Positions 1-64,000 of a stretch of 64,000 bases of DNA are shown here, in pieces. The stretch spans positions 1 through 64,000 of the forward strand of contig NZ_CANNGP010000004.1 in assembly GCF_947504105.1 (NCBI RefSeq), written 5' to 3'. The position numbers were made by a program, and so were the translations under genes. The first letter of the stretch is position 1. Each line of letters begins with the position of its first letter. Below the pieces are notes generated by a model that worked only from the letters and a program-made list of their open reading frames with translations, did not search any database and was not told the origin of the DNA. This DNA is from an uncultured Tateyamaria sp. Its GTDB lineage: Bacteria; Pseudomonadota; Alphaproteobacteria; Rhodobacterales; Rhodobacteraceae.

Positions 1-28
1 TTGGGGCTCACGCCACGCAACCATTCCA

Positions 29-778
29 GTGGTGGCAAAGAACGGTTGGGCAAGATCACGAAGATGGGTGACAGGTATCCTTGTCGGACATCATAGCGAA
101 GGGCGGCACCGCCGCGCGCTCGAACGGTCCCATGCGGCTATGGAACGAGGTGTAGAGGCGTCAAAGCGGGCGGATGAATTGCGCAGCCGTGCGGCCAGTG
201 TCGGAAACGGAGGTATCAGCAGTGACGACCCCGACGCGTTGGACCTCCTGCGCGATAAGCTGGCAAACCTGAAACAGTCTCAAACCAACATGAAGAGAGC
301 CAACAAGGTTGTGCGGAAGTGGCACAGGAAGGGTGTCACGCATGAGACCGAGGGCGAGCAGTTTGCAGCTTACTCCGCAGATTTAGAGGCCGTCGCACCG
401 CACTACAGCGCAGCCCTTGCCCGCGAAATGCTGGTTCCGAAGTATGGCCGCGTCGTCGCCTTTGAAAGTTTCAGGCTGACCAACAATAACGCCCGGATCA
501 AGGCCACAGAGCAACGCATCTCGCAGCTTGAACGGGGGGCAGAGGCAGAAACCACCGAACGTGAGATTTTCGAAGGCTGCACCATCGTTGAGAACACCGA
601 GGAAAACCGGCTGCAAATCATCTTCGATGGGAAGCCCGCCCCGGAGGTTCGCACAATCCTGAAAAGCCATGCTTTCAAGTGGGCACCGAGCAAAGGCGCG
701 TGGCAACGGCAGATGACCAATGCGGCCCGCTTAGCAGGCCAACAGGTCGAGCGGCAGCTAAAGGCGCTGAATAAATAA
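29..778 (+). CDS. DUF3560 domain protein, 5' end uncertain
   Basis: The protein (249 aa from GTG at 29) carries the DUF3560 signature ILVGHHSEGRHRR near residue 18, then SVGNGGISSDDPDAL at about residues 57-71. A C-terminal module with the typical FKWAPSKGAWQRQ motif lies near residue 220. DUF3560 proteins are common on plasmids and integrated elements; their function is unknown. The frame stays open to the left edge, so the gene may start outside the window. Family members usually have a longer N-terminal helical stretch ending in something like PMGQP before ILVGHHSE. Here that stretch reads SRRWVTG, while an adjacent frame reads KMGDR at the same place, so a small frameshift or truncation is possible. 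It precedes a toxin-antitoxin pair, which fits accessory DNA. Confidence 0.7.
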   Translation: MVAKNGWARSRRWVTGILVGHHSEGRHRRALERSHAAMERGVEASKRADELRSRAASVGNGGISSDDPDALDLLRDKLANLKQSQTNMKRANKVVRKWHRKGVTHETEGEQFAAYSADLEAVAPHYSAALAREMLVPKYGRVVAFESFRLTNNNARIKATEQRISQLERGAEAETTEREIFEGCTIVENTEENRLQIIFDGKPAPEVRTILKSHAFKWAPSKGAWQRQMTNAARLAGQQVERQLKALNK

Positions 779-842
779 AGCGGCTTAGGTCAATTCGTGC
801 TATCGGGCGCGGATTGACCATCCTCACAAAACAACCGAAAGA

Positions 843-897
843 AAATACGGCAACGCCGTATTTATTGCTTGCAGAAGGTACGGCATTGCCGTATATT
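843..897 (+). promoter_or_regulatory. Promoter and two tandem operators of the higBA-like operon
   Basis: Two near-identical 15-bp palindromes are visible: TACGGCAACGCCGTA at 846-860 (extended to AAATACGGC/GCCGTATTT at 843-863) and TACGGCATTGCCGTA at 879-893. Their centres are 33 bp apart, about three helical turns. A sigma-70-like promoter, TTGCAG (869-874), 17-bp spacer, TATATT (892-897), places operator 2 across the spacer and the -10 box. Autorepression by the HTH antitoxin encoded in the operon is inferred, as is usual for HigBA systems. The expected transcription start is close to the toxin ATG at 904, so the mRNA may be leaderless. Confidence 0.7.
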
Positions 898-903
898 GAG
901 ACT

Positions 904-1254
904 ATGCAAACCGTTGTATCAACATCCATGTTTCTGACGCAGGCAAAGCGATGTGGCCTGACCGATGACGAGCTACAAAGTATCGTTTCGGCTATCGCGT
1001 TTGACCCCGAGGCTGGGGCAATCATGCCGCAGACCGGTGGCGCGCGGAAGGTGCGTCACGCGCGGCAGGGACAGGGTAAAAGCGGTGGCTACAGAACCAT
1101 TCACTACTTTGGCGGTGGTGACATCCCGGTTTTCATGCTGGCGATCTATGGAAAGAATGACAAAGCCAATCTGACGAAGGCAGAGCGCAACGAACTGGCC
1201 CGCATCTTGCCAAAACTGGCAGACGCTTATCGCAAGAGAAAGGATCAATCATGA
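904..1254 (+). CDS. higB: RelE/HigB-type toxin of a toxin-antitoxin pair
   Basis: The 116-aa protein starts MQTVVSTSMFLTQAK and contains the family pattern TGGARKVRHARQGQGKSGGYRTIHYF followed (after a short gap) by VFMLAIYGKNDKANL, as in RelE/HigB-like ribosome-dependent mRNA interferases. ATG 904 is preferred over an in-frame TTG at 814 for two reasons. The family N-terminus is MQTVV, and the tandem operators and promoter lie between 843 and 897, inside what would be coding sequence from TTG 814. No Shine-Dalgarno sequence precedes 904, which fits a leaderless message. The antitoxin gene follows with a 4-bp ATGA overlap, in the toxin-first order typical of HigBA. Function is inferred from family only. 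Confidence 0.85.
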   Translation: MQTVVSTSMFLTQAKRCGLTDDELQSIVSAIAFDPEAGAIMPQTGGARKVRHARQGQGKSGGYRTIHYFGGGDIPVFMLAIYGKNDKANLTKAERNELARILPKLADAYRKRKDQS

Positions 1255-1535
1255 GCTTTGGAAAAGAACTGATCGAGAGCGCCCAAGAGGCATTGCAAAT
1301 CGCGGAAGGCAAGGCAGAACCTGCCGCCGTCTTTGTGCCCGAAGCCGTCGATGTGGCGGAAATTCGGAAAGCCCAAGGGCTGACACAAGCAGGGTTTGCC
1401 GAACGCTATGGACTTGCCGAAAGCGCCATTCGCGATTGGGAACAAAACCGGCGTCGCCCAGATCGGGCTGCTACACTTCTGTTGAAGGTCATTCAGCAGA
1501 AGCCGGAAGTCGTTGCCGAAGCCATCAGGGCATAG
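1251..1535 (+). CDS. higA: HTH (Xre-family) antitoxin, HigA-like
   Basis: The 94-aa protein has an Xre-type helix-turn-helix at about residues 36-65 (IRKAQGLTQAGFAERYGL, then SAIRDWEQNRRRP) and a short N-terminal segment likely to bind the toxin. It overlaps the toxin stop codon by 4 bp, so the two are probably translationally coupled. It should neutralise the toxin and repress the operon through the palindromes at 846-860 and 879-893; both roles are inferred from the HigA family. Confidence 0.85.
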   Translation: MSFGKELIESAQEALQIAEGKAEPAAVFVPEAVDVAEIRKAQGLTQAGFAERYGLAESAIRDWEQNRRRPDRAATLLLKVIQQKPEVVAEAIRA

Positions 1536-1579
1536 CTCGCACGTCCCGTCTTGCACAATGGAGTAGGAAGGAAAACGCA

Positions 1580-1918
1580 ATGTCTATGCACTACAGATTG
1601 ACCTACCTGGGCGCGTCGCAAGATGGCGAGAAAACAGAAATTGCCACCGTTAGAGAGGGGAGCGACCACCCGTTTCTGACGGTGATCGACGGAATGATTG
1701 CATCCGGCGCTTTCAAGTTCGACGACGATATCGAAGATTGGCAAGGCTTCCCAGACGGTGAAGGCTTTGCCAAGCCGTATCAGGCCGCACAACTCTTGGC
1801 CGTCACAAAGCAAATCGCAAAGACCGAACAGTTTGTGTTTCCAGAATTGTTTCGAGCTATGCAGGCTATGGACAGGGCCGCTTCAGGAGCGGGACGGATC
1901 TACATATCTTACTCCTAG
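1580..1918 (+). CDS. Hypothetical protein of the accessory segment
   Basis: A 112-aa soluble protein of unknown function (MSMHYRLTYLGASQDGEK...). ATG 1580 was chosen because AGGAAGGA (1565-1572) sits just upstream, a strong ribosome binding site; the frame is open further upstream but that part overlaps the antitoxin gene. No signal peptide, membrane segment or known motif was recognised. It follows the toxin-antitoxin pair by 44 bp on the same strand and may be co-transcribed with it. Confidence 0.6.
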   Translation: MSMHYRLTYLGASQDGEKTEIATVREGSDHPFLTVIDGMIASGAFKFDDDIEDWQGFPDGEGFAKPYQAAQLLAVTKQIAKTEQFVFPELFRAMQAMDRAASGAGRIYISYS

Positions 1919-2389
1919 GCGTGCAGCTTGACAGGTTGCGCGCAACGTCCAGTCAACGGGGACAGCCGCCCGCTGTCTTGCTCTGCAGAGTTGACGGGTT
2001 TCAATTTTTGGGTCATGAAGGAGGGGTAACCGGAACAAAACGATTACACCGACACGGTCGCCGAAGCTGTAACTTCTGCGGCCGTTTCTATTTTTCAGAT
2101 CCATGTCATTTTGAGCCTCCGTTTTTGCCGAGGCGCAAAGGCATTCAATACTGGCCCCTCCCCTATCGGGGACCGCGCCCTAGGCTCCGGCCGACAAGCG
2201 GCCTCCGCCCCGAGCCCCCGCCCGCCACCAGCCTCCCCGATGGCCATCAAGGAAACCGACCGCCCCTATCTTCTCAGAGAATAAAACAGAGGCAATGGAA
2301 TACGCATAACCTCGGGAGTTTGGGGGCAGAGCCCCCATTCCCAACACTGAATCGCGTCGCCGCAAGGCGCCCTTTGGATCAGCGCTCCG
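1919..2389. other. Intergenic region with hairpins and a GC-rich repeat
   Basis: No convincing gene is seen in these 471 bases. Visible structures are a hairpin GACAGC-CGCCC-GCTGTC (1961-1977) that may end the accessory transcript, a very C-rich tract near 2150-2240, and the palindrome GGGGGCAGAGCCCCC near 2320-2336 preceded by CTCGGGAGTTT. The last resembles the dispersed GC-rich palindromic repeats common in Rhodobacteraceae intergenic regions. If the left 1.9 kb is an integrated element, its right junction should lie here, but no direct repeat or tRNA fragment marks one. Confidence 0.45.
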
Positions 2390-3928
2390 TCACTGCACGA
2401 TAATCTCCGGCCCCATCATCAGGGTCGGCAACCAGATCGAAATGGCCGGGATATAGGTCACCATGATCAGGAACACGAAGAGCACGGCCAGGAACGGCAG
2501 TGCCGCCCGCACCACCCGCATCATCGGCATCCCCGCCACGCCTGAAGTGACAAACAGGTTCAGCCCCACAGGTGGTGTAATCATCCCGATCTCCATGTTC
2601 ACCACCATGATGATGCCCAGGTGAATGGGGTCGATCCCCAGCTCAATCGCGATGGGGAACACCAGCGGTGCCACGATGACCAACAGGCCGGATGGCTCCA
2701 TGAACTGACCGCCAATCAGCAGGATCACGTTCACGATGATAAGGAACACCACAGGGCCAAAACCCGCATCCAGCATCGCACCGGCAATCTGCTGCGGGAT
2801 CTGCTCGTCCGTTAGAACATGCTTCAGGATCAAGGCATTTGCGATGATGAACATCAACGTAACGGTCAGCTTACCGGCTTCAAAAAAAGCGTGCTTCGTG
2901 TCGCGGTGCACCAGCGCCAGCGGCATCCGGGCAAAGTCAGTGGCAATGGAGACAGGGTTCAAATCCAACCCACGCACGATCCGCTCGGCCACCGCGCCCA
3001 CGGCCGCCAGCGCAAAGCCAATCAGGACAGAGGTGGTCAGATCCAGACCTCCCGACACCAGCCAGATGACGATCCCAAGCGCCAACCCGCCCATCAGCGT
3101 GATGCCAGTGAAATTGCCCGCCCTCGGCGCAGCTTTCGAAAACGGCCCCATGTCGCGGTAGATGAAACTGGCGATCAGGAAGGAATAGACCGCGGCCACA
3201 GCCGCCGCCTCGGTCGGGGTAAAGATACCGCCATAGATACCGCCCAGAATAATGATGATCAGAAACAGACCGCCCGACGCCGCACCAGCAGAGGAGGCAA
3301 CTTCGCCCCAGCCCAGCCAGTCGCCCTTGGGCAGGTTCTTGATCTTGGCGATGGCATAGATCGTGACCATCAGCATGGTGCCCGCCATCAGACCCGGAAT
3401 GACGCCTGCAAGGAACATCCGCCCCACGGACACATCCGTGGCCGAGGCATAGACCACCATCACGATGGATGGTGGGATCAGGATGCCCAGCGTGCCCGCA
3501 TTGGCGATAACGCCCGCCGCAAAATCCTTGGAATAGCCCACCTGCCGCATACCCGCGATCACGATAGAGCCGATGGCGACAACAGTAGCCGGCGATGATC
3601 CGGAGAGGGCCGCGAACATCATGCAGGCGAACACGCCCGCGATGGCCAGACCACCGGGGAAGTGGCCCACAACGGCGATGGAAAAGCGGATAATCCGTTT
3701 CGCCACCCCGCCCGTCGACATGAAGGTCGAGGCGAGGATGAAGAAAGGGATCGCGAGCAGCGTGTAGTGCCCCGCCATCGCCTGAAACAACGTCTGCGCA
3801 ATTGAGGCGAGCGAGGTGTCACTCAGCACCAACAGGAACACGATGGACGACATGCCAAGGGCCACGGCAATCGGCACGCCGATCAGCATCATCCCCACGA
3901 CGAGGGTAAAGAGAATTGCAACTTCCAT
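2390..3928 (-). CDS. dctM: TRAP transporter large permease (DctM family), extended
   Basis: A 512-aa, highly hydrophobic inner-membrane protein with DctM family features: IGVPIAVALGMSS near the N-terminus, FFILASTFMSTGGVAKRI, and conserved loop motifs around GTLGILIPPSIVMVVY and NMEIGMITPPVGLNLFV. It forms the ion-coupled translocation channel of a tripartite ATP-independent periplasmic transporter for an organic acid. DctM proteins are usually near 430 residues. This one carries roughly 80 extra residues at about 258-345, including two additional likely membrane helices. It lies 4 bp after dctQ and is the last gene of dctP-dctQ-dctM. The substrate is not determined by sequence; a C4-dicarboxylate is a guess from the linked DctBD-like genes. 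Confidence 0.9.
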   Translation of the reverse strand: MEVAILFTLVVGMMLIGVPIAVALGMSSIVFLLVLSDTSLASIAQTLFQAMAGHYTLLAIPFFILASTFMSTGGVAKRIIRFSIAVVGHFPGGLAIAGVFACMMFAALSGSSPATVVAIGSIVIAGMRQVGYSKDFAAGVIANAGTLGILIPPSIVMVVYASATDVSVGRMFLAGVIPGLMAGTMLMVTIYAIAKIKNLPKGDWLGWGEVASSAGAASGGLFLIIIILGGIYGGIFTPTEAAAVAAVYSFLIASFIYRDMGPFSKAAPRAGNFTGITLMGGLALGIVIWLVSGGLDLTTSVLIGFALAAVGAVAERIVRGLDLNPVSIATDFARMPLALVHRDTKHAFFEAGKLTVTLMFIIANALILKHVLTDEQIPQQIAGAMLDAGFGPVVFLIIVNVILLIGGQFMEPSGLLVIVAPLVFPIAIELGIDPIHLGIIMVVNMEIGMITPPVGLNLFVTSGVAGMPMMRVVRAALPFLAVLFVFLIMVTYIPAISIWLPTLMMGPEIIVQ

Positions 3929-3932
3929 GGTC

Positions 3933-4622
3933 TCAGTCGTCCCGGTTCAGATGTTTGACGTCTTCGATTGCCTCTTCGGCCTCGTGGCTGACAATCAGGC
4001 TGGTGGTTTGTCCCCGCCAGACCCGCACCGTCGCCTGCACGAAACGGAACAGCAGCAGACCCATGCCGAAAGGCAGAATGGCGTAGGGAATGAAGCGCGG
4101 GATTTTCTCGTAGGCTTCGCCCTCATTCATCAGCGGTTCGATCCATTTCAGCCAGACGGGATGCGGAATATCGACCGTCTCGTACCAACCACGATAGGAC
4201 GAACGCTTCATCTCTTCGAACCCCGTGGGGAACCAGCGGCCCGTGGTTTGTGGCAGGTTGGCGAAGTTCGCCCAGTAGTCCCACGCGCCTTTGAAAACGA
4301 GAAAGGCGTAGGCGATGCAGATGACCCCGGCGACCAATGCGATGACACGACGGACCGGAGCAGAGAAAAGGTTGATGACGGCGTCAACGCCAAGGTTCGC
4401 GGTGATCTTGACCGCGTAACTGACCCCGAACAGGACCAGCCAGGCAAAGAGGAAGGTCACCATCTCGAGGCCCCAGATCAGGCCGGTGTTGTAGCCGTAG
4501 CGCAGCACCACGTTGATGAAGGTGATGAGTGTCATCAAGGCCAGCAGGATCGCGATGGCCGTTTCTTCGATTTCGTTGACCCAGCGGCCAAAGCCCGAGC
4601 CGGGATCATAAGCGCCTGCCAT
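3933..4622 (-). CDS. dctQ: TRAP transporter small permease (DctQ family)
   Basis: A 229-aa membrane protein with four likely helices: ETAIAILLALMTLITFINVV, WGLEMVTFLFAWLVLFGVSY, VIALVAGVICIAYAFLVF and ILPFGMGLLLFRFVQATV. The motif WGLEMVTFLFAWLVLFG matches the DctQ consensus. It pairs with the DctM channel. Between helices 3 and 4 there is a long periplasmic insertion (about residues 105-180), making it larger than the usual 160-190 aa. It lies between dctP and dctM on the minus strand. Confidence 0.88.
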   Translation of the reverse strand: MAGAYDPGSGFGRWVNEIEETAIAILLALMTLITFINVVLRYGYNTGLIWGLEMVTFLFAWLVLFGVSYAVKITANLGVDAVINLFSAPVRRVIALVAGVICIAYAFLVFKGAWDYWANFANLPQTTGRWFPTGFEEMKRSSYRGWYETVDIPHPVWLKWIEPLMNEGEAYEKIPRFIPYAILPFGMGLLLFRFVQATVRVWRGQTTSLIVSHEAEEAIEDVKHLNRDD

Positions 4623-4651
4623 GGTCCTGCCCCCTTCCCCAAATTTTCAAG

Positions 4652-4685
4652 AAAAGATGGGCCCGGCGGATGTCCCCGCCGGGCC
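4652..4685 (-). terminator. Hairpin between dctP and dctQ (partial terminator)
   Basis: A perfect 10-bp stem, GGCCCGGCGG (4660-4669) with CCGCCGGGCC (4676-4685), and a 6-nt loop lies just after dctP in the direction of transcription. It is followed by a U-rich stretch (CATCTTTTCTTG on the minus strand). Such hairpins often end or stabilise most transcripts after the binding protein gene, so the periplasmic protein is made in excess over the permease; that role is inferred. Confidence 0.6.
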
Positions 4686-4699
4686 GCGTCGCGTGACCT

Positions 4700-5698
4700 T
4701 TAGTTGGTCGCGGCGTTGATGGCTTGCGCCGCGTCGATATTGTCCTGACCCACGTCGTCCTTGAACTGGTCCCAAACGGGTTTCATCACGGACACCCAGG
4801 CTTCGCGCTGTGCGGCGTCCAGCTGGCGCACAGTACCACCGGCGTCGATGATGGCCTGCTTGGCCTCTTCATTGACTTCGAAGGCTTGCGTGTTGCGCGT
4901 CGTGGTCACCTCTTCGACGATTGTGGCCAGCTGGGCACGTGCGTCGTCGGGCATGCTGTCCCAGAAATCCGTGGACGTCACGACGAGGTAGTCGATGATG
5001 CCGTGGTTCGTCTCGGTGATCCCATCCTGCACTTCAAAGAACTTCTTGCCGTAGATGTTGGACCAAGTGTTTTCCTGACCGTCCACAACGCCGGTTTGCA
5101 GCGCGCCATAGACTTCGGAAAAGGCCATGGGCTGGGGCGAGCCACCGATGGCTGCCATCTGCGCCTTGAGCACGTCGGAGTTCTGGACGCGGAACTTGAG
5201 GCCGTTGGCATCCGCAGGTGTCATCAGCGGCTTGTTGGCCGACATCTGCTTCATGCCGTTGTGCCAGAACGCCAGCCCTAGCAGACCGCGGCGGGTCATC
5301 GATTCCTTCATCGCCTGACCAGTTTCGGAGGCCTGGAATGCGTCAACGGCGTCGATGTCCTTGAACATGAACGGCAGGTCGAAGATGCGGAACTGCTTGG
5401 TGAACTGCTCGAACTTCGACAGCGACGGCGCGGCCATCTGAACGTCGCCCTGCAGCAGTGCTTCGAGCACCTGGTCGTCGTTGTAGAGGGTCGAGTTCGG
5501 GAACACTTCCATACAGGCGGTGCCGTTCATTTCCTCGTTCACGCGCTCTTGCAGCAGCGAGGCGGCGATGCCTTTGGGGTGTTTGTCAGTGTTGGTGACG
5601 TGGCTGAACTTGATGACGATTTCGCCATCGTCACAGGCAGCGGCCACGGCGCCTGCGCTGACGGTCAATGCCAGAGCGGCGGCGGTCAGGAATTTCAT
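4700..5698 (-). CDS. dctP: TRAP transporter periplasmic substrate-binding protein (DctP family)
   Basis: A 332-aa protein with a Sec signal peptide (MKFLTAAALALTVSAGAVAAA) and the DctP fold signatures VTNTDKHPKGIAASLLQERV, FDLPFMFKD and the hallmark VQNSDVLKAQMAAIGGSP...GVVDGQENTW near residues 165-205. The conserved Arg of the FRVQNS motif normally binds the substrate carboxylate. ATG 5698 was chosen because GGGAGGAG lies 7-8 bases upstream and the signal peptide begins there; the frame is open further upstream but that part is not protein-like. It is the first gene of the TRAP operon, and two DctD-type palindromes lie about 200 bp upstream. Confidence 0.92.
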   Translation of the reverse strand: MKFLTAAALALTVSAGAVAAACDDGEIVIKFSHVTNTDKHPKGIAASLLQERVNEEMNGTACMEVFPNSTLYNDDQVLEALLQGDVQMAAPSLSKFEQFTKQFRIFDLPFMFKDIDAVDAFQASETGQAMKESMTRRGLLGLAFWHNGMKQMSANKPLMTPADANGLKFRVQNSDVLKAQMAAIGGSPQPMAFSEVYGALQTGVVDGQENTWSNIYGKKFFEVQDGITETNHGIIDYLVVTSTDFWDSMPDDARAQLATIVEEVTTTRNTQAFEVNEEAKQAIIDAGGTVRQLDAAQREAWVSVMKPVWDQFKDDVGQDNIDAAQAINAATN

Positions 5699-5733
5699 TG
5701 TCTGTCTCCTCCCAGAGATCGTGTTTTTGGTAG

Positions 5734-5749
5734 TGTCCCCGCGGGGACA
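5734..5749. promoter_or_regulatory. 16-bp perfect palindrome in the dctP leader
   Basis: TGTCCCCGCGGGGACA is a perfect palindrome centred about 43 bp upstream of the dctP start codon. It could be an operator or a leader hairpin. No regulator can be assigned from sequence. Confidence 0.35.
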
Positions 5750-5888
5750 GCGATTTCGATAAAAGCAGAGCGTACGGTGGGGTACATAGAAGGAAGTTCT
5801 TAACTTCTTTTTTGAGTTACTTATTTGTTTATTTTCAAAGCACTGGAGTACACAATGAAAGTGGTTTGAGTGTTGCGCCTCCATGGTA

Positions 5889-5938
5889 TGTGCGGAATTT
5901 CGCACTGCACCATGCAACACTGTGTGGAAATCCACACA
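5889..5938. promoter_or_regulatory. Two tandem DctD-type upstream activating boxes
   Basis: Two matching 18-bp palindromes are present: TGTGCGGAATTTCGCACT (5889-5906) and TGTGTGGAAATCCACACA (5921-5938), consensus TGTGYGGAAWTYCRCACW. Their centres are 32 bp apart, close to three helical turns, so both lie on one face of the DNA about 200 bp upstream of dctP. The second is embedded in a longer inverted repeat (5917-5942) reaching the stop codon of the response regulator gene, so it may also act as that gene's 3' hairpin. The pattern resembles rhizobial DctD boxes as I recall them; binding by the adjacent regulator is inferred. Confidence 0.6.
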
Positions 5939-5941
5939 GTG

Positions 5942-7171
5942 TTAGCGCCGGTAGTCCTCGGGCCGAATCCCGTACTTCTTGAGCTTGTCGTAGAAGGTCT
6001 TGCGCGGAAGTCTCAGCGTTTCGGCAGCCGCGCTGGCATGCCCATTCTGTCGCCCAAGCGCCGCAACGAGCAATGATCGCTCAACCCGCGCCATCTGTTC
6101 GGCCAAGCCGAGATCAACGGCCTTGGACGCGTCCTCGGGCATGCCCAGCACAAATCGCATGGCGGCACTCATCAACGATCGCGCGTTGCCGGGCCAGTCC
6201 TGTGCCATCAGGGCGGCCATATGATCCGGGGCCAGTTCCGGCGGGGTCAGGCCCGCCTGCTCTGCCGCCTGGGCGACATAGTGGCGGAACAGGATGGGGA
6301 TGTCCTCGGGACGTTCGCTCAGCGACGGAATGCGGATCGGGAACATCTCGATCTTGTAGTAGAGATCGGCGTTCAAGGCCCCCTCTTCCACGGCTGTGCC
6401 AAGGTTGCGCGTGCTGCCTGCGATCAGTCGCGGGCCTTCGCCCGCCTCAAGTGCTTCGAGCAGGGCGAGCTGGCTGGCATGGGGAAGCCCGGTGATTTCA
6501 TCCAGAAACAGGCTGCCGCCCTTGGCCTTGTCCATCGCCTCGGCCAGAGCGTTCGGGCGCAGATCGGCGGCAGCGCGTTTGACAAAAGGCGCCTTGGACC
6601 GAAGAGAACTGAGGTGAATGACCTCGGCCACCTTTGAAATACCTGTGCCGGGCGCGCCGGTCACAAGCACCTCGGTTTCCAAAGGGGCCAGCAATCGGAC
6701 GCGGTCGCGCAGGCCGTTGGCAAGATCGCTTTCGCCAAAGAGCATACGGGCAGCGGGGTCGCCGCTTTCCACCAGTTGGCGCAGGCGGCGGTTTTCCAGA
6801 ACCAAGGCGCGGGTTTTCACGGCGCGCTCAAGAACGGCCAGCAACTCATTGGGTGCACAGGGTTTTTCGAGGAAGCCAAATGCACCGTCGCGCATCGCCT
6901 GCACGGCCATCGGAATGTCACCTTCACCCGTCAGCAGGATCACCGGCAGGTCCGGGTCGATCTTGCGCGTATGTGCCAACAGGTGGAACCCGTCACGCCC
7001 CGGCATGCGGATGTCCGACAGGATCACACCGTCAAAGTCGCGTGTGATGTGATCCTTGGCGACCACGAAAGAGCCCGCCGGGATCGGCTCAAGATCTGCA
7101 AGCTCCAACGTTTGGGCCAGCGCGTCACGCACGGCGGCGTCGTCATCGACAAGCAGCACCCGAGTGGTCAT
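5942..7171 (-). CDS. dctD: DctD/NtrC-like response regulator with degenerate AAA+ domain
   Basis: A 409-aa protein in three parts: a receiver domain (1-120; acidic pocket VDDD, phosphoacceptor Asp in LSDIRMPG, Lys in EKPCAP), a shortened AAA+ domain (about 140-330), and a Fis-type HTH (EAETLRLPRKTFYDKLKKYG region) at the C-terminus. Walker B GGSLFLDEI and WPGNARSL are kept. Walker A reads GAPGTGIS, without the catalytic Lys, the GAFTGA sigma-54 loop is absent, and the YYR arginine-finger region reads YYK. It is therefore unlikely to work as a normal sigma-54 activator; R. capsulatus NtrC, which lacks GAFTGA and works with sigma-70, is a known parallel. It overlaps the sensor kinase gene by 4 bp. 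Confidence 0.85.
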   Translation of the reverse strand: MTTRVLLVDDDAAVRDALAQTLELADLEPIPAGSFVVAKDHITRDFDGVILSDIRMPGRDGFHLLAHTRKIDPDLPVILLTGEGDIPMAVQAMRDGAFGFLEKPCAPNELLAVLERAVKTRALVLENRRLRQLVESGDPAARMLFGESDLANGLRDRVRLLAPLETEVLVTGAPGTGISKVAEVIHLSSLRSKAPFVKRAAADLRPNALAEAMDKAKGGSLFLDEITGLPHASQLALLEALEAGEGPRLIAGSTRNLGTAVEEGALNADLYYKIEMFPIRIPSLSERPEDIPILFRHYVAQAAEQAGLTPPELAPDHMAALMAQDWPGNARSLMSAAMRFVLGMPEDASKAVDLGLAEQMARVERSLLVAALGRQNGHASAAAETLRLPRKTFYDKLKKYGIRPEDYRR

Positions 7172-8901
7172 GCGGCCACCTCTTGCGTCCAGGGTTGCAG
7201 ATCGACCGTGAACACGGCGCCGTCCGGACCATTTGCGCCATGGATTTCGCCCCCAAAGCTTTGCACGATGCCGTACGAGATCGAGAGACCGAGCCCCATC
7301 CCTTCGGATGCGCCGACCTCTTTGGTGGAATAGAACGGGTCGAACACCCGGTCCGGCGTTTCGATGCCGGGGCCAGTGTCGGAGATGATGACTGATGTGC
7401 TTTGGATGTCGATGGTCAGAGCGCGTGTGTCGCGCCCGGCCATGGCATCAACGGCATTCGAAATCAGGTTGACGAACACCTGACCCAGCCGCACCTCGCC
7501 CCCCGAAACCCAGACGGGTGCATCGGGCAGGTTGACCACAAGCGTAACATCCTCGTTCCTTATGCGGGGTGTGGTCAGTTCGACGGCGCTTTGCACCACT
7601 TCGACAAGATCCACGCGCAGCGCAGGTTCGCTTTCTTGCCGGGCAAAGGCGCGCAGGTTCTTGATGATGCGCCCCATGCGGCGGGCCATGTCGGCGATGC
7701 GGCCCAGATTATCCTCGGCCCGGTCGGGTTTGTCGCGCTGCAGGAAGGCTTGGGCGTTGTCTGCATAGGTCTGGATCGCCATGAGTGGTTGGTTGAGTTC
7801 ATGGCTGAGCCCCGCGCTCATTTGCCCCAGCGCACTGAGTTTGCCCGCCTGGACAAGGTCAGCCTGCGCCTGTGCGAGGGCGGCTTGCGCCTCTTCCCGC
7901 TCCTCGGCCTCGCGCCGGAGCTGGGTGTTGGTGTCCGACAGCGCGGCGGTGCGTTCGGCAACCCGTTGTTCCAGTTGTGCGTTCGCTTCGGCCAGGGTGC
8001 GGCGGCGTTCAGTGGCAAGGAACAGAAGCGCACCGAAGGCAAGGCACAGCCCGGCCACCGCTGCGGCCTGCAGCGTTGCAAGACGGCGTGCCGGAGCGAC
8101 GTCGACAAGCGCCTCGCCCGTCATGCCGATCACCGGCAAGGGCCGCACAAGGTGCAGGGCGTTTTGCGGCAGATACGGCCCCCAGCCCAGTTGCCAGACC
8201 TCGTGCCGGCCCAATTCGTAGCTGTCGAACGGCAGCGCGGGCCCGGTGGCTGGTTGTAGTCCGGGGCCCTCATCCGAGCGCTGCCAATAGACGATTTCGG
8301 AACGGTTGGTAATGAACACCCTGTCCCTTGCATCCGTGAAGAATACCGCCGGGTTCGACCCGACCCAATCCCATTCGATCCCGGCCAGGTCCGCCGTCAC
8401 AACCACGATGCCAGTGATGCGGGATCGCGCATCAAATACGGGTGCGGCATAGGCAAAGACGCGGGTGCCTTGGGCCGTGCGCCCGTTGCCCCAGCCAAGC
8501 GCGCCTTGGGCCGCACGGGTCACAAGGGGCGCGATGTCGAGACCAGGCTGATCGGGGCGCGCGGCGGCCAGCACGAGGCCGTCTGCATTGGTCAGACGGA
8601 TGTCCTGTGCCGCCGTTTTGTCCGCGATTTCAAGGAACAGCGCCTCGGCTTGACTGACATCTTCCCCGGCGAGTGCCGCGTTGACACGCGGGTGATCGGC
8701 CACCAGAACAGCCAGTTCACGGTAGCGCTGGAGCTGTCCGGTCAGCCGGTCCGAAGCCAGCGCAAGGTCCGATTGTCCCTGCCGGGCCAGCTGGTCAAGC
8801 GCCTGGAAATATCCGTAGCGCCACACGCCCATTGCCGCCGCCGCAACCAACGCAACAAAGCCCAGCACCACACTGATCCGTCTGAGGTATCCGTTTCCCA
8901 T
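7168..8901 (-). CDS. dctB: DctB-like sensor histidine kinase
   Basis: A 577-aa membrane kinase with an N-terminal TM (VVLGFVALVAAAAMGVW, about 10-27), a large periplasmic sensor domain of the DctB/PAS-like type to about residue 270, a second TM (AAAVAGLCLAFGALLFLA), a coiled coil, a DHp H-box (GLSHELNQPLMAIQTY) and an HATPase domain (N-box, DTGPGIE, GMGLGLSIS). The H-box with NQPL is typical of DctB/FixL-like kinases. ATG 8901 was chosen because the N-terminal TM begins shortly after it; further upstream the frame overlaps the divergent P450 gene. It presumably senses the transported acid and phosphorylates the adjacent regulator. Confidence 0.9.
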   Translation of the reverse strand: MGNGYLRRISVVLGFVALVAAAAMGVWRYGYFQALDQLARQGQSDLALASDRLTGQLQRYRELAVLVADHPRVNAALAGEDVSQAEALFLEIADKTAAQDIRLTNADGLVLAAARPDQPGLDIAPLVTRAAQGALGWGNGRTAQGTRVFAYAAPVFDARSRITGIVVVTADLAGIEWDWVGSNPAVFFTDARDRVFITNRSEIVYWQRSDEGPGLQPATGPALPFDSYELGRHEVWQLGWGPYLPQNALHLVRPLPVIGMTGEALVDVAPARRLATLQAAAVAGLCLAFGALLFLATERRRTLAEANAQLEQRVAERTAALSDTNTQLRREAEEREEAQAALAQAQADLVQAGKLSALGQMSAGLSHELNQPLMAIQTYADNAQAFLQRDKPDRAEDNLGRIADMARRMGRIIKNLRAFARQESEPALRVDLVEVVQSAVELTTPRIRNEDVTLVVNLPDAPVWVSGGEVRLGQVFVNLISNAVDAMAGRDTRALTIDIQSTSVIISDTGPGIETPDRVFDPFYSTKEVGASEGMGLGLSISYGIVQSFGGEIHGANGPDGAVFTVDLQPWTQEVAA

Positions 8902-8957
8902 GACGGCCACATTATCCGCGTGCGTGAAGGCTTGCCAAGGCGCGTCCCGCCTGAGAC

Positions 8958-10133
8958 ATGTGCCCCATGTTGATCCAGTCCCCGCACGACCCCGCCTTTG
9001 TTCAAGACCCCTATGCCTTTTACGACCGTGCGCGAGCAGATGGCCCGGTGCTGTTCTGGCAGGACTATGGGATGCATGCAGCCTTTGACCACGCCACTGT
9101 GCACGCGCTGCTGCGGGACCGCCGCCTGGGGCGTGCTGTGCCGGGGCGCGGGGCGGCCCCCGCCCACCTGACAGATTTCGACGCGGTGGAACGCTATTCA
9201 CTGCTGGAGTTGGAACCGCCTGAGCATACCCGCTTGCGGCGTCTGGTCCTGCACGCCTTTACCTCCCGCCGGATCGCGGGGTTGGAGGGGGATATCCGCG
9301 CCGTCTGCGCCGATGTGCTGGCGAGTTTGCCTGCGGGTACGTTTGATGTGATCCCCACCTATTGCCAGCTTGTGCCCGTGCGCGTAATTGCGCGCCTGCT
9401 GGGTGTGCCGGAGGAGATGGGCCCGGACCTGTTGCTGTGGTCTTCCGCGATGGTGGCGATGTATCAGGCGGGCCGTGATCGGGCTATCGAGGATGCGGCG
9501 AATACTGCTGCTGCGGAGTTCTCTGCGTTTCTGCGCAGCTATATCAAGGAGCGACGGAACGACCCGCGCGATGATCTGATCACCGAGTTGATCGCGGCCG
9601 AGGAAGACGGTCAGACGCTAAGTCACGACGAGATGATCGGAACGTGCATCCTTCTACTGAACGCAGGGCACGAGGCGACGGTGCATAGCTTGGGCAACGC
9701 CGTGAAGGCGCTGGTTGAGACCGGACAGACCGATGCACTGGCCCCGGGCCGCGTGGACAGGACGGTGGAAGAGGTCATGCGTTTTGACCCTCCGCTGCAT
9801 ATGTTCACACGCCACGTCTATGAGTCCATCGAAGTGGGTGGTCACAGCCTTGGCCCGGGTGACGAGATTGCCCTGATGCTCGGGGCAGCGGGCCGCGACC
9901 CGGCCGTGTTCGACGCGCCTGAGCAGTTCAATCCAGCGCGGGTCAAGAACACCCATGTCGCCTTTGGCGGCGGACTGCATTTCTGCGTGGGGGCACCGCT
10001 TGCGCGGCTCGAGATGCAAATCGCCCTGCCCATGTTGTTCGAAACGATGCCAAATCTGCGCATTACCGAAGCCCCGAAATACGCAGACAGCTACCACTTC
10101 CACAAGCTGGACCAGCTGATCGTCGCAGCGTGA
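8958..10133 (+). CDS. Cytochrome P450
   Basis: A 391-aa soluble class I bacterial P450. Visible hallmarks are the heme loop FGGGLHFCVGAPLARLE with Cys near 343, the I-helix LLNAGHEATVHSL (A-G-x-E-x-T pattern), the ExxR of the K-helix in EEVMRFDPPLH, and the C-helix segment EPPEHTRLRRLV. It should mono-oxygenate an organic substrate with electrons from a ferredoxin and ferredoxin reductase; the substrate cannot be read from sequence. It starts 56 bp from the divergent kinase gene. An in-frame ATG at 8967 is an alternative start. No redox partner gene adjoins it, though a ferredoxin-NADP reductase lies 5.5 kb away. Confidence 0.92.
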   Translation: MCPMLIQSPHDPAFVQDPYAFYDRARADGPVLFWQDYGMHAAFDHATVHALLRDRRLGRAVPGRGAAPAHLTDFDAVERYSLLELEPPEHTRLRRLVLHAFTSRRIAGLEGDIRAVCADVLASLPAGTFDVIPTYCQLVPVRVIARLLGVPEEMGPDLLLWSSAMVAMYQAGRDRAIEDAANTAAAEFSAFLRSYIKERRNDPRDDLITELIAAEEDGQTLSHDEMIGTCILLLNAGHEATVHSLGNAVKALVETGQTDALAPGRVDRTVEEVMRFDPPLHMFTRHVYESIEVGGHSLGPGDEIALMLGAAGRDPAVFDAPEQFNPARVKNTHVAFGGGLHFCVGAPLARLEMQIALPMLFETMPNLRITEAPKYADSYHFHKLDQLIVAA

Positions 10134-10378
10134 GTCGGGACCGGGTCAAGGATGGCCGGAGGCCACCGCCAGAGGCGGCTTGTCCTTGATGCGGGTGCGA
10201 CTCACATCACACTTGATCAGGTCGCTTAAGACGCAAAGCGCCTTAAGCGACCTCTCAGCAAAACTCCCAAACCTTTCAACCGCCACATCACCGAAGGTAA
10301 AGCGTCGCGTCTCCACTGGCAGAATATGAAATGCGCGGTAGCGCACATTTTTGAGGCACGCAGCGACGCGCGACTGGA
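10134..10378. other. Structured intergenic region with strong hairpins
   Basis: Between the P450 and the Lrp gene, which converge, are two strong inverted repeats. The first is TCAAGGA/TCCTTGA (10146-10189) enclosing GGCC-GGA-GGCC and CCGCC-AGA-GGCGG stem-loops. The second is a perfect 12-bp stem AGGTCGCTTAAG (10219-10230) with CTTAAGCGACCT (10242-10253). A short GTG-initiated frame crosses the region on the minus strand (10146-10382) but looks incidental. The region may be a bidirectional terminator, a degenerate repeat element or a small structured RNA; no oligo-T tract supports a classical terminator. Confidence 0.4.
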
Positions 10379-10846
10379 TCACGTTTCCAAAGGGAGCATC
10401 GTGGTGGATTTGATCTCTTCCATCGACAAGAGCGCCGTGACGTTGTGCACCCGCACCTCGGAAATCAGCGCCTGATAAAACGCATCATAGGCACGTGCGT
10501 TTTTCACTCGCACTTTCAATATATAATCGATGTCGCCCGCCAGCCGGTGTGCCTCCTGCACCTCCGGGCGCTCCTGAAGCGCACGCAGGAACTTGGCTTG
10601 CCAGTCCGCCTCATGCTCAGACGTGCGGATCAGGACAAAGAAACAAGCCTCGAACCCCAGCGCCTCTGCATCCAGCACAACGGTCTGCTGACCGACCACG
10701 CCCGCCTCGCGCAGCTTGCGAATCCGGTTCCAAACGGGGGTCTTCGAAGACCCCACTGCCTTGGCAATATCGTCCAGAGACTGGCTGGCATCGCGCTGCA
10801 GCTCGGCCAGAATTTTGCGATCCACCTCATCGATGCGAACAGACAT
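10379..10846 (-). CDS. Lrp/AsnC-family transcriptional regulator
   Basis: A 155-aa Lrp-type protein: winged HTH at 1-60 (DEVDRKILAELQRDASQSLDDIAKAVGSSKTPVWNRIRKL) and an effector-binding RAM domain from about 70 (with HRLAGDIDYILKVRV). ATG 10846 gives the standard MSVRIDEVDRKIL start; upstream codons in frame are not family-like. It is divergent from the sulfate assimilation operon, 140 bp away, an arrangement seen in related genomes, so control of that operon by an amino acid or cysteine-related signal is a reasonable inference. Confidence 0.9.
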   Translation of the reverse strand: MSVRIDEVDRKILAELQRDASQSLDDIAKAVGSSKTPVWNRIRKLREAGVVGQQTVVLDAEALGFEACFFVLIRTSEHEADWQAKFLRALQERPEVQEAHRLAGDIDYILKVRVKNARAYDAFYQALISEVRVHNVTALLSMEEIKSTTMLPLET

Positions 10847-10986
10847 TCCAAAGCGCTCCAAATCGGGAAACAGATGTTCTGCACCTGCACAGAGATAGAA
10901 CAATCATCCTTATCTGCGCCGCTGTCTAGCAGAAAACCGGGATAATTTCCTATATTGGAGGTCAGTTTTACGGGATTGAGGCCGAT

Positions 10987-12390
10987 ATGAACCATTTCCC
11001 CATCTTCCTGAACACCGCCGGACGGCGGATCGTGCTGTCAGGCGGCGGCGATGCGGCGCTGGCCAAGCTGCGGCTCCTGATGAAGACAGCGGCCCATATT
11101 ACCGTCTTTGCGCCAGACGCCGATAACCAGATCAAGGCATGGGCCCAGGACGGCAAATTGCGCCTGATCGACCGCGCCATGGAGCCCGGCGATGCGATGT
11201 GCGCAGCCCTCTTCTATGCCGCCGACGAAGATGAGGCGGAAGACAAGCGCACCGCCGCCATCGCCCATGCAGACGGCGCACTGGTCAATATCGTGGACAA
11301 TCTGGCCGACAGCCAGTTCATCACCCCCGCCATCGTGGACCGCGACCCCGTGACCGTGGCCATCGGCACCGAAGGGGCCGCCCCGGTTCTGGCCCGTGCG
11401 ATCAAGGCCGATCTGGAAGAGCGCTTGCCTACGTCCCTCGGCACCCTTGCCCGCATTGGCAAGGCATTCCGCAAGGCAGCAGATGTCCTGCCCTTTGGCC
11501 GCCCGCGCCGCGACTTCTGGCGCGACTACTATTTCAATGGCGGGCCCAAGGCGATGAGTGATGGCGAAGATGCCGTGCAGCCCGCCCTTGATGGTCTGCT
11601 GGCGGATCATCTGATGCGCGACACCCGCAAGGGCCATGTCGCCTTTGTCGGCGCTGGCCCCGGTGACCCGGAACTGCTGACCCTCAAAGCCCGAAAGGCC
11701 TTGGATGAGGCAGACGTGGTGATCTACGATCGCCTGATTTCAAAGGAAATCCTGGAACTGGCGCGCCGCGAAGCCACGATGATCGACGTGGGCAAAGAGG
11801 CCTTTGGCCCCTCGACCCCACAGGAGACCATCAACGATCTGATCGTGAAACATGGGCTGAAAGGTGCGCAGGTCGTACGCCTGAAATCCGGTGACGCCAC
11901 TGTCTTTGGTCGTCTGGACGAAGAAATGGATGCAGTGACCGAGGCCGGTGTGGACTATCACATCGTACCGGGTATCACGGCGGCCTCGGCTGCTGTCGCT
12001 TCCATCGGTCAGTCGCTGACCAAGCGGGGCCGCAACTCCTCCGTCCGGTTCCTGACCGGCCACGACACCCGCGGCTTTGCCGATCACGATTGGAAGGCGT
12101 TGGCCCGCCCCGGTGAGGTGGCGGCCATCTACATGGGCAAGAAATCGGCCCGTTTCATTCAAGGTCGCCTAATGATGCATGGCATTGATCCGGCAACGCC
12201 CGTGACCTTCGTGGAAAACGCGAGCCGCGCCGATCAGCAGGTCCTCTCCACCACGGTGGCCGAGATGGAACCGACCCTCACCGAGGCCGGTCTGGGCGGC
12301 CCTGCCCTGACCTTTATTGGCCTTGCCCCATGTGCGGCCATCGCCGCCATCCCCGAGATCCCCATGCCCCACATGCAGGAGGCACACTGA
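10987..12390 (+). CDS. cysG: Siroheme synthase (CysG)
   Basis: A 467-aa bifunctional protein. The N-terminal domain (about 1-200) is precorrin-2 dehydrogenase/ferrochelatase (FPIFLNTAGRRIVLSGGGDAA). The C-terminal domain (from VAFVGAGPGDPELLTLKA at about 217) is uroporphyrinogen III methyltransferase with the GxGPGD site and YHIVPGITAASAA. It makes the siroheme cofactor of the sulfite reductase encoded downstream. GAGG sits 6 bases before ATG 10987. The next gene starts inside its stop codon (TGATG), so the genes are translationally coupled. Confidence 0.95.
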   Translation: MNHFPIFLNTAGRRIVLSGGGDAALAKLRLLMKTAAHITVFAPDADNQIKAWAQDGKLRLIDRAMEPGDAMCAALFYAADEDEAEDKRTAAIAHADGALVNIVDNLADSQFITPAIVDRDPVTVAIGTEGAAPVLARAIKADLEERLPTSLGTLARIGKAFRKAADVLPFGRPRRDFWRDYYFNGGPKAMSDGEDAVQPALDGLLADHLMRDTRKGHVAFVGAGPGDPELLTLKARKALDEADVVIYDRLISKEILELARREATMIDVGKEAFGPSTPQETINDLIVKHGLKGAQVVRLKSGDATVFGRLDEEMDAVTEAGVDYHIVPGITAASAAVASIGQSLTKRGRNSSVRFLTGHDTRGFADHDWKALARPGEVAAIYMGKKSARFIQGRLMMHGIDPATPVTFVENASRADQQVLSTTVAEMEPTLTEAGLGGPALTFIGLAPCAAIAAIPEIPMPHMQEAH

Positions 12391-12689
12391 TGCCCAAAGC
12401 GTTCACCCCCAAAGTTGTCACCGCCAACCACTTGCTGGCAGGCGATGTGATCTACCAAACGGCTGATGGCTGGACCCGCAATTTGTCAGACGCCGAAGTG
12501 TTGACCGATGTGGCTGATGCCGACTTGCGCCTGATCGAAGCGTCGCAGCAAGTCGACGAGGTTGTAGGTGCTTACCTGGCCGATGTGGCGGTTGAGGACG
12601 GTGTGCCTGTTCCCACGCATTTCCGCGAAACCTTCCGGGCCACAGGCCCCAGCAACTACGCCCATGGCAAGCAAGTGGAGCTGTCCTGA
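12390..12689 (+). CDS. DUF2849 protein of the cys operon
   Basis: A 99-aa protein of the DUF2849 family (FTPKVVTANHLLAGDVIYQT...), found between cysG and cysI in many alphaproteobacteria; its function is unknown. It contains no cysteine, so a direct Fe-S role is unlikely. It begins with ATG overlapping the cysG stop by one base and ends with TGATG shared with the next gene. That tight coupling argues for a role in sulfite reductase assembly or regulation, which is inference. Confidence 0.9.
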   Translation: MPKAFTPKVVTANHLLAGDVIYQTADGWTRNLSDAEVLTDVADADLRLIEASQQVDEVVGAYLADVAVEDGVPVPTHFRETFRATGPSNYAHGKQVELS

Positions 12690-14353
12690 TGTATAGCTAT
12701 TCCGAATTCGACACCGCCTTTCTGGCCGAGCGCAACCGCCAGTTCCGTGGGCAGGTGGAACGCCGCGTCTCGGGTGCACTGACCGAAGATGAGTTCAAGC
12801 CGCTGCGCTTGATGAACGGCCTCTATCTGCAACTGCACGCCTATATGCTGCGCGTCGCGATCCCCTATGGCACGCTCAACAGCGCCAAGATGCGCAAGCT
12901 GGCCGAGATCGGGGAGCGTTGGGACAAGGGCTATGGCCACTTCACCACGCGCCAGAACATTCAATACAACTGGCCCGAGCTGAAGGACGTGCCCGACATG
13001 CTGGACGCGCTGGCCGAGGTGGGCATGCACGCCATCCAGACTTCTGGCAACACAATCCGCAACGTGACGGCGGACCATTTCGCAGGCGCTGCGGCGGACG
13101 AGATTGCCGACCCGCGCCCCGTGGCCGAGCTGATGCGTCAGTGGTCCACAGATCACCCTGAGTTTCAGTTCATGCCGCGCAAGTTCAAGATCGCCATCAC
13201 CGGGTCGCCCAATGACCGTGCCGTGACCAAAGCACACGACATCGGCATCCGCATGGTCGAGCGTGACGGTGCGCGCGGCTACGAAATTATCGTGGGCGGC
13301 GGTCTGGGCCGGACCCCGATGATTGGCAAAGTTATCAATGACTTCCTTCCCGAAGCTGATCTTCTGCCATATCTTGAAGCCATTGTGTCCGTCTGGAACC
13401 AGATCGGCCGCCGCGACAACAAGTACAAGGCGCGGATCAAGATCACTGTGCATGAACATGGCATTGATGAAATACGCCGCCTTGTGGACGAACGGTTCGA
13501 AGAGACGCGCAAGACGTTCTCGGGCGTGGACGTGCAGATGCTGCGCGAGATTGAAGAGCATTTCGCGGCGCCTGCGTTCGTTGCAAAGTCGGAGGCACCA
13601 TTCAAAGACGCCTATCACAACGATCCCGTGTTCCGGTCATGGGCAGATATGAACCTGACGGCGCACAAGGCGGATGGGTACAAGATCGTGTCGATTTCGC
13701 TGAAGAAACATGGCGATACCCCCGGCGACGCCACGGCTGACCAAATGCGCCTGATGGCGGACCTTGCCGAAGAGTTCGCCCATGACGAGCTGCGCGTCAG
13801 CCACGAGCAAAACGTGATCCTGCCGCATGTGCATGTGTCCGACCTGCCCGCGATCCACGCGCGGCTGAAAGAAGCTGGCCTCGCCACTGCCAATATCGGT
13901 CTGATCAGCGACATCATCGCCTGCCCCGGCATGGATTATTGCGCGCTGGCCACCGCCCGCTCGATACCGATTGCGCAAGAGATTGCAACCGCCTTTGACG
14001 ATCTGAAACGCGAGCACGAGATCGGCGCGCTGAAAATCAAGATCTCGGGCTGCATCAACGCCTGTGGCCACCACCATGTGGGCCATATCGGCATTCTGGG
14101 TCTCGACCGTGCAGGTGTAGAGAACTACCAGATCACGCTGGGTGGCGATCATACCGAACAGGCCAAGGTTGGCGATCGCGTCGGCCCCGGTTTCTCGGCT
14201 GATGACGTTGTGCCAGCGGTCGAGCGGATCGTGGACACATATCTCGACCTGCGCACCGACGAGACCGAGGAGTTCATCGACACCTACCGTCGCACCGGCC
14301 TCACACCCTTCAAGGCCGCTCTCTATCCCGAAACCAAGGTGGCAGCGGAATAA
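12689..14353 (+). CDS. cysI: Assimilatory sulfite (nitrite/sulfite) reductase, siroheme/[4Fe-4S]
   Basis: A 554-aa hemoprotein of the NirA/CysI family. Two ferredoxin-like halves are visible, and the siroheme/4Fe-4S ligands are Cys412 and Cys418 (CPGMDYC) and Cys455 and Cys459 (SGCINACGHHH). RNVTADHFAG near residue 127 is the usual Arg-rich sulfite-binding segment. It should reduce sulfite to sulfide with electrons from ferredoxin or a flavoprotein; the fpr gene at 15636 is a likely electron source. The start overlaps the DUF2849 stop codon. Confidence 0.93.
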   Translation: MYSYSEFDTAFLAERNRQFRGQVERRVSGALTEDEFKPLRLMNGLYLQLHAYMLRVAIPYGTLNSAKMRKLAEIGERWDKGYGHFTTRQNIQYNWPELKDVPDMLDALAEVGMHAIQTSGNTIRNVTADHFAGAAADEIADPRPVAELMRQWSTDHPEFQFMPRKFKIAITGSPNDRAVTKAHDIGIRMVERDGARGYEIIVGGGLGRTPMIGKVINDFLPEADLLPYLEAIVSVWNQIGRRDNKYKARIKITVHEHGIDEIRRLVDERFEETRKTFSGVDVQMLREIEEHFAAPAFVAKSEAPFKDAYHNDPVFRSWADMNLTAHKADGYKIVSISLKKHGDTPGDATADQMRLMADLAEEFAHDELRVSHEQNVILPHVHVSDLPAIHARLKEAGLATANIGLISDIIACPGMDYCALATARSIPIAQEIATAFDDLKREHEIGALKIKISGCINACGHHHVGHIGILGLDRAGVENYQITLGGDHTEQAKVGDRVGPGFSADDVVPAVERIVDTYLDLRTDETEEFIDTYRRTGLTPFKAALYPETKVAAE

Positions 14354-14359
14354 TATCCC

Positions 14360-15118
14360 ATGCTTCATCTTGCCAAGAAAACTCTCCCCGAAGGGCCCGC
14401 CCGCCCGGACGCCGCCGCGATGGTCAGCGCGCTGAATGCGCAACTGACCCATCACGGGGCAACGGACGTACTGCGCGCCGCGTTCGAGGTCGTGCCTGAT
14501 CTGGCGCTGGTGTCGAGCTTCGGGGCGGAGTCGGTGGTGCTGCTGCATCTGGCGGCAATGGTGAAGCGGGACGTGCCGGTGATCTTTATCGACACCGAGA
14601 TGCTGTTTGCCGAAACGCTGGTCTATCAGCAGGACGTGGCCGAGCGGCTGCGGCTGGAGAATGTGACCGTGATCCGAGCAGATGACATCCGTGCATATGA
14701 CCCCGATGGCACGCTGCACCAGCGCGATACCGATGCCTGCTGCAGCTTGCGCAAGACCGTCCCGCTGCAAAAGATGCTGGCGCCATATGGCGGCTGGATG
14801 ACCGGTCGGAAACGCTATCAATCAGGTACGCGCGCCAACCTTGAGTTCTTTGAAGCCGAAGTGGACACGGGTCGTATCAAGGTCAATCCGCTGGCCCGCT
14901 GGGCGCCGGAGGACGTGCGCGACTACATGGAAGAAAACCGCCTGCCCCGGCATCCGCTGGTGGCCAAGGGATATCCCAGCATCGGCTGTGCACCCTGCAC
15001 GTCACCGGTGGCCAAAGGGGAGGACCCGCGCGCCGGGCGCTGGCGGGATCAGGACAAGGACGAATGTGGCATCCACTTCGTCGATGGAAAATTGGTGAGA
15101 ACTGGAGCACCGACATGA
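14360..15118 (+). CDS. cysH: Phosphoadenylyl/adenylyl-sulfate reductase (APS type)
   Basis: A 252-aa reductase with the PP-loop SSFGAESVVLLHL near residue 52. Two Cys pairs, Cys127-Cys128 (DACCSLRK) and Cys210/Cys213 (GCAPC), form the CC-CxxC [4Fe-4S] set typical of APS-reducing bacterial enzymes, with the catalytic ECGIH near the C-terminus. It reduces APS to sulfite. The first codons (LHLAKKTLPEG) are encoded by a copy of a dispersed repeat (TTCATCTTGCCAAG at 14364-14377), the ribosome binding site is poor, and an in-frame ATG at 14420 is possible, so the exact start is uncertain. It lies 6 bp after cysI. Confidence 0.93.
   Translation: MLHLAKKTLPEGPARPDAAAMVSALNAQLTHHGATDVLRAAFEVVPDLALVSSFGAESVVLLHLAAMVKRDVPVIFIDTEMLFAETLVYQQDVAERLRLENVTVIRADDIRAYDPDGTLHQRDTDACCSLRKTVPLQKMLAPYGGWMTGRKRYQSGTRANLEFFEAEVDTGRIKVNPLARWAPEDVRDYMEENRLPRHPLVAKGYPSIGCAPCTSPVAKGEDPRAGRWRDQDKDECGIHFVDGKLVRTGAPT
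14364..14383 (+). repeat. Copy of a dispersed GC-rich element at the cysH 5' end
   Basis: TTCATCTTGCCAAG followed by AAAACTC matches the sequence at 21670-21690 (TTCATCTTGCCAAG then TAAACTC) in all but one of 21 bases. The latter copy continues into a CCGGGGGC/GCCCCCGG hairpin between two cox genes. Here the element lies inside codons 2-8 of cysH. Confidence 0.55.
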
Positions 15119-15525
15119 CGATCGTAGTGACAGACCAGGGCTTTGGGCCCGACACGTGGGACGGTGGCTATGCCCCGCTGGGCGAGGCTGCGAATGATGC
15201 CGCGGCGCTTGATGTGCCAAGCGACGCAGACCCCGAAAACATCCCCTTGAATGCGGATATCATCCGCGTGGACTTCCCCAGCTTTGCCGATGGGCGTGGG
15301 TTCACCATTGCCCGGATGCTGCGCCTGCGCGGCTATCAGGGCCGTTTGCGCGCCAAGGGGCACGTGATTTCGGACCAATACGCCATGGCGCGCCGGTCGG
15401 GCTTTGACGAGGTTGAGATCAGCCAGGCACTGGCCGCCCGTCAGCCCGAGGACCAATGGCAGTTCCGCAGCGACTGGCAAGCCCATGATTATCAGGCCCG
15501 GCTGCGCGGTGCGTCCAACCACTAA
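15115..15525 (+). CDS. DUF934 protein (CysX-like small sulfite reduction partner)
   Basis: A 136-aa DUF934 protein with the typical core FPSFADGRGFTIARMLRLRGYQGRLRAKGHVISDQYAMARRSGFDEVEI. The family accompanies cysH/cysI in proteobacteria and is annotated as an oxidoreductase-like protein of unproved function. ATG 15115 overlaps the cysH stop by 4 bp (ATGA). It is the last gene of the tightly packed reduction block before a 110-bp gap. Confidence 0.9.
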   Translation: MTIVVTDQGFGPDTWDGGYAPLGEAANDAAALDVPSDADPENIPLNADIIRVDFPSFADGRGFTIARMLRLRGYQGRLRAKGHVISDQYAMARRSGFDEVEISQALAARQPEDQWQFRSDWQAHDYQARLRGASNH

Positions 15526-15635
15526 AGCCCCGTCATCTGACCCAGATCAAGGCGCGCGACCTTTCGCGCACTTACCCAGCTACAAAATTCTTCCCAAATA
15601 GAGAGGCGCGGGTGTAAACCCGCGTTGACATATAC
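15526..15635 (+). promoter_or_regulatory. Gap with two hairpins upstream of fpr
   Basis: Two stem-loops are visible. GCGCGA-CCTT-TCGCGC (15554-15569) lacks a T-tract. CGCGGGT-GTAA-ACCCGCG (15607-15624) lies between a Shine-Dalgarno-like GAGAGG (15601-15606) and the fpr ATG at 15636. If the second stem forms, it would bring GAGAGG to an effective 11 bases from the start. Whether this is an RNA regulatory leader or just a processed 3' end of the cys message is open. Confidence 0.4.
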
Positions 15636-16487
15636 ATGACCGAGCAAACACCCGTGAACGAGACAACCGCCGTCAAGGCAACCCCCACCCTGCCCGACGC
15701 CCAGACGGTGACAGAGATCGAGCATTACACCGATCGCCTGTTCCGCTTCCGGTGCACGCGCCCCGCATCCTTGCGCTTCCGCTCGGGTGAGTTCGTGATG
15801 ATCGGCTTGATGGGTGATCCGCACCCCGAGACCGGCAAACAGAAGCCGCTGTTGCGAGCCTACTCCATCGCGTCGCCATCCTGGGACGAGGAACTGGAAT
15901 TCTATTCCATCAAGGTACAGGACGGCCCGCTGACCTCGAAGCTGCAGCACATCCAGCCGGGCGACGAAATCATCCTGCGCCCCAAGCCCGTGGGCACACT
16001 GGTGCATGACGCCTTGCTGCCCGGCAAGCGTATCTGGTTCTTTGCCACCGGCACCGGCTTTGCGCCTTTCGCGAGCCTGCTGCGCGAGCCGCAGACCTAT
16101 GAGGATTATGACGAGGTCATCATCACCCACACCTGCCGCGAGGTGGGCGAGCTGACCTATGGCCGCGACCTGATCGAGAGCCTAAAGCACGATGAGTTGT
16201 TGAACGAGGTCATTGGCGAAGGGTTCTGGAAGAAGATCAAGTACTACCCCACCACCACCCGCGAAGAGAGCCCCAAGATGGGCCGCATCACCGACCTGAT
16301 GAAATCCGGTGAAGCCTTCAAGGATCTGGGCGTGGAACCGCTGAACCCTGAAAGCGATCGCGCGATGATTTGCGGCAATCTGGCCTTCAACCTCGAACTG
16401 AAAGAGATGTTCGAGGAGTATGGGCTGGAAGAAGGCGCCAATTCCAAGCCGGCGCATTACGTCGTTGAAAAAGCGTTCCTCGACTGA
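15636..16487 (+). CDS. fpr: Ferredoxin--NADP(+) reductase
   Basis: A 283-aa flavoprotein of the Fpr subfamily: FAD-binding RAYSIASP near residue 73, then the NADP site GTGTGFAPFASLLREP near residue 138 and HTCREVGELTYG, ending YVVEKAFLD as expected for bacterial Fprs. It moves electrons between NADPH and ferredoxin/flavodoxin. Its place after the sulfite reduction genes suggests it supplies reductant to CysI; a role with the P450 is also conceivable. No strong ribosome binding site lies directly before ATG 15636. Confidence 0.95.
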   Translation: MTEQTPVNETTAVKATPTLPDAQTVTEIEHYTDRLFRFRCTRPASLRFRSGEFVMIGLMGDPHPETGKQKPLLRAYSIASPSWDEELEFYSIKVQDGPLTSKLQHIQPGDEIILRPKPVGTLVHDALLPGKRIWFFATGTGFAPFASLLREPQTYEDYDEVIITHTCREVGELTYGRDLIESLKHDELLNEVIGEGFWKKIKYYPTTTREESPKMGRITDLMKSGEAFKDLGVEPLNPESDRAMICGNLAFNLELKEMFEEYGLEEGANSKPAHYVVEKAFLD

Positions 16488-16506
16488 CGCAAGTGCACCC
16501 TTTGCA

Positions 16507-17391
16507 TCAGCTATCCTGATCCTGTGCAATCAGGGTCAGGAACGTATCGATCAGCGTCATGTCTTTGGACACTGCGGGGCCGAACACGCCTTTGTGGGTC
16601 CAGCTGAGCGACAGGGCGCCGTAAGCAGCGGCCCATGACAGCAGATGGGTTTGCGAGACATTTAGCGCGGCGGACCACTGCACCGCCCGGCGCAGGATCA
16701 CGGCCGGGTCAGAAAAAATCGCATCCGATCCAAGCGGGTTTCGGAACGCGTTTGCGAGTTCGTATGTCGCCTCACCCAACACACCCTTGGCGTCAAAGGC
16801 CAGAAAGCCGCGGTCGCTGCCCCGCACGTTGTCGTGGTGCAGGTCACCGTGCAACGGGCGGATATTCGTTTGATTGGTTAGCAGCGGCTGCGCCAGTTGG
16901 CGCGCGGCCTGCACCGTTGCCCGCACACTAGAAGGACAATCCGGGGTGAAGCTCACGGCAAAGAGCGCCTCGAACCTATGCGGCAACGGATCAAGGCTGG
17001 GCGGCGGATCTATCCGGCTTTGGTGCAATTGCTGTGCGACATCACCGAGGATTTTAGTTGCCTGCGCATCGTCACCCTGACGCACCATGTCACCCAGCGA
17101 CGGGCCGTCCAACCATTCCATCAGAATGGCCGCCCCGTTCCTCTCAAAGACGCGCGCCGCACCCTGCCCGTCCAAGGCGTTGAGCAAGTCGAACCCCGGG
17201 GCCTCGTCCCGCAGATCGTCATCTGTGTAGCACTTCAAGCAGGCTGTGGTGCCGTCCGCACGTTTGACCCGCCAGAGCGAGGCAATGGGCGTGTCCGCCA
17301 GGTGTTGCGCCTGTGTGATTTGGAAGGCGGTCAGTAAGCTGGTGTCAGGTTGCATGTCGCATGGGTATTGTTCCTGCTTCGACATGTCCAA
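16507..17391 (-). CDS. Aminoglycoside/hydroxyurea phosphotransferase-like kinase
   Basis: A 294-aa protein resembling the streptomycin 6-kinase/hydroxyurea resistance kinase group (APH_6_hur). Visible features are the kinase-like catalytic loop PLHGDLHHDNV near residue 183 and the metal-binding FDAKGVLGEATYELANAFRNP about 18 residues later. ILMEWLDGPSLGDM marks the hinge. Small molecule phosphorylation is likely; the substrate is unknown and chromosomal homologues are often not true resistance genes. A second ATG at 17355 is a possible start. It converges with fpr, leaving 19 bp between stops. Confidence 0.8.
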   Translation of the reverse strand: MDMSKQEQYPCDMQPDTSLLTAFQITQAQHLADTPIASLWRVKRADGTTACLKCYTDDDLRDEAPGFDLLNALDGQGAARVFERNGAAILMEWLDGPSLGDMVRQGDDAQATKILGDVAQQLHQSRIDPPPSLDPLPHRFEALFAVSFTPDCPSSVRATVQAARQLAQPLLTNQTNIRPLHGDLHHDNVRGSDRGFLAFDAKGVLGEATYELANAFRNPLGSDAIFSDPAVILRRAVQWSAALNVSQTHLLSWAAAYGALSLSWTHKGVFGPAVSKDMTLIDTFLTLIAQDQDS

Positions 17392-17411
17392 TGCCCGATC
17401 AGGTGGGCCAG

Positions 17412-17445
17412 AAAAAGGCCGCGCCCCAAGGGGTGGGACGCGGCC
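17412..17445 (-). terminator. Rho-independent terminator of the Ala-rich protein gene
   Basis: On the minus strand GGCCGCG (17445-17439) pairs with CGCGGCC (17423-17417) and is followed by five T residues (17416-17412). It lies 27 bp after the stop codon of the gene at 17472-18269. Confidence 0.8.
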
Positions 17446-17471
17446 ATATCACCGTTTGCTGGCAGCTTGGA

Positions 17472-18269
17472 TCAGAGACCCATCGCCTGTTTCAGCTGGT
17501 CCAGAAGGCCTTCCAGCACTTCGGGATTGTTTTGCGCCTGTTCGATCCCGGCTTTGAGCGTTGTTTTCTGCACGACGCTCAGTACTTCGGAGTTGTCGAT
17601 AATCTCGGCGACCTTGTCGAACTCGAAGCCATCGACGGTCAGCAGGTCAGCGACGCCGCCATCTGTGGCCACATCTGTCGCGGCTTCGCCTGTGGTTTCG
17701 GTTGCAGTGTCAGTTGCTTCGGTTGCGGCGTCTTCCACCGCTTCGGTCGCAGCATCTGCAGAATCGGTTGTAGTATCCGTTGCCGTCTCTGTCGCATCCG
17801 TTGTCGCATCGACTGTGCCTGTTGCACCTTCGACAGCGTCTGTCGCTGCATCGGTTGCAGCGTCCGTTGCATCAGTTGCGGTTTCGGTTGCCGCATCCAC
17901 CGCTTCGGATGCCGCATCAGCTGTATCCTCGGCCAGGCTTTGAACACCCTCGACAGCGTCTGCCGCCACGTCTGCTGCGCCTTCCGCCGCTTGTGTGGCG
18001 GTGTCGGTTGCTGCATCGGCCGCAGCCTCTGCACCTTCTGCCACCGCTTCGCCCGCGTCTGTTGCTGCATCCACGGCCTCTTCCACAGCGTTTTCCGTCG
18101 CCTCGGCCACGTCACCGACGGCGTCGCTTGCACTTTCAAGCGCCTCAGGCGCATTCACGGCATCCGCTGCTTGCGTTGCCACATCCTGAGGGGTCTGGCC
18201 CGAGTACAGCAGATACGCCCCACCCGCGATCACGACCGCCACGATAATCCAAATTAAATTCCTCATCAC
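17472..18269 (-). CDS. Membrane-anchored Ala/Thr/Asp/Glu-rich repeat protein
   Basis: A 265-aa protein with an N-terminal TM or signal anchor ([18 protein letters not shown], residues 4-21). Residues 30-205 or so are made almost only of Ala, Thr, Asp, Glu and Val in degenerate repeats such as [14 protein letters not shown] and [12 protein letters not shown]. The C-terminal segment of about 60 residues ([23 protein letters not shown]...) is of ordinary composition and looks like a folded domain. The repeat zone has almost no aromatic residues and should be highly acidic and helical or disordered, reminiscent of LEA-like or apolipoprotein-like segments. Function is unknown. It probably projects into the periplasm. 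Confidence 0.8.
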
Positions 18270-18411
18270 CCACTCCTTTTTTGCACAGCGGTCAACATAG
18301 TGACCCTGTCTTTGGTTCCGGGTGTCAGATGCGCAGGCTTAAGAAAAGGTGCAAGGGGGAAATTCGCAGTTTTCGGCACAGTATGGCCGATTCTGTGGGT
18401 TGAAGAAAACC

Positions 18412-18444
18412 AGGCCAAAGGCTACGTTCTGGCCTCACATTTTT
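18412..18444 (+). promoter_or_regulatory. Hairpin plus T-tract in the infC leader
   Basis: AGGCCA (18412-18417) and TGGCCT (18430-18435) form a 6-bp stem with a 12-nt loop. A run of five T residues (18440-18444) follows, ending 23 bases before the infC start codon. It could act as a leader attenuator or an RNA structure near the ribosome binding site. The stem is short, so the call is tentative. Confidence 0.35.
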
Positions 18445-18467
18445 GGAACGATCAAAGGACGACCACC

Positions 18468-19016
18468 ATCGCTCGCAGACCTCACAACGCGCCGCCGCAA
18501 CGCGACACCGGCCCGCGCGTCAACGACAAGATTCGTGCATCTGAAATCCGCCTGATCGGCGCCGACGGAGAAAACGTCGGTGTTGTAACGCCCGCCCGCG
18601 CCATGGATATGGCCGAGGATGTCGGGCTGGACCTTGTCGAAATCTCGCCCAACGCCAGCCCGCCCGTGTGCAAGATCATGGATTTCGGCAAGTTCAAGTA
18701 CGAGACGCAAAAGCGCGAAGCCGAGGCCCGCAAGAAGCAGAAAATCATCGAAGTCAAAGAGGTCAAATTCCGGCCCAATACAGACACAAATGATTACGAT
18801 GTGAAGATGCGCAATGTCTTCAAGTTCCTGGAGAACGGGGACAAGGTGAAGGTCACCTTGCGCTTTCGCGGTCGCGAGATGGCACACCAGAATCTGGGCC
18901 GCGAGTTGCTGGAACGGGTGGCCGAGGACACCAAGGAAATCGGCAAGGTGGAAAACTTCCCAAGAATGGAAGGCCGCCAGATGGTCATGATGATCGGTCC
19001 GCTTCCGCAGAAGTGA
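18468..19016 (+). CDS. infC: Translation initiation factor IF-3, ATC start codon
   Basis: A 182-aa IF-3: N-terminal domain ([24 protein letters not shown]) and C-terminal domain ([21 protein letters not shown]...). Homologues begin [18 protein letters not shown] right after the initiator. Here the codon at that point is ATC (18468-18470), preceded by AAAGGA (18454-18459) at 8-base spacing, and no ATG, GTG or TTG is suitably placed. Rare AUU/AUC starts are a known hallmark of infC that lets IF-3 repress its own translation. Upstream in-frame codons are not IF-3-like. rpmI and rplT do not follow; a terminator does. Confidence 0.93.
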
Positions 19017-19039
19017 CGCGGGATACCATCCGAACGATA

Positions 19040-19067
19040 AAAGGGCGTTGCAGAAGCAGCGCCCTTT
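19040..19067 (+). terminator. Terminator after infC
   Basis: AAAGGGCGTTGC and GCAGCGCCCTTT form a long stem around the loop AGAA, with A-rich and T-rich flanks, so it could work in both directions for infC and the convergent phasin gene. Confidence 0.8.
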
Positions 19068-19116
19068 CAATTTCGCCCCTGTAGACCGCCATTCCAAGCC
19101 GTAGGCCGCTATACGC

Positions 19117-19485
19117 TCAGACGTTTACGTTATCGCTGGGACCTTCGTCATCCTCGGACGTCTCGAACAGTTTCGAGCTGAGTTCGATCATCTTGCCCGT
19201 TTCCGCTGCATATTGGTCCATCGCCTTTTGTAAGAACGCCATCTGTGCGTTTTGCAACTCATCCGGAGTCTTGGCATGCAAAATCGAGTGTTGCAGGGCC
19301 ACATCCTCGCGCACACGTTCGGCGACGAATGTCATCCACTCGGCCCCCATGTCGCTCATCCGTTCGATGGTGGACGCCCCGAACCAGTTCAGCGTTCCCA
19401 AGCCCACCGCCTGAACGTTGCTCATAGCGCCGACTGTGTCGTGTTGGTTGGATATGGGACCTTTGGACTGTGGTGATTTGGCCAT
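19117..19485 (-). CDS. Phasin-family protein
   Basis: A 122-aa helical protein of the alphaproteobacterial phasin group: VQAVGLGTLNWFGASTIERMSDMGAEWMTFVAERVREDVALQHSILHAKTPDELQNAQMAFLQKAMDQYAAETGKMIELSSKLFE. Phasins coat polyhydroxyalkanoate granules. ATG 19485 was chosen because GCGGAGGAG lies directly upstream; the frame is open further but that part is not protein-like. The C-terminal tail is acidic (SEDDEGPSDN). No PHA synthase gene is in the window. Confidence 0.82.
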   Translation of the reverse strand: MAKSPQSKGPISNQHDTVGAMSNVQAVGLGTLNWFGASTIERMSDMGAEWMTFVAERVREDVALQHSILHAKTPDELQNAQMAFLQKAMDQYAAETGKMIELSSKLFETSEDDEGPSDNVNV

Positions 19486-19662
19486 TGTGTGTCTCCTCCG
19501 CTGCCGGGAGCAGCGTAACATGATTGCCACCAATCTTCCTTGATCCTGCGCAAGCAATGCCCCTTCCAGCGGTCCGTTGCTGACACATTGTGCAAAAGAC
19601 CGTGACTTGACGTCACCGGATCGAGGCAAGACAACGTGGCATCCCGGAACAAGAGGTGACCC

Positions 19663-20412
19663 ACGCCAGATTTTGCCCGCTACCCCAGTCTTCAAGACAC
19701 CACCGTTCTGGTCACCGGCGGCGCATCAGGTATCGGGCGGTTGACGGTCGAGGCCTTTGCCGAGCAAGGCGCCGAGGTCGCGTTTCTGGACCGGGATGCA
19801 GACGCATCGGCCCAGGTGACCGACGCGACCGGTGCCCCCCATGCGCTGTGCGATCTGCGCGACATTGCTGCCACGCAGGAGGCGATCGCGAAGCTGGCCA
19901 ACCAGAACGGACCCTTCTCAGTGCTGGTCAACAACGCGGCCCGCGACGATCGGCACAACTGGCAGGACGTGACCCCGGAATACTGGGACGAACGGATGCA
20001 GACGAACCTGCGCCACATGTTTTTCGCCATCCAGGCCGTGGCCCCCGGCATGATCGAGGCTGGGGGTGGGTCCATCATCAACCTTGGTTCCAACTCGTGG
20101 TGGGAAGCCTGTGGCGGCTTCCCCGCCTATACGACAGCCAAGGCCGCAGTGCATGGGCTGACCCGCACCATGGCCCGCGATCTGGGCGATCACCGCATTC
20201 GGGTCAACACGGTCGTGCCCGGTTGGATCATGACTGACCGCCAGAAAGAGCTTTGGGCCACGCCCGAGGCTTTGGAAGCGCACCGCGCGCGGCAATGCCT
20301 GCCCGACCTGATCGACCCAGTATATGTGGCGCGGATGGTTCTGTGGCTGGCGTCGGACGACAGCGCGATGTGCACGGCCAACAATTTCATGGTTGAAGCG
20401 GGCTCGATCTAG
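19663..20412 (+). CDS. Short-chain dehydrogenase/reductase, non-canonical start or frameshift
   Basis: An SDR of about 249 aa with the cofactor motif TGGASGIG, NNAA at the beta-4 site, a Ser-Tyr-Lys set (GSNSW..., AYTTAKAA) and the NTVVPGWIMTD loop. The coding frame is intact from TGGASGIG onward, but there is no ATG, GTG or TTG between the preceding stop (19657-19659) and the Rossmann motif. Either ACG 19663 initiates (AAGAGG at 19651-19656 is well spaced, giving MPDFARYPSLQDTT), or GTG 19656 initiates and one T of the TTTT run at 19671-19674 is extra (giving MTHARFARYPSLQDTT). The substrate is unknown. Confidence 0.75.
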   Translation, partial: TPDFARYPSLQDTTVLVTGGASGIGRLTVEAFAEQGAEVAFLDRDADASAQVTDATGAPHALCDLRDIAATQEAIAKLANQNGPFSVLVNNAARDDRHNWQDVTPEYWDERMQTNLRHMFFAIQAVAPGMIEAGGGSIINLGSNSWWEACGGFPAYTTAKAAVHGLTRTMARDLGDHRIRVNTVVPGWIMTDRQKELWATPEALEAHRARQCLPDLIDPVYVARMVLWLASDDSAMCTANNFMVEAGSI

Positions 20413-20810
20413 GGAAGCGTGACGCCAGCGGCGTTTGCAATATTGAAAAGCGCGCGCAGATGGCCGAACTCAGCCACCAGGGTGCAACGCGCGCGGTTCG
20501 TATCTACGCTGTAGCGGGCCGCGCACAAGGTGTCTGACGCATCTCGCGGCACTTCGATTTCCAACAGAGGTTCAAGCTGTTCCGCATAGCGCTGCATGGT
20601 CAGTGTCAGGTCATCAAAACACGATTGGGCTGGCCCGCTGTCGGGCCCTTCGCACTTCGCGATAGCAAGCGCGAGACAGTGGGATTGCATAGGCGCGCGC
20701 AGCGTGTCCCCAAGGCTGTTCACCGCCTTGGCGCACCCAACAATATTCGCGCGCTGATATTGTACATCCTCAGCACGCGGGTTGCCGGGAAAATGCAAAA
20801 GGGCCGCCAT
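20409..20810 (-). CDS. Hypothetical protein, cysteine-containing
   Basis: A 133-aa protein of unknown function starting MAALLHFPGNPRAEDVQYQRANIVGCAKAV, with six Cys residues spread along it and no clear signal peptide. ATG 20810 was chosen because it lies just after the coxM stop codon. The ribosome binding site is weak, so translation may depend on coxM. Its stop codon and that of the convergent SDR gene share the sequence CTAG. Confidence 0.55.
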   Translation of the reverse strand: MAALLHFPGNPRAEDVQYQRANIVGCAKAVNSLGDTLRAPMQSHCLALAIAKCEGPDSGPAQSCFDDLTLTMQRYAEQLEPLLEIEVPRDASDTLCAARYSVDTNRARCTLVAEFGHLRALFNIANAAGVTLP

Positions 20811-20845
20811 GAGGCAGCCCTTACATACATGATCAAAGGCGCGGC

Positions 20846-21637
20846 TCACGCCGCTGCAGCAACGGCCCGCTTGGTCATCACAGCGCAAAGATGCGCGCGA
20901 TACTCACCCGTTCCGTGCAGATCGCTAATCATATCGCCATCAGGCAGGCTCAATCCGTCGAGGGCAGCCGCCGAGAAGTTCGACGACAGTGCCGCCTCGG
21001 CCTCGGTCCAGCGGAAAACGCCGTCATTGCTGGCCCCCGTGATCGCAACGCGGACGCCGTCGGCATACTTCGCCACGAACACCCCAACGAGCGCAAAGCG
21101 CGACGCAGGTTGCAGGAACTTCTGATAGTTTGCCCTTTCTGGAACGGGGAACCTGACCTCGGTGATGATCTCTCCCTCGTCCAGTGCGGTCGCAAACATG
21201 CCCTGGAAATAATCGTCTGCCGCGATCTCGCGCGTGTTGGTCTTGATCGTGGCGCCAGAGGCGAGCGCTGCTGCAGGGTAGCAGGCTGACGGGTCATTAT
21301 TGGCCAAAGACCCGCCAATGGTGCCGCGATTGCGCACTGCCGGGTCCCCGATATGCGCGGCGGTCGCCGCCAATGCGGGATAATCGCCTGCCTCTGCGGC
21401 AACCGTTGCGTGATTGGTCGCGCCGCCAATGCAGATTGATCCATCATCGCCCTTGCAGACGCCCTGCATCTCGTCGATGGCTGACAGGCTCACCAGCTTG
21501 TCCGGGCTTGCCAAGCGTTGCTTCAGGGTCGGGATCAGGGTCTGTCCGCCACCCAAGGGCTGACTTTCGGTGCTGTCCGAAAGCTCCTTGACCGCATCCG
21601 CGATCCGGGTCGGTTTCACGACATCAAAGTTGTACAT
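20846..21637 (-). CDS. coxM: Molybdenum hydroxylase FAD-binding subunit (CoxM-like)
   Basis: A 263-aa FAD subunit of the xanthine dehydrogenase/CO dehydrogenase family. The FAD loops are seen as PLGGGQTLIPTLKQRL (about residue 30) and the second motif around IGDPAVRNRGTIGGSLANNDPSA (about residue 100). It passes electrons from the Fe-S subunit to the acceptor. It is the third structural gene in the order S-L-M and is separated from coxL by a GC-rich repeat. Confidence 0.9.
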   Translation of the reverse strand: MYNFDVVKPTRIADAVKELSDSTESQPLGGGQTLIPTLKQRLASPDKLVSLSAIDEMQGVCKGDDGSICIGGATNHATVAAEAGDYPALAATAAHIGDPAVRNRGTIGGSLANNDPSACYPAAALASGATIKTNTREIAADDYFQGMFATALDEGEIITEVRFPVPERANYQKFLQPASRFALVGVFVAKYADGVRVAITGASNDGVFRWTEAEAALSSNFSAAALDGLSLPDGDMISDLHGTGEYRAHLCAVMTKRAVAAAA

Positions 21638-21669
21638 CTTCGGTCCTTTCTGTCGGCAAAACGCTCATC

Positions 21670-21716
21670 TTCATCTTGCCAAGTAAACTCCGGGGGTCCG
21701 GGGGCTGGCCCCCGGT
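21670..21716. repeat. GC-rich palindromic repeat between coxL and coxM
   Basis: TTCATCTTGCCAAG-TAAACTCCGGGGGTCC is followed by the inverted repeat CCGGGGGC-TG-GCCCCCGG (about 21699-21716). The whole resembles a short dispersed element I associate with Rhodobacteraceae intergenic regions, and its first 21 bases recur at the start of cysH. On the cox transcript it would form a strong hairpin between coxL and coxM. Confidence 0.6.
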
Positions 21717-21730
21717 CCTGCCCATTTCAC

Positions 21731-24091
21731 CTATTGCATCGCCGCCCAGACACGATCCGGCGACAGGGGCATGTCGACATGCATCACATCCTTGCCTGCC
21801 GATTGCAGCGCATCCACCACCGCGTTCACCACCGCAGGAGGAGACCCAATGGCCCCTGCCTCGCCGCAGCCCTTCACCCCAAGGGGGTTGTGGGTGCAGG
21901 GTGTCTGGCTGGAATGATCCACATCGAACATCGGCAGATCATCGGCGCGCGGCATGGCGTAGTCCATGTAGGACGCACTCAGCAGCTGGCCGTTTTCGTC
22001 ATAGGCGCAGTTTTCAAGCAGCGCCTGCCCGATCCCTTGCGCAATCCCGCCATGGACCTGACCGGTCACGATCATTGGGTTGATGATGTTGCCGAAGTCG
22101 TCAGCCGCCGCAAACCGTTCGATTGTCACCTTTCCTGTGTCCGGGTCTACTTCAACTTCACAAGCATAAGCCCCTGATGGATATGTGAAATTCGCCGGGT
22201 CGTAGAAGGCCGTTTCCTCAAGTCCCGGCTCGATGTCCTCAAGCGGGTAGTTGTGCGGCACATAGGCCGCGAGGGTTACATCCCCCCAGGCGACCGACTT
22301 GTCGGTCCCCGCAACAGAGAAAGCGCCGTCCTTCAACTCAATGTCGGCCTCGGACGCTTCCAGAAGGTGGGACGCGATCTTCTTGGCCTTGTTGATGATC
22401 TTTTCCGTCGCGCGCACCATGGCCGAACCACCCACTGCGATTGAACGCGAGCCATAGGTGCCCATGCCCATCGGCGTGTTGGCCGTGTCACCATGCACGA
22501 TCTCGACCATGTTTTCGTCGATACCGATCATCTCGGCCACCACTTGGGCAAAGGACGTCTCGTGCCCCTGCCCGTGGCTGTGCGAGCCGGTCATCACAAC
22601 CAGACCGCCCGTGGCGTTCACGCGCACCGTGGCGCTTTCATACAAACCCGCACGCGCGCCCAATTGCCCCACAAGGTTCGATGGCGCGATGCCGCAGGCC
22701 TCAATGTAGCAGTTGACCCCAAGCCCGCGCAGTTTGCCGTTTTTCTCGCTTTCCGCACGGCGGGCCGCGAACCCGGCGAAGTCGCCCATCTCTTCGAGCT
22801 TGTCCATGGTGCCGTGATAGTCGCCGGTGTCGTATTCGACAGCGACCGGTGTGGCATAGGGGAACTCGGTGATGAAGTTCTGGCGGCGCAGCGCGATAGG
22901 ATCAACGCCCAACTCCCGCGCGGCCTTGTCCACGACGCGTTCCAACTGGAAAGTCGCCTCGGGACGCCCTGCACCGCGATAGGCATCGACGGGCACAGTG
23001 TTGGTGAAGACCGCCTTGACGTTCACGTAAATCAGCGGGGTTTTGTAGTTCCCGGCCATCAGCGTGCCGTGCAGCCATGTCGGGATCGACGGCGCGAAGG
23101 TCGACAGATACGCGCCCATATTGGCATGGGTTTCCGTGCGCAGCGCGGTAAAGTTGTTGTCTGCGTCCAGTGCCAATTCGATCTTGGTCACGTGGTCACG
23201 CCCATGGGCGTCCGAGATAAATGCCTCGCTGCGCGACGACGTCCACTTGACCGGACGGTTGCAGGCTTTGGCCGCGAACGTACAGAACGCTTCTTCCTGG
23301 TAGTGGAAAATCTTGGTGCCGAAACCGCCGCCCACATCCGGGGCCACAACGCGTAGTTTGTGCTCGGGGATGCCGAGGACGAATGCGCCCATGAGCAGCC
23401 GGATCACGTGCGGGTTCTGCGATGTCGTATAAAGCGTGCTGTCGTCAGTGCCGCGGGCATAATCACCCAACGCCACGCGCGGCTCCATCGGGTTGGCAAC
23501 AAGGCGATTGTTGACCAGTTCGAGCGAGGTCACATGTGCCGCGTTTTCGAACGCTTTGTTCACGGCGTCCTTGTTCTCTTCCACAAAGCCCCAGTCGTAG
23601 CAGAGGTTGTCGTTGAGATCGTCATGCACCTTGGTGGATCCGTCCGCAAGGGCAGCTTTCATGTCCACCACGGCGGGCAGTTCATCAATGTCCAGTGCGA
23701 TGGCCTCGGCAGCATCACGCGCCTGTTCGAGGGTGTCGGCCACAACCGCTGCTACAGGTTCGCCCACGTGCCGGACCTTGCCTTGGGCCAGGATCGGGTG
23801 GGCCGGTTCCTGCATGGGCTGGCCGTGCTTGTCCGTGACCTGCCAGCCGCAGGGCATGCCCCCCACCCCTTCGAAATCCGAACCGGTGAAGATGCGCACA
23901 ACGCCGGGCATGGCCGCAGCGGCGCCGGTATCAATGCTTTTGATCGTCCCGTGGGCGATGTCCGAGCGCAAGAAATGCACATAGGCCTGGCCACGGATGT
24001 TGATGTCGTCGGTGTAGTTTCCGGCCCCTGTCAGGAACCGCACGTCCTCGCGCCGCTTGCTGCTGGCACCGATGCCTCCGTCTTTTGGCAT
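21731..24091 (-). CDS. coxL: Molybdenum hydroxylase large subunit, form II CoxL-like
   Basis: A 786-aa Mo-MCD-binding subunit. It carries the form II active-site loop AYRGAGR (in VPVDAYRGAGRPEATF, about residue 370), not the AYxCSFR loop of true form I CO dehydrogenase. The catalytic Glu region is GCGEAGAIGSPPAVVNAV near the C-terminus, and GGGFGTKI lies near residue 255. Form II enzymes are widespread in Roseobacters, and whether they oxidise CO is doubtful; another aldehyde or N-heterocycle substrate is possible. The gene order S-L-M is that of form II clusters. It starts 89 bp after coxS. Confidence 0.92.
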   Translation of the reverse strand: MPKDGGIGASSKRREDVRFLTGAGNYTDDINIRGQAYVHFLRSDIAHGTIKSIDTGAAAAMPGVVRIFTGSDFEGVGGMPCGWQVTDKHGQPMQEPAHPILAQGKVRHVGEPVAAVVADTLEQARDAAEAIALDIDELPAVVDMKAALADGSTKVHDDLNDNLCYDWGFVEENKDAVNKAFENAAHVTSLELVNNRLVANPMEPRVALGDYARGTDDSTLYTTSQNPHVIRLLMGAFVLGIPEHKLRVVAPDVGGGFGTKIFHYQEEAFCTFAAKACNRPVKWTSSRSEAFISDAHGRDHVTKIELALDADNNFTALRTETHANMGAYLSTFAPSIPTWLHGTLMAGNYKTPLIYVNVKAVFTNTVPVDAYRGAGRPEATFQLERVVDKAARELGVDPIALRRQNFITEFPYATPVAVEYDTGDYHGTMDKLEEMGDFAGFAARRAESEKNGKLRGLGVNCYIEACGIAPSNLVGQLGARAGLYESATVRVNATGGLVVMTGSHSHGQGHETSFAQVVAEMIGIDENMVEIVHGDTANTPMGMGTYGSRSIAVGGSAMVRATEKIINKAKKIASHLLEASEADIELKDGAFSVAGTDKSVAWGDVTLAAYVPHNYPLEDIEPGLEETAFYDPANFTYPSGAYACEVEVDPDTGKVTIERFAAADDFGNIINPMIVTGQVHGGIAQGIGQALLENCAYDENGQLLSASYMDYAMPRADDLPMFDVDHSSQTPCTHNPLGVKGCGEAGAIGSPPAVVNAVVDALQSAGKDVMHVDMPLSPDRVWAAMQ

Positions 24092-24180
24092 GTTATTATT
24101 CCTCCCTGTTGGCGTGGCGCGCCTCCCCGCGCGCCTGCTGACTGACAGCCCAGAAGGATATCCGGGCTGCGGAATCCCTG

Positions 24181-24666
24181 TTATTCGGCGGCGATGGCCG
24201 ATACGTCCTGACCACTGGCCGCCATGATCGATTTGACGATGTTGTGGTAGCCCGTGCAGCGGCAGATATTGCCTTCCAGATATTCACGCACATCTTGCTC
24301 GGACGGTTTAGGGTTGTCCTTGAGCAATGCCGCCGCCGACATCACCATGCCGGGTGTGCAGAAGCCGCATTGCAGGCCGTGATGGTCCTGGAATGCCTGC
24401 TGGATCACGTTAAGTGAGCCGTCGGCATTCGCCTGCCCTTCGATCGTCGCAACCTCGGCCCCTTCGGCCTCTACTGCGAGCATCGTGCAGGATTTGACCG
24501 CCTGCCCATCGACATGAACGACGCAGGCGCCGCATTGCGACGTGTCGCAGCCCACGTGGGTTCCGGTCAGCATCAGCTGGTCGCGCAAGAAGGACGACAG
24601 CAATGTGCGCCCCTCGACCTCGCCAGACGCAGCCTTTCCGTTCACGGTCATCGAGACCTGTGCCAT
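24181..24666 (-). CDS. coxS: Molybdenum hydroxylase [2Fe-2S] subunit (CoxS-like)
   Basis: A 161-aa iron-sulfur subunit. The plant-ferredoxin-type cluster is bound by Cys40, Cys45, Cys48 and Cys60 (CDTSQCGAC...KSC), and the second cluster by CGFC and CRC in [10 protein letters not shown] and [21 protein letters not shown] precedes the ATG as a strong ribosome binding site. It is the first gene of the coxSLM set and links the Mo site to the FAD subunit. Confidence 0.93.
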
Positions 24667-24792
24667 GGCATCCTCCCTTTTGGCATTCTTGTTGAGCTCA
24701 AGTTAAGCATGGGTGGTGGCGCTTGAGAACAGAAATCTTCGCCGCATCCGCGAAATCGCAAGATCACGCAGTGCCTTAGCACGGCCTGCGCC

Positions 24793-25785
24793 CTAGCTCT
24801 CTCGCGGTCGGGGCCGGGTGGGAATTTCCTTGAGCAAGCCACCGACCCCCATCTGCGCGATGTCCTGCCGCGTAAGGGTTACGCCACAGATCAGCCGTTC
24901 AAGCACCCAGTCTGCGCCATTGAGGGCTGGCGACCGCGCACATCCCGGCAGGCCGATCACCGGCTTGTCGCCATGCGTTCCGAAAAAGAGCAGATTGCCT
25001 GGGTCCACCGGCATACCATAGGCGATGACGTTTCCCCCCGCCGCGCGCACCGCTGACGGTGCGACGTCGTGCGTGTCCGACGTCGCGGATGCAGTCAGAA
25101 CAAAAACAAACTCGCCTTCCGCGTCGGCCACGGCTTGAGCCAGCGGGGCGTCCTGATGCGGCACAACGACCCGAGGCGTCAGCGACACGTTCAAGCGGTC
25201 AAGCCGCCCGGTCAAAGCAGCGCGGCCCTTGGACGACGGTTCGGCGTTGCCGACCTGTGTTTCGATCAACGTTGCCGTTGAATATTGTGGGCTCAGGATA
25301 CGGATTGCGTTGGCCGCATCTGCTGTTGCCGTGTCCAGTGCGTCCTGCGACACGGCGTAGGATATGATCTTGATCGTGGCGACCATGGTGCGCGCATCGA
25401 CGCGATGGAATGGCGGCACCGTGGCGATGGTGATCATAGGATCAACCGCATTAATGCGCGAGAGCCGATCCACATCAATCGCGACGACACCCGGACCTGT
25501 CGCGTAGAGGTTCACGCGCCCTGCCCCTGCCGCAGTGATACGCAGGCCTTGTTTCTCGGGCGTTGGCACGACGGCCGCGGCGAGAGCTTCGGCGGCACTG
25601 TTTTCTTCTATGTCGCCTGGGGCGAGCGTCGCGACCGTCAGCGTGTCGTGACCTGCCGCAGTCAGTTCTGCAATGTCGTCATCTGTCAGGACGGTTCCCT
25701 TGGACACGCGACGGGACTGACCCGCTAATGAATGGGCGAGCGTCGCGCCAAGTGCATCCGCTGCGGGCCTTGGGCCGAACTTCAT
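24793..25785 (-). CDS. Molybdopterin-binding (MoCF/MoeA-like) protein
   Basis: A 330-aa protein that starts like MoeA/MogA-linked proteins of molybdenum hydroxylase clusters (MKFGPRPAADALGATLAHSL, then GTVLTDDDIAELTAAGHDTLTVATL). Its C-terminal half has MoCF-like features (VFVLTASATSDTHDVAPSAV, KPVIGLPGCARSPALNG). It probably binds or delivers molybdenum cofactor to the CoxL-like enzyme. It overlaps xdhC by 4 bp and lies upstream of coxS on the same strand. Confidence 0.8.
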   Translation of the reverse strand: MKFGPRPAADALGATLAHSLAGQSRRVSKGTVLTDDDIAELTAAGHDTLTVATLAPGDIEENSAAEALAAAVVPTPEKQGLRITAAGAGRVNLYATGPGVVAIDVDRLSRINAVDPMITIATVPPFHRVDARTMVATIKIISYAVSQDALDTATADAANAIRILSPQYSTATLIETQVGNAEPSSKGRAALTGRLDRLNVSLTPRVVVPHQDAPLAQAVADAEGEFVFVLTASATSDTHDVAPSAVRAAGGNVIAYGMPVDPGNLLFFGTHGDKPVIGLPGCARSPALNGADWVLERLICGVTLTRQDIAQMGVGGLLKEIPTRPRPRES

Positions 25786-26750
25786 GCGCCTTGCCTGAGT
25801 GTTGCGACCATCTGCGCCAGGATGGACACCGCGATCTCTGGCGGGCTTGCCGCACCGATGTCGAGTCCAATGGGCCCCTTGATCCGCGCGATCTGGTCTG
25901 AGGTGAACCCCGCCTCTTCCAGCCGGGCCAAGCGTTTGGCATGGGTGCGCGTCGAACCGAGCGCGCCGATGTAGAACGCCTCGGACTTCAACGCGATATG
26001 GAGCGCCGGATCATCCAGTTTCGGGTCATGTGTCAGCAATACAAGGGCTGTGCGAGCATCCACATCAATCTCAGCCAGCGCTTCGTCCGGCCAGTCATTG
26101 ATCACGCGTTCTCCCGGGAAACGGGCCGCCGAACCGAAGGCTTCACGCGGGTCGATGATGTAAGGATCATAGCCCGCCAGTTTCGCCATGGGCACTAGGG
26201 CTTGCGCGATGTGCACACCGCCAACGATCGCCAGCCGCAAAGGCGGGTTGTGAATGGCGACAAAGGTCTTGCCATCCTCCTCCATCCCTGTGCGGTCCTT
26301 GGCAAAGCGTGCCGCATGCCCGTCGTAGTCCAGCCGTCTGTCCCAGCTTTCAGTGTCGACCACATAGGCTGCCTGTCGGCGCGTCGCGCGGGCCGTAACA
26401 AGCGCATCAAGCGTGTCTTCGGGCATCGCCGACCCCACCGGCTCAACGAGGATTTTGATCGTGCCGCCGCAGGCCAGCCCCACTGCAAAGGCGTCCCCAT
26501 CGCTGATCCCGTATTCAAGCAGACGCGGGGTGCCATTTTCGAGCGTTTCCATCGCCTCGACCACGACGGCCCCTTCGACGCAGCCGCCCGAGACGGAGCC
26601 CATCATATCGCCGTCAGCCGACACGACCATCTGCGCGCCAGCGCGGCGCGGCGCGCTGCCCCATGTTTCGATCACGGTCGCAAGGGCCGCGCCCTTGCCT
26701 GCTTTGATCCATTCCAGCGCTTGCTCCGGCGCGGTTTCAACCGACGACAT
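25782..26750 (-). CDS. xdhC: XdhC/CoxF-family molybdenum cofactor maturation protein
   Basis: A 322-aa protein of the XdhC family: an N-terminal XdhC/CoxI domain (ETWGSAPRRAGAQMVVSADGDMMGSVSGGCVEG, with the conserved GGC(V/A)E motif) and a C-terminal Rossmann domain (RLAIVGGVHIAQALVPMAKLAGYDPYIIDPR, IGALGSTRTHAKR). XdhC proteins bind Mo cofactor, support its sulfuration and hand it to the apoenzyme. ATG 26750 fits the family start (MSSVETAPEQALEWIKAGKG). It is the first gene of the minus-strand hydroxylase cluster. Confidence 0.9.
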   Translation of the reverse strand: MSSVETAPEQALEWIKAGKGAALATVIETWGSAPRRAGAQMVVSADGDMMGSVSGGCVEGAVVVEAMETLENGTPRLLEYGISDGDAFAVGLACGGTIKILVEPVGSAMPEDTLDALVTARATRRQAAYVVDTESWDRRLDYDGHAARFAKDRTGMEEDGKTFVAIHNPPLRLAIVGGVHIAQALVPMAKLAGYDPYIIDPREAFGSAARFPGERVINDWPDEALAEIDVDARTALVLLTHDPKLDDPALHIALKSEAFYIGALGSTRTHAKRLARLEEAGFTSDQIARIKGPIGLDIGAASPPEIAVSILAQMVATLRQGA

Positions 26751-26913
26751 GCGATCCGTCCATTTTTGCTGGTTCCATCCCACGCAAAGCGTATGCGGTG
26801 ACTTTGCGGGAACACAACCCTGACTTAAGCACAGGTTGTTGCGCGCGCTTATGCTTGCGCGTACCCCGCCTGCGGCCTACATCCGTAAGCAAGACCAGCC
26901 GGAGACCAGCCAG

Positions 26914-27153
26914 ATGCCCATGCAAGCCCAAGAGATCGAAGACCTGATCCGCGAGAGCTTTCCCGACGCCAAGATCACGATCACGGACCTAGCGGGTGAC
27001 GGAAACCACTATTCGGCCGAGGTGATCGACGCGTCATTTTCCGGCATGAACCGCGTGCAGCAGCACCGGGCCGTCACCAAGGCGCTGAAGGGCAAGATGG
27101 ATGGCAGCCATGGAGAGTTGCACGCATTGGCCTTGACGACAAAGGCACCCTGA
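26914..27153 (+). CDS. bolA: BolA-family protein
   Basis: A 79-aa BolA/IbaG-type protein (IEDLIRESFPDAKITITDLAGDGNHYSAEVIDASFSGMNRVQQHRAVTKALKG), with the conserved His near the end of the loop and the H-x-x-V helix. BolA proteins form [2Fe-2S]-bridged complexes with monothiol glutaredoxins; the glutaredoxin gene two places downstream fits. ATG 26914 is chosen for GGAGA at 26901-26905; ATG 26920 is an alternative. Confidence 0.92.
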   Translation: MPMQAQEIEDLIRESFPDAKITITDLAGDGNHYSAEVIDASFSGMNRVQQHRAVTKALKGKMDGSHGELHALALTTKAP

Positions 27154-27470
27154 TGACTGCCTTCTGGCATATTGTCACCATGCCGTTTCGGCGGGCACCG
27201 CGGCGTCCTTTGTCGGCACGCCGTCCTGATCGTGACGAGATGGGTCAGACCAAGGTCGTACCGTTGGGTATGGAAGCGACTGATCTGACGCTTGTGAACA
27301 AGGTCAACCGACGCAACGACGCTTTGGAGCGTGTAAACCAGATCAGAACGGATGGAACCGCGAAAAAGAGCGGCTACATGGCAGAAGCCAGCACACATGT
27401 CCAAGCGATGCCCGAAGATGAAACCTATGCCGCGCGGTTTCACCGCGCTTTCCACAAGAAAGGCAAATAG
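27153..27470 (+). CDS. Small hypothetical protein between bolA and grxD
   Basis: A 105-aa basic, soluble protein of unknown function ([39 protein letters not shown]...). It begins inside the bolA stop codon (TGATG) and ends one base before the grxD start, a layout that strongly suggests a real, co-translated gene. No motif was recognised. Confidence 0.65.
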
Positions 27471-27471
27471 A

Positions 27472-27834
27472 ATGAGCAACGCCGCAAGTCGGATCACCGA
27501 AACCATCAATGCAAACCCCGTCGTGCTGTACATGAAGGGCACCAAGTCGATGCCACAATGCGGCTTTTCCAGCCGCGTGGCCGGTGTGCTGAACTACATG
27601 GGCGTGGATTTCGCCGACGTGAACGTTCTGGCCGATGAAGACATCCGCCAGGGCATCAAGGATTTTTCGGATTGGCCGACCATCCCGCAGCTGTACGTCA
27701 AAGGCGAGTTTGTCGGCGGGTGTGACATCATCACCGAGATGACTCTTTCGGGCGAATTGGACACGCTGTTTGATGAAAGCGGCGTAACCTATGACAAAGA
27801 CGCGGCGGACAAGATCCGCGAAGCGAACGGGTAA
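27472..27834 (+). CDS. grxD: Monothiol glutaredoxin (Grx4 type)
   Basis: A 120-aa monothiol glutaredoxin with the CGFS active site (Cys30 in [10 protein letters not shown]), the GSH-binding [19 protein letters not shown] segment and an N-terminal helix. It binds and transfers [2Fe-2S] clusters with glutathione, usually together with BolA. ATG 27472 was chosen over in-frame upstream codons because the family starts at this point. A terminator follows. Confidence 0.95.
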
Positions 27835-27877
27835 CAACCGGGCGCACGACACGTGCGTCTTACGGTTCAAAGAGAAA

Positions 27878-27907
27878 AGGCGTGCCGGGTTGGCACGCCT
27901 TCTTTCT
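27878..27907 (+). terminator. Terminator after grxD
   Basis: AGGCGTGCC (27878-27886) pairs with GGCACGCCT (27892-27900) around a GGGTT loop and is followed by TCTTTCT. Confidence 0.8.
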
Positions 27908-27937
27908 GTTTCGCGGGAATACGCAGCAAGCTGCGTC

Positions 27938-28330
27938 TTACGCCGTTTTCTCTTCCACTTCCGCGGCAAGTGCTTCGGCCCGAGCGGCCAACTCTGCCAG
28001 CGTGTCAGTTACCGCCTGCGGCACGACAGGCACCTCAATCCGTTCAGGCTCTGGCGCGCCCATGGTGCGCAACCCCTCAAGTTCCGCCTCACGCTCGGCC
28101 AGTTGGGCTTCTACCTCGGTCACGCGGTCTTCGACACTTGCCGTCTTGTCAGCCAGCATCAGGCCCGCCATCAGCAGCATCCGCGCTTCGGGCATGCGCC
28201 CAGCCTGATCGGCCAGCACCTGCGCTTCATCATCCAGCATCTTGGCGGCAGAATGCAGATAGCTTTCCTCGCCCTCCTGGCAGGCAACCTGAAACGGGCG
28301 TCCGCCGATGTTGATTGTGACCTCAGGCAT
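27938..28330 (-). CDS. zapA: Cell division protein ZapA
   Basis: A 130-aa ZapA: the family N-terminal domain (VTINIGGRPFQVACQEGEESYLHSAAKMLDDEAQ) followed by a helical coiled-coil tail. ZapA binds and bundles FtsZ filaments at the division site. Two ATGs are close together; 28330 is preferred because GGAGG lies 6 bases before it, whereas it directly abuts the other (28336). The gene overlaps the upstream coiled-coil gene by 8 bp. The alphaproteobacterial version is longer than E. coli ZapA at the C-terminus. Confidence 0.9.
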   Translation of the reverse strand: MPEVTINIGGRPFQVACQEGEESYLHSAAKMLDDEAQVLADQAGRMPEARMLLMAGLMLADKTASVEDRVTEVEAQLAEREAELEGLRTMGAPEPERIEVPVVPQAVTDTLAELAARAEALAAEVEEKTA

Positions 28331-28814
28331 CTGCATCCTCCTCTTCCGGAGCTTCCAGCTGGTCGAGCAGCGGGGTCAACGCACCAATGATACTACTTGC
28401 TTCGGCCACATCCGCGGCCCGTGCAGCGCGCAGCCCTTCAAGCTCTGCCATCATGGATTTGTTGATTAGATGCGGCTCGCCCACCCCTTCTTCGTTCGCT
28501 GTGCGCAAGGCGGCATTTGACTCGCGCAATTGTTCGTTGGCCTTGCGCAAGCGTTGCAATTCAAGGTCCAGCTCCTCTACCCGGGCCTGCGCAGCATCTG
28601 CAGCAGCCTTGACATCAGACGTGGCCGCATCCTGCCGCTCGGACAGCTTGCGCACCCGTTCGGTCAGCTGTGCGTTTGCCACGCGTTCATCATCAAGGGC
28701 CGTCTGCAAGGCTGCGGTGTCTTCGCCCCCCGCCGTGTCCAGGCCGTCAAGGCCCGTGGCGATCCTGTCCATCGCAGCGGTCAACCGCTGTTGCAATCCG
28801 TCGATATCGCTCAT
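28323..28814 (-). CDS. zauP: Coiled-coil partner of ZapA (ZauP-like)
   Basis: A 163-aa protein that is almost entirely predicted coiled coil (repeated heptads in residues 30-125, for example ELDLELQRLRKANEQLRESNAAL) with an acidic C-terminus. In Caulobacter, the coiled-coil protein ZauP is encoded next to zapA and works with it to focus the FtsZ ring. Identity here rests on coiled-coil character, size and the overlapping zapA gene, not on a diagnostic motif. Confidence 0.65.
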   Translation of the reverse strand: MSDIDGLQQRLTAAMDRIATGLDGLDTAGGEDTAALQTALDDERVANAQLTERVRKLSERQDAATSDVKAAADAAQARVEELDLELQRLRKANEQLRESNAALRTANEEGVGEPHLINKSMMAELEGLRAARAADVAEASSIIGALTPLLDQLEAPEEEDADA

Positions 28815-29088
28815 CTTACGTGCCTGTCCCCTTTTTCTTGGCGCCTTGGAGCATTGGTTCCATCCGCCCGGACTGTTCGAATCGATTTACCGTCCGGTTG
28901 CGCCCAAGTGTAGCCAAAGAGGTAGAGAAATGCGCCCCCCTTTGCGATCAACCACTTGCGGGGCGGCTTTGATGTAGCAAAACGTCGCCTGTCGCCTCAT
29001 GCCCCGATTTGCATGAGCACAGCGCCTTGATCTTTGGTCTTTGCCTGATATGCAGCCTCAAACCAAATGCCAAAGGACGAGCAATTCC

Positions 29089-31104
29089 GTGGATCTGACA
29101 GCCCTTCGCACCGCCCATCCCGACCACTGGTCCAAGGCCACCGCCATCCGTGCCTTGACCCTTGATGCCGTCGCTGCGGCCAATTCCGGCCACTCAGGCA
29201 TGCCCATGGGGATGGCCGATATGGCCACCGTCCTGTTCGAAAAGCACCTGAAATTCGACGCCAAGGCACCGGACTGGCCCGACCGTGACAGGTTCATCCT
29301 GTCTGCCGGTCACGGCTCAATGCTGCTTTATTCCCTGCTGCACCTGACCGGGTACGAGGATATGACCCTTGAGCAGGTCAAGAACTTCCGCCAGTGGGGC
29401 GCGATCACTGCAGGCCACCCGGAATATGGCCACGCCAAGGGGATCGAGACCACCACTGGCCCACTAGGCCAAGGCGTTTCGAACGCTGTGGGCTTTGCCA
29501 TGGCCGAGGAAATCCTGCGCGCCCAATACGGCAAGAAGGTTGTCGATCACTATACCTATGCCATCGCAGGGGATGGATGCCTGATGGAAGGTGTCAGCCA
29601 GGAAGCCATCACGCTTGCTGGCCGTCACCAACTGGGCAAGCTGATTGTCTTCTGGGACAACAACAACATCACGATTGATGGGCCGCTGTCACTGGCAGAC
29701 AACACCGACCAGCCGCAGCGCTTCAAGTCTGCGGGCTGGGCCGTGATCGAGATTGACGGCCACGATCCGGAGGCAATTGACGCCGCGATCACCAAGGCAA
29801 AGACACAGAAAAAGCCCACCATGATTGCCTGCAAGACGCATATTGCACTGGGTCATGCGGCACAGGATACGTCCAAGGGCCACGGCGCGCTGACCGATCA
29901 GACGCAGCTGCAAGACGCCAAGGCCGCCTATGGCTGGACCACGGGACCGTTTGACGTGCCCGTCGATGTCAAAGCCGCTTGGGAGGCTATTGGCACTCGC
30001 GGCGCTGAAGCCCGCGCGGCATGGGACGAACGGTTTGCGTCCATCTCAGGCTCCAAGCAAGCGCAGTTCAACCGGACCCTCGCCCGCGAGGTGCCTAGGA
30101 AACTGTCGGCCACCGTCAAGGCCTTCAAAAAACAGATGTCGGAAAGCGCGCCCAAGTTGGCGACACGCGCTGCATCTGAAAAGGCGCTGGAGGTCATCAA
30201 CCCGGTGATGCCCGAGACTGTAGGTGGATCGGCTGACCTGACCGGCTCGAACAACACCAAGACGGGTGATTTGGGCGTGTTCGACACGGACAACCGTGGC
30301 GGCCGCTATGTGTACTGGGGCATTCGCGAGCACGGCATGGCCGCGGCCATGAACGGCATGGCCCTCCACGGTGGCATTCGCCCCTATGGCGGCACGTTCA
30401 TGTGCTTTACCGACTATGCCCGCCCCGCCATGCGTCTGGCAGCCCTGATGAAAATCCCCACGGTGTTTGTCATGACCCATGACAGTATCGGTCTGGGCGA
30501 AGATGGTCCGACCCACCAACCGGTCGAGCATCTGGCGATCAGCCGTGCGACACCGAACACCATGGTGTTCCGCCCTGCCGATGCGGTGGAAACCGCTGAA
30601 AGCTGGGAACTTGCGCTGTCATCCACTGAAACGCCGTCGGTCCTGTCCCTGACCCGTCAGGGCCTGCCGACAGTACGCACAGAGCACAAGCTGAAGAACC
30701 TGACGGCCCAGGGCGCCTATGTTCTGGCCGAGGCCGAGGGCAAGCGTCAGGTCATCCTGATCGCCTCCGGGTCTGAAGTGTCCATCGCGATGGATGCCCG
30801 TGCCAAGCTGCAAGATGCCGGGATCGGCTGCCGCGTCGTCTCGATGCCCTGCATGGAACTGTTCGCGCAGCAGGACGAAAGCTATCGCCGCAAGGTCCTG
30901 CCTGCCGGTCCTGTCCGCATTGGAATCGAAGCAGCCGTGCGCCAGGGTTGGGATCGGTGGCTGCTGGGTGAGCGTGGAAAGGCGAATAAAGCTGATTTTA
31001 TAGGCATGGACGACTTTGGCGCCTCTGCGCCAGCGAACATCTTGTTCGAAAAGTTTGGAATCACTGCACAAGCAGTGGTCGAAAAGGCCAACTTGCTTAT
31101 ATGA
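29089..31104 (+). CDS. tkt: Transketolase
   Basis: A 671-aa thiamine diphosphate enzyme with all transketolase signatures: [34 protein letters not shown], the ThDP motif GDGCLMEG...NNITIDG, HTPK-equivalent regions and [15 protein letters not shown]-like WGIREHGM. It transfers two-carbon units in the pentose phosphate pathway. GTG 29089 is taken as start because AAAGGA (29072-29077) precedes it and homologues begin MDLTALRAAHPDHW; ATG 29050 is an alternative. It lies upstream of two gap genes in a central carbon region. Confidence 0.95.
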
Positions 31105-31217
31105 TTGAGCAGGGGGTGCGACGTCCCCTGCTAAAAACCAGTGTATTTAAAGAGTGCCACCGTTTCGGGAATTGGTAAAAGCTTCAATGGGGAGCGAAGG
31201 GAAACCAAAGGCCGCAC

Positions 31218-31484
31218 GTGCTTGGTATATTGATCATTGCCACCATTCTGGCCGCCGTAGCAGCGGCTGTGGCGTTGCTTCTGGGCAGCGGTTGGTGGAT
31301 GGCACTGATCATTTATGCGTTTGGCGGGGCGATCATTGCGTTCATGTTGGCATTGGTTATCGCGATACGGCCCGGGGCGCCCTTGTCGCCCCCTGAATGC
31401 CCGTCCACAGACGATCAGACTGAAGATGGCGCTGATGAAAGCGCCACAAACGGCGCGAAACCGCATGCGGAAACGGTTGGGTAA
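31218..31484 (+). CDS. Small two-TM membrane protein
   Basis: An 88-aa protein from GTG 31218 with two hydrophobic helices (LGILIIATILAAVAAAVALLLG and WWMALIIYAFGGAIIAFMLALVIAI) and an acidic, hydrophilic C-terminal tail. No family was recognised. AAAGG (31207-31211) is a possible ribosome binding site. It stands alone between tkt and the convergent DUF808 gene. Confidence 0.6.
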   Translation: MLGILIIATILAAVAAAVALLLGSGWWMALIIYAFGGAIIAFMLALVIAIRPGAPLSPPECPSTDDQTEDGADESATNGAKPHAETVG

Positions 31485-31522
31485 CTGAAGCTAAACCCGG
31501 GTACGACCAAGCCGAGCAGAGA

Positions 31523-32497
31523 TCAGGAGCGTGCAAGCTTTGACGATACGCCGCGCCAGATCGGCGTAATCACTTTCTCACCAACTGGGATCAACACGAA
31601 CCCCAGGGCAAGGCCCAGCACGCCATCAACAGCTGCCTTGGTGATCCACGAGGCAAAGCCCGACGCCGCCTCGAACATCGCACCAACAGACTTGCCAAGG
31701 CCATAGATCACCTCTTCGGGTCCGTGCCAGCCCATCTCGGCAAGCCCATGCACGATGATGGATCCACCAACCCAGAGCATGGCCGCCGTCCCCACGATGG
31801 TCAGCAGCTTCATAAAGCCCGGCATGATCTTGACCAGTCCGCGCCCCAGTGCACGTGTCAAGCCAAAGCGCCCCCGGTCGGCCATTGCAAGGCCGGCATC
31901 GTCCGCTTTCACGATCAGCGCCACAGATCCGTAGACCGCTACCGTGATCATGATGGCAACGGCGGCCAGTGTGGCCGCCTCCATCCAGAAATTGCTTGGG
32001 GGAATCGCGGCCAGAGAGATGGTCATGATTTCCGCCGACAGGATGAAATCCGTCTTGATGGCGCCTTGGGCTTTCTGTTCCTCAAGATGCGCAGGGTCCT
32101 GTACTTCTGCTTCCTTGCCTGCGTAGTCCTCGTGCCCGTGACCCCAGCCCAAAACGTGCGCCACCTTCTCTGCCCCTTCGAAGCAGAGATAGGCGCCTCC
32201 CAGCATCAACAGCGGTGGAATCGCCCACGGTGCAAAGTTTGAAAGAGCCAGCCCGATGGGCAGCAGAAAGACGAGCTTGTTCTTGAATGACCCTTTGGCG
32301 ATGCGCCAGATGATCGGCAATTCGCGATCAGCCGCGAACCCATGCACATATTTTGGCGTCACTGCGGCATCATCAATAACGGCCCCGGCCGCCTTGGCAC
32401 CCGCCTTGGTTGCCTGTCCGATCACATCATCCACCGATGCGGCCGCCACTTTGGCGATTCCCGCAACGTCGTCCAAAAGAGCCAAAAGTCCGCTCAT
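31523..32497 (-). CDS. DUF808 (YedI) family inner-membrane protein
   Basis: A 324-aa membrane protein starting MSGLLALLDDVAGIAKVAAASVDDVIGQATKAG, the DUF808 hallmark, with KGSFKNKLVFLLPIGLALSNFAP, LMLGGAYLCFEGAEKV and a C-terminal pair of helices. Its function is unknown; the family is widespread as YedI. ATG 32497 was chosen because the family begins there; the frame is open upstream. Confidence 0.92.
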   Translation of the reverse strand: MSGLLALLDDVAGIAKVAAASVDDVIGQATKAGAKAAGAVIDDAAVTPKYVHGFAADRELPIIWRIAKGSFKNKLVFLLPIGLALSNFAPWAIPPLLMLGGAYLCFEGAEKVAHVLGWGHGHEDYAGKEAEVQDPAHLEEQKAQGAIKTDFILSAEIMTISLAAIPPSNFWMEAATLAAVAIMITVAVYGSVALIVKADDAGLAMADRGRFGLTRALGRGLVKIMPGFMKLLTIVGTAAMLWVGGSIIVHGLAEMGWHGPEEVIYGLGKSVGAMFEAASGFASWITKAAVDGVLGLALGFVLIPVGEKVITPIWRGVSSKLARS

Positions 32498-32560
32498 TTC
32501 GCCCGTTCCCTCGTTTTGTCCTTCCGTTAGCGCATAACACAGTGTTGCGGTTCCGCATAC

Positions 32561-32603
32561 TGTTAGCGCGAACTGCATACAATGGAACACGGTTATCGCT
32601 AAC
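32561..32603. promoter_or_regulatory. LacI-type operator(s) upstream of gap1
   Basis: GTTATCGCTAAC (32592-32603) fits GTTA-NCGN-TAAC, and a degenerate copy TGTTAGCGCGAACT lies at 32561-32574. The same pattern is found upstream of the second gap gene at 33990-34001. CG-centred palindromes of this type are typical of LacI-family regulators; a CceR-like central carbon regulator is a candidate, but no such gene is in the window. Confidence 0.55.
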
Positions 32604-32702
32604 ACTCTGATTATTAGTCTCTTTTCCCCTTCTCACGCCGCAATGCAGCAGCTATCACGCTGACGACATTCATGCTGCCCCAGCGGAAGGACAACCAGAA
32701 CC

Positions 32703-33704
32703 ATGACCATCAAAGTCGGCATTAACGGGTTTGGACGCATCGGGCGCTGCACCCTCAGCCATATCGCAACCTCGCTGCGCAACGACATCGACGTGGTCGC
32801 TGTGAACGCGACCGGCCCGCTGGAAACGGCAGCCCACCTGATCAAGTATGACAGCGTGCATGGCCGTTTCCCGAACGAGGTCAAACTGACCAATGACTCG
32901 ATGGATCTGGGCCGCGGCCCGATACGCATGATGTCGACCTATGACATGAACGACTTGGACTGGACCGGCGTTGACGTGGTGCTGGAATGCACAGGCCAGT
33001 TCAACGACGGCGAAAAGGCCAAGGTGCATATGGAACGCGGTGCCAAGAAGGTATTGCTGTCCGCTCCTGGCAAGAATGTAGATAAGACGGTTGTCTTCGG
33101 CGTGAACGACGAGCAGTTGGCCGCCAATGACCGTATGATCTCGAACGGGTCGTGCACAACGAACTGCCTTGCCCCTTTGGCCAAGGTTTTGGACCGCGCC
33201 TTTGGTATCGAGCGCGGCGTGATGACCACCATTCACAGTTACACGGGCGACCAACCAACGCTCGACCGTCGGCACAGTGATCTCTACCGGGCACGTGCGG
33301 CGGCCATGGCTTTGATCCCGACCTCAACCGGTGCGGCCAAGGCTCTGGGCGAAGTGCTGCCCAACCTCGCTGGCAAGCTGGACGGTACCGCCATGCGCGT
33401 GCCAACCCCGAATGTCAGCGCCGTAGACCTGACATTCGAAGCAAGCCGCGACGTGACCATCGAAGAGGTCAACGCTGCCGTGGCCGAGGCCGCCGCTGGC
33501 CCCATGGGCCGCGTGCTGGCCTATGATGATGAGCACAAGGTCAGCATCGACTTCAACCACACCGAACACTCGTCCATCTTTGCCCCCGACCAGACCAAGG
33601 TGGTGGGCAACCGGATGGTGCGGGTTCTGGCTTGGTACGATAACGAGTGGGCGTTCTCGGTTCGCATGGCCGACGTGGCTGTTGCCATGGGCCGCCTGAC
33701 CTGA
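32703..33704 (+). CDS. gap: Glyceraldehyde-3-phosphate dehydrogenase, type I (first copy)
   Basis: A 333-aa [14 protein letters not shown] at the N-terminus, catalytic Cys151 in NGSCTTNC, HSYTGDQ with the catalytic His, and WYDNEWAFSVRM near the end. At the position where NAD-specific enzymes have Asp (VAINDL), this copy reads VAVNATG, which suggests NADP can be accepted; the second copy keeps INDL. The duplicated genes lie 361 bp apart, so a division of labour between glycolytic and gluconeogenic directions is plausible but inferred. The ribosome binding site is GCGGAAGGA-like. Confidence 0.95.
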   Translation: MTIKVGINGFGRIGRCTLSHIATSLRNDIDVVAVNATGPLETAAHLIKYDSVHGRFPNEVKLTNDSMDLGRGPIRMMSTYDMNDLDWTGVDVVLECTGQFNDGEKAKVHMERGAKKVLLSAPGKNVDKTVVFGVNDEQLAANDRMISNGSCTTNCLAPLAKVLDRAFGIERGVMTTIHSYTGDQPTLDRRHSDLYRARAAAMALIPTSTGAAKALGEVLPNLAGKLDGTAMRVPTPNVSAVDLTFEASRDVTIEEVNAAVAEAAAGPMGRVLAYDDEHKVSIDFNHTEHSSIFAPDQTKVVGNRMVRVLAWYDNEWAFSVRMADVAVAMGRLT

Positions 33705-33733
33705 ACAACGCCACAGGTTGCAAGCATCGGGTG

Positions 33734-33765
33734 GGGCTGTCACAACGGCCCTGCCCTTTTTCTTT
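33734..33765 (+). terminator. Possible terminator after gap1
   Basis: GGGCTGT (33734-33740) pairs with ACGGCCC (33745-33751, one G-U) around CACA, followed after TGCCC by TTTTTCTTT. It lies just before the small gene at 33779. Confidence 0.55.
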
Positions 33766-33778
33766 GTGACGCATCCTC

Positions 33779-33922
33779 ATGACCAACCGCATCGCTTTTC
33801 TCCTCGCCCTGCTGATCGTCGGTGCGATTGCCGTGGATGTCTTCCTCTACGGCATGCAGCACCTGATTTTCCTGGGTAAGAAATTCGCGGAGCTTCTGGA
33901 ATGGATCGCCTTCTGGCGATGA
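33779..33922 (+). CDS. 47-aa membrane protein between the two gap genes
   Basis: A short frame begins at ATG 33779 and ends at TGA 33920-33922. It encodes one hydrophobic helix (IAFLLALLIVGAIAVDVFLYG) followed by an amphipathic tail with LGKKFAELLEWIAFWR. I recall similar short proteins encoded beside gap genes in related bacteria, but could not check. The start codon has no strong ribosome binding site. A function in the membrane near glycolysis is not known. Confidence 0.6.
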   Translation: MTNRIAFLLALLIVGAIAVDVFLYGMQHLIFLGKKFAELLEWIAFWR

Positions 33923-33964
33923 CTTGCGCTGCATGCGTCGCACAGATTTGACCGGCATCCCCGG

Positions 33965-34001
33965 TTGACAAACGCGCTGCTTTGCATTTGTTAGCGGTAA
34001 C
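33965..34001 (+). promoter_or_regulatory. Promoter and LacI-type operator of gap2
   Basis: TTGACA (33965-33970) and a weak -10 TTGTTA (33988-33993) with 17-bp spacing are visible. The palindrome GTTAGCGGTAAC (33990-34001) overlaps the -10 box, which suits repression. It matches GTTATCGCTAAC upstream of gap1. Confidence 0.55.
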
Positions 34002-34065
34002 GGCGCAGCCCCGATCCCTGGGACCGCGTTCAGACATCACTCTGACACCAGACATGGGGGATACC

Positions 34066-35070
34066 ATGGCCATCAAAGTTGCAATCAACGGATTCGGACG
34101 CATCGGGCGCAACGTGCTACGCGCGATCGTCGAAAGCGGTCGGACAGATATCGAAGTGGTCGCGATCAACGACCTTGGACCAGTCGAGACGAACGCCCAC
34201 CTGCTGCAGTACGACAGCGTGCATGGCCGCTTCCCGGCGACCGTGAAAGTCTCTGGCGACAGCATCGATGTGGGCCATGGCCCAATCAAGGTCACGGCAG
34301 AGCGCAACCCGGCTGACCTGCCTTGGGCTCACGTGGACATCGTGCTGGAATGCACCGGCATCTTCACCTCGAAAGAGGCGTGTCAGGCCCATCTTGAAAA
34401 CGGGTCCAGCCGCGTGCTGATCTCGGCCCCCGGCAAGAGTGCCGACAAGACAATTGTATATGGCGTGAACCATGACACATTGTCGGGCGACGATGTGATC
34501 GTATCGAATGCGTCCTGCACCACAAACTGCCTGACGCCCGTCGCCAAGGTGCTGCACGACCAGTTCGGCATCAAGCGTGGCTTCATGACCACCGTTCACA
34601 GCTATACCGGCGATCAGCCGACGCTCGATACGATGCACAAGGATCTCTACCGCGCCCGTGCTGCGGCATTGTCGATGATCCCAACCTCGACCGGTGCGGC
34701 CAAGGCCGTGGGTCTTGTGATGCCCGAATTGAACGGAAAGCTGGACGGTGTGGCCATCCGTGTACCCACACCCAACGTGTCGTGCGTCGATCTGACCATC
34801 GAAGTGAATGGTGACGTGACCGTTGAGCAGATCAACGCCGCCATGACTACCGCCGCCGCCTCCGGCCCGCTTCAGGGCGTGTTGGGTGTGACCGACGCGA
34901 AACTGGTGTCGATGGACTTCAACCACGACCCGCATTCATCGATCTTTGCCACAGACCAGACCAAGGTCATGGACGGCAACATGGTTCGTATCCTCAGCTG
35001 GTACGACAACGAATGGGGCTTTTCAAACCGCATGGGCGACACGGCTGTGGAAATGGGCAAGTACCTGTAA
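34066..35070 (+). CDS. gap: Glyceraldehyde-3-phosphate dehydrogenase, type I (second copy)
   Basis: A 334-aa GAPDH with [24 protein letters not shown] at the active site, [11 protein letters not shown] and [12 protein letters not shown]. It keeps the NAD-type VAINDLGP motif, unlike the first copy. ATG 34066 is preceded by GGGGG; upstream frame codons are not GAPDH-like. It ends 23 bp before a strong terminator. Confidence 0.95.
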
Positions 35071-35092
35071 CGGCATTTCAAAGTCGAATTGG

Positions 35093-35119
35093 AAAAGGCG
35101 CTCGCAAGGGCGCCTTTTT
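35093..35119 (+). terminator. Terminator after gap2
   Basis: AAAAGGCGC and GCGCCTTTTT form a stem around TCGCAAGG, followed by T residues to 35119. Confidence 0.85.
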
Positions 35120-35225
35120 GTTTGAAGCGCCAGAGCCGGGGGTGGTGTTGCAAAGGGCGTAGATCGGTGGCCGCTCTGAGCCCCATTTTACAATGCTGCA
35201 ACCTGTTCGAATGGCCACCCATCGC

Positions 35226-35672
35226 TCAGACGCTTGTCAGTAAAATGCTCGTCTCGCTGGTTTCAATATTGTTGATCTGCCGAACCTCTCGCAGCGTTCG
35301 GTCAAATTCTGCCAGGGTCTGGACACGGATTTCCGCGACCAGATCCCACTTCCCGCTGGTCGTATGAACGCGACGCAGCTCCGGCAAACGACGCAGGTTT
35401 GCAATGACCTGCGTGGTGCTTTTTCCGGATATCTTGATCATCATCATCGCATTGATCTGGCCGTCTTCGTAGTCTTCACGCACCCGCGCGGTGAAGCCAA
35501 GCAATGCACCGGACTGCAACATGCGGTCGAGGCGGTTTTGCACCGTGCTACGCGACACATTCAAAATATCCGCCAGCTTCGCAACCGGCGCACGCCCATC
35601 ACGCATGAGCAGCGCAACCAGTCGGCGGTCAAGATCATCAAATCTGTATTTTTCAGGCTTATCGGGTTCCAT
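35226..35672 (-). CDS. Lrp/AsnC-family regulator next to ctlX
   Basis: A 148-aa Lrp-type regulator: HTH at about 10-60 (DDLDRRLVALLMRDGRAPVAKLADILNVSRSTVQNRLDRM) and a RAM domain (GKWDLVAEIRVQTLAEFDRTL). It is divergent from the amidinotransferase-like gene, with a perfect inverted repeat in between, so it likely controls that gene and itself in response to an amino acid such as arginine or citrulline; the effector is inferred. Confidence 0.9.
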   Translation of the reverse strand: MEPDKPEKYRFDDLDRRLVALLMRDGRAPVAKLADILNVSRSTVQNRLDRMLQSGALLGFTARVREDYEDGQINAMMMIKISGKSTTQVIANLRRLPELRRVHTTSGKWDLVAEIRVQTLAEFDRTLREVRQINNIETSETSILLTSV

Positions 35673-35695
35673 GAATCCACAAAAGTTAGGATTGC

Positions 35696-35714
35696 TTCAT
35701 GCATTTTGCATGAA
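35696..35714. promoter_or_regulatory. Operator between lrp and ctlX
   Basis: TTCATGCA (35696-35703) and TGCATGAA (35707-35714) form a perfect 8-bp inverted repeat with a TTT spacer, 24 bp upstream of the Lrp gene start and 84 bp upstream of ctlX. It is a good candidate for the Lrp-family protein's binding site. Confidence 0.55.
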
Positions 35715-35797
35715 TACCTAGCAAAAAGACATCTATTTGAGCGTTGCCACCGCATTATGAAGAGTAAAAACACCGGTCATCTGACAGGAGAAACCCC

Positions 35798-36721
35798 GTG
35801 ACCATTTCCAAGAGCCTACAAGCGCCATCATCTGTTGTGATGGTGCGCCCTCATCATTTCGCTGTAAACTCGGAAACATTCGACAATGCCTTCCAGTCTG
35901 CAATTCCGTCCTCAGCCGACGATGCGAACAGGGCATATCAGGAACTGACGCAAGCAGCAGATACGTTACGATCCCATGGGGTCGATGTGCATCTGTTCGA
36001 CGGAGATGACCCCAGAACACCCGACTGCGTGTTTCCGAACAATTGGTTTTCCACCCATGTTGGCGGTCAAATCGCGGTCTACCCCATGATGGCCCCGAAC
36101 CGTAGGTTGGAACGCCGCTCTGACATCTTGGACATGCTTAAGACCAAATTCCGTGTGCAGGATATATTGGATTACTCCGGACTAGAACATGATGGGCTTT
36201 ACCTTGAAGGCACAGGAGCGATGGTTCTCGATCACGTAGACAGGATTGCCTATGCGGTTAAATCAGACCGGACCAGCCAGATCGCGCTGGAACGATTTTG
36301 CACACATTTCAACTATGAGCCGATGGCATTTCACGCAGCTGATGCACAAGGTCGGGCCGTGTATCATACCAATGTGTTGATGTGCATCGCGACCGAATTC
36401 GCAATGATCGGAAGCTGCATGATCAAAGACAGCGCACGTCGAGATGAGGTGCTGCATCGTCTAGGCCAATCAAGCCGTATCATCATCGAATTAAGCGACG
36501 ATCAGATCAGCAAGTTCGCGGGGAATGCCATTGAGCTGCAAGGTTCTGCAGGCCGCGTTCTCGCTCTCTCTGAGACGGCGTTGAACGCATTGACCCCAAA
36601 TCAAAAGGCCCAGATTTCCAATAGCGCGACGTTGGTTGCGCTGAAGATACCAACTATTGAGCTCTCAGGAGGCTCGGTGCGCTGCACCATCGCGGGAATA
36701 CATTTGACACCACGTGATTAG
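35798..36721 (+). CDS. ctlX: Citrulline hydrolase-like protein (CtlX, amidinotransferase family)
   Basis: A 307-aa protein of the guanidino-group modifying superfamily: VRPHHFAVN at the N-terminus, DDPRTPDCVFPNNWFSTH (substrate Asp/Asn loop), LEGTGAMVLDHVDR and the C-terminal catalytic GGSVRCTI Cys. This pattern fits CtlX/arginine deiminase-related proteins thought to hydrolyse citrulline. GTG 35798 has CAGGAG upstream. The gene looks more AT-rich than its neighbours. No other arginine pathway genes are adjacent. Confidence 0.85.
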   Translation: MTISKSLQAPSSVVMVRPHHFAVNSETFDNAFQSAIPSSADDANRAYQELTQAADTLRSHGVDVHLFDGDDPRTPDCVFPNNWFSTHVGGQIAVYPMMAPNRRLERRSDILDMLKTKFRVQDILDYSGLEHDGLYLEGTGAMVLDHVDRIAYAVKSDRTSQIALERFCTHFNYEPMAFHAADAQGRAVYHTNVLMCIATEFAMIGSCMIKDSARRDEVLHRLGQSSRIIIELSDDQISKFAGNAIELQGSAGRVLALSETALNALTPNQKAQISNSATLVALKIPTIELSGGSVRCTIAGIHLTPRD

Positions 36722-36797
36722 CAGACATTGGAGGGATGTTATCAAACGTATATTTCGTTCCACATGGCCGCCACTCTCACACGTCTGACAATGGTCC

Positions 36798-37289
36798 CTA
36801 GCCAAACCGCTCTTTCAAAGCGTCATTGACAAGCGGGGTCACGAACTTGCTGACGTCGCCGCCAAGTCGCGCGATCTCTTTCACCAGCTTCGATGCAATC
36901 GCCTGATGTTCGGCCTCGGCCATCAGGAATACGGTTTCGATGCTGTCATCAAGCTTGCGGTTCATGCCAACCATTTGAAATTCGTACTCAAAATCGGCCA
37001 CAGCCCGTAGACCGCGGATGATCAGCTGCGCGCCCACATCCCGGGCGCAATCGATAAGTAGGTTTTCAAAGGGGTGGACCACGATCTCGGTGCCGGTTTG
37101 CGCACTCAGTTTGGCGCATTCCGCCTCGATCATGGCAACGCGCTCTTCCAACTGAAACAGCGGGCCCTTGTCGCGGTTGATGGCAACGCCGATCACCAAC
37201 CTGTCGACCATGGGGCTCGCCCGCCGAATGATGTCGATATGCCCCAGCGTGATGGGATCAAAGGTGCCAGGGTAAAGGCCGATGCGCAT
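36798..37289 (-). CDS. coaD: Phosphopantetheine adenylyltransferase
   Basis: A 163-aa enzyme with the nucleotidyltransferase motif GLYPGTFDPITLGHIDII (T-x-x-H), the pantetheine-binding RGLRAVADFEYEFQM and the ISSS/T-like SKLVKEIARLGGDVS region. It makes dephospho-CoA from phosphopantetheine and ATP. ATG 37289 gives the family start MRIGLYPGTFDP. Confidence 0.95.
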   Translation of the reverse strand: MRIGLYPGTFDPITLGHIDIIRRASPMVDRLVIGVAINRDKGPLFQLEERVAMIEAECAKLSAQTGTEIVVHPFENLLIDCARDVGAQLIIRGLRAVADFEYEFQMVGMNRKLDDSIETVFLMAEAEHQAIASKLVKEIARLGGDVSKFVTPLVNDALKERFG

Positions 37290-37369
37290 GGGCGGCTCCG
37301 TCAGTCGTCTTGGCCGCAATGCAGCATTTCAGACACGCGATTGCAAGCAAACAGGACGCAAGCGTCTGG

Positions 37370-37804
37370 TCAATGACCCATAATCATACCTTGAAGCGCT
37401 TCCTTCTCCATCGCCAATTCGGTCAGTCGCGCCTTGACCACGTCACCCAGCGTGATCAGCCCGACCAATTGACCGTCCTCGACGACGGGCATGTGGCGAA
37501 ATCGACCTTCGGTCATCTGGGCCAAGATATCATCCGCCTTGTCGTCGCGCTGGCATGTCACCAGCTTCGACGTCATGAAGTTGTCCACCGGCTCGTTCAG
37601 GATGGCGCCACCCCGCTTGGCCAGAACCCGCACGATGTCGCGCTCCGACAGGATACCCTCGGCCGTTAGCCCATCTGTTGAGATGACGACTGTCCCGATC
37701 CTGCGCTCGGCAAGGATCTTGGCCGCTTCGGACACCTGCGTTCCGGGTTGAACCGTGACAACGGCATCGTCGGATTTGGACTTGAGAATCTGGTGCACAA
37801 GCAT
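37370..37804 (-). CDS. CBS-domain pair protein
   Basis: A 144-aa protein consisting of two CBS domains (MLVHQILKSKSDDAVVTVQPGTQVSEAAKILAERRIGTVVI... and the second with VTCQRDDKADDILAQMTEGRFRHMPVVEDGQLVGLITLGDVV). Such stand-alone pairs sense adenine nucleotides; the target is unknown. ATG 37804 is chosen over an in-frame codon 18 bases upstream on family length. It lies 80 bp from coaD on the same strand. Confidence 0.9.
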   Translation of the reverse strand: MLVHQILKSKSDDAVVTVQPGTQVSEAAKILAERRIGTVVISTDGLTAEGILSERDIVRVLAKRGGAILNEPVDNFMTSKLVTCQRDDKADDILAQMTEGRFRHMPVVEDGQLVGLITLGDVVKARLTELAMEKEALQGMIMGH

Positions 37805-37974
37805 GGGTCTGGACCTCGTCAATACTGCGGCATAACTCAGCGTCTGCCGCCAAGGCCCTGTCTGTCAAGTGTACGAACGTCGCCCGGCGATCCACTGCCG
37901 GTTGAAATGCTGCGATAGCTACGTCCAATCGACATGAGTATCAAACATGAAGATAGCCTCCCAATACCTTGATC

Positions 37975-38889
37975 TTAATTTATAATACCCTCAAGCTTCG
38001 TGATTTCAGCACGGACCCCCTGCACCAGAAGCTCGGCAAACTGGTTCAACCTTCGGTCACGCGTGTCCGACTGGTGCCGGATCAGGAAAAAGCTGCGTGA
38101 CAGCGACATCTCGGTCTGGAGCACGCGACGAAGACCAGGGGCGAACGGCAATGCAAAGTCATGCACCACGCCTATGCCTGCGCTGCGCCGTAACAGATTC
38201 AGCTGCACCGCAACCGAATTCGAGGCCAGTGCCACCCGTGCGACTCCGGCATCCGCCAAATAGTCCAGTTCTCGGTCAAAGATCATGTCAGGGATGTACC
38301 CAACGATCCGATGTGCATGCAGATCCGCCATGGTTTTTAGGCTGGGGGCACTGGCCAGGTAGGTATCGCTTGCAGCAAGATGCAGACGGTACTGCGTAAT
38401 GCGCTGGACCGTCAGTTGCCCCGCAGTGGGGGCGCTGACACCTATGGCAAGGTCGGCTTCACGTCTGGACAGGTTGAACACGCGTGGCAAGGCAATGATC
38501 TGAATATCAAGCGCCGGATGCGTCTGGCCCAATGCAGCGCAGACCTGCGGCAGGACGTAATTCGCACACCCGTCCGGTGCCCCGATACGCACTTGTCCTG
38601 TCAGCCCCGTCTCTGCCTTCGCGTGCCCTGCCCCCGATATTCCTTCTGTCGCTGCACGCATGGCAGCCTCGGCAGCCTCTGCCCGTTCAAGCAACTGCGC
38701 CCCCACATCGGTCAGCGCATATCCCTGAGGCGATTTGCGAAACAGGACCACGTCAAGATCCTGTTCCAGCCGCGCCACACGTCGACCAAGCGTGGCAGCA
38801 TCCTTGCGCACATCCTTGGCCGCCGCCGAAAGCGTTTCGGCGCGCGCCACCGCCAAAAATAAGCGCAGGTCGTCCCAGTGTGGCAGCAT
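37975..38889 (-). CDS. LysR-family regulator of the valine operon
   Basis: A 304-aa LysR-type regulator: HTH at 1-60 (WDDLRLFLAVARAETLSAAAKDVRKDAATLGRRVARLEQDLDVVLF) and a periplasmic-binding-protein-like effector domain. It is divergent from mmsA with 121 bp in between, where four TGCAAAA/TTTTGCA boxes are found. Control of valine/isobutyrate catabolism is inferred from position. ATG 38889 is chosen because the HTH starts soon after it. Confidence 0.9.
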   Translation of the reverse strand: MLPHWDDLRLFLAVARAETLSAAAKDVRKDAATLGRRVARLEQDLDVVLFRKSPQGYALTDVGAQLLERAEAAEAAMRAATEGISGAGHAKAETGLTGQVRIGAPDGCANYVLPQVCAALGQTHPALDIQIIALPRVFNLSRREADLAIGVSAPTAGQLTVQRITQYRLHLAASDTYLASAPSLKTMADLHAHRIVGYIPDMIFDRELDYLADAGVARVALASNSVAVQLNLLRRSAGIGVVHDFALPFAPGLRRVLQTEMSLSRSFFLIRHQSDTRDRRLNQFAELLVQGVRAEITKLEGIIN

Positions 38890-38905
38890 AAAAACCCCTT
38901 TGGTC

Positions 38906-38961
38906 TGCAAAAATGCAAAATGGTTTTGCCCACTTGCCTCTTTTGCAGGATATTTTGCAAG
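38906..38961. promoter_or_regulatory. Four TGCAAAA/TTTTGCA boxes between lysR and mmsA
   Basis: TGCAAAA occurs at 38906-38912 and 38914-38920, and TTTTGCA at 38941-38947 and 38953-38959. GCAAAA-TGG-TTTTGC at 38915-38929 is a perfect inverted repeat, and CTTGC/GCAAG (38933-38961) forms an outer one. This is the expected place for LysR operators controlling both directions. No -35/-10 pair was assigned. Confidence 0.5.
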
Positions 38962-39010
38962 ACTATCCTGCTGCCAACACCAAAACATCATCCACCCCCG
39001 GAGGACGCAA

Positions 39011-40510
39011 ATGCAAGAATTGACCCACTACATTGATGGTGCCCACGTCAAAGGAACATCGGGCCGTTTTGCTGACGTCATGAACCCGGCCACGGGTGAG
39101 GTACAGGCCACGGTGCCGCTCGCCTCGACAAGCGAATTGGCTCATGCAGTTGACGTTGCCACCAAGGCACAACCGGCCTGGGCGGCGACCAACCCACAGC
39201 GACGCGCGCGCGTCTTGATGAAATTCGTGGATCTGCTCAATCGTGACATGGACAAGCTGGCCGAGGTGCTGAGCCGCGAACACGGCAAGACTCTCCCGGA
39301 TGCCGCCGGCGATGTGCAGCGCGGACTTGAAGTTGTGGAATACTGCATCGGCGCGCCGCATCTGCTGAAAGGCGAATACACTGACAGCGCGGGTCCCGGC
39401 ATCGACATGTATTCCATGCGCCAGGCCCTTGGCGTCACGGCGGGCATCACGCCGTTCAACTTCCCCGCGATGATCCCGATGTGGATGTTCGCGCCCGCCA
39501 TTGCCTGCGGCAATGCTTTTATTCTCAAACCGTCCGAACGTGATCCGTCAGTCCCGCTGATGCTGGCCGAACTGATTGAGGAGGCCGGCCTGCCCAAGGG
39601 CATCCTGCAAGTGGTTAATGGGGACAAGGAGGCGGTGGACGCAATCCTGCACCACGATGTGATCCAGTCCGTAGGCTTCGTGGGATCGACCCCGATCGCC
39701 GAATACATCTATGCCACCGGCTGCGCAAACGGGAAGCGTGTTCAGTGCTTTGGTGGGGCCAAGAACCACATGATCGTCATGCCGGATGCTGACATGGATC
39801 AGGCGGCCGATGCACTGGTTGGCGCAGGATACGGTGCCGCAGGCGAACGCTGCATGGCGATCTCGGTCGCGGTGCCCGTGGGCGATGAGACGGCTGATCG
39901 CCTGATCGAGAAACTGGTGCCCCGGATCGAGAAGCTGAAGGTTGGCCCTTACACTGCTGGCAATGACGTGGACTACGGCCCCGTCGTGACCGCTGCCGCC
40001 AAGGCCAATATCGAACGGCTGGTGCAGACCGGCATCGATCAAGGCGCCGAATTGGTTGTCGATGGGCGTGATTTCAAATTGCAGGGCTACGAAGAAGGGT
40101 ACTTTTTGGGCCCACACCTCTTTGATCGTGCGACCAAGGACATGGACATCTACAAGCAGGAGATCTTTGGACCTGTCCTGACAACCGTCCGCGCGCAGAC
40201 TTACGAAGAAGCTATCGGCCTTGCCATGGACCACGAATACGGCAACGGCACCGCCATCTTCACCCGTGACGGCGATACGGCCCGCGATTTTGCGAACCGA
40301 ATCAATATTGGTATGGTCGGAATCAACGTGCCTATTCCGGTGCCACTTGCCTATCATACGTTCGGCGGTTGGAAAAAATCCGTATTTGGGGACCTGAATC
40401 AACATGGTCCTGACGCATTTAAGTTCTATACGCGTACGAAGACAGTGACGGCACGCTGGCCGTCCGGCATTAAGGAAGGCGGAGAATTCTTAATCCCCGT
40501 AATGGAGTAA
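39011..40510 (+). CDS. mmsA: Methylmalonate-semialdehyde dehydrogenase (CoA-acylating)
   Basis: A 499-aa aldehyde dehydrogenase of the MmsA type: N-terminal HYIDGAHVKGTSGRFADVMNPATGEV, ITPFNFPAMIPMWMFAPA, FVGSTPIAEYIYATG and catalytic Cys in GAAGERCMAISVAV. It converts methylmalonate semialdehyde to propionyl-CoA (and malonate semialdehyde to acetyl-CoA) at the end of valine catabolism. GGAGG sits before ATG 39011. It heads the operon downstream of the LysR gene. Confidence 0.95.
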   Translation: MQELTHYIDGAHVKGTSGRFADVMNPATGEVQATVPLASTSELAHAVDVATKAQPAWAATNPQRRARVLMKFVDLLNRDMDKLAEVLSREHGKTLPDAAGDVQRGLEVVEYCIGAPHLLKGEYTDSAGPGIDMYSMRQALGVTAGITPFNFPAMIPMWMFAPAIACGNAFILKPSERDPSVPLMLAELIEEAGLPKGILQVVNGDKEAVDAILHHDVIQSVGFVGSTPIAEYIYATGCANGKRVQCFGGAKNHMIVMPDADMDQAADALVGAGYGAAGERCMAISVAVPVGDETADRLIEKLVPRIEKLKVGPYTAGNDVDYGPVVTAAAKANIERLVQTGIDQGAELVVDGRDFKLQGYEEGYFLGPHLFDRATKDMDIYKQEIFGPVLTTVRAQTYEEAIGLAMDHEYGNGTAIFTRDGDTARDFANRINIGMVGINVPIPVPLAYHTFGGWKKSVFGDLNQHGPDAFKFYTRTKTVTARWPSGIKEGGEFLIPVME

Positions 40511-40511
40511 G

Positions 40512-40946
40512 ATGCCCATACAGTTTCGTATCCTTCCGGATCGCGGCCTTGTCGTGGTCCGGTATACTGGCCACGTTGCCATTGATGACACGTTGGACGC
40601 GACCCGCGTCTACTTGGCAGACCCCGACTATGCGCCCGGTCAAAAACAGCTCGTCGATTTCAGCACGATCACCGGGTACGAAAAGGATTATGTCCGTTTC
40701 ATGCAGATGCAGGCCAACAAAGCGGGACGCTTTGCGAACGCAGGCGTTCAATCACTGGTCGTCTACATCGCGCCGACCCCAATCAGCCGGGAACTCAGCA
40801 CTCTGTTCATCAAGTCCTGGGACGATGTGGATGCCGTAGTGCCCATGGTCCAGCAGTCCGAGGCCGAAGCACTGACCCTTCTCGGTCAGCCCGAAACAAC
40901 GGTGGAAATGCTCTTGGCCCCAGCGGGTGGACGGGCCTTGCAATAG
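40512..40946 (+). CDS. Hypothetical protein in the valine operon
   Basis: A 144-aa protein (MPIQFRILPDRGLVVVRYTGHVAIDDTLDATRVYLADPDYAPGQKQLVDFSTITGYE...) whose pattern of short strands and helices recalls SpoIIAA/STAS-like proteins; this is a structural guess only. It starts one base after the mmsA stop. A role in controlling or organising the pathway enzymes is possible but unproven. Confidence 0.7.
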   Translation: MPIQFRILPDRGLVVVRYTGHVAIDDTLDATRVYLADPDYAPGQKQLVDFSTITGYEKDYVRFMQMQANKAGRFANAGVQSLVVYIAPTPISRELSTLFIKSWDDVDAVVPMVQQSEAEALTLLGQPETTVEMLLAPAGGRALQ

Positions 40947-41007
40947 TCTTGCAAACATCGGAATTTAACGTGCGTTCAATTCAAGCCATCGCGTAAGGGG
41001 AGGCAGC

Positions 41008-42150
41008 ATGGACTTCGCACTGACCGAAGAACAAACAGCAATTTTCGACATGGCCCATGCCTTTGGCCAGGCAGAAATTGCACCCCACGCCCGCGACTGG
41101 GAAGCCGCCGGCACCATCCCCAAAGATCTGTGGCCCAAGGTGGGCGAACTTGGCTTTGCCTCCCTCTATATCTCGGGGGACGCGGGTGGCGCGGGCCTGT
41201 CGCGGCTCGACGCAACACTGGTGTTCGAAGCGCTCAGTATGGCCTGTCCTTCCGTCGTGGCCTTCCTGTCGATCCACAACATGTGCGCAAAGATGCTTGA
41301 CAGTTTTGCGGATGACGATCTGAAGGCACGCGTGATGCCCGACGTGCTGAGTATGAACACAGTCCTCAGCTACTGCCTGACCGAACCCGGCTCAGGCTCG
41401 GATGCCGCCGCCCTGCGCACGCGGGCGGATCGGACGAACGAAGGGTACTCCCTGAACGGAACCAAGGCATTTATCTCGGGCGGTGGATACTCCGACGCCT
41501 ATGTCTGCATGGTCCGCACGGGCGAGGATGGACCCAAGGGCGTCTCTACCGTCTATGTGGAAGACGGAACCGATGGGCTTTCCTTTGGCGGATTGGAAGA
41601 CAAGATGGGCTGGCGCAGCCAACCCACCGCGCAGGTTCAGTTCGACAATTGCAATATCCCCAGCGGCAATCTGGTTGGGGAAGAAGGTCAGGGTTTCAAA
41701 TACGCAATGATGGGGTTGGATGGCGGCCGCCTGAACATAGCCGCCTGTTCTCTCGGCGCTGCACAGACGGCTTTGAATGTGACGCTGGCCTATATGGGCG
41801 AGCGCAAGGCGTTTGGTCAGCCCATCGACCAGTTCCAGGGCCTGCAATTCCGCCTCGCGGATATGGAGATCGAACTGCAAGCCGCCCGCACCTTCCTGCG
41901 CCAAGCCGCATGGAAGCTCGACAACGGCGCGCCTGATGCCACCAAATTCTGCGCCATGGCCAAGAAGTTCGTAACCGACGCTGGGTCCAAGGTCGTTGAC
42001 CAATGCCTGCAATTGCACGGCGGTTATGGCTATCTGGCGGATTACGGTATCGAAAAATTGGTCCGCGATTTGCGCGTGCATCAGATCCTCGAAGGTACCA
42101 ACGAAATCATGCGTGTGATCGTGGCGCGCGACATGTTGAAGAACCGATGA
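41008..42150 (+). CDS. Acyl-CoA dehydrogenase, likely isobutyryl-CoA dehydrogenase
   Basis: A 380-aa FAD-dependent acyl-CoA dehydrogenase: YCLTEPGSGSDAAALRTRA, the second FAD motif and a catalytic Glu expected in HQILEGTNEIMRVIVARDML near the C-terminus, preceded by LQLHGGYGYLADYGIEKLVRDLRV. Its place between mmsA and the hydrolase-dehydrogenase gene suggests isobutyryl-CoA as substrate, forming methacrylyl-CoA. The ribosome binding site is AAGGGGAGG. The stop overlaps the next gene (ATGA). Confidence 0.93.
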   Translation: MDFALTEEQTAIFDMAHAFGQAEIAPHARDWEAAGTIPKDLWPKVGELGFASLYISGDAGGAGLSRLDATLVFEALSMACPSVVAFLSIHNMCAKMLDSFADDDLKARVMPDVLSMNTVLSYCLTEPGSGSDAAALRTRADRTNEGYSLNGTKAFISGGGYSDAYVCMVRTGEDGPKGVSTVYVEDGTDGLSFGGLEDKMGWRSQPTAQVQFDNCNIPSGNLVGEEGQGFKYAMMGLDGGRLNIAACSLGAAQTALNVTLAYMGERKAFGQPIDQFQGLQFRLADMEIELQAARTFLRQAAWKLDNGAPDATKFCAMAKKFVTDAGSKVVDQCLQLHGGYGYLADYGIEKLVRDLRVHQILEGTNEIMRVIVARDMLKNR

Positions 42151-42497
42151 CCGGCATCAAGCGCTTCGACACGGACAAACGGATGAGCCAGGCGGTTGTG
42201 CACAGTCAAACCGCTTATCTTGCCGGGCAATGTGGTACCGCCTTTGCACCGATCCAGACCCAAACTCGCGAAGCGCTGGCCAAGGTCGATCATCACCTTG
42301 CCGCCATAGGCACTGACAAAACCCGATTGCTGTCCGTGACCATCTGGCTCGCCTCCATATCCGACTATGACGCCATCAACGAGGTTTGGGACGCATGGGT
42401 GCCCGCTGGTACGGCCCCCGCCCGGTCGTGCGGAGAGGTACAGATTGGTGGCGAAGGCTACGACATCGAAATCATCTGCACGGCGGCCCTGCCATGA
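42147..42497 (+). CDS. RidA/YjgF-family protein
   Basis: A 116-aa protein of the Rid family (SQAVVHSQTAYLAGQCG, QTREALAKVDHHLAAIGTDKTRLLSVTIWLASISDYDAINEVWDAW, and APARSCGEV with the conserved Arg). Rid proteins hydrolyse reactive enamines/imines, which arise in branched-chain amino acid metabolism. It overlaps the acyl-CoA dehydrogenase gene and the following gene by 4 bp each, so it belongs to the operon. Confidence 0.9.
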   Translation: MTGIKRFDTDKRMSQAVVHSQTAYLAGQCGTAFAPIQTQTREALAKVDHHLAAIGTDKTRLLSVTIWLASISDYDAINEVWDAWVPAGTAPARSCGEVQIGGEGYDIEIICTAALP

Positions 42498-44407
42498 CCG
42501 ACATCTCCATCCGCATCACCGGGCGCGCGGGCCGGATCACCCTGCGGCGTCCCCAAGCGCTCAACGCGATGACCTATGAGATGTGCCTCGCCATCGAAGC
42601 GGCATTGGACGCATGGCGCAGCGATGACAGTGTCGAAGTGGTGGTGTTCGACGCGATCGGCGACCGCGCCTTCTGTTCGGGCGGTGACATTGCCGAACTC
42701 TACGAAACTGGGACCAAGGGCGACTATGCCTACGGCCAGAAATTCTGGGCCGACGAATACCGCCTGAACCACAAAATCTTTCACTACCCCAAGCCGGTGG
42801 TCAGCTTCCTGCCAGGGTTCACCATGGGCGGCGGCGTCGGCATCGGCTGCCACGGGTCGCACCGCGTCGTGGGCGACAGCAGCCAGATCGCCATGCCCGA
42901 ATGCGGCATCGGACTTGTTCCGGATGTGGGCGGGTCGCTAATGCTTGCCCTCGCCCCGGGTCGCCTGGGGGAGTACCTGGGCACGACCGCCGCGCGGATG
43001 AATGCAAGCGACGCGATCTTCGCTGGCTTCGCCGACCACTACGTGGCCGAAGCACATTGGCCCACCCTGATTGCCACGCTTGAGGCGACGGGCGACACAT
43101 CCTGTATCGCTGCCGCCGCCACGGACCCCGCCCCCGGACCGCTTCAACAAGCAATGCCTGACATCGACAAGCACTTTCATGGCGCGTCCCTCAACGATGT
43201 GCTGACCACGCTGCGGGACGAGGACAGCGACTTTGCCCGCGGTACACGCAAGCGCATGGGCCGCAACAGCCCCCTCTCCATGGCGTGCACCATCGAAGCC
43301 CTGCACCGCCTGCGCGGTCCATCGCTGACCTTGGACAAGGCGCTGGACCTTGAATACCGTTTCACCGCCCGAGCAATGGAGCATGGTGACTTCCTTGAAG
43401 GGATCAGGGCGGCCATCATAGACAAGGACCGCACACCGAAATGGCAATACGCCGACGGCACGGTCCCGCCCACAGCGGTCAGCAAGATGCTGATGCCGCT
43501 TGGGGACATGGCACTCAAACTGGGAGGAACGGGCATGAAGATCGGATTTGTTGGGCTGGGCAATATGGGTGCCCCGATGGCCGCGAACCTTGCCAAGGCC
43601 GGGCATACGGTGACCGGGTTCGACGTGGCCGGAACCACGGCCGAAGGGGTCACGAACGCCTCAAGCGCAGCAGAGGCGGCCGCTGATCAGGACATTGTCA
43701 TCACGATGCTGCCGAACGGAAACATCCTGCGCGCGGTAGCCGCCGACGTGATCCCGGCGATGAAAGCGGGCGCCACGCTGATCGACTGTTCGACCGTTGA
43801 TGTGGAAAGCGCGCGTGCGGTCGCCGAACAGGCGGATGCTGCCGGGCTGGGCTGTGTCGATGCGCCGGTGTCAGGTGGCATTGGCGGCGCTGCCGGTGGA
43901 ACGCTCACCTTCATGGCGGGCGGCAGCACCGCGGCTTTCGAAGCCGCCAAGCCCCTCTTCGACATCATGGGCCAGAAGGCCGTGCATTGCGGTGACGCAG
44001 GTGCAGGTCAGGCGGCCAAGATCTGCAACAACATGATCCTGGGCGCCACCATGATCGCCACCTGCGAAGCCTTTGCACTGGCCGACAAGCTGGGGCTGGA
44101 TCGGCAAAAGATGTTCGACGTGGTCAGCACATCATCGGGCTATTCATGGACGATGAACGCCTATTGCCCTGCCCCGGGCGTTGGCCCGCAAAGCCCCGCG
44201 GACAATGGCTACACCCCCGGCTTCGCAGCAGAACTGATGCTGAAAGACCTCGGGCTGAGCCAGCAGGCGGCTGAGGCTGTCGACGCGGACACGCCGATGG
44301 GGCAACGCGCGCTTGAACTCTACCGCCAGTTTGTCGAAAATGAAGGTGGGCTGGGTAAGGATTTCAGCGCAATGCTACCCCGGTTCGAAACCCGGGGGCG
44401 CGACTGA
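42494..44407 (+). CDS. Fused 3-hydroxyisobutyryl-CoA hydrolase / 3-hydroxyisobutyrate dehydrogenase
   Basis: A single 637-aa reading frame joins two complete enzymes of valine catabolism. Residues 1-347 are a HIBCH-type crotonase-fold hydrolase (RPQALNAM, FCSGGDIAELYE, GFTMGGGVGIGCH, MPECGIGLVPDVGGS). Residues 348-637 are 3-hydroxyisobutyrate dehydrogenase MmsB (MKIGFVGLGNMGAPMAANL, DAPVSGGIGGAAGGTL, GAGQAAKICNNM with the catalytic Lys). There is no stop codon between LGDMALKLGGTG and MKIGFV. GGGAGG lies 8 bases before the internal ATG (43535), so a separate MmsB may also be made by internal initiation. The consecutive steps hydroxyisobutyryl-CoA to hydroxyisobutyrate to methylmalonate semialdehyde could be channelled. 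Confidence 0.85.
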   Translation: MTDISIRITGRAGRITLRRPQALNAMTYEMCLAIEAALDAWRSDDSVEVVVFDAIGDRAFCSGGDIAELYETGTKGDYAYGQKFWADEYRLNHKIFHYPKPVVSFLPGFTMGGGVGIGCHGSHRVVGDSSQIAMPECGIGLVPDVGGSLMLALAPGRLGEYLGTTAARMNASDAIFAGFADHYVAEAHWPTLIATLEATGDTSCIAAAATDPAPGPLQQAMPDIDKHFHGASLNDVLTTLRDEDSDFARGTRKRMGRNSPLSMACTIEALHRLRGPSLTLDKALDLEYRFTARAMEHGDFLEGIRAAIIDKDRTPKWQYADGTVPPTAVSKMLMPLGDMALKLGGTGMKIGFVGLGNMGAPMAANLAKAGHTVTGFDVAGTTAEGVTNASSAAEAAADQDIVITMLPNGNILRAVAADVIPAMKAGATLIDCSTVDVESARAVAEQADAAGLGCVDAPVSGGIGGAAGGTLTFMAGGSTAAFEAAKPLFDIMGQKAVHCGDAGAGQAAKICNNMILGATMIATCEAFALADKLGLDRQKMFDVVSTSSGYSWTMNAYCPAPGVGPQSPADNGYTPGFAAELMLKDLGLSQQAAEAVDADTPMGQRALELYRQFVENEGGLGKDFSAMLPRFETRGRD

Positions 44408-44410
44408 CCC

Positions 44411-44497
44411 CTATTTCCCGACGGTGATCAGCAGCAAGACCCCGAACATCACGGGCACCAGACACAAGGCGACGACGATCAGGGCGGATAGTCCCAT
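44411..44497 (-). CDS. 28-aa hydrophobic small protein
   Basis: ATG 44497 to TAG 44411 encodes MGLSALIVVALCLVPVMFG followed by VLLLITVGK, a single membrane helix. The start overlaps the end of the 67-aa gene by 19 bp. Its small size makes the call tentative; the hydrophobic pattern and the overlap support a real micro-protein. Confidence 0.35.
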   Translation of the reverse strand: MGLSALIVVALCLVPVMFGVLLLITVGK

Positions 44498-44682
44498 GTC
44501 GCGATGGCCAGCCCCCACGCGACGACCAACGCCAGTATGACCAACAGAACACGAAGTTCCGGGCCAACCACGGCAGACAACATGGTGGCGCGGCCTCGGA
44601 TATCCTCCGCATCCCGGTCCGCAGAAAACGCGACGGCGGCGTCGGGTTGGTGGTTGTCGTGGTCATGTTTGTGTGGCTCCAT
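44479..44682 (-). CDS. Small membrane protein with His-rich N-terminus
   Basis: A 67-aa protein starting MEPHKHDHDNHQPDAA, with five His in the first 15 residues (possible metal binding), then a basic linker and one strong TM (ELRVLLVILALVVAWGLAIATW). No family was recognised. ATG 44682 is used; a TTG just upstream is in frame. It converges with the valine operon. Confidence 0.5.
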   Translation of the reverse strand: MEPHKHDHDNHQPDAAVAFSADRDAEDIRGRATMLSAVVGPELRVLLVILALVVAWGLAIATWDYPP

Positions 44683-44872
44683 CAACGGTTTCCCATCAGA
44701 TAAGAGGCAACAGACCGCTTTAAATGTGGCATTCTGACCAAAACAATCAGACTTTTTTTAAGATGTCTCTATTGCGGCTGCTACAGGGTGCACATCGGTG
44801 ATGTACATTGTCCCAAGCCGCGCATCCGCCCTGCCCTTCGAACACTCATCCAAAGGTCAACCACGCCGGTGT

Positions 44873-45580
44873 TCAGGACCCCGGCAAACTCACTTGTCCG
44901 CCCGAGCTTTCCTTGACTTTGACATCCATCGGCGCGCCTTCGACATCTATGTCACCGCCACTGGATGCCCTTGCAAACAGGGCGCCAGAGACATGAATCT
45001 CGATATCCGATCCACTGGAGGCTCTTGCATGTGCGTCCCGGCATTCAAGGTCTTCGGCGTCGATATTCGACCCGCTGGAGGCCTCGACCACAAGGGATCC
45101 GCAGGAGCCGCGCACGTCCAGGTCCGAGCCCGAGCTGGCCTTGAGGAACACCGTTTCGGTGTCCAACCCGTCAACATCGACATCGGCACCACTGCTGCTC
45201 ATTGCTTCGAACGCATCGGTAAACGTGCCTGATACTTCGACATCAACCCCGCGACTGCCAATGATCGACGTCAACTCTGGCATATGCACCGTGACGGTAT
45301 AGTAATCGGCCATCCCCATGAGGATCATCGACGATCCACCCTGGCGCTTGATCGACAACGTATCGCCATCCTGTTCCACGAACAAGCGGCGTTCACGCGC
45401 AGTGCCAGAGACATCGGACACAACGCGGTAGTCCGAGCCTGAAAACACCCGGACCGTCACACCATCAGCGGCGATTATCTTGGTAAAACCTGAAAAGTCA
45501 TGAATTGTTTCGCGAGCGGCCAGCGGGGTCGCCAAGGCAACCGCACAGACAGCCGACACGACGTACAAAGGTCGCCTCAT
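44873..45580 (-). CDS. DUF2807 (head GIN domain) exported protein
   Basis: A 235-aa protein with a signal peptide (MRRPLYVVSAVCAVALATPLAARE) and a DUF2807 beta-helix-like domain in which the motif ASSGSD(I/L) or its variants recurs about every 18-19 residues (residues 125-215). Such proteins are predicted adhesin-like or periplasmic right-handed beta-helix proteins with no proved function. ATG 45580 is preferred because GGGAGA lies 7 bases upstream; a GTG two codons earlier abuts that site. Confidence 0.85.
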   Translation of the reverse strand: MRRPLYVVSAVCAVALATPLAARETIHDFSGFTKIIAADGVTVRVFSGSDYRVVSDVSGTARERRLFVEQDGDTLSIKRQGGSSMILMGMADYYTVTVHMPELTSIIGSRGVDVEVSGTFTDAFEAMSSSGADVDVDGLDTETVFLKASSGSDLDVRGSCGSLVVEASSGSNIDAEDLECRDAHARASSGSDIEIHVSGALFARASSGGDIDVEGAPMDVKVKESSGGQVSLPGS

Positions 45581-45654
45581 CTTCACTCTCCCGATATGAA
45601 TACGAAGATGAGATGGTGTTAATCAGATTAACATTCAAGACGCTTGGGGATATT

Positions 45655-48537
45655 TCACTCCGCCGCGACCTTGCGCGGTGCCAACATCGGTTTGAGGTAA
45701 TGGCCCGTGTGGCTCTCAGCCACCTCGGCGACCTCTTCCGGCGTCCCTGTCGCAACCACCTGCCCGCCGCCATCGCCACCCTCGGGTCCGATATCGATGA
45801 TGTGGTCGGCGGTCTTCACGACATCCAGATTGTGTTCGATCACTACGACCGAGTTGCCCTGATCCACCAATTCATGCAGCACTTCCAACAGCTTGCGTAC
45901 ATCTTCGAAGTGCAGCCCTGTGGTTGGCTCATCGAGGATATAGAGCGTCCGGCCAGTCGACCGTTTCGAAAGCTCTTTCGACAACTTCACCCGCTGCGCC
46001 TCGCCCCCCGACAAGGTCGTCGCCTGCTGTCCCACCTTGATGTAACCAAGGCCCACACGCATCAGCGCATCCATCTTTTCGCGGATCGACGGGACCGCCT
46101 GGAAAAACCCCTGCGCATCCTCGACCGTCATACCCAGCACATCAGCAATGGACTTGCCCTTGAACTTGATCTCTAGCGTTTCACGGTTGTACCGCGCGCC
46201 TTTGCACGTCTCGCACTCGACATAAACATCCGGCAGAAAGTGCATCTCGATCTTGATGACACCATCACCCTGACAGGCCTCGCACCGCCCGCCCTTCACG
46301 TTGAAGGAAAAACGTCCCGGCTTATAGCCGCGGGCCTTGGCCTCCGGCAGCCCCGCAAACCAGTCGCGAATGGGCGTGAAGGCCCCGGTATAGGTCGCCG
46401 GGTTCGAACGTGGGGTGCGCCCGATGGGCCGTTGGTCTATGTCGATCACCTTGTCCAGATGCTCTAGCCCCTTGATCGTCTCGCAGGGCGCAGATGTCTG
46501 GCGCGAACCGTTCAGTGCCATCGATGCCGTCTTGAACAGCGTTTCAATCGTCAGAGTGGACTTGCCCCCACCCGACACGCCCGTCACACAGACAAATTTG
46601 CCCAGTGGGAAATCGACAGTCACGTTTTGCAAGTTATTGCCCGTCGCCTTGACGACTGTGACCTTCTTCTTGCCCTTCTTACCCTTGCGACGCTCTGTCG
46701 GCACCGCGATCTCTCGCTTACCAGACAGATAGTCGCCCGTAATGGACCCGCTGGCGGCCAGCACATCCGGCGTCCCATGCGCTACGACCTGCCCACCATG
46801 CACACCGGCACCCGGACCAATGTCGAAGACATAGTCCGCCTCGCGAATGGCCTCCTCGTCATGCTCAACGACAATGACGGTGTTGCCTTGGTCCCGCAGG
46901 TTCTTGAGCGTACCCAAAAGCCTGTCGTTGTCTCGCTGATGCAGACCAATCGACGGCTCATCCAACACATAGAGAACACCGGTCAAACCGGACCCGATTT
47001 GCGAGGCCAGCCGAATGCGTTGACTTTCGCCACCACTTAACGTGCCACTTGAGCGTGACATCGTAAGATACTCAAGACCCACATTATTCAGGAACCCAAG
47101 CCGCTCGCGGATCTCCTTCAGAATGGCGCGCGCAATCTCGTTGTTCTGGTCTGTCAGATGCTCCGGCACAGTCTGACACCAGTCAAAGGCCTCGCGGATC
47201 GACATCTCGACCACCTGGCCGACGTGCAGCAGCCGATCCGGCTCGTCTCGTGGCCCAATCTTCACCGCCAACGCTTCGGGCCGCAGGCGGAACCCGCCAC
47301 AATCGCCACAAGGACGGTTGTTCTGGTAGCGCTCGAATTCCTCGCGGATCCAGTTGGAATCCGTCTCGCGATAGCGGCGCTCCATATTGGGGATCACCCC
47401 CTCGAACACGCGCGTCACCTGATAAACGCGCCCGCCCTCGTCATACCGGAACGGGATCTCCTCATCACCGGAGCCGTACAGGAACACCTGCTTCACATGC
47501 GCTGGCAGGTCCTTCCACTTGGTCTGCGGGTCGAACTCGTAGTGGGCCGCAATCGCCTCAATGGTCTGCAGGAAGTACGGAGACTTCCCCTTGCGCCATG
47601 GCGCCAATGCTCCGTCATAGACCTTCAGCGTCTGGTCCGGCACCACCAACCGCTCGTCAAAGAACAACTCATGCCCCAACCCGTCGCAGGACGGGCACGC
47701 CCCAAACGGCGCGTTGAACGAGAACAGGCGTGGTTCAATCTCGGGGATCGTGAAGCCACTCACCGGACAGGCGAATTTCTCGGAAAAAGTCGTACGCTCC
47801 GGTTCACCTTCGCTCGGAGCCGTCTCAAGGATCGCAATCCCATCGGCCAAATCCAGCGCCGTCCGCAGCGAATCTGCTAAACGCGTTTCCAGCCCCTCGC
47901 GCACAACGATCCGGTCTACCACCACGTCAATGTCATGGCGGAACTTCTTGTCCAGCGTCGGCGGCTCGTCCAGTTCATAGAATTCGCCATCGACCTTCAC
48001 ACGCTGAAAGCCCTGCTTGCGCAGCTCCAGGAACTCCTTGCGGTACTCACCCTTCCGGTCGCGGATGATGGGGGCCAGAAGATAGGCGCGCGTCCCCTCC
48101 TCCATCGTCATGATGCGGTCCACCATGTCCTGCACCTGCTGCGCCTCGATCGGCTTGCCAGTGGCAGGCGAATAGGGTGTACCCACGCGGGCAAAGAGCA
48201 GACGCATGTAGTCGTAGATTTCAGTCACAGTGCCAACAGTCGATCGAGGATTCTTCGACGTCGTCTTCTGCTCAATCGAAATCGCGGGACTCAGGCCTGA
48301 AATGTGATCCACATCCGGCTTCTGCATCATGTCCAGGAACTGACGCGCATAGGCCGATAGTGATTCCACGTAGCGGCGCTGCCCCTCGGCATATATCGTA
48401 TCGAAGGCCAGCGATGACTTGCCCGACCCGGAAAGCCCAGTGATCACAACCAGTTGGTCGCGCGGGATATCCACGTCGATGGACTTGAGGTTGTGCTCGC
48501 GCGCGCCGCGTACCTCGATATTCTTCTGCTCGGCCAT
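45655..48537 (-). CDS. uvrA: Excinuclease ABC subunit A
   Basis: A 960-aa UvrA with two ABC ATPase modules ([23 protein letters not shown] and [16 protein letters not shown]), two signature motifs ([27 protein letters not shown]), zinc-binding Cys pairs ([26 protein letters not shown]) and linked Walker B segments ([24 protein letters not shown]). It recognises DNA damage in nucleotide excision repair. A LexA-type SOS box lies 66 bp upstream of ATG 48537, inside the preceding gene. Confidence 0.97.
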
Positions 48538-48570
48538 ATCAGCCCCCCGGATTAACGGTTTGTACATAGG

Positions 48571-49794
48571 TCAGATGGCCGAAACAGCCAATGAAAAAAT
48601 GAGAACATGTCGTGAACATGTCGTTTGCTGACGGATGATGTCAGTACGCCGCCGCACAGCCATCCACGCATGGACCGCAATTCCGCATCCAAAGACGGCA
48701 ATACAGGTCCAGACAAGCCCCGGAAAGCCCGCAACACCCAACACGACAAGCAACACAGGCGTGCCCAGCGTGTTGCCCAGATTGCCCGTCTGCGCCAGCC
48801 CTCCATAGGCCTGTGATTGATGCGCTGCCGTCTCGTTCAACTGGGGCACAGCCGCAAAACTTGCGCCTTGCACAAGACCCAAGGCCCCCGCCAGCGCCAG
48901 ACAGGCCACGGGCAATCCGGGCGCTGCCCAAAGCCACAAAAGCGAGATGATGCACAGAACGAATCCGATCTGCACAAGCATCACCGCTGACATGAACCGC
49001 ATCGCAAAGACCCCAAGCGTCAGCGATACGGCAATCGAGGTCAGCGGCATCGCCCCCATGACCCAGGCGCGCCATTCAAGTGCTATGTAGGGCGGCAGCA
49101 CCGTCAGGATCGCAAGGAAGCAAAACGTATAGAACATCCAACCTGCCCCCGGCGCGGCAATGCTGGGCGATCGATAGATCGCAACGTGATCCCGCATGAT
49201 ACCATGCAGGGATAGCGCGCCCTCTGGCGGCACCTCAAGCGGGCGCAGGAACACACCAAGGATAACCGCGAAGACGGCCAGCCAAATGGAATGAGCAACG
49301 AACAGCGCAGGCACACCCATCGCATCCACAAGCGGCAGGCCAAGGGCGACCAATAGGGTGAAGGCAACAGAAAAGAACGTGCTCCACAGTGTCAGGGTAA
49401 AGCCGCGATGCCGCTCGGCACTCAGCTGCGCGATAAGCGTAGGCGCGGCAACAACCATCGCCAGATGCGACACGCCCTCAAGCGCACGGCTCACCAGCAT
49501 CAAGGGCAAGCTCGGCAATGTCGCCTGATAAAGTGACAGCGCCGCACCCGCCCAAAGCGCCCACAGCATCGCCCGCCGATACCGGATACGAGCGACAACA
49601 AGGCCCGCAACAACCCCCAGAAGAATACCAAGCAACCCAACAAGGGACACGGTGAACCCCAGCGCCGCACCCGCGTCGGGATAAACAGCAGGCAGCTTGT
49701 CAAAGATCACAGATATCTTGGCATATTGTCCCGCTGCACCCAGCCCCGCCCCCCACAGGGCAAAGACAAGGGGGAATGAAGTGCGGTCGCTCAT
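48571..49794 (-). CDS. MFS transporter
   Basis: A 407-aa protein with about 12 likely membrane helices, of the major facilitator superfamily ([32 protein letters not shown], motif A-like). The substrate is unknown. Its last codons ([16 protein letters not shown]) contain the LexA box of the downstream uvrA, and this tail may not be part of the transporter fold. It ends 33 bp before the uvrA ATG. Confidence 0.85.
48603..48617 (-). promoter_or_regulatory. LexA (SOS) box of uvrA
   Basis: GTTCACGACATGTTC on the minus strand (GAAC-N7-GAAC on plus) matches the alphaproteobacterial LexA box GTTC-N7-GTTC exactly. It lies 66 bp upstream of the uvrA start and inside the last codons of the MFS gene. 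Confidence 0.8.
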
Positions 49795-49881
49795 CTGTCC
49801 GGGCTACGCCTGAACGTCAGGGGCTGCAAGGCCACTTTCTGTGCATCGTGCGCGACCTGCATGTGTGGGCTGGTCCCGGCC

Positions 49882-50283
49882 TCAGCCTGCGCCTTCGGCG
49901 ACCAGAACCAGCGTTGGTATTCCACCAGACCCAAAGACGCGGACATGGACGTATTTGCTGCCATATTGCGCCAGCGAAGACGGCAGATATTCCGAGCCCG
50001 CTGCCAATTGACAGGTCGTCGCAATGCGCGCACGCGCCACCCGATCTGCAAAGATCGGATCCCAATCATCCCCATCATGACGAATGCCAAAACGGTGGTA
50101 GTTGGCGCGGTCCTGCTGAACGACCGCGCAGAAATCACCAAGTGGTACGCCACGCGAATTGCTCAGATCAGCACCCACCAGCATCGTGTAATATTCGGCG
50201 ATAAGCTGCTGTGCTTTGGAAGGAACTGCAGAGGTAAACACGGAAGCGGCCGCGATCAAAAGACTTGCGCAAAAAAGCTTCAT
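49882..50283 (-). CDS. Exported hypothetical protein
   Basis: A 133-aa protein with a signal peptide (MKLFCASLLIAAASVFTSAVPSKA) and a mature part without recognised motif (LIAEYYTMLVGADLSNSRGVPLGDFCAVVQQDRANYH...). Two Cys residues in the mature region could form a disulfide. ATG 50283 is chosen at the signal peptide. It lies between lpdA and the MFS gene on the same strand. Confidence 0.65.
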   Translation of the reverse strand: MKLFCASLLIAAASVFTSAVPSKAQQLIAEYYTMLVGADLSNSRGVPLGDFCAVVQQDRANYHRFGIRHDGDDWDPIFADRVARARIATTCQLAAGSEYLPSSLAQYGSKYVHVRVFGSGGIPTLVLVAEGAG

Positions 50284-50351
50284 ATCAATCTTCCCAAAAT
50301 AGAATGGCCGCAGAATAGCGGCCATTCGTGATTACGGAAAGTCGCAGTGCC

Positions 50352-51749
50352 TTACATGTGGATCACACGATCATAGGCGTCGAGCACGCTCTCGTGCATC
50401 ATCTCTGACAGCGTCGGGTGCGGGAAGACGGCGTGCATCAGGTCTTCTTCCGTCGTCTCAAGCGCCTGCCCAACAACGTAGCCCTGGATCAGCTCGGTCA
50501 CCTCGGCACCGATCATATGTGCACCCAGCAATTCACCCGTTTTGGCGTCGAAAACGGTCTTGATCATGCCCTCGGGCTCGCCCAGGGCGATCGCCTTGCC
50601 GTTGCCGATGAAAGGGAACTTACCGACCTTCAACGTATAGCCCGCCTCTTTGGCCGCTGCTTCGGTCAGGCCGACGCTTGCCACCTGTGGATGACAATAG
50701 GTGCAGCCCGCGATGGAGTTGGGTTTGATCGGATGAACGTCGTTCTTGCCAGCGATCAGCTCGGCCACCATGACGCCTTCATGCGACGCCTTGTGCGCCA
50801 ACCACGGGGCACCCGCGATATCGCCGATGGCGTACACGCCTTCCACGCCCGTGCGACAGTATTCGTCCGTCACCACATGGGTGCGGTCCACTTTCACGCC
50901 AAGCTTCTCAAGTCCCAGCCCCTCGACATTGCCGACAATACCAACAGCGGAAATCACGGTGTCAAAGTCATGCTTTTCGACCTTGCCGCCCACCTCAATA
51001 TGGGCCGTCACCTTACCCTTGGCGCGATCCAACTGCTTGACCATGGCTTTCTGCATGATCTTCATGCCCTGCTTTTCAAAGGCCTTCTTGGCAAAGGCCG
51101 AAATCTCGGCATCCTCGACTGGCAACACACGGTCCATAACCTCGACCACCGTCGTGTCAGCGCCCAACGTGTTGTAGAAACTGGCAAACTCGATCCCGAT
51201 GGCGCCCGACCCGATCACCAGCAGCTTCTTCGGCATCCGCTTCGGCGTCAGCGCCGCCCGGTAGGTCCAGACCAGATCGCCATCCGCCTCGAGCCCCGGC
51301 AATTCCCGCGCCCGCGCACCGGTCGCAAGGATGATGCTCTTGGCCGTCAATTCCTCGGTTCCCTTGTCGGTCTTGACGCTGACCTTGCCTTTGGACGGAA
51401 CCGTGCCCTCACCCATGATGACGGTCACCTTGTTTTTCTTCAGCAGATGTTGAACACCGCCGGACAGCTGCCCCGCCACCTTGCGGGAGCGTTCAACAAC
51501 AGCGGGCAGATCATAGTCCACACCAGTCGCCTTCAGGCCAAACTCCTTGGCGCGGTGCATCAGGTGAAACACTTCCGAGCTGCGCAACATCGCCTTGGTT
51601 GGGATGCAACCCCAGTTCAGACAGATACCGCCAAGATTCTCGCGCTCCACAACGCAGGTGTTCAGCCCCAGTTGGGCTGCACGAATGGCCGCCACATACC
51701 CGCCAGGGCCGGACCCGACCACCACCACGTCAAAGGATTTCGCCGCCAT
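50352..51749 (-). CDS. lpdA: Dihydrolipoyl dehydrogenase
   Basis: A 465-aa FAD disulfide oxidoreductase: GSGPGGYVAAIRAAQLG, redox pair Cys43/Cys48 (GGICLNWGCIPTKA), the NAD-binding GSGAIGIEFASF, and the C-terminal active-site HPHPTLSE region with catalytic His. It reoxidises the lipoyl groups of 2-oxo acid dehydrogenase complexes. An inverted repeat TAGTTTA-CCGT-TAAACTA lies 33 bp upstream. No E1/E2 gene adjoins it. Confidence 0.95.
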   Translation of the reverse strand: MAAKSFDVVVVGSGPGGYVAAIRAAQLGLNTCVVERENLGGICLNWGCIPTKAMLRSSEVFHLMHRAKEFGLKATGVDYDLPAVVERSRKVAGQLSGGVQHLLKKNKVTVIMGEGTVPSKGKVSVKTDKGTEELTAKSIILATGARARELPGLEADGDLVWTYRAALTPKRMPKKLLVIGSGAIGIEFASFYNTLGADTTVVEVMDRVLPVEDAEISAFAKKAFEKQGMKIMQKAMVKQLDRAKGKVTAHIEVGGKVEKHDFDTVISAVGIVGNVEGLGLEKLGVKVDRTHVVTDEYCRTGVEGVYAIGDIAGAPWLAHKASHEGVMVAELIAGKNDVHPIKPNSIAGCTYCHPQVASVGLTEAAAKEAGYTLKVGKFPFIGNGKAIALGEPEGMIKTVFDAKTGELLGAHMIGAEVTELIQGYVVGQALETTEEDLMHAVFPHPTLSEMMHESVLDAYDRVIHM

Positions 51750-51781
51750 TTCAATGCCCTCGCCAAACGTTGTGCCAAATT

Positions 51782-51799
51782 TAGTTTACCGTTAAACTA
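51782..51799. promoter_or_regulatory. Inverted repeat upstream of lpdA
   Basis: TAGTTTA-CCGT-TAAACTA is a perfect 7-bp inverted repeat starting 33 bp before the lpdA start codon. It is a candidate operator; the regulator is not identified. Confidence 0.4.
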
Positions 51800-51894
51800 C
51801 TTCTGGAAACTTCACAACGAAAGCATGGCGCGACAAATCGCCTGACGCAAGGGAAGCCTTGCGCCATTCACTCACTTAAGTGGCGGAAAGAGGA

Positions 51895-52473
51895 TCAGGC
51901 GGCCTTGTCGGTCTGCAAACCGCGCAACACGGCGCCGTAACCACCCGCATCCAAATGCGCTTTCTCGGCCACTGTCGTGGCCCGACCCAAGACGGTATTG
52001 CGGTGAGGAAAACGACCGAACTGACGGATCACCTCGCGATGGGCACGGGCGTGCAGAAGGAACTCGTCATCCTGCAACCGCTCGCAGATCAGGCGCACAG
52101 CGCGATCCTGGTCACACAGGTTTTCAGAATGCTCAAGCGGCATGTAGAAGAATTGCCGTGCCGGCGCATCGATCCGCATGTCCCACCCTTTGGCAATTGC
52201 GGATTTTGCTGCCGCAAGTGCTGCCTTGTCCGTGGAAAAGGCGGCAGCATCATCGCGAAACATATTGCGTGGAAACTGATCGGTCAGAATGACATAGGCC
52301 AGCGCACCGGACGGATATGTCAACCACAAGGCAAACTTGCCCTCGGTCGCAGCCTTCCATGCCTCACCAAAACGGTCACGTATGGACTGATCCAATGCTG
52401 CGTCGGTTTTGAACCATGCCTCCGGTGTGCACTCATCTAACCAGAACCGTAATACTTCGTCCGGACCAACCAT
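51895..52473 (-). CDS. DUF924 family protein
   Basis: A 192-aa protein with DUF924 hallmarks (FWLDECTPEAWFKTDAALDQSIRDRFGEAWKAATEGKFALWLTYPSGALAYVILTDQFPRNMFR..., HSENLCDQD, IRQFGRFPHRN). The fold is TPR-like helical; no biochemical role is known. It is the last gene of the minus-strand set that starts at 58427. Confidence 0.9.
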   Translation of the reverse strand: MVGPDEVLRFWLDECTPEAWFKTDAALDQSIRDRFGEAWKAATEGKFALWLTYPSGALAYVILTDQFPRNMFRDDAAAFSTDKAALAAAKSAIAKGWDMRIDAPARQFFYMPLEHSENLCDQDRAVRLICERLQDDEFLLHARAHREVIRQFGRFPHRNTVLGRATTVAEKAHLDAGGYGAVLRGLQTDKAA

Positions 52474-52570
52474 GGTTTATCTCCCGCTTCCCATGCCCCG
52501 TAATCAGATCGTTACATAAGTTTTCCACAGACCCCAATCACGAAATACGACAGGTGCGACACATTGCAGG

Positions 52571-53842
52571 TCAAGATGCCGCTTGAGCCTCATCTTCTGC
52601 CTCCAAATCAGCCTCAATGGCGTATTCTTGCGCGATCTCCATAGCCACTGGCGTGGCCGTGGCCTGGGACATAACAACATATGATCCAGTCTCTTCCACC
52701 GGCACCGCGGCACGCTGCGTCCGTCGGTAAGCGGCATAGGCAACCAGCGCTGCGAACAACACGCCTGTGAACATGTAAAACCCCGATGACCCAACGCTTT
52801 CCATCAACTCGCCAACGATCAGGGGACCGAATACGGCACCCAGACCGTTGATGAACACCAGCCCACCCGAGGCAGCCGCCATATCATCGTGATCAAGAAA
52901 GTCGTTCGTGTGGGCCAAAAGCAGAGAATAAAGCGGGTTTGACATGCCTCCGACCACAAATGCCGACACTAGCAGCATTGCAAAATTGCCACCCAGAATC
53001 AGGCCAATCACCGATCCGACCCCGCCCAGCGCCGCAACAACCAGGATCAGCGCCCGGCGATCCATCCGGTCGGAAATCCAGCCGATGGGATATTGCAGCA
53101 GCATCGCGCCGATAAAGAAAGTCGACACAAAGGCAGAAATCTGGGCGACGGACAGTCCCACCTGCGTCCCGTACACCGCCGACATCCCGAACTGCGCGGC
53201 AAAGACTCCGCCCAGCAAGAACATACCCACACAGCCCAGCGGCGAGGTCGCGACAAGCGCCCGCAGCGACATCGGCTTGGTTGTTTCAAACGCCGGCACC
53301 GGGCTGATCGACAACAAGATCGGCGTAATGGCAAGCGACACAAGCACCGACGGGATGACAAACAGGATAAAGCCCGAGGGATCCGCCGTCAGCAGCAAGT
53401 ACTGGCTCACGACAATGCCAAAGGTTTGCACGATCATGTACAGCGACAGGGCCTTGCCCCGGTTCGAATTGTCGGCGGCATCGTTCAACCAGCTTTCTGC
53501 AGTGACATAGACAGCCGAAAAGCAGAACCCGATCACCACGCGTGCCACGGTCCAGACCCAGGGATCAGCAAAGGTCGGGTATAGGATCATGACGGCTGAG
53601 ATCAGGGATGCCAGCGCCGCAAAGACACGCACGTGCCCGACGCGCTGGATCATACGGGGGGCCATGCGGCTGCCCCCCAGAAATCCAAGGAAATAGGCCG
53701 ACATGACAATCGACATCTCGGCAGTTGAAAATCCTTCAATCTCCCCCCGGATACCCAGCAACGTGCCTTGCATCCCATTGCCAACCATCAACAGCCCCAT
53801 GCCAAACAGCAGGGCCCAGGCGCTGGTCAGAACTTGGAACAT
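52571..53842 (-). CDS. MFS transporter (YcaD-like)
   Basis: A 423-aa MFS protein with about 12 helices; MLLQYPIGWISDRMDRRALILVVA is the motif A region of the second half, and MSIVMSAYFLGFLGGSRMAPRMIQRVGHVRVF that of the first. The C-terminal 40 residues are hydrophilic and acidic. It resembles YcaD-type transporters of unknown substrate. Confidence 0.87.
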   Translation of the reverse strand: MFQVLTSAWALLFGMGLLMVGNGMQGTLLGIRGEIEGFSTAEMSIVMSAYFLGFLGGSRMAPRMIQRVGHVRVFAALASLISAVMILYPTFADPWVWTVARVVIGFCFSAVYVTAESWLNDAADNSNRGKALSLYMIVQTFGIVVSQYLLLTADPSGFILFVIPSVLVSLAITPILLSISPVPAFETTKPMSLRALVATSPLGCVGMFLLGGVFAAQFGMSAVYGTQVGLSVAQISAFVSTFFIGAMLLQYPIGWISDRMDRRALILVVAALGGVGSVIGLILGGNFAMLLVSAFVVGGMSNPLYSLLLAHTNDFLDHDDMAAASGGLVFINGLGAVFGPLIVGELMESVGSSGFYMFTGVLFAALVAYAAYRRTQRAAVPVEETGSYVVMSQATATPVAMEIAQEYAIEADLEAEDEAQAAS

Positions 53843-53936
53843 GGTGCGGAACTCCTTGTCCGGGTGGGGGCACCCTGCCCTGCCACTGCGGTCCGTGTCT
53901 CAGATATGTGCGACTATTACGTGTCGGTTTCCGGTG

Positions 53937-54989
53937 TCACGTTTGCGGCAACAAAAGCGACGCGTCCCCGTACGAAAAGAAGCGGTATTCCGACTGCACC
54001 GCGTGGTCATAGATGGCGCGAATGCGATCCTGCCCCATCAATGCCGATACCAGCATCATCAATGTCGACTTGGGCAGGTGAAAATTGGTCATCAACCCGT
54101 CTGCCACACCAAAGGTGAAACCGGGGTAGATGAAGATGTCTGTGTCGCCCTCCCACGGGGCGATGCCGCGATCACGGGCCATCGTTTCGATCAGTCTCAG
54201 GGCCGTCGTACCAACGGGAATCACCCGGCTGCCGCGCGCCTTGGCCGCCGCAATGTCTTGTGCGGCGCGGTCCGACACCTGTCCCCATTCTGCATGCATC
54301 TTGTGCTGGGTCACATCATCTACCTTGACCGGCAGAAATGTGCCTGCACCGACGTGCAATGTCACATGGGTCGTCTCGACCCCGTGCGCGGCCAGCGCCT
54401 GCATCAACGTTTCGTCGAAATGCAGCGAGGCCGTTGGTGCCGCCACAGCGCCACTGTGCTTGGCCCAGATCGTTTGGTAATCGGTCTTGTCCTGCGCGTC
54501 TGCAGGACGTTTGGCGGCGATATAAGGCGGCAGCGGCATCGCTCCGGCCTCAGCCAGGGCGGCGTCAAAATCGTCGCCCACAAGATTGAACCGCAAGTGC
54601 CCCTGTCCGTCGGCGCTGCCCTCTAGCGTGGCCGACAGATCATCCGAAAAGCGGATCGCCTCTCCCGGCTTCACCTTTTTCAGCGGTTTGACCAGCGCTG
54701 ACCACGCCCCGTCAGCGCGGGGCTCAAGCAAGGTCACCTCGATGCGCGCTTCGGTCAGGCCCTGTGCACTTTCCCTTGCACGCGTGCCGAAAAGGCGCGC
54801 CGGGATCACGCGCGTGTCGTTCAGAACCAGCAAGTCACCCGGTCGCAACCACGATACAAGGTTCGTGACCACGTTGTCGTAAATCATGTCGCCTTCGGCC
54901 ACCAGCAATCTCGCCGACGACCGCGGTGACGCAGGGCGGGTGGCAATCAGCGCCTCGGGCAGATCAAAATCGAAATCATCCAGTTTCAT
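53937..54989 (-). CDS. queA: tRNA preQ1(34) S-adenosylmethionine ribosyltransferase-isomerase
   Basis: A 350-aa Que[70 protein letters not shown] and [28 protein letters not shown]. It makes epoxyqueuosine in tRNA. ATG 54989 fits the family start. It begins 21 bp after the AsmA-like gene's stop, so they may be co-transcribed. Confidence 0.95.
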
Positions 54990-55010
54990 GCGCGCCACGT
55001 AGCGACGCAA

Positions 55011-58000
55011 TCATCGTTCATCAATGCGTTTTTGCCGTTCAATCCGTCTTTGTTCGGCCTCACTGGGTCCTGTGTCCTCTGGCACAAACGCTTCAGGCAC
55101 CACGGGGGGTTGGCTCTCGCCTTCGACGCGCGGTACATCGGGTGCCGGAGCGCGAAAAATCTCGCGGAACATGCCCGGCGTCAGCGCCGACAGCGGGTTG
55201 ACCTGCACACGCGGGTTCGCCGCCGGACCGCGCAGCCGGTAGTTGAAGCCGATCAACCCCTCGCCCCGCCGGGTAAAGATGCTGCCGATCCCGTTGATTA
55301 GAAACAGCGGAGAGATCACGCCCTGCATATTCAAACGCCCGCCCGCCACGTCATAAACACCATCCATGGACAGCCCCATCGACGGACCTGTCGCACTGGC
55401 CTGCGTCAGCGTCATCGTGGACGGGGTCAGACGAAACGATGCCTCGACGTTCTGAAAGTGAATGCCGCTGCCGCTCATCTGCTCCAACAAGCCGACGATA
55501 CTCAGGGCGTTCAAAAGGGCAGCTATGGCAGGCGCGTCCTGCACCCGCGTCTCTGTCACGTTCAGCGTGCCGTCAAAGCTCGCGGCTCCCACGGGCAAAA
55601 GGGTCAGGGACAGCGCCCCGCCTCGCGCCTGTTTCAGAATGCCCGCCGATGCAGCCACACCGCCCGCATCGTCCGCGGTGATGCGGATGGCACTGCGCCC
55701 GTTCTGCGGCAGCACTTGCCCCCGGATCGGTGTCTGTCCGTTGACCCGAGCGCGAAATTCTCCGTCCAGCCCGCGCGCCATGTTGAACTCGCCAGACACA
55801 CCATCAAGCGCAATAGTGTCCGTGATCTGCAAGCGATCAAGGGTCAGGCTTAGCGGCCCGCCCCCCTGTTGCCCACCGGTCCCGGCACCCGAGCCGCCGA
55901 AATCCGCCTCGCGCAGATCCAGCGTTCCGCCACGCACCTGCACGGCCGGAGCAGCGCCGGGGCCACGGCCCCACAGATCTACCGGGCCATTCATCCAGTT
56001 ACCGACCCGAACAGTGCTGAAACTTGCCCGCTCCAGCCCGCCGCCGGGAATGAACGTGATCGACCCCTCTGCCTGCAAACCCGGCGCGTCCAGCGCGATC
56101 CGGTCGACACGGGGCAATGGCCCAAGCCGCCCATCAAGCGTCAGAGAGCCGGCGGTCGACGCCGGTTTGGACCAGCCCAGGGGCGGCGATGACAGCCGGA
56201 CCCCACGTAGATTGGTGGATAGGGCAAAGGCAGGGGTGCCGTCGCCCGCGGGCAGATCAATGGTAATGTCACCAGACCCCCGCCCTGTCACCAAACCGGG
56301 AGGAAGCCCCAGTTCAAAGGCATCAATCGTGCGCTCCGACAACTCGATGGTGCCTGTGACCTGGCTGGGTTGCGGAGATCCACGGCCCAAAGGCTGCGCC
56401 CAGCGCGCATCGAACGGCACCCCGTCCAACGTTCCCACCCCTGACACCTGCACGCCGTCTTGCGACGCAACCACGCGCAACGTATCCGCAGCCAGCCGGC
56501 GGCCCTCGATCAGTGCCGTGCTCAACACGTCCCGCGCGGTGCCGGTCGCATCATATTCCACATCCTTCGGCTGCAACCCCTTCTTCATGGCAAAGGCCAG
56601 CGTCCCCGCCGCCTGAAGGCGTCCATCCGCCAACGTGGGCGACAGGCCGGCACGCTCCATCACGCTGAGCGGCGGCACATCCAACAGCGACAAGCCCGCC
56701 GTCACTGTCCCATCCGTTTCCAAGCGGACAACGGCAGGCACGCCCTCTTTTGCGCGCACGTCGGGAATGATGAAGGACGACCCGCTGACATCCACGTGTC
56801 CGCCAAGGGGGGCCGCAACAACCCCCTGATCAACCGAAACAACAAAGCGTCCGTCCAACAGGCTGGCACTGCCGCGCGCCTGCTCGATGGGCGGCATAGT
56901 CTTGAGGTAACGCACGCGCGCGTCCTCATAGGCGAACCCGGCATAGGCGACAATCGGGCTGCCCGGTTCATCGCGCAGCGCGACATCCAGATCGCGCATC
57001 TGACCATCCTGCAGGTTTTCAAGCACCCACTTGCGTGCCTTAGGGGCATAGCGATCCGGCCAGATCTCAAGCAGGCGATCCGGCATCATGCCCGCCATCT
57101 GCGCATCCAGCTGGTAGCTCCAGCCATCCGGTGCAGCAAACAAAGCCCCACGCGCAATCAGGTCCTGACCATGATCCTGAAACAGCGCCTGCCCGACATC
57201 CAGCCGAAACGGATTGAGGCTCAAACGGAAGTCCAGCTGAGCCGCGTCCATCTGAATGGGTTCGGGATACAGATTGTCAGGGTTGGCGCTCAACGCGCTG
57301 GCCCGGAATTGGCCCACAAGATCGTCAAGACCACCTTGATCGTCCAACCCCAGGACCGCCTGACCATCAATCTGCGCAGTGATCCACGCGCTCTCAACGG
57401 ACAGCTCATCAAAGGTCAGAACCGTGTCACCGGGATCATAACTGAAGTAGCTGCGCGCCGACTGGAACGGCACCGGTCGTGTTGCGTCGGTTGGCTGAAT
57501 GACACCCGCGCCGATGTTCAGCGACACGTTCAGTGGATTCAGCACACCATCCGCCCCAATGCCGCCACGCACCGCACCGGATATCGGGGCACGCACCACA
57601 TCAAGCCATTCGAAGGGCGGTGCAAGAACCGCAATGTCTCCTGCATCGACATCTTCCACGAGCACACCAAAACTGGCGGATGACTGACCGACCTGGCCCT
57701 CGTAATTGGCTTCCAGCGTCGCCACGCCCTCTCCGCCGCTCAGCAAGGCAAGGTCCGAGGTAATGCGCACCGCGTCACCATCGCGCGACAGTCGCATCCG
57801 ACCGCCGTCAATCGTCCACGCGCGGGCCGACCGGATATCTTCGATCCGCAGGGTCAGCGCCTGAATGTCGCCTGAGGTCAGGGCAGACAACCCGGGCAAT
57901 GTCAAAAGTTCGTCGACACTTTCGATCAACAGGGCAAGGTTGGCGGCCCGTTGTGTTGGTCCGGTCAGGTCCAGACCACCGGATAGAATGACCGATCCAT

Positions 58001-58427
58001 CAATCTCACGTCGCAGGCTGGCAAAGACTCCCGACACGCTGATGTCAGTGGGGCGAAATTCGCCCTGCACCAGATCGGTCAGGGACAAACCGATCCGCAT
58101 TTCGGAAAAGCCGACAATCTCGACACCTGCGGTGTTCAGCACTTGCACATTGGTCATGCGCACCCGCGGTTTGGCGTTGTCCTCAACCATAAGGTCCAAA
58201 GCATCGAACCGAAGTGACGCCGCACCCAAGGCTTCACCTGCGCGCACCTCTATCCGGTCGCGCACCCAATCAGGCGCCGTAACGGGCCGCCCGATCAGCA
58301 CATAGATCGCAGCCCCCATGAGGGTGGCAAAGACAAGGCTGAAAAACATGCTCCCCAACCCAAGGCGACGCCACAGGCTTTTTTTCCGCCGCGCGGGCGG
58401 TTCGGTGATCGGATCTGCACTGCTCAT
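55011..58427 (-). CDS. AsmA/DUF3971-like large envelope protein
   Basis: A 1138-aa protein with an N-terminal TM (FFSLVFATLMGAAIYVLIG, about 28-46) and a long beta-rich periplasmic part typical of YhdP/AsmA-like proteins (DUF3971 followed by an AsmA-like C-terminal domain: LRLTPSTMTLTQASATGPSMGLSMDGVYDVAGGRLNMQGVISP region). Members of this group are thought to bridge inner and outer membrane and carry phospholipids. The C-terminus is charged and proline-rich. It is divergent from bcp. Confidence 0.82.
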   Translation of the reverse strand: MSSADPITEPPARRKKSLWRRLGLGSMFFSLVFATLMGAAIYVLIGRPVTAPDWVRDRIEVRAGEALGAASLRFDALDLMVEDNAKPRVRMTNVQVLNTAGVEIVGFSEMRIGLSLTDLVQGEFRPTDISVSGVFASLRREIDGSVILSGGLDLTGPTQRAANLALLIESVDELLTLPGLSALTSGDIQALTLRIEDIRSARAWTIDGGRMRLSRDGDAVRITSDLALLSGGEGVATLEANYEGQVGQSSASFGVLVEDVDAGDIAVLAPPFEWLDVVRAPISGAVRGGIGADGVLNPLNVSLNIGAGVIQPTDATRPVPFQSARSYFSYDPGDTVLTFDELSVESAWITAQIDGQAVLGLDDQGGLDDLVGQFRASALSANPDNLYPEPIQMDAAQLDFRLSLNPFRLDVGQALFQDHGQDLIARGALFAAPDGWSYQLDAQMAGMMPDRLLEIWPDRYAPKARKWVLENLQDGQMRDLDVALRDEPGSPIVAYAGFAYEDARVRYLKTMPPIEQARGSASLLDGRFVVSVDQGVVAAPLGGHVDVSGSSFIIPDVRAKEGVPAVVRLETDGTVTAGLSLLDVPPLSVMERAGLSPTLADGRLQAAGTLAFAMKKGLQPKDVEYDATGTARDVLSTALIEGRRLAADTLRVVASQDGVQVSGVGTLDGVPFDARWAQPLGRGSPQPSQVTGTIELSERTIDAFELGLPPGLVTGRGSGDITIDLPAGDGTPAFALSTNLRGVRLSSPPLGWSKPASTAGSLTLDGRLGPLPRVDRIALDAPGLQAEGSITFIPGGGLERASFSTVRVGNWMNGPVDLWGRGPGAAPAVQVRGGTLDLREADFGGSGAGTGGQQGGGPLSLTLDRLQITDTIALDGVSGEFNMARGLDGEFRARVNGQTPIRGQVLPQNGRSAIRITADDAGGVAASAGILKQARGGALSLTLLPVGAASFDGTLNVTETRVQDAPAIAALLNALSIVGLLEQMSGSGIHFQNVEASFRLTPSTMTLTQASATGPSMGLSMDGVYDVAGGRLNMQGVISPLFLINGIGSIFTRRGEGLIGFNYRLRGPAANPRVQVNPLSALTPGMFREIFRAPAPDVPRVEGESQPPVVPEAFVPEDTGPSEAEQRRIERQKRIDER

Positions 58428-58499
58428 GTCTTTATTCTTGTCTACCCAGCCCTATCATGCCAGTCACAACTTTCCCAAGTCTTATGAAAAGGCCGAAAC

Positions 58500-58961
58500 A
58501 TGCTGGATATCGCTTCCCCCGCCCCTGACTTCACGCTGCCTGACAGCGACGGCAATGACGTGACCCTGTCGGCGATGCAAGGCAGCCCGATCATTCTGTA
58601 CTTCTACCCGCGCGATGACACGCCGGGCTGTACCAAGGAGTCCATCGCCTTTTCCGAACACCTGGCCGAGTTCGAGGCCGCAGGCGCCAAGGTCTTCGGC
58701 ATTTCCAAGGACAGTGTGGCAAGCCACGCCAAATTTGCCAAGAAACGCGAGTTGACTGTGGGCCTGTTATCGGATGAAAACGGCTCGGTCTGCGAGGACT
58801 ACGGCGTTTGGAAGGAAAAGAACATGTACGGCAAGAAGTACATGGGCATCGAACGCACAACATATCTGATCGACGCCAACGGCAACGTGGCGATGGCCTG
58901 GCCCAAGGTAAAGGTACCGGGTCACGCCGAAGCGGTACTGGCGGCCGTCAAAGCCCTTTGA
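58500..58961 (+). CDS. bcp: Thioredoxin-dependent thiol peroxidase (peroxiredoxin Q)
   Basis: A 153-aa peroxiredoxin with peroxidatic Cys44 in YFYPRDDTPGCTKE and the family N-terminus PAPDFTLPDSDGNDVTLS. The usual resolving Cys five residues after the peroxidatic one (CTKEA/SC pattern) reads CTKESIAF here, so it is of the 1-Cys-like or other-resolving-Cys variant. It reduces peroxides with thioredoxin. Confidence 0.93.
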   Translation: MLDIASPAPDFTLPDSDGNDVTLSAMQGSPIILYFYPRDDTPGCTKESIAFSEHLAEFEAAGAKVFGISKDSVASHAKFAKKRELTVGLLSDENGSVCEDYGVWKEKNMYGKKYMGIERTTYLIDANGNVAMAWPKVKVPGHAEAVLAAVKAL

Positions 58962-59779
58962 CCGGTTGGGGCCTGCACGAGCGGTTTCAAACCTCGGCGG
59001 GTGTGGTGGCAGCCGGACGTAGCGGCACCGGCCCAGCGCTGGTGCTGGCGCATGGTTGGCCATGGTCTTCCTTTTCCTGGCACCGGGTGATTGCCACGCT
59101 GTCCAAACGGTTCACCGTATATTGGTACGACATGCCCGATTTCGGCGCCTCCGAACGTCGGGCAGATCGCGCAAGCGGGATTGACGCACAGGCGCATGTC
59201 TTTGCCGAGATGCTCGACCATTTTGATCTGCGCGCACCCACCGTATGGGCACACGATTTCGGCGGCGCCATCACCCTGCGCGCGCATCTGATGGGCGGCG
59301 TGGATTATGCCCGTTTGGTGCTGATGAACGTGGTGATGATGCGCCCGTGGGGGTCTGGCTTTTTTGATCATGTAAAGCGCAACGCCGATGTCTTTGCCGC
59401 TGTTCCGCCCCATATCCACAAAGGCATCACCCAAGCATATATCAGCGGTGCATTTGCACATGGCATTGCCCGGGCGGACTTGGATCATCTGGTGGCACCA
59501 TGGCTGGATGCCGAGGACCAAACCGCCTTCTATCGCCAGTTCGCTCAGGCGGACGAAGCGTTGACGGAAGCATTCGAAGACAGGCTTGCGCAGGTCAGAT
59601 GTCCCGTTCACATCTTGTGGGACGCGGACGATCCGTGGATACCTCTGGCACACGGGCGCGACTTGGCTTTGGCTATGGGCGGACCGCCCATGACGGAACT
59701 GCCGGGACTGGGACATATGCCACAACTCGAAAACGCCGACGCAACACTCCGGGCAGTCCTGCCCGCGCTCACGACATGA
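58958..59779 (+). CDS. Alpha/beta hydrolase
   Basis: A 273-aa alpha/beta hydrolase: oxyanion-hole HGWPWSSFSW, nucleophile elbow HDFGG with Asp as nucleophile (dehalogenase/epoxide-hydrolase-like), acid in DADDPW and His in GLGHMPQLEN. HGW-P and an Asp nucleophile suggest an epoxide or haloalkane-type hydrolase, not a serine esterase; the substrate is unknown. TTG 58958 overlapping the bcp stop is taken as start. Confidence 0.85.
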   Translation: MTGWGLHERFQTSAGVVAAGRSGTGPALVLAHGWPWSSFSWHRVIATLSKRFTVYWYDMPDFGASERRADRASGIDAQAHVFAEMLDHFDLRAPTVWAHDFGGAITLRAHLMGGVDYARLVLMNVVMMRPWGSGFFDHVKRNADVFAAVPPHIHKGITQAYISGAFAHGIARADLDHLVAPWLDAEDQTAFYRQFAQADEALTEAFEDRLAQVRCPVHILWDADDPWIPLAHGRDLALAMGGPPMTELPGLGHMPQLENADATLRAVLPALTT

Positions 59780-60585
59780 TGCCGCTCGCGCAAATGGCAG
59801 AGGCGGTGCTGCGCACTGCCGAAGGCCGCGAAAAGACCGCGCTGTCGCGCCAGCTGGCTTCCGAATGGCAAGCGGCGCAGGCGGATGGGCAAAGTCCCCA
59901 TATCGGCACCGCTTCCCCGCCGATGCACCCGGCGCGGCCCGCAGCACCAGAACTTCTCAGTCCCCGCGACGTCCCGCGCCGCCGCCCCGGCAGTCCCGAG
60001 GGGCGCATCGCCCTGCCGCCTGCAGTCGCGCATATCGAACTCAACGCCGTGGACCTGCACTGGGACATCATCGCGCGCTTCACCCATGTGCCTATGCCTA
60101 TGGGGTTTTACGACGACTGGGTCAAAGCGGCAGACGAAGAATCCAAGCATTTCAACCTGATGTGCGACTGCCTGGAGGAGTTGGGCAGCCACTACGGCGC
60201 TCTTCCCGCCCATGCCGGCATGTGGCGCGCCGCCGAAGACACCGCAGAGGACTTCATGGGCCGCCTTGCCGTTGTGCCCATGGTGCTCGAAGCCCGCGGG
60301 CTCGACGTCACACCGGGTATGATCGAGGTCTTCCGGAAGGCGAAACTCGACAGCGCGGTCGCTGCCCTCGAAACCATCTATGCCGAGGAAGTGGCCCATG
60401 TCGCCTATGGCTCAAAGTGGTTCCACTTCCTGTGCGGCCGCGACAATCTCGACCCCAAGGATGCCTTCCACAACCTCGTGCAGCGCTACTTCCACAGCCC
60501 CCTCAAACCACCCTTCAATGAAGAGAAACGGGCCGAGGCCGGCCTGCCGCCAGACTTCTACTGGCCTCTGGCGCTAACAGACTGA
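59776..60585 (+). CDS. DUF455 ferritin-like protein
   Basis: A 269-aa DUF455 protein with ferritin-like metal ligands in two helices: AHIELNAVDLHWDI (ExxH-like) and EESKHFNLM, then VAALETIYAEEVAHVAYGSKWF. The family is related to diiron hydroxylases such as MiaE-type enzymes; the reaction is not known. ATG 59776 overlaps the hydrolase stop by 4 bp, so bcp, hydrolase and this gene form an operon. Confidence 0.88.
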   Translation: MMPLAQMAEAVLRTAEGREKTALSRQLASEWQAAQADGQSPHIGTASPPMHPARPAAPELLSPRDVPRRRPGSPEGRIALPPAVAHIELNAVDLHWDIIARFTHVPMPMGFYDDWVKAADEESKHFNLMCDCLEELGSHYGALPAHAGMWRAAEDTAEDFMGRLAVVPMVLEARGLDVTPGMIEVFRKAKLDSAVAALETIYAEEVAHVAYGSKWFHFLCGRDNLDPKDAFHNLVQRYFHSPLKPPFNEEKRAEAGLPPDFYWPLALTD

Positions 60586-60760
60586 TCCGTATGGGTATCA
60601 TGCGCGGCTTTCCGCCAATTTGACACATTTCCGCACCGGTTTTGCACAGAACGTAGCGTGAGGCTTGCCGCCAAAGCGGTGTGACTTTATGCACAGGCGT
60701 TAGGGCGCTGTGTTTGGGGATATGAGCGCGTAACGGGATGGGACTAAAGGGACGAGCGTT
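60586..60760. other. Gap before the M23-bactofilin pair
   Basis: No gene is seen. A TTGACA at 60620-60625 is a possible -35 box, but no good -10 follows at 16-18 bp. AAAGGGA (60746-60752) is the ribosome binding site of the next gene. Confidence 0.35.
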
Positions 60761-62092
60761 TTGCGGACACGCCTCGGCATTAAGTGGCACGGACTTCTGG
60801 AAAAGTATTTTCCCGAGCGCCGCGTCTTTCTCAAATCAGACAATGATACCAGATTCATCCGGCTGCGCCCCGGCACACAACTGCTCGCCTTTGCGGGCAG
60901 TTCTTTTGTTGTGGCATGGGCCATCGTCGCCACGGCCATCCTGCTCATGGACAGTATCGGATCGGGCAACTTCCGCGAACAGGCCAAGCGGGATCAAAGC
61001 ACCTACCAGGCGCGCCTGAACGATCTGGCTGGTCAACGCGATGCCCGCGCGGAAGAGGCACTTGCTGCTCAAAACCGATTCAACGCGGCACTCCAGCAGA
61101 TTTCACTCATGCAGTCCGAGTTGTTGTCCTCCGAAACCCGCCGACGTGAACTCGAAACCGGAATCGAAGTGATCCAGGCGACGCTCCGCGGCACCATGAA
61201 AGACCGCGAAGCCGCGCGCGCGCAGCTCGCTGCGCTGAAGGACCAGGTTGAAACTGGCGGTGCAGGTATCGCACTCGCCGCAAGCGGTGGTGGCGCACCC
61301 ATGGATTTTGTGGCTGACGCGCTCGCAAAAACCGCTGCCGAACGCGACAAGATCGAACAGGACGCGCAGGATGCGCTGCTTGCCGCCGACGCAATGGCAA
61401 CCGAAATCGCGCTGATGCGCGAACAGAACGACCAGATTTTCCGCCAGCTCGAAGAAGCGATGACCGTCTCGGTTGCGCCGCTGGACAAGATGTTCCGCTC
61501 CGCCGGCATGCCAACCGACCGCATTATCGAACAGGTGCGGCGCGGCTATTCCGGCCAGGGTGGCCCGCTCACGCCCCTGTCCTTCTCCACCCGCGGCGAA
61601 GAGCCCAGCCCCGACACGCTGCGCGCCAACCGTCTGCTGAACCAGATGGACACGCTGAACCTTTACCGGATTGCCGCGCAAAAGGCGCCGTTTGCCACCC
61701 CGGTCAAATCCGCCTTCCGCTTCACCTCATCCTTCGGCTTTCGCCGCGACCCCAAAACAGGCGGGCGGCGCATGCACAAAGGCGTCGATTTTGCTGCCGG
61801 TCTGGGCACGCCGCTCTATGCCACGGCCGACGGCGTTGTAACCCATGCAGGCTGGCAATCAGGCTATGGGCGCCTTGTCAAAATCCAACATGAGTTTGGC
61901 ATCGAAACCCGCTATGCGCACCTTTCACGACTGAGTGTGAAAGTTGGCCAAAAGGTCTCGCGCGGGGATCGGATTGGTGATATGGGAGCATCCGGACGGG
62001 TGACCGGTGTGCACTTGCACTACGAAGTCCGCGTCGGCGGAAAAGCCGTAAACCCGATGATCTATATCAAGGCAGCCAACGATGTTTTCTAA
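60761..62092 (+). CDS. M23-family peptidoglycan endopeptidase, membrane-anchored
   Basis: A 443-aa bitopic protein: cytoplasmic N-terminus, TM at about 42-65 (LLAFAGSSFVVAWAIVATAILLM), periplasmic coiled coil (80-165) and a LytM/M23 domain at 325-435. The zinc ligands are His339 and Asp343 (MHKGVDFAAG) and His420 in HLHYE, with His387 in RYAHLS. It cleaves peptidoglycan crosslinks. TTG 60761 is used as start, backed by AAAGGGA 8 bases upstream. It overlaps the bactofilin gene by 11 bp, matching LmdC-bactofilin modules that shape the cell. Confidence 0.92.
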   Translation: MRTRLGIKWHGLLEKYFPERRVFLKSDNDTRFIRLRPGTQLLAFAGSSFVVAWAIVATAILLMDSIGSGNFREQAKRDQSTYQARLNDLAGQRDARAEEALAAQNRFNAALQQISLMQSELLSSETRRRELETGIEVIQATLRGTMKDREAARAQLAALKDQVETGGAGIALAASGGGAPMDFVADALAKTAAERDKIEQDAQDALLAADAMATEIALMREQNDQIFRQLEEAMTVSVAPLDKMFRSAGMPTDRIIEQVRRGYSGQGGPLTPLSFSTRGEEPSPDTLRANRLLNQMDTLNLYRIAAQKAPFATPVKSAFRFTSSFGFRRDPKTGGRRMHKGVDFAAGLGTPLYATADGVVTHAGWQSGYGRLVKIQHEFGIETRYAHLSRLSVKVGQKVSRGDRIGDMGASGRVTGVHLHYEVRVGGKAVNPMIYIKAANDVF

Positions 62093-62594
62093 GAGCAAAA
62101 TCAACGATCCCGCGCCCAGCAGAGATGCGGAGAAAAAAGCGGCACCGGCCGCCCCTGCCCCCGCAGCGCCCAAACAGCAAAGCGAATTCAAGGCCAGCGC
62201 GCCCAAGGCGAAACCACCCGCATCGCTTCTCTCAGCTGACCTGCACGTCACGGGCAACATGAAAACCACCGGCGACATCCAGGTCGAAGGCACAGTTGAA
62301 GGCGACATTCGCGCCCACCTGCTGACCATCGGTGAAAGCGCCACGATCAAGGGCGAGGTCGTCGCGGACGACGTCGTGATCAACGGTCGCATCGTGGGCC
62401 GCGTCCGTGGCCTGAAAGTGCGCCTGACCTCGACCGCACGGGTCGAAGGCGACATCATCCACAAGACCATCGCCATCGAAAGCGGTGCCCATTTCGAAGG
62501 GTCCGTACAGCGTCAGGACGATCCCCTGAACGCGGGCGGCAACAAGCCCAAGGCACCACCGCAGCAGCCATCGCCAGCGCCGCAAAACGGCTAG
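62082..62594 (+). CDS. bacA: Bactofilin (polymer-forming cytoskeletal protein)
   Basis: A 170-aa bactofilin: proline/alanine-rich flexible N-terminal tail (1-45), the beta-helical core (SLLSADLHVTGNMKTTGDIQVEGTVEGDIRAHLLTIGESATIKGEVVADDVVINGRIVGRVRGLKVRLTSTARVEGDI, 48-135), and a proline-rich C-tail. It should polymerise at the membrane and position the M23 peptidase encoded just before it. Confidence 0.93.
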   Translation: MFSKSKINDPAPSRDAEKKAAPAAPAPAAPKQQSEFKASAPKAKPPASLLSADLHVTGNMKTTGDIQVEGTVEGDIRAHLLTIGESATIKGEVVADDVVINGRIVGRVRGLKVRLTSTARVEGDIIHKTIAIESGAHFEGSVQRQDDPLNAGGNKPKAPPQQPSPAPQNG

Positions 62595-62606
62595 GGTCTT
62601 TTTCAC

Positions 62607-64000
62607 ATGACAGATACACGGGCGCCCCAGACCACTGCGGCGCCCGTTTTTCATCCCGGGTTCTGCGCGGAACGCAGTCGCCCCTACATCCTTGTTGCGG
62701 CGGTACTCGCCTCGGCCCTCGGCATCATAGACGGCACGGTCGTAGCCATCGCCCTACCCGCCATGCGCGACAGCCTGGGCGCGGGGCTGGTTCAGGCACA
62801 GTGGATTCACAATGCCTATATGCTCACGCTATCGGCCCTGATCCTTGTCGGCGGGGCCATGGGTGATCGTTTTGGACTGGGCCGCGTTTTTGGGCTGGGC
62901 ATTGCGCTTTTTGTTGTGGCGTCGATGTTCTGCGCCCTCGCCCCCACGCCGCTCTTCATGATTGTCGCGCGCGCAGTGCAGGGTGTGGGCGCGGCCATCA
63001 TGGTACCCGGCTCGCTCGCCCTGATTGCCCGCGCCTATCCTCGCGAAAGTCGGGGGCGCGCCATCGGCACATGGGCTGCTGCAACCGCAGTCACCACTGC
63101 TGCCGGGCCCATCATCGGCGGGCTTACCCTGACCATTGGCGGGCCCGAAATGTGGCGCTGGATCTTTGCAATCAACCTGCCACTTGGCGCCTTGGCGCTG
63201 TTTCTACTATACCGCCATCTGGGCGACGACCCAGCCAAGGAGAATGCCCGCGTTGACATTCCCGGTGCCCTGACCGCAACCGCCGCTCTGCTGGCCATCG
63301 CATGGGGACTGACCTCGCTTGATCATGGCGGCAACGCGACGATGTGGTTGATCAGTGGCGCGGTGATGCTGGTGATATTCCTGTGGACGCAAAAGCGTGG
63401 CGATCATCCGATGATGCCGCTCACGCTCTTTGCCTCCCGCTCCTTCTCAGCCGCGAATGCGCTTACCTTCACACTCTATTCCGCGCTGTCGATGATGTTC
63501 TTCTTCATGCCCATGACCTTTATCGCGGGCTGGGGCCTGACCGAGATCGCAGCCTCGGCCGCTTTCGCGCCCATGTCGGTGTTCATTTCGCTTTTGTCGG
63601 CACGCGCCGGCAGACTGGCTGATCGGATCGGCCCTGCGCCCTTGCTCATGGGTGGCTCGTTGGTGGTTGCGACAGGCTATGCAGCAATGGCCACTCTCGC
63701 CACTTATCAGAACTTCTGGGGCCATATCCTGCCCGCCATGTGCCTCGTGGGCCTTGGCATGGCAGCCGTCGTGGCCCCGCTCTCTACCTCTGTCATGGCA
63801 GCGGTGGACGAAACCCAATCCGGAACCGCCTCGGGCATCAACAATGCCGTGACGCGCATGGCGAGCCTCATCTCGGTCGCCGCAGTCGGAGGGGTCATTG
63901 CCGCCCTCTACGCAGGTGCAGGCGGCACAGCCAGCTTCGGGATCGAGAGTGACACAGCGGACCATGGCGCAGCTATGACAGCGGCGTTCTCAGGGCTGGC
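62607..64000 (+). CDS. MFS drug-efflux-type transporter (DHA2), 3' end cut by window
   Basis: The frame is open from ATG 62607 to the end of the window (464 codons, no stop). It encodes an MFS protein of the 14-TM EmrB/QacA type: TM1 with LGIIDGTVVAIALPAMRDSLG, VQAQWIHNAYMLTLSALILVGGAMGDRFGLGRVF (motif A), RAVQGVGAAIMVPGSLALI and MWRWIFAINLPLGALALFL (motif C region). It is probably a drug or metabolite efflux protein. No in-frame start exists after 62607 before TM1, so the start is firm, although a terminator-like hairpin lies in codons 4-15. Confidence 0.9.
   Translation, partial: MTDTRAPQTTAAPVFHPGFCAERSRPYILVAAVLASALGIIDGTVVAIALPAMRDSLGAGLVQAQWIHNAYMLTLSALILVGGAMGDRFGLGRVFGLGIALFVVASMFCALAPTPLFMIVARAVQGVGAAIMVPGSLALIARAYPRESRGRAIGTWAAATAVTTAAGPIIGGLTLTIGGPEMWRWIFAINLPLGALALFLLYRHLGDDPAKENARVDIPGALTATAALLAIAWGLTSLDHGGNATMWLISGAVMLVIFLWTQKRGDHPMMPLTLFASRSFSAANALTFTLYSALSMMFFFMPMTFIAGWGLTEIAASAAFAPMSVFISLLSARAGRLADRIGPAPLLMGGSLVVATGYAAMATLATYQNFWGHILPAMCLVGLGMAAVVAPLSTSVMAAVDETQSGTASGINNAVTRMASLISVAAVGGVIAALYAGAGGTASFGIESDTADHGAAMTAAFSGL
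62618..62651 (+). terminator. Terminator-like hairpin inside the 5' end of the MFS gene
   Basis: ACGGGCGCC (62618-62626) pairs with GGCGCCCGT (62639-62647) and is followed by five T (62647-62651). It would end the bactofilin transcript 24 bp after that gene's stop, but it lies within the coding region of the next gene, which starts at 62607. It may therefore act as an attenuator between bacA and the transporter gene. Confidence 0.65.

Follow-up and report, generated by a model that had tools for sequence, protein, structure and literature searches.

The window analysed here is a 64,000-nucleotide stretch of DNA from an uncultured Tateyamaria sp., a marine bacterium. In it, two enzymes of valine breakdown that are separate gene products in most bacteria seem to share one reading frame. 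The locus raises the question of whether this fusion is real and, if so, which proteins the gene makes and whether selection keeps its two parts joined.

The fused gene and its surroundings

The open reading frame at 42494-44407 on the forward strand encodes 637 residues and has no internal stops. It was divided into two enzyme parts.

42494-44407, forward strand: fused gene for a 3-hydroxyisobutyryl-CoA hydrolase and a 3-hydroxyisobutyrate dehydrogenase, 637 aa (open reading frame, Pfam, NCBIfam and genus comparison)
42494-43519, forward strand: hydrolase part, residues 1-342 (NCBIfam match and alignment to PDB chains)
43535-44407, forward strand: dehydrogenase part, 290 aa plus stop (NCBIfam match and alignment to PDB chains)

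Pfam assigned the domains ECH_2 (residues 13-329), NAD_binding_2 (349-500) and NAD_binding_11 (503-628) to the 637-aa protein. The NCBIfam model PRK05617 matched residues 3-337 with 369.1 bits against a curated cut-off of 274, covering model positions 10-349 of 356. TIGR01692 (HIBADH) matched residues 352-628 with 364.8 bits against an equivalog cut-off of 291.6, covering positions 1-284 of 288. With both models above their cut-offs in a single 637-aa frame, the original prediction of two apparently full-length enzymes without a stop between them held.

The alignment of the hydrolase part with the Rhodobacter sphaeroides chain 4j2u (365 residues) reaches residue 359 of that chain, so this part is complete or nearly so. 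It carries the MGGGVG and MPE...PDVGG stretches common to human HIBCH (3bpt) and 4j2u, and its active-site stretches AMPECGIGLVPDVGG align with human AMPETAIGLFPDVGG; we take these to surround the conserved active-site Glu and Asp. By these matches it is a 3-hydroxyisobutyryl-CoA hydrolase, predicted to hydrolyze 3-hydroxyisobutyryl-CoA. The protein of the window thus shares its conserved stretches with the known PRK05617/ECH_2 hydrolases (4j2u and 3bpt) and differs from them by the added C-terminal dehydrogenase. In the dehydrogenase part, the stretches GLGNMG, DAPVSGG and GQAAKICNN are intact in alignments with 5y8g and 2gf2, and residues 5-291 of 5y8g (295 residues) align with it. Presumably GLGNMG binds the dinucleotide and the Lys of GQAAKICNN is catalytic. 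Compared with known MmsB/HIBADH enzymes (TIGR01692; 5y8g and 2gf2), the match is near full length, and the differences are that the enzyme of the window is fused at its N terminus and keeps its own start signals. A search of the genome gave no second full-length copy of either enzyme: the remaining dehydrogenase-like matches had at most 34% identity, and no other match covered the whole hydrolase.

The genes upstream of the fusion were annotated as well.

39011-40510, forward strand: CoA-acylating methylmalonate-semialdehyde dehydrogenase of the mmsA type (TIGR01722 above cut-off), the next pathway step
40512-40946, forward strand: 144-aa open reading frame without a family, between mmsA and the acyl-CoA dehydrogenase gene
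41008-42150, forward strand: acyl-CoA dehydrogenase (family search)
42147-42497, forward strand: Rid-family protein (PF01042), in ATGA overlap with both neighbours

Judged by this set of enzymes, the genes around the fusion look like a valine-degradation operon, in which the position of the acyl-CoA dehydrogenase suggests that it is probably an isobutyryl-CoA dehydrogenase. The 144-aa frame had no Pfam or NCBIfam match at E <= 0.001. A LysR-type regulator-like frame, assigned by eye, lies divergently to mmsA at 37975-38991 on the reverse strand and could regulate the operon. The stop of the Rid-family gene (42497) overlaps the start codon of the fused gene. A Rid-family gene occupies this place in 8 of the 20 genus genomes; none of the other loci searched, many of which carry only 300 bases of flank, gave a match at E 1e-10. 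In the 12 genus genomes that lack it, the end of the acyl-CoA dehydrogenase gene abuts the start of the fused gene (nine genomes) or is separated from it by a gap (three genomes).

Distribution and origin of the fusion

The fusion was full length and free of stops in all 20 Tateyamaria genomes examined, the source genome included; the other 19 proteins were 77-96% identical to it. A sequencing or assembly error that removed the stop between the two parts had to be considered, since a single inserted G separates the Tateyamaria frame from the overlap seen in a split relative. However, such an error was ruled out by the 20 genus genomes, and the fusion is also uninterrupted in two single-contig genomes of other genera (G074 and G160), leaving this explanation with a negligible probability. 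The family models, the operon neighbours and the conservation throughout the genus agree with one another, and they confirmed what had been predicted from the sequence, namely a real fusion, in one frame, of two consecutive valine-pathway enzymes.

To define how widely the fusion occurs, 295 genomes were drawn from the Rhodobacteraceae, 248 of which gave a match at E <= 1e-90. At least 32 of the 83 loci with both halves examined in this draw were fused. The number of genomes with a fusion rises to at least 33 of 295 with G138, whose hydrolase contains a run of N and which was counted as fused after inspection. For these counts, full-length fused genes rank first among the matches listed, and fragmented ones may be missed. 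Carriers include Ascidiaceihabitans, Sulfitobacter brevis, Marivita, Thalassococcus, Pelagimonas and Tropicibacter. In many other Rhodobacteraceae the two genes lie side by side, separated by an in-frame stop or read in different frames.

Outside the family, no fusion was found at E <= 1e-130 in 385 genomes of the class and 398 of the phylum; these draws include family members and overlap, and fusions weaker than E 1e-130 would escape. At this threshold, 28 matches (class) and 7 matches (phylum) outside the family span both halves, and each contains at least one stop; G377 is present in both sets, and the match in G452 begins at query residue 59. These joined matches agree with the earlier statement that the enzymes are encoded by separate genes in most bacteria. 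Because all of them contain stops, the split arrangement is likely ancestral. The plasmid matches listed (30 of 313) were all in two pieces.

Altogether, 179 loci with both halves were compared, 65 fused and 114 split. In many split Rhodobacteraceae, the Shine-Dalgarno (SD) sequence of the dehydrogenase is spelled by the last hydrolase codons, often as GAGGAGGAG, and the hydrolase stop overlaps the ATG or precedes it by a few bases. Other split pairs have the SD sequence after the hydrolase stop. Split hydrolase-mmsB pairs such as L167 and L113 therefore resemble the locus of the window in their genes, their order and an SD often placed in the last hydrolase codons, and differ in the stop or frame change that separates the genes. 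The Tateyamaria junction AAACTGGGAGGAACGGGCATGAAG differs by one inserted G and two substitutions from that of L167, a split Sulfitobacter MAG (AAACTGGAGGAACAGGCATGAAA), where the stop TGA lies inside ATGA. The simplest origin of the Tateyamaria fusion would be a one-base insertion beside the SD, in which the additional G in CTGGAGG opened the frame across a former ATGA overlap. Elsewhere a changed stop codon would suffice, for example in pairs like L044 (GAGGAGTAAGCCATG).

The fused state recurs within the family. A careful tree required 11 changes of the fused label (bootstrap 10-12), at least 6 of them forced by well supported branches. With FastTree and 170 distinct rows, 15 changes were counted, of which starred branches forced at least 9, and a quick tree of 86 rows (the family draw plus four outgroup rows, with L108 and L109 left out and L233 not included) gave 10. 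These change counts cannot separate gains of the fusion from losses. A three-state model (fused plus two split states, rates per neutral substitution) was also fitted. Its D-to-F rate was high and its S-to-F and F-to-D rates sat at the lower bound, so the fit does not resolve the routes between the states.

Start signals at the junction

The short stretch between the two enzymes contains the elements of a second translation start.

43520-43534, forward strand: linker LGGTG, codons CTG GGA GGA ACG GGC, five residues, variable in sequence across the genus
43522-43527, forward strand: GGGAGG, SD-like site within the linker, separated by 7 nt from the ATG at 43535
43535-43537, forward strand: internal in-frame ATG (Met348), putative start of a free dehydrogenase, retained by 19 of the 20 genus genomes and replaced by ATT in L010

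The linker and the GGGAGG ahead of ATG 43535 were thus located where they had been described, and the hexamer is complementary to the 16S-type tail of this same genome, GGATCACCTCCTTT. Among 61 distinct fused genes, the internal site has an aligned ATG in 54, TTG in one and ATT in one; the remaining five have an ATG three codons upstream of the aligned start, still in frame. Thus, an in-frame ATG or TTG is kept in 60 of 61 fused genes. At these 60 starts, the energy of the duplex with the anti-SD averaged -8.9 kcal/mol and was -5 kcal/mol or lower in 59, very similar to the 89 split starts (mean -9.4 kcal/mol; 88 of 89 at or below -5). For comparison, the mean over the fused genes' 1492 remaining in-frame ATGs was -2.9 kcal/mol, with 22% of them at -5 kcal/mol or lower. 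A first scan kept, for each gene, the best of eight codon positions, which in L010, L020 and L062 was not the true start; when the energies were recomputed at the true starts, the mean was unchanged.

Other properties of the internal start also match those of the split genes. RNA structure there is low (+7.4 kcal/mol relative to the dehydrogenase mean, and +7.2 in split genes). AT3 over the first seven dehydrogenase codons of the fused genes is 0.40, compared to 0.26 over the remaining dehydrogenase codons and 0.25 downstream of 330 other ATGs in frame. This early AT3 exceeds the mean of the gene's own dehydrogenase in 52 of the 60 fused genes and in 77 of the 89 split ones.

Within the genus, codon choice at the linker was analyzed. 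Gly344 is encoded by GGA in 17 of 17 cases and Gly345 in 15 of 16, and these positions rank first and fourth of 69 Gly columns for third-base conservation; A makes up only 169 of the 1351 Gly third bases. Where the linker reads GE, EG, EE or RG, a GGAG or GAGG core persists. The SD bases GGAGG are conserved at synonymous sites in Tateyamaria, indicating selection beyond the protein. Resampling codons with the residues fixed gave p<0.05 in 16 of 61 fused genes (median p 0.18). The power of this comparison is low, as the SD is already dictated by the residues (EEE, GG).

Taken at the sequence level, the dehydrogenase's own start in the fused genes looks alive, although the retained signals are ancestral and could partly reflect inertia. 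The SD, the ATG, the low structure and the codon conservation support the predicted production of both a 637-aa protein and a free dehydrogenase. If the gene were instead an obligate bifunctional enzyme, made as a 67-kDa protein only, the SD sequence would be a relic. Two fused genes fit such a reading: in L010 (G001), ATT replaces the ATG while the SD is intact at -10.2 kcal/mol, and in L131, from a Marivita MAG, the ATG is present and the SD is missing. In these lineages the free dehydrogenase may be dispensable, and the two junctions are natural test cases for the need for it. However, a relic would not be expected to hold its SD bases at synonymous sites across a genus, nor to have, in five fused genes, an ATG that lies three codons upstream and is still in frame. 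We consider an obligate bifunctional enzyme improbable.

The fusion could also exist to channel 3-hydroxyisobutyrate from the hydrolase to the dehydrogenase, as the two steps are consecutive in valine breakdown, an order that follows from the family names and the known pathway. The possibility of channelling, raised in the original prediction, gained no support. An AlphaFold model of the 637-aa protein was obtained with a shallow alignment of 16 sequences. Its hydrolase part is good, and both folds match 4j2u and 5y8g. Its pTM is 0.56 and its ten-residue mean pLDDT falls below 60 from about residue 511, so the model offers no trustworthy inter-domain geometry. The linker is not conserved and varies in both sequence and length, and the retained signals for a free dehydrogenase speak against strict coupling; both argue against a dedicated channel, which we regard as slightly less probable still than the obligate bifunctional enzyme.

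Probable products of the gene and possible selection on the fusion

Because the start signals are kept at the joint, one gene probably makes joined and free enzyme. We propose, with reasonable though not full confidence, a dual-product gene in the valine-degradation operon. Ribosomes starting at 42494 would produce a hydrolase-dehydrogenase fusion of ~67 kDa, and others starting anew at ATG 43535, with its retained ribosome-binding site, would yield a free dehydrogenase of ~30 kDa, so that a single mRNA would be the source of both. The fusion would derive from two closely packed genes whose translation was probably coupled. Tethered and free dehydrogenase subunits may co-assemble; if so, the fusion would guarantee each hydrolase a minimum amount of dehydrogenase, to which the internal start would add. 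Production of both proteins, subunit mixing and benefit are inferred. A stronger version, which we hold only tentatively, is that the arrangement is itself selected. The fusion and the free dehydrogenase would then form mixed oligomers in a ratio set by the internal ribosome-binding site. Switches between overlapping, abutting and fused forms have occurred time and again in the Rhodobacteraceae, nearly always with this site kept, and on this reading the fusion is a tunable setting of stoichiometry, not an accident.

Alternatively, loss of the stop may have been nearly neutral, with the internal-start dehydrogenase serving the cell and the hydrolase merely tolerating a functionless C-terminal extension. 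The 11 changes of the fused label on the family tree and the start signals, equal in fused and split genes, are consistent with this. Conversely, all 20 Tateyamaria species examined are still fused, and no stop was seen in the linker among these 20 genomes. How many neutral nonsense events should be expected on the genus tree depends on the stretch counted: 8.4 for residues 342-347 (4.0 if the SD is spared), 11.0 for residues 338-347 (6.7) and 5.7 for residues 344-347 (1.3). These numbers rest on fitted 4-fold rates with a saturated 4-fold tree length of 13.9; with the parsimony bound of 6.4 they are approximately halved, to about 1.9-3.9 for residues 342-347. By the strictest count (residues 344-347, SD spared), only 1.3 stops are expected and their absence is unsurprising, whereas the wider counts over residues 342-347 leave several expected stops unaccounted for.

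The fitted fused-to-split rate is 0.07 per neutral substitution; raising it to 0.18 costs 1.7 log-likelihood units and raising it to 0.37 costs 7.1. Neutral nonsense rates run from 0.094 (residues 344-347, SD spared), which is close to the fitted value, through 0.29 (residues 342-347), about four times above it, to 0.79. The argument from neutral stops is fragile because it depends on the stretch counted and on a saturated tree length. Most ways of counting, but not all, thus suggest that selection keeps the fusion. We consider nearly neutral stop loss unlikely, and a little less likely than the selected arrangement of joined and free enzyme set out above.

Gene fusions between pathway neighbours are a known kind, and so are in-phase internal starts. 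Bacillus subtilis aspartokinase II, for example, is made as two proteins by means of an in-phase internal start. Archaeal Cas11b is a further example (PMC11899642). The fused gene of the window would resemble both in its single frame, its internal start and the long and short products expected from it. Unlike them, it would yield a complete second enzyme as its short product, and its likely origin can be read from split relatives. No description of a hydrolase-dehydrogenase fusion was found in text searches of an open-access library. Passages of a Roseobacter-clade proteome study name 3-hydroxyisobutyrate dehydrogenase and mention no fusion (PMC6308992), and the enzyme's name is absent from the passages of a paper on frame transitions (PMC3711429). 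The joining of operon neighbours with an in-phase internal start is of a known kind; this case, with its series of fused and split forms, appears to be new.

This series is a natural one, in which a single gene pair occurs within one family as frame-overlapping, abutting in frame and fused. The fused label changes ~11 times, and almost every member examined retains the downstream ribosome-binding site. The series makes testable whether fusions of operon genes are selected or merely tolerated losses of a stop, and whether a retained internal start keeps the second enzyme available. For annotation, the valine-pathway dehydrogenase of these species forms one domain within a 637-aa protein, and its likely 290-aa product would be invisible in a gene table with one product per frame.
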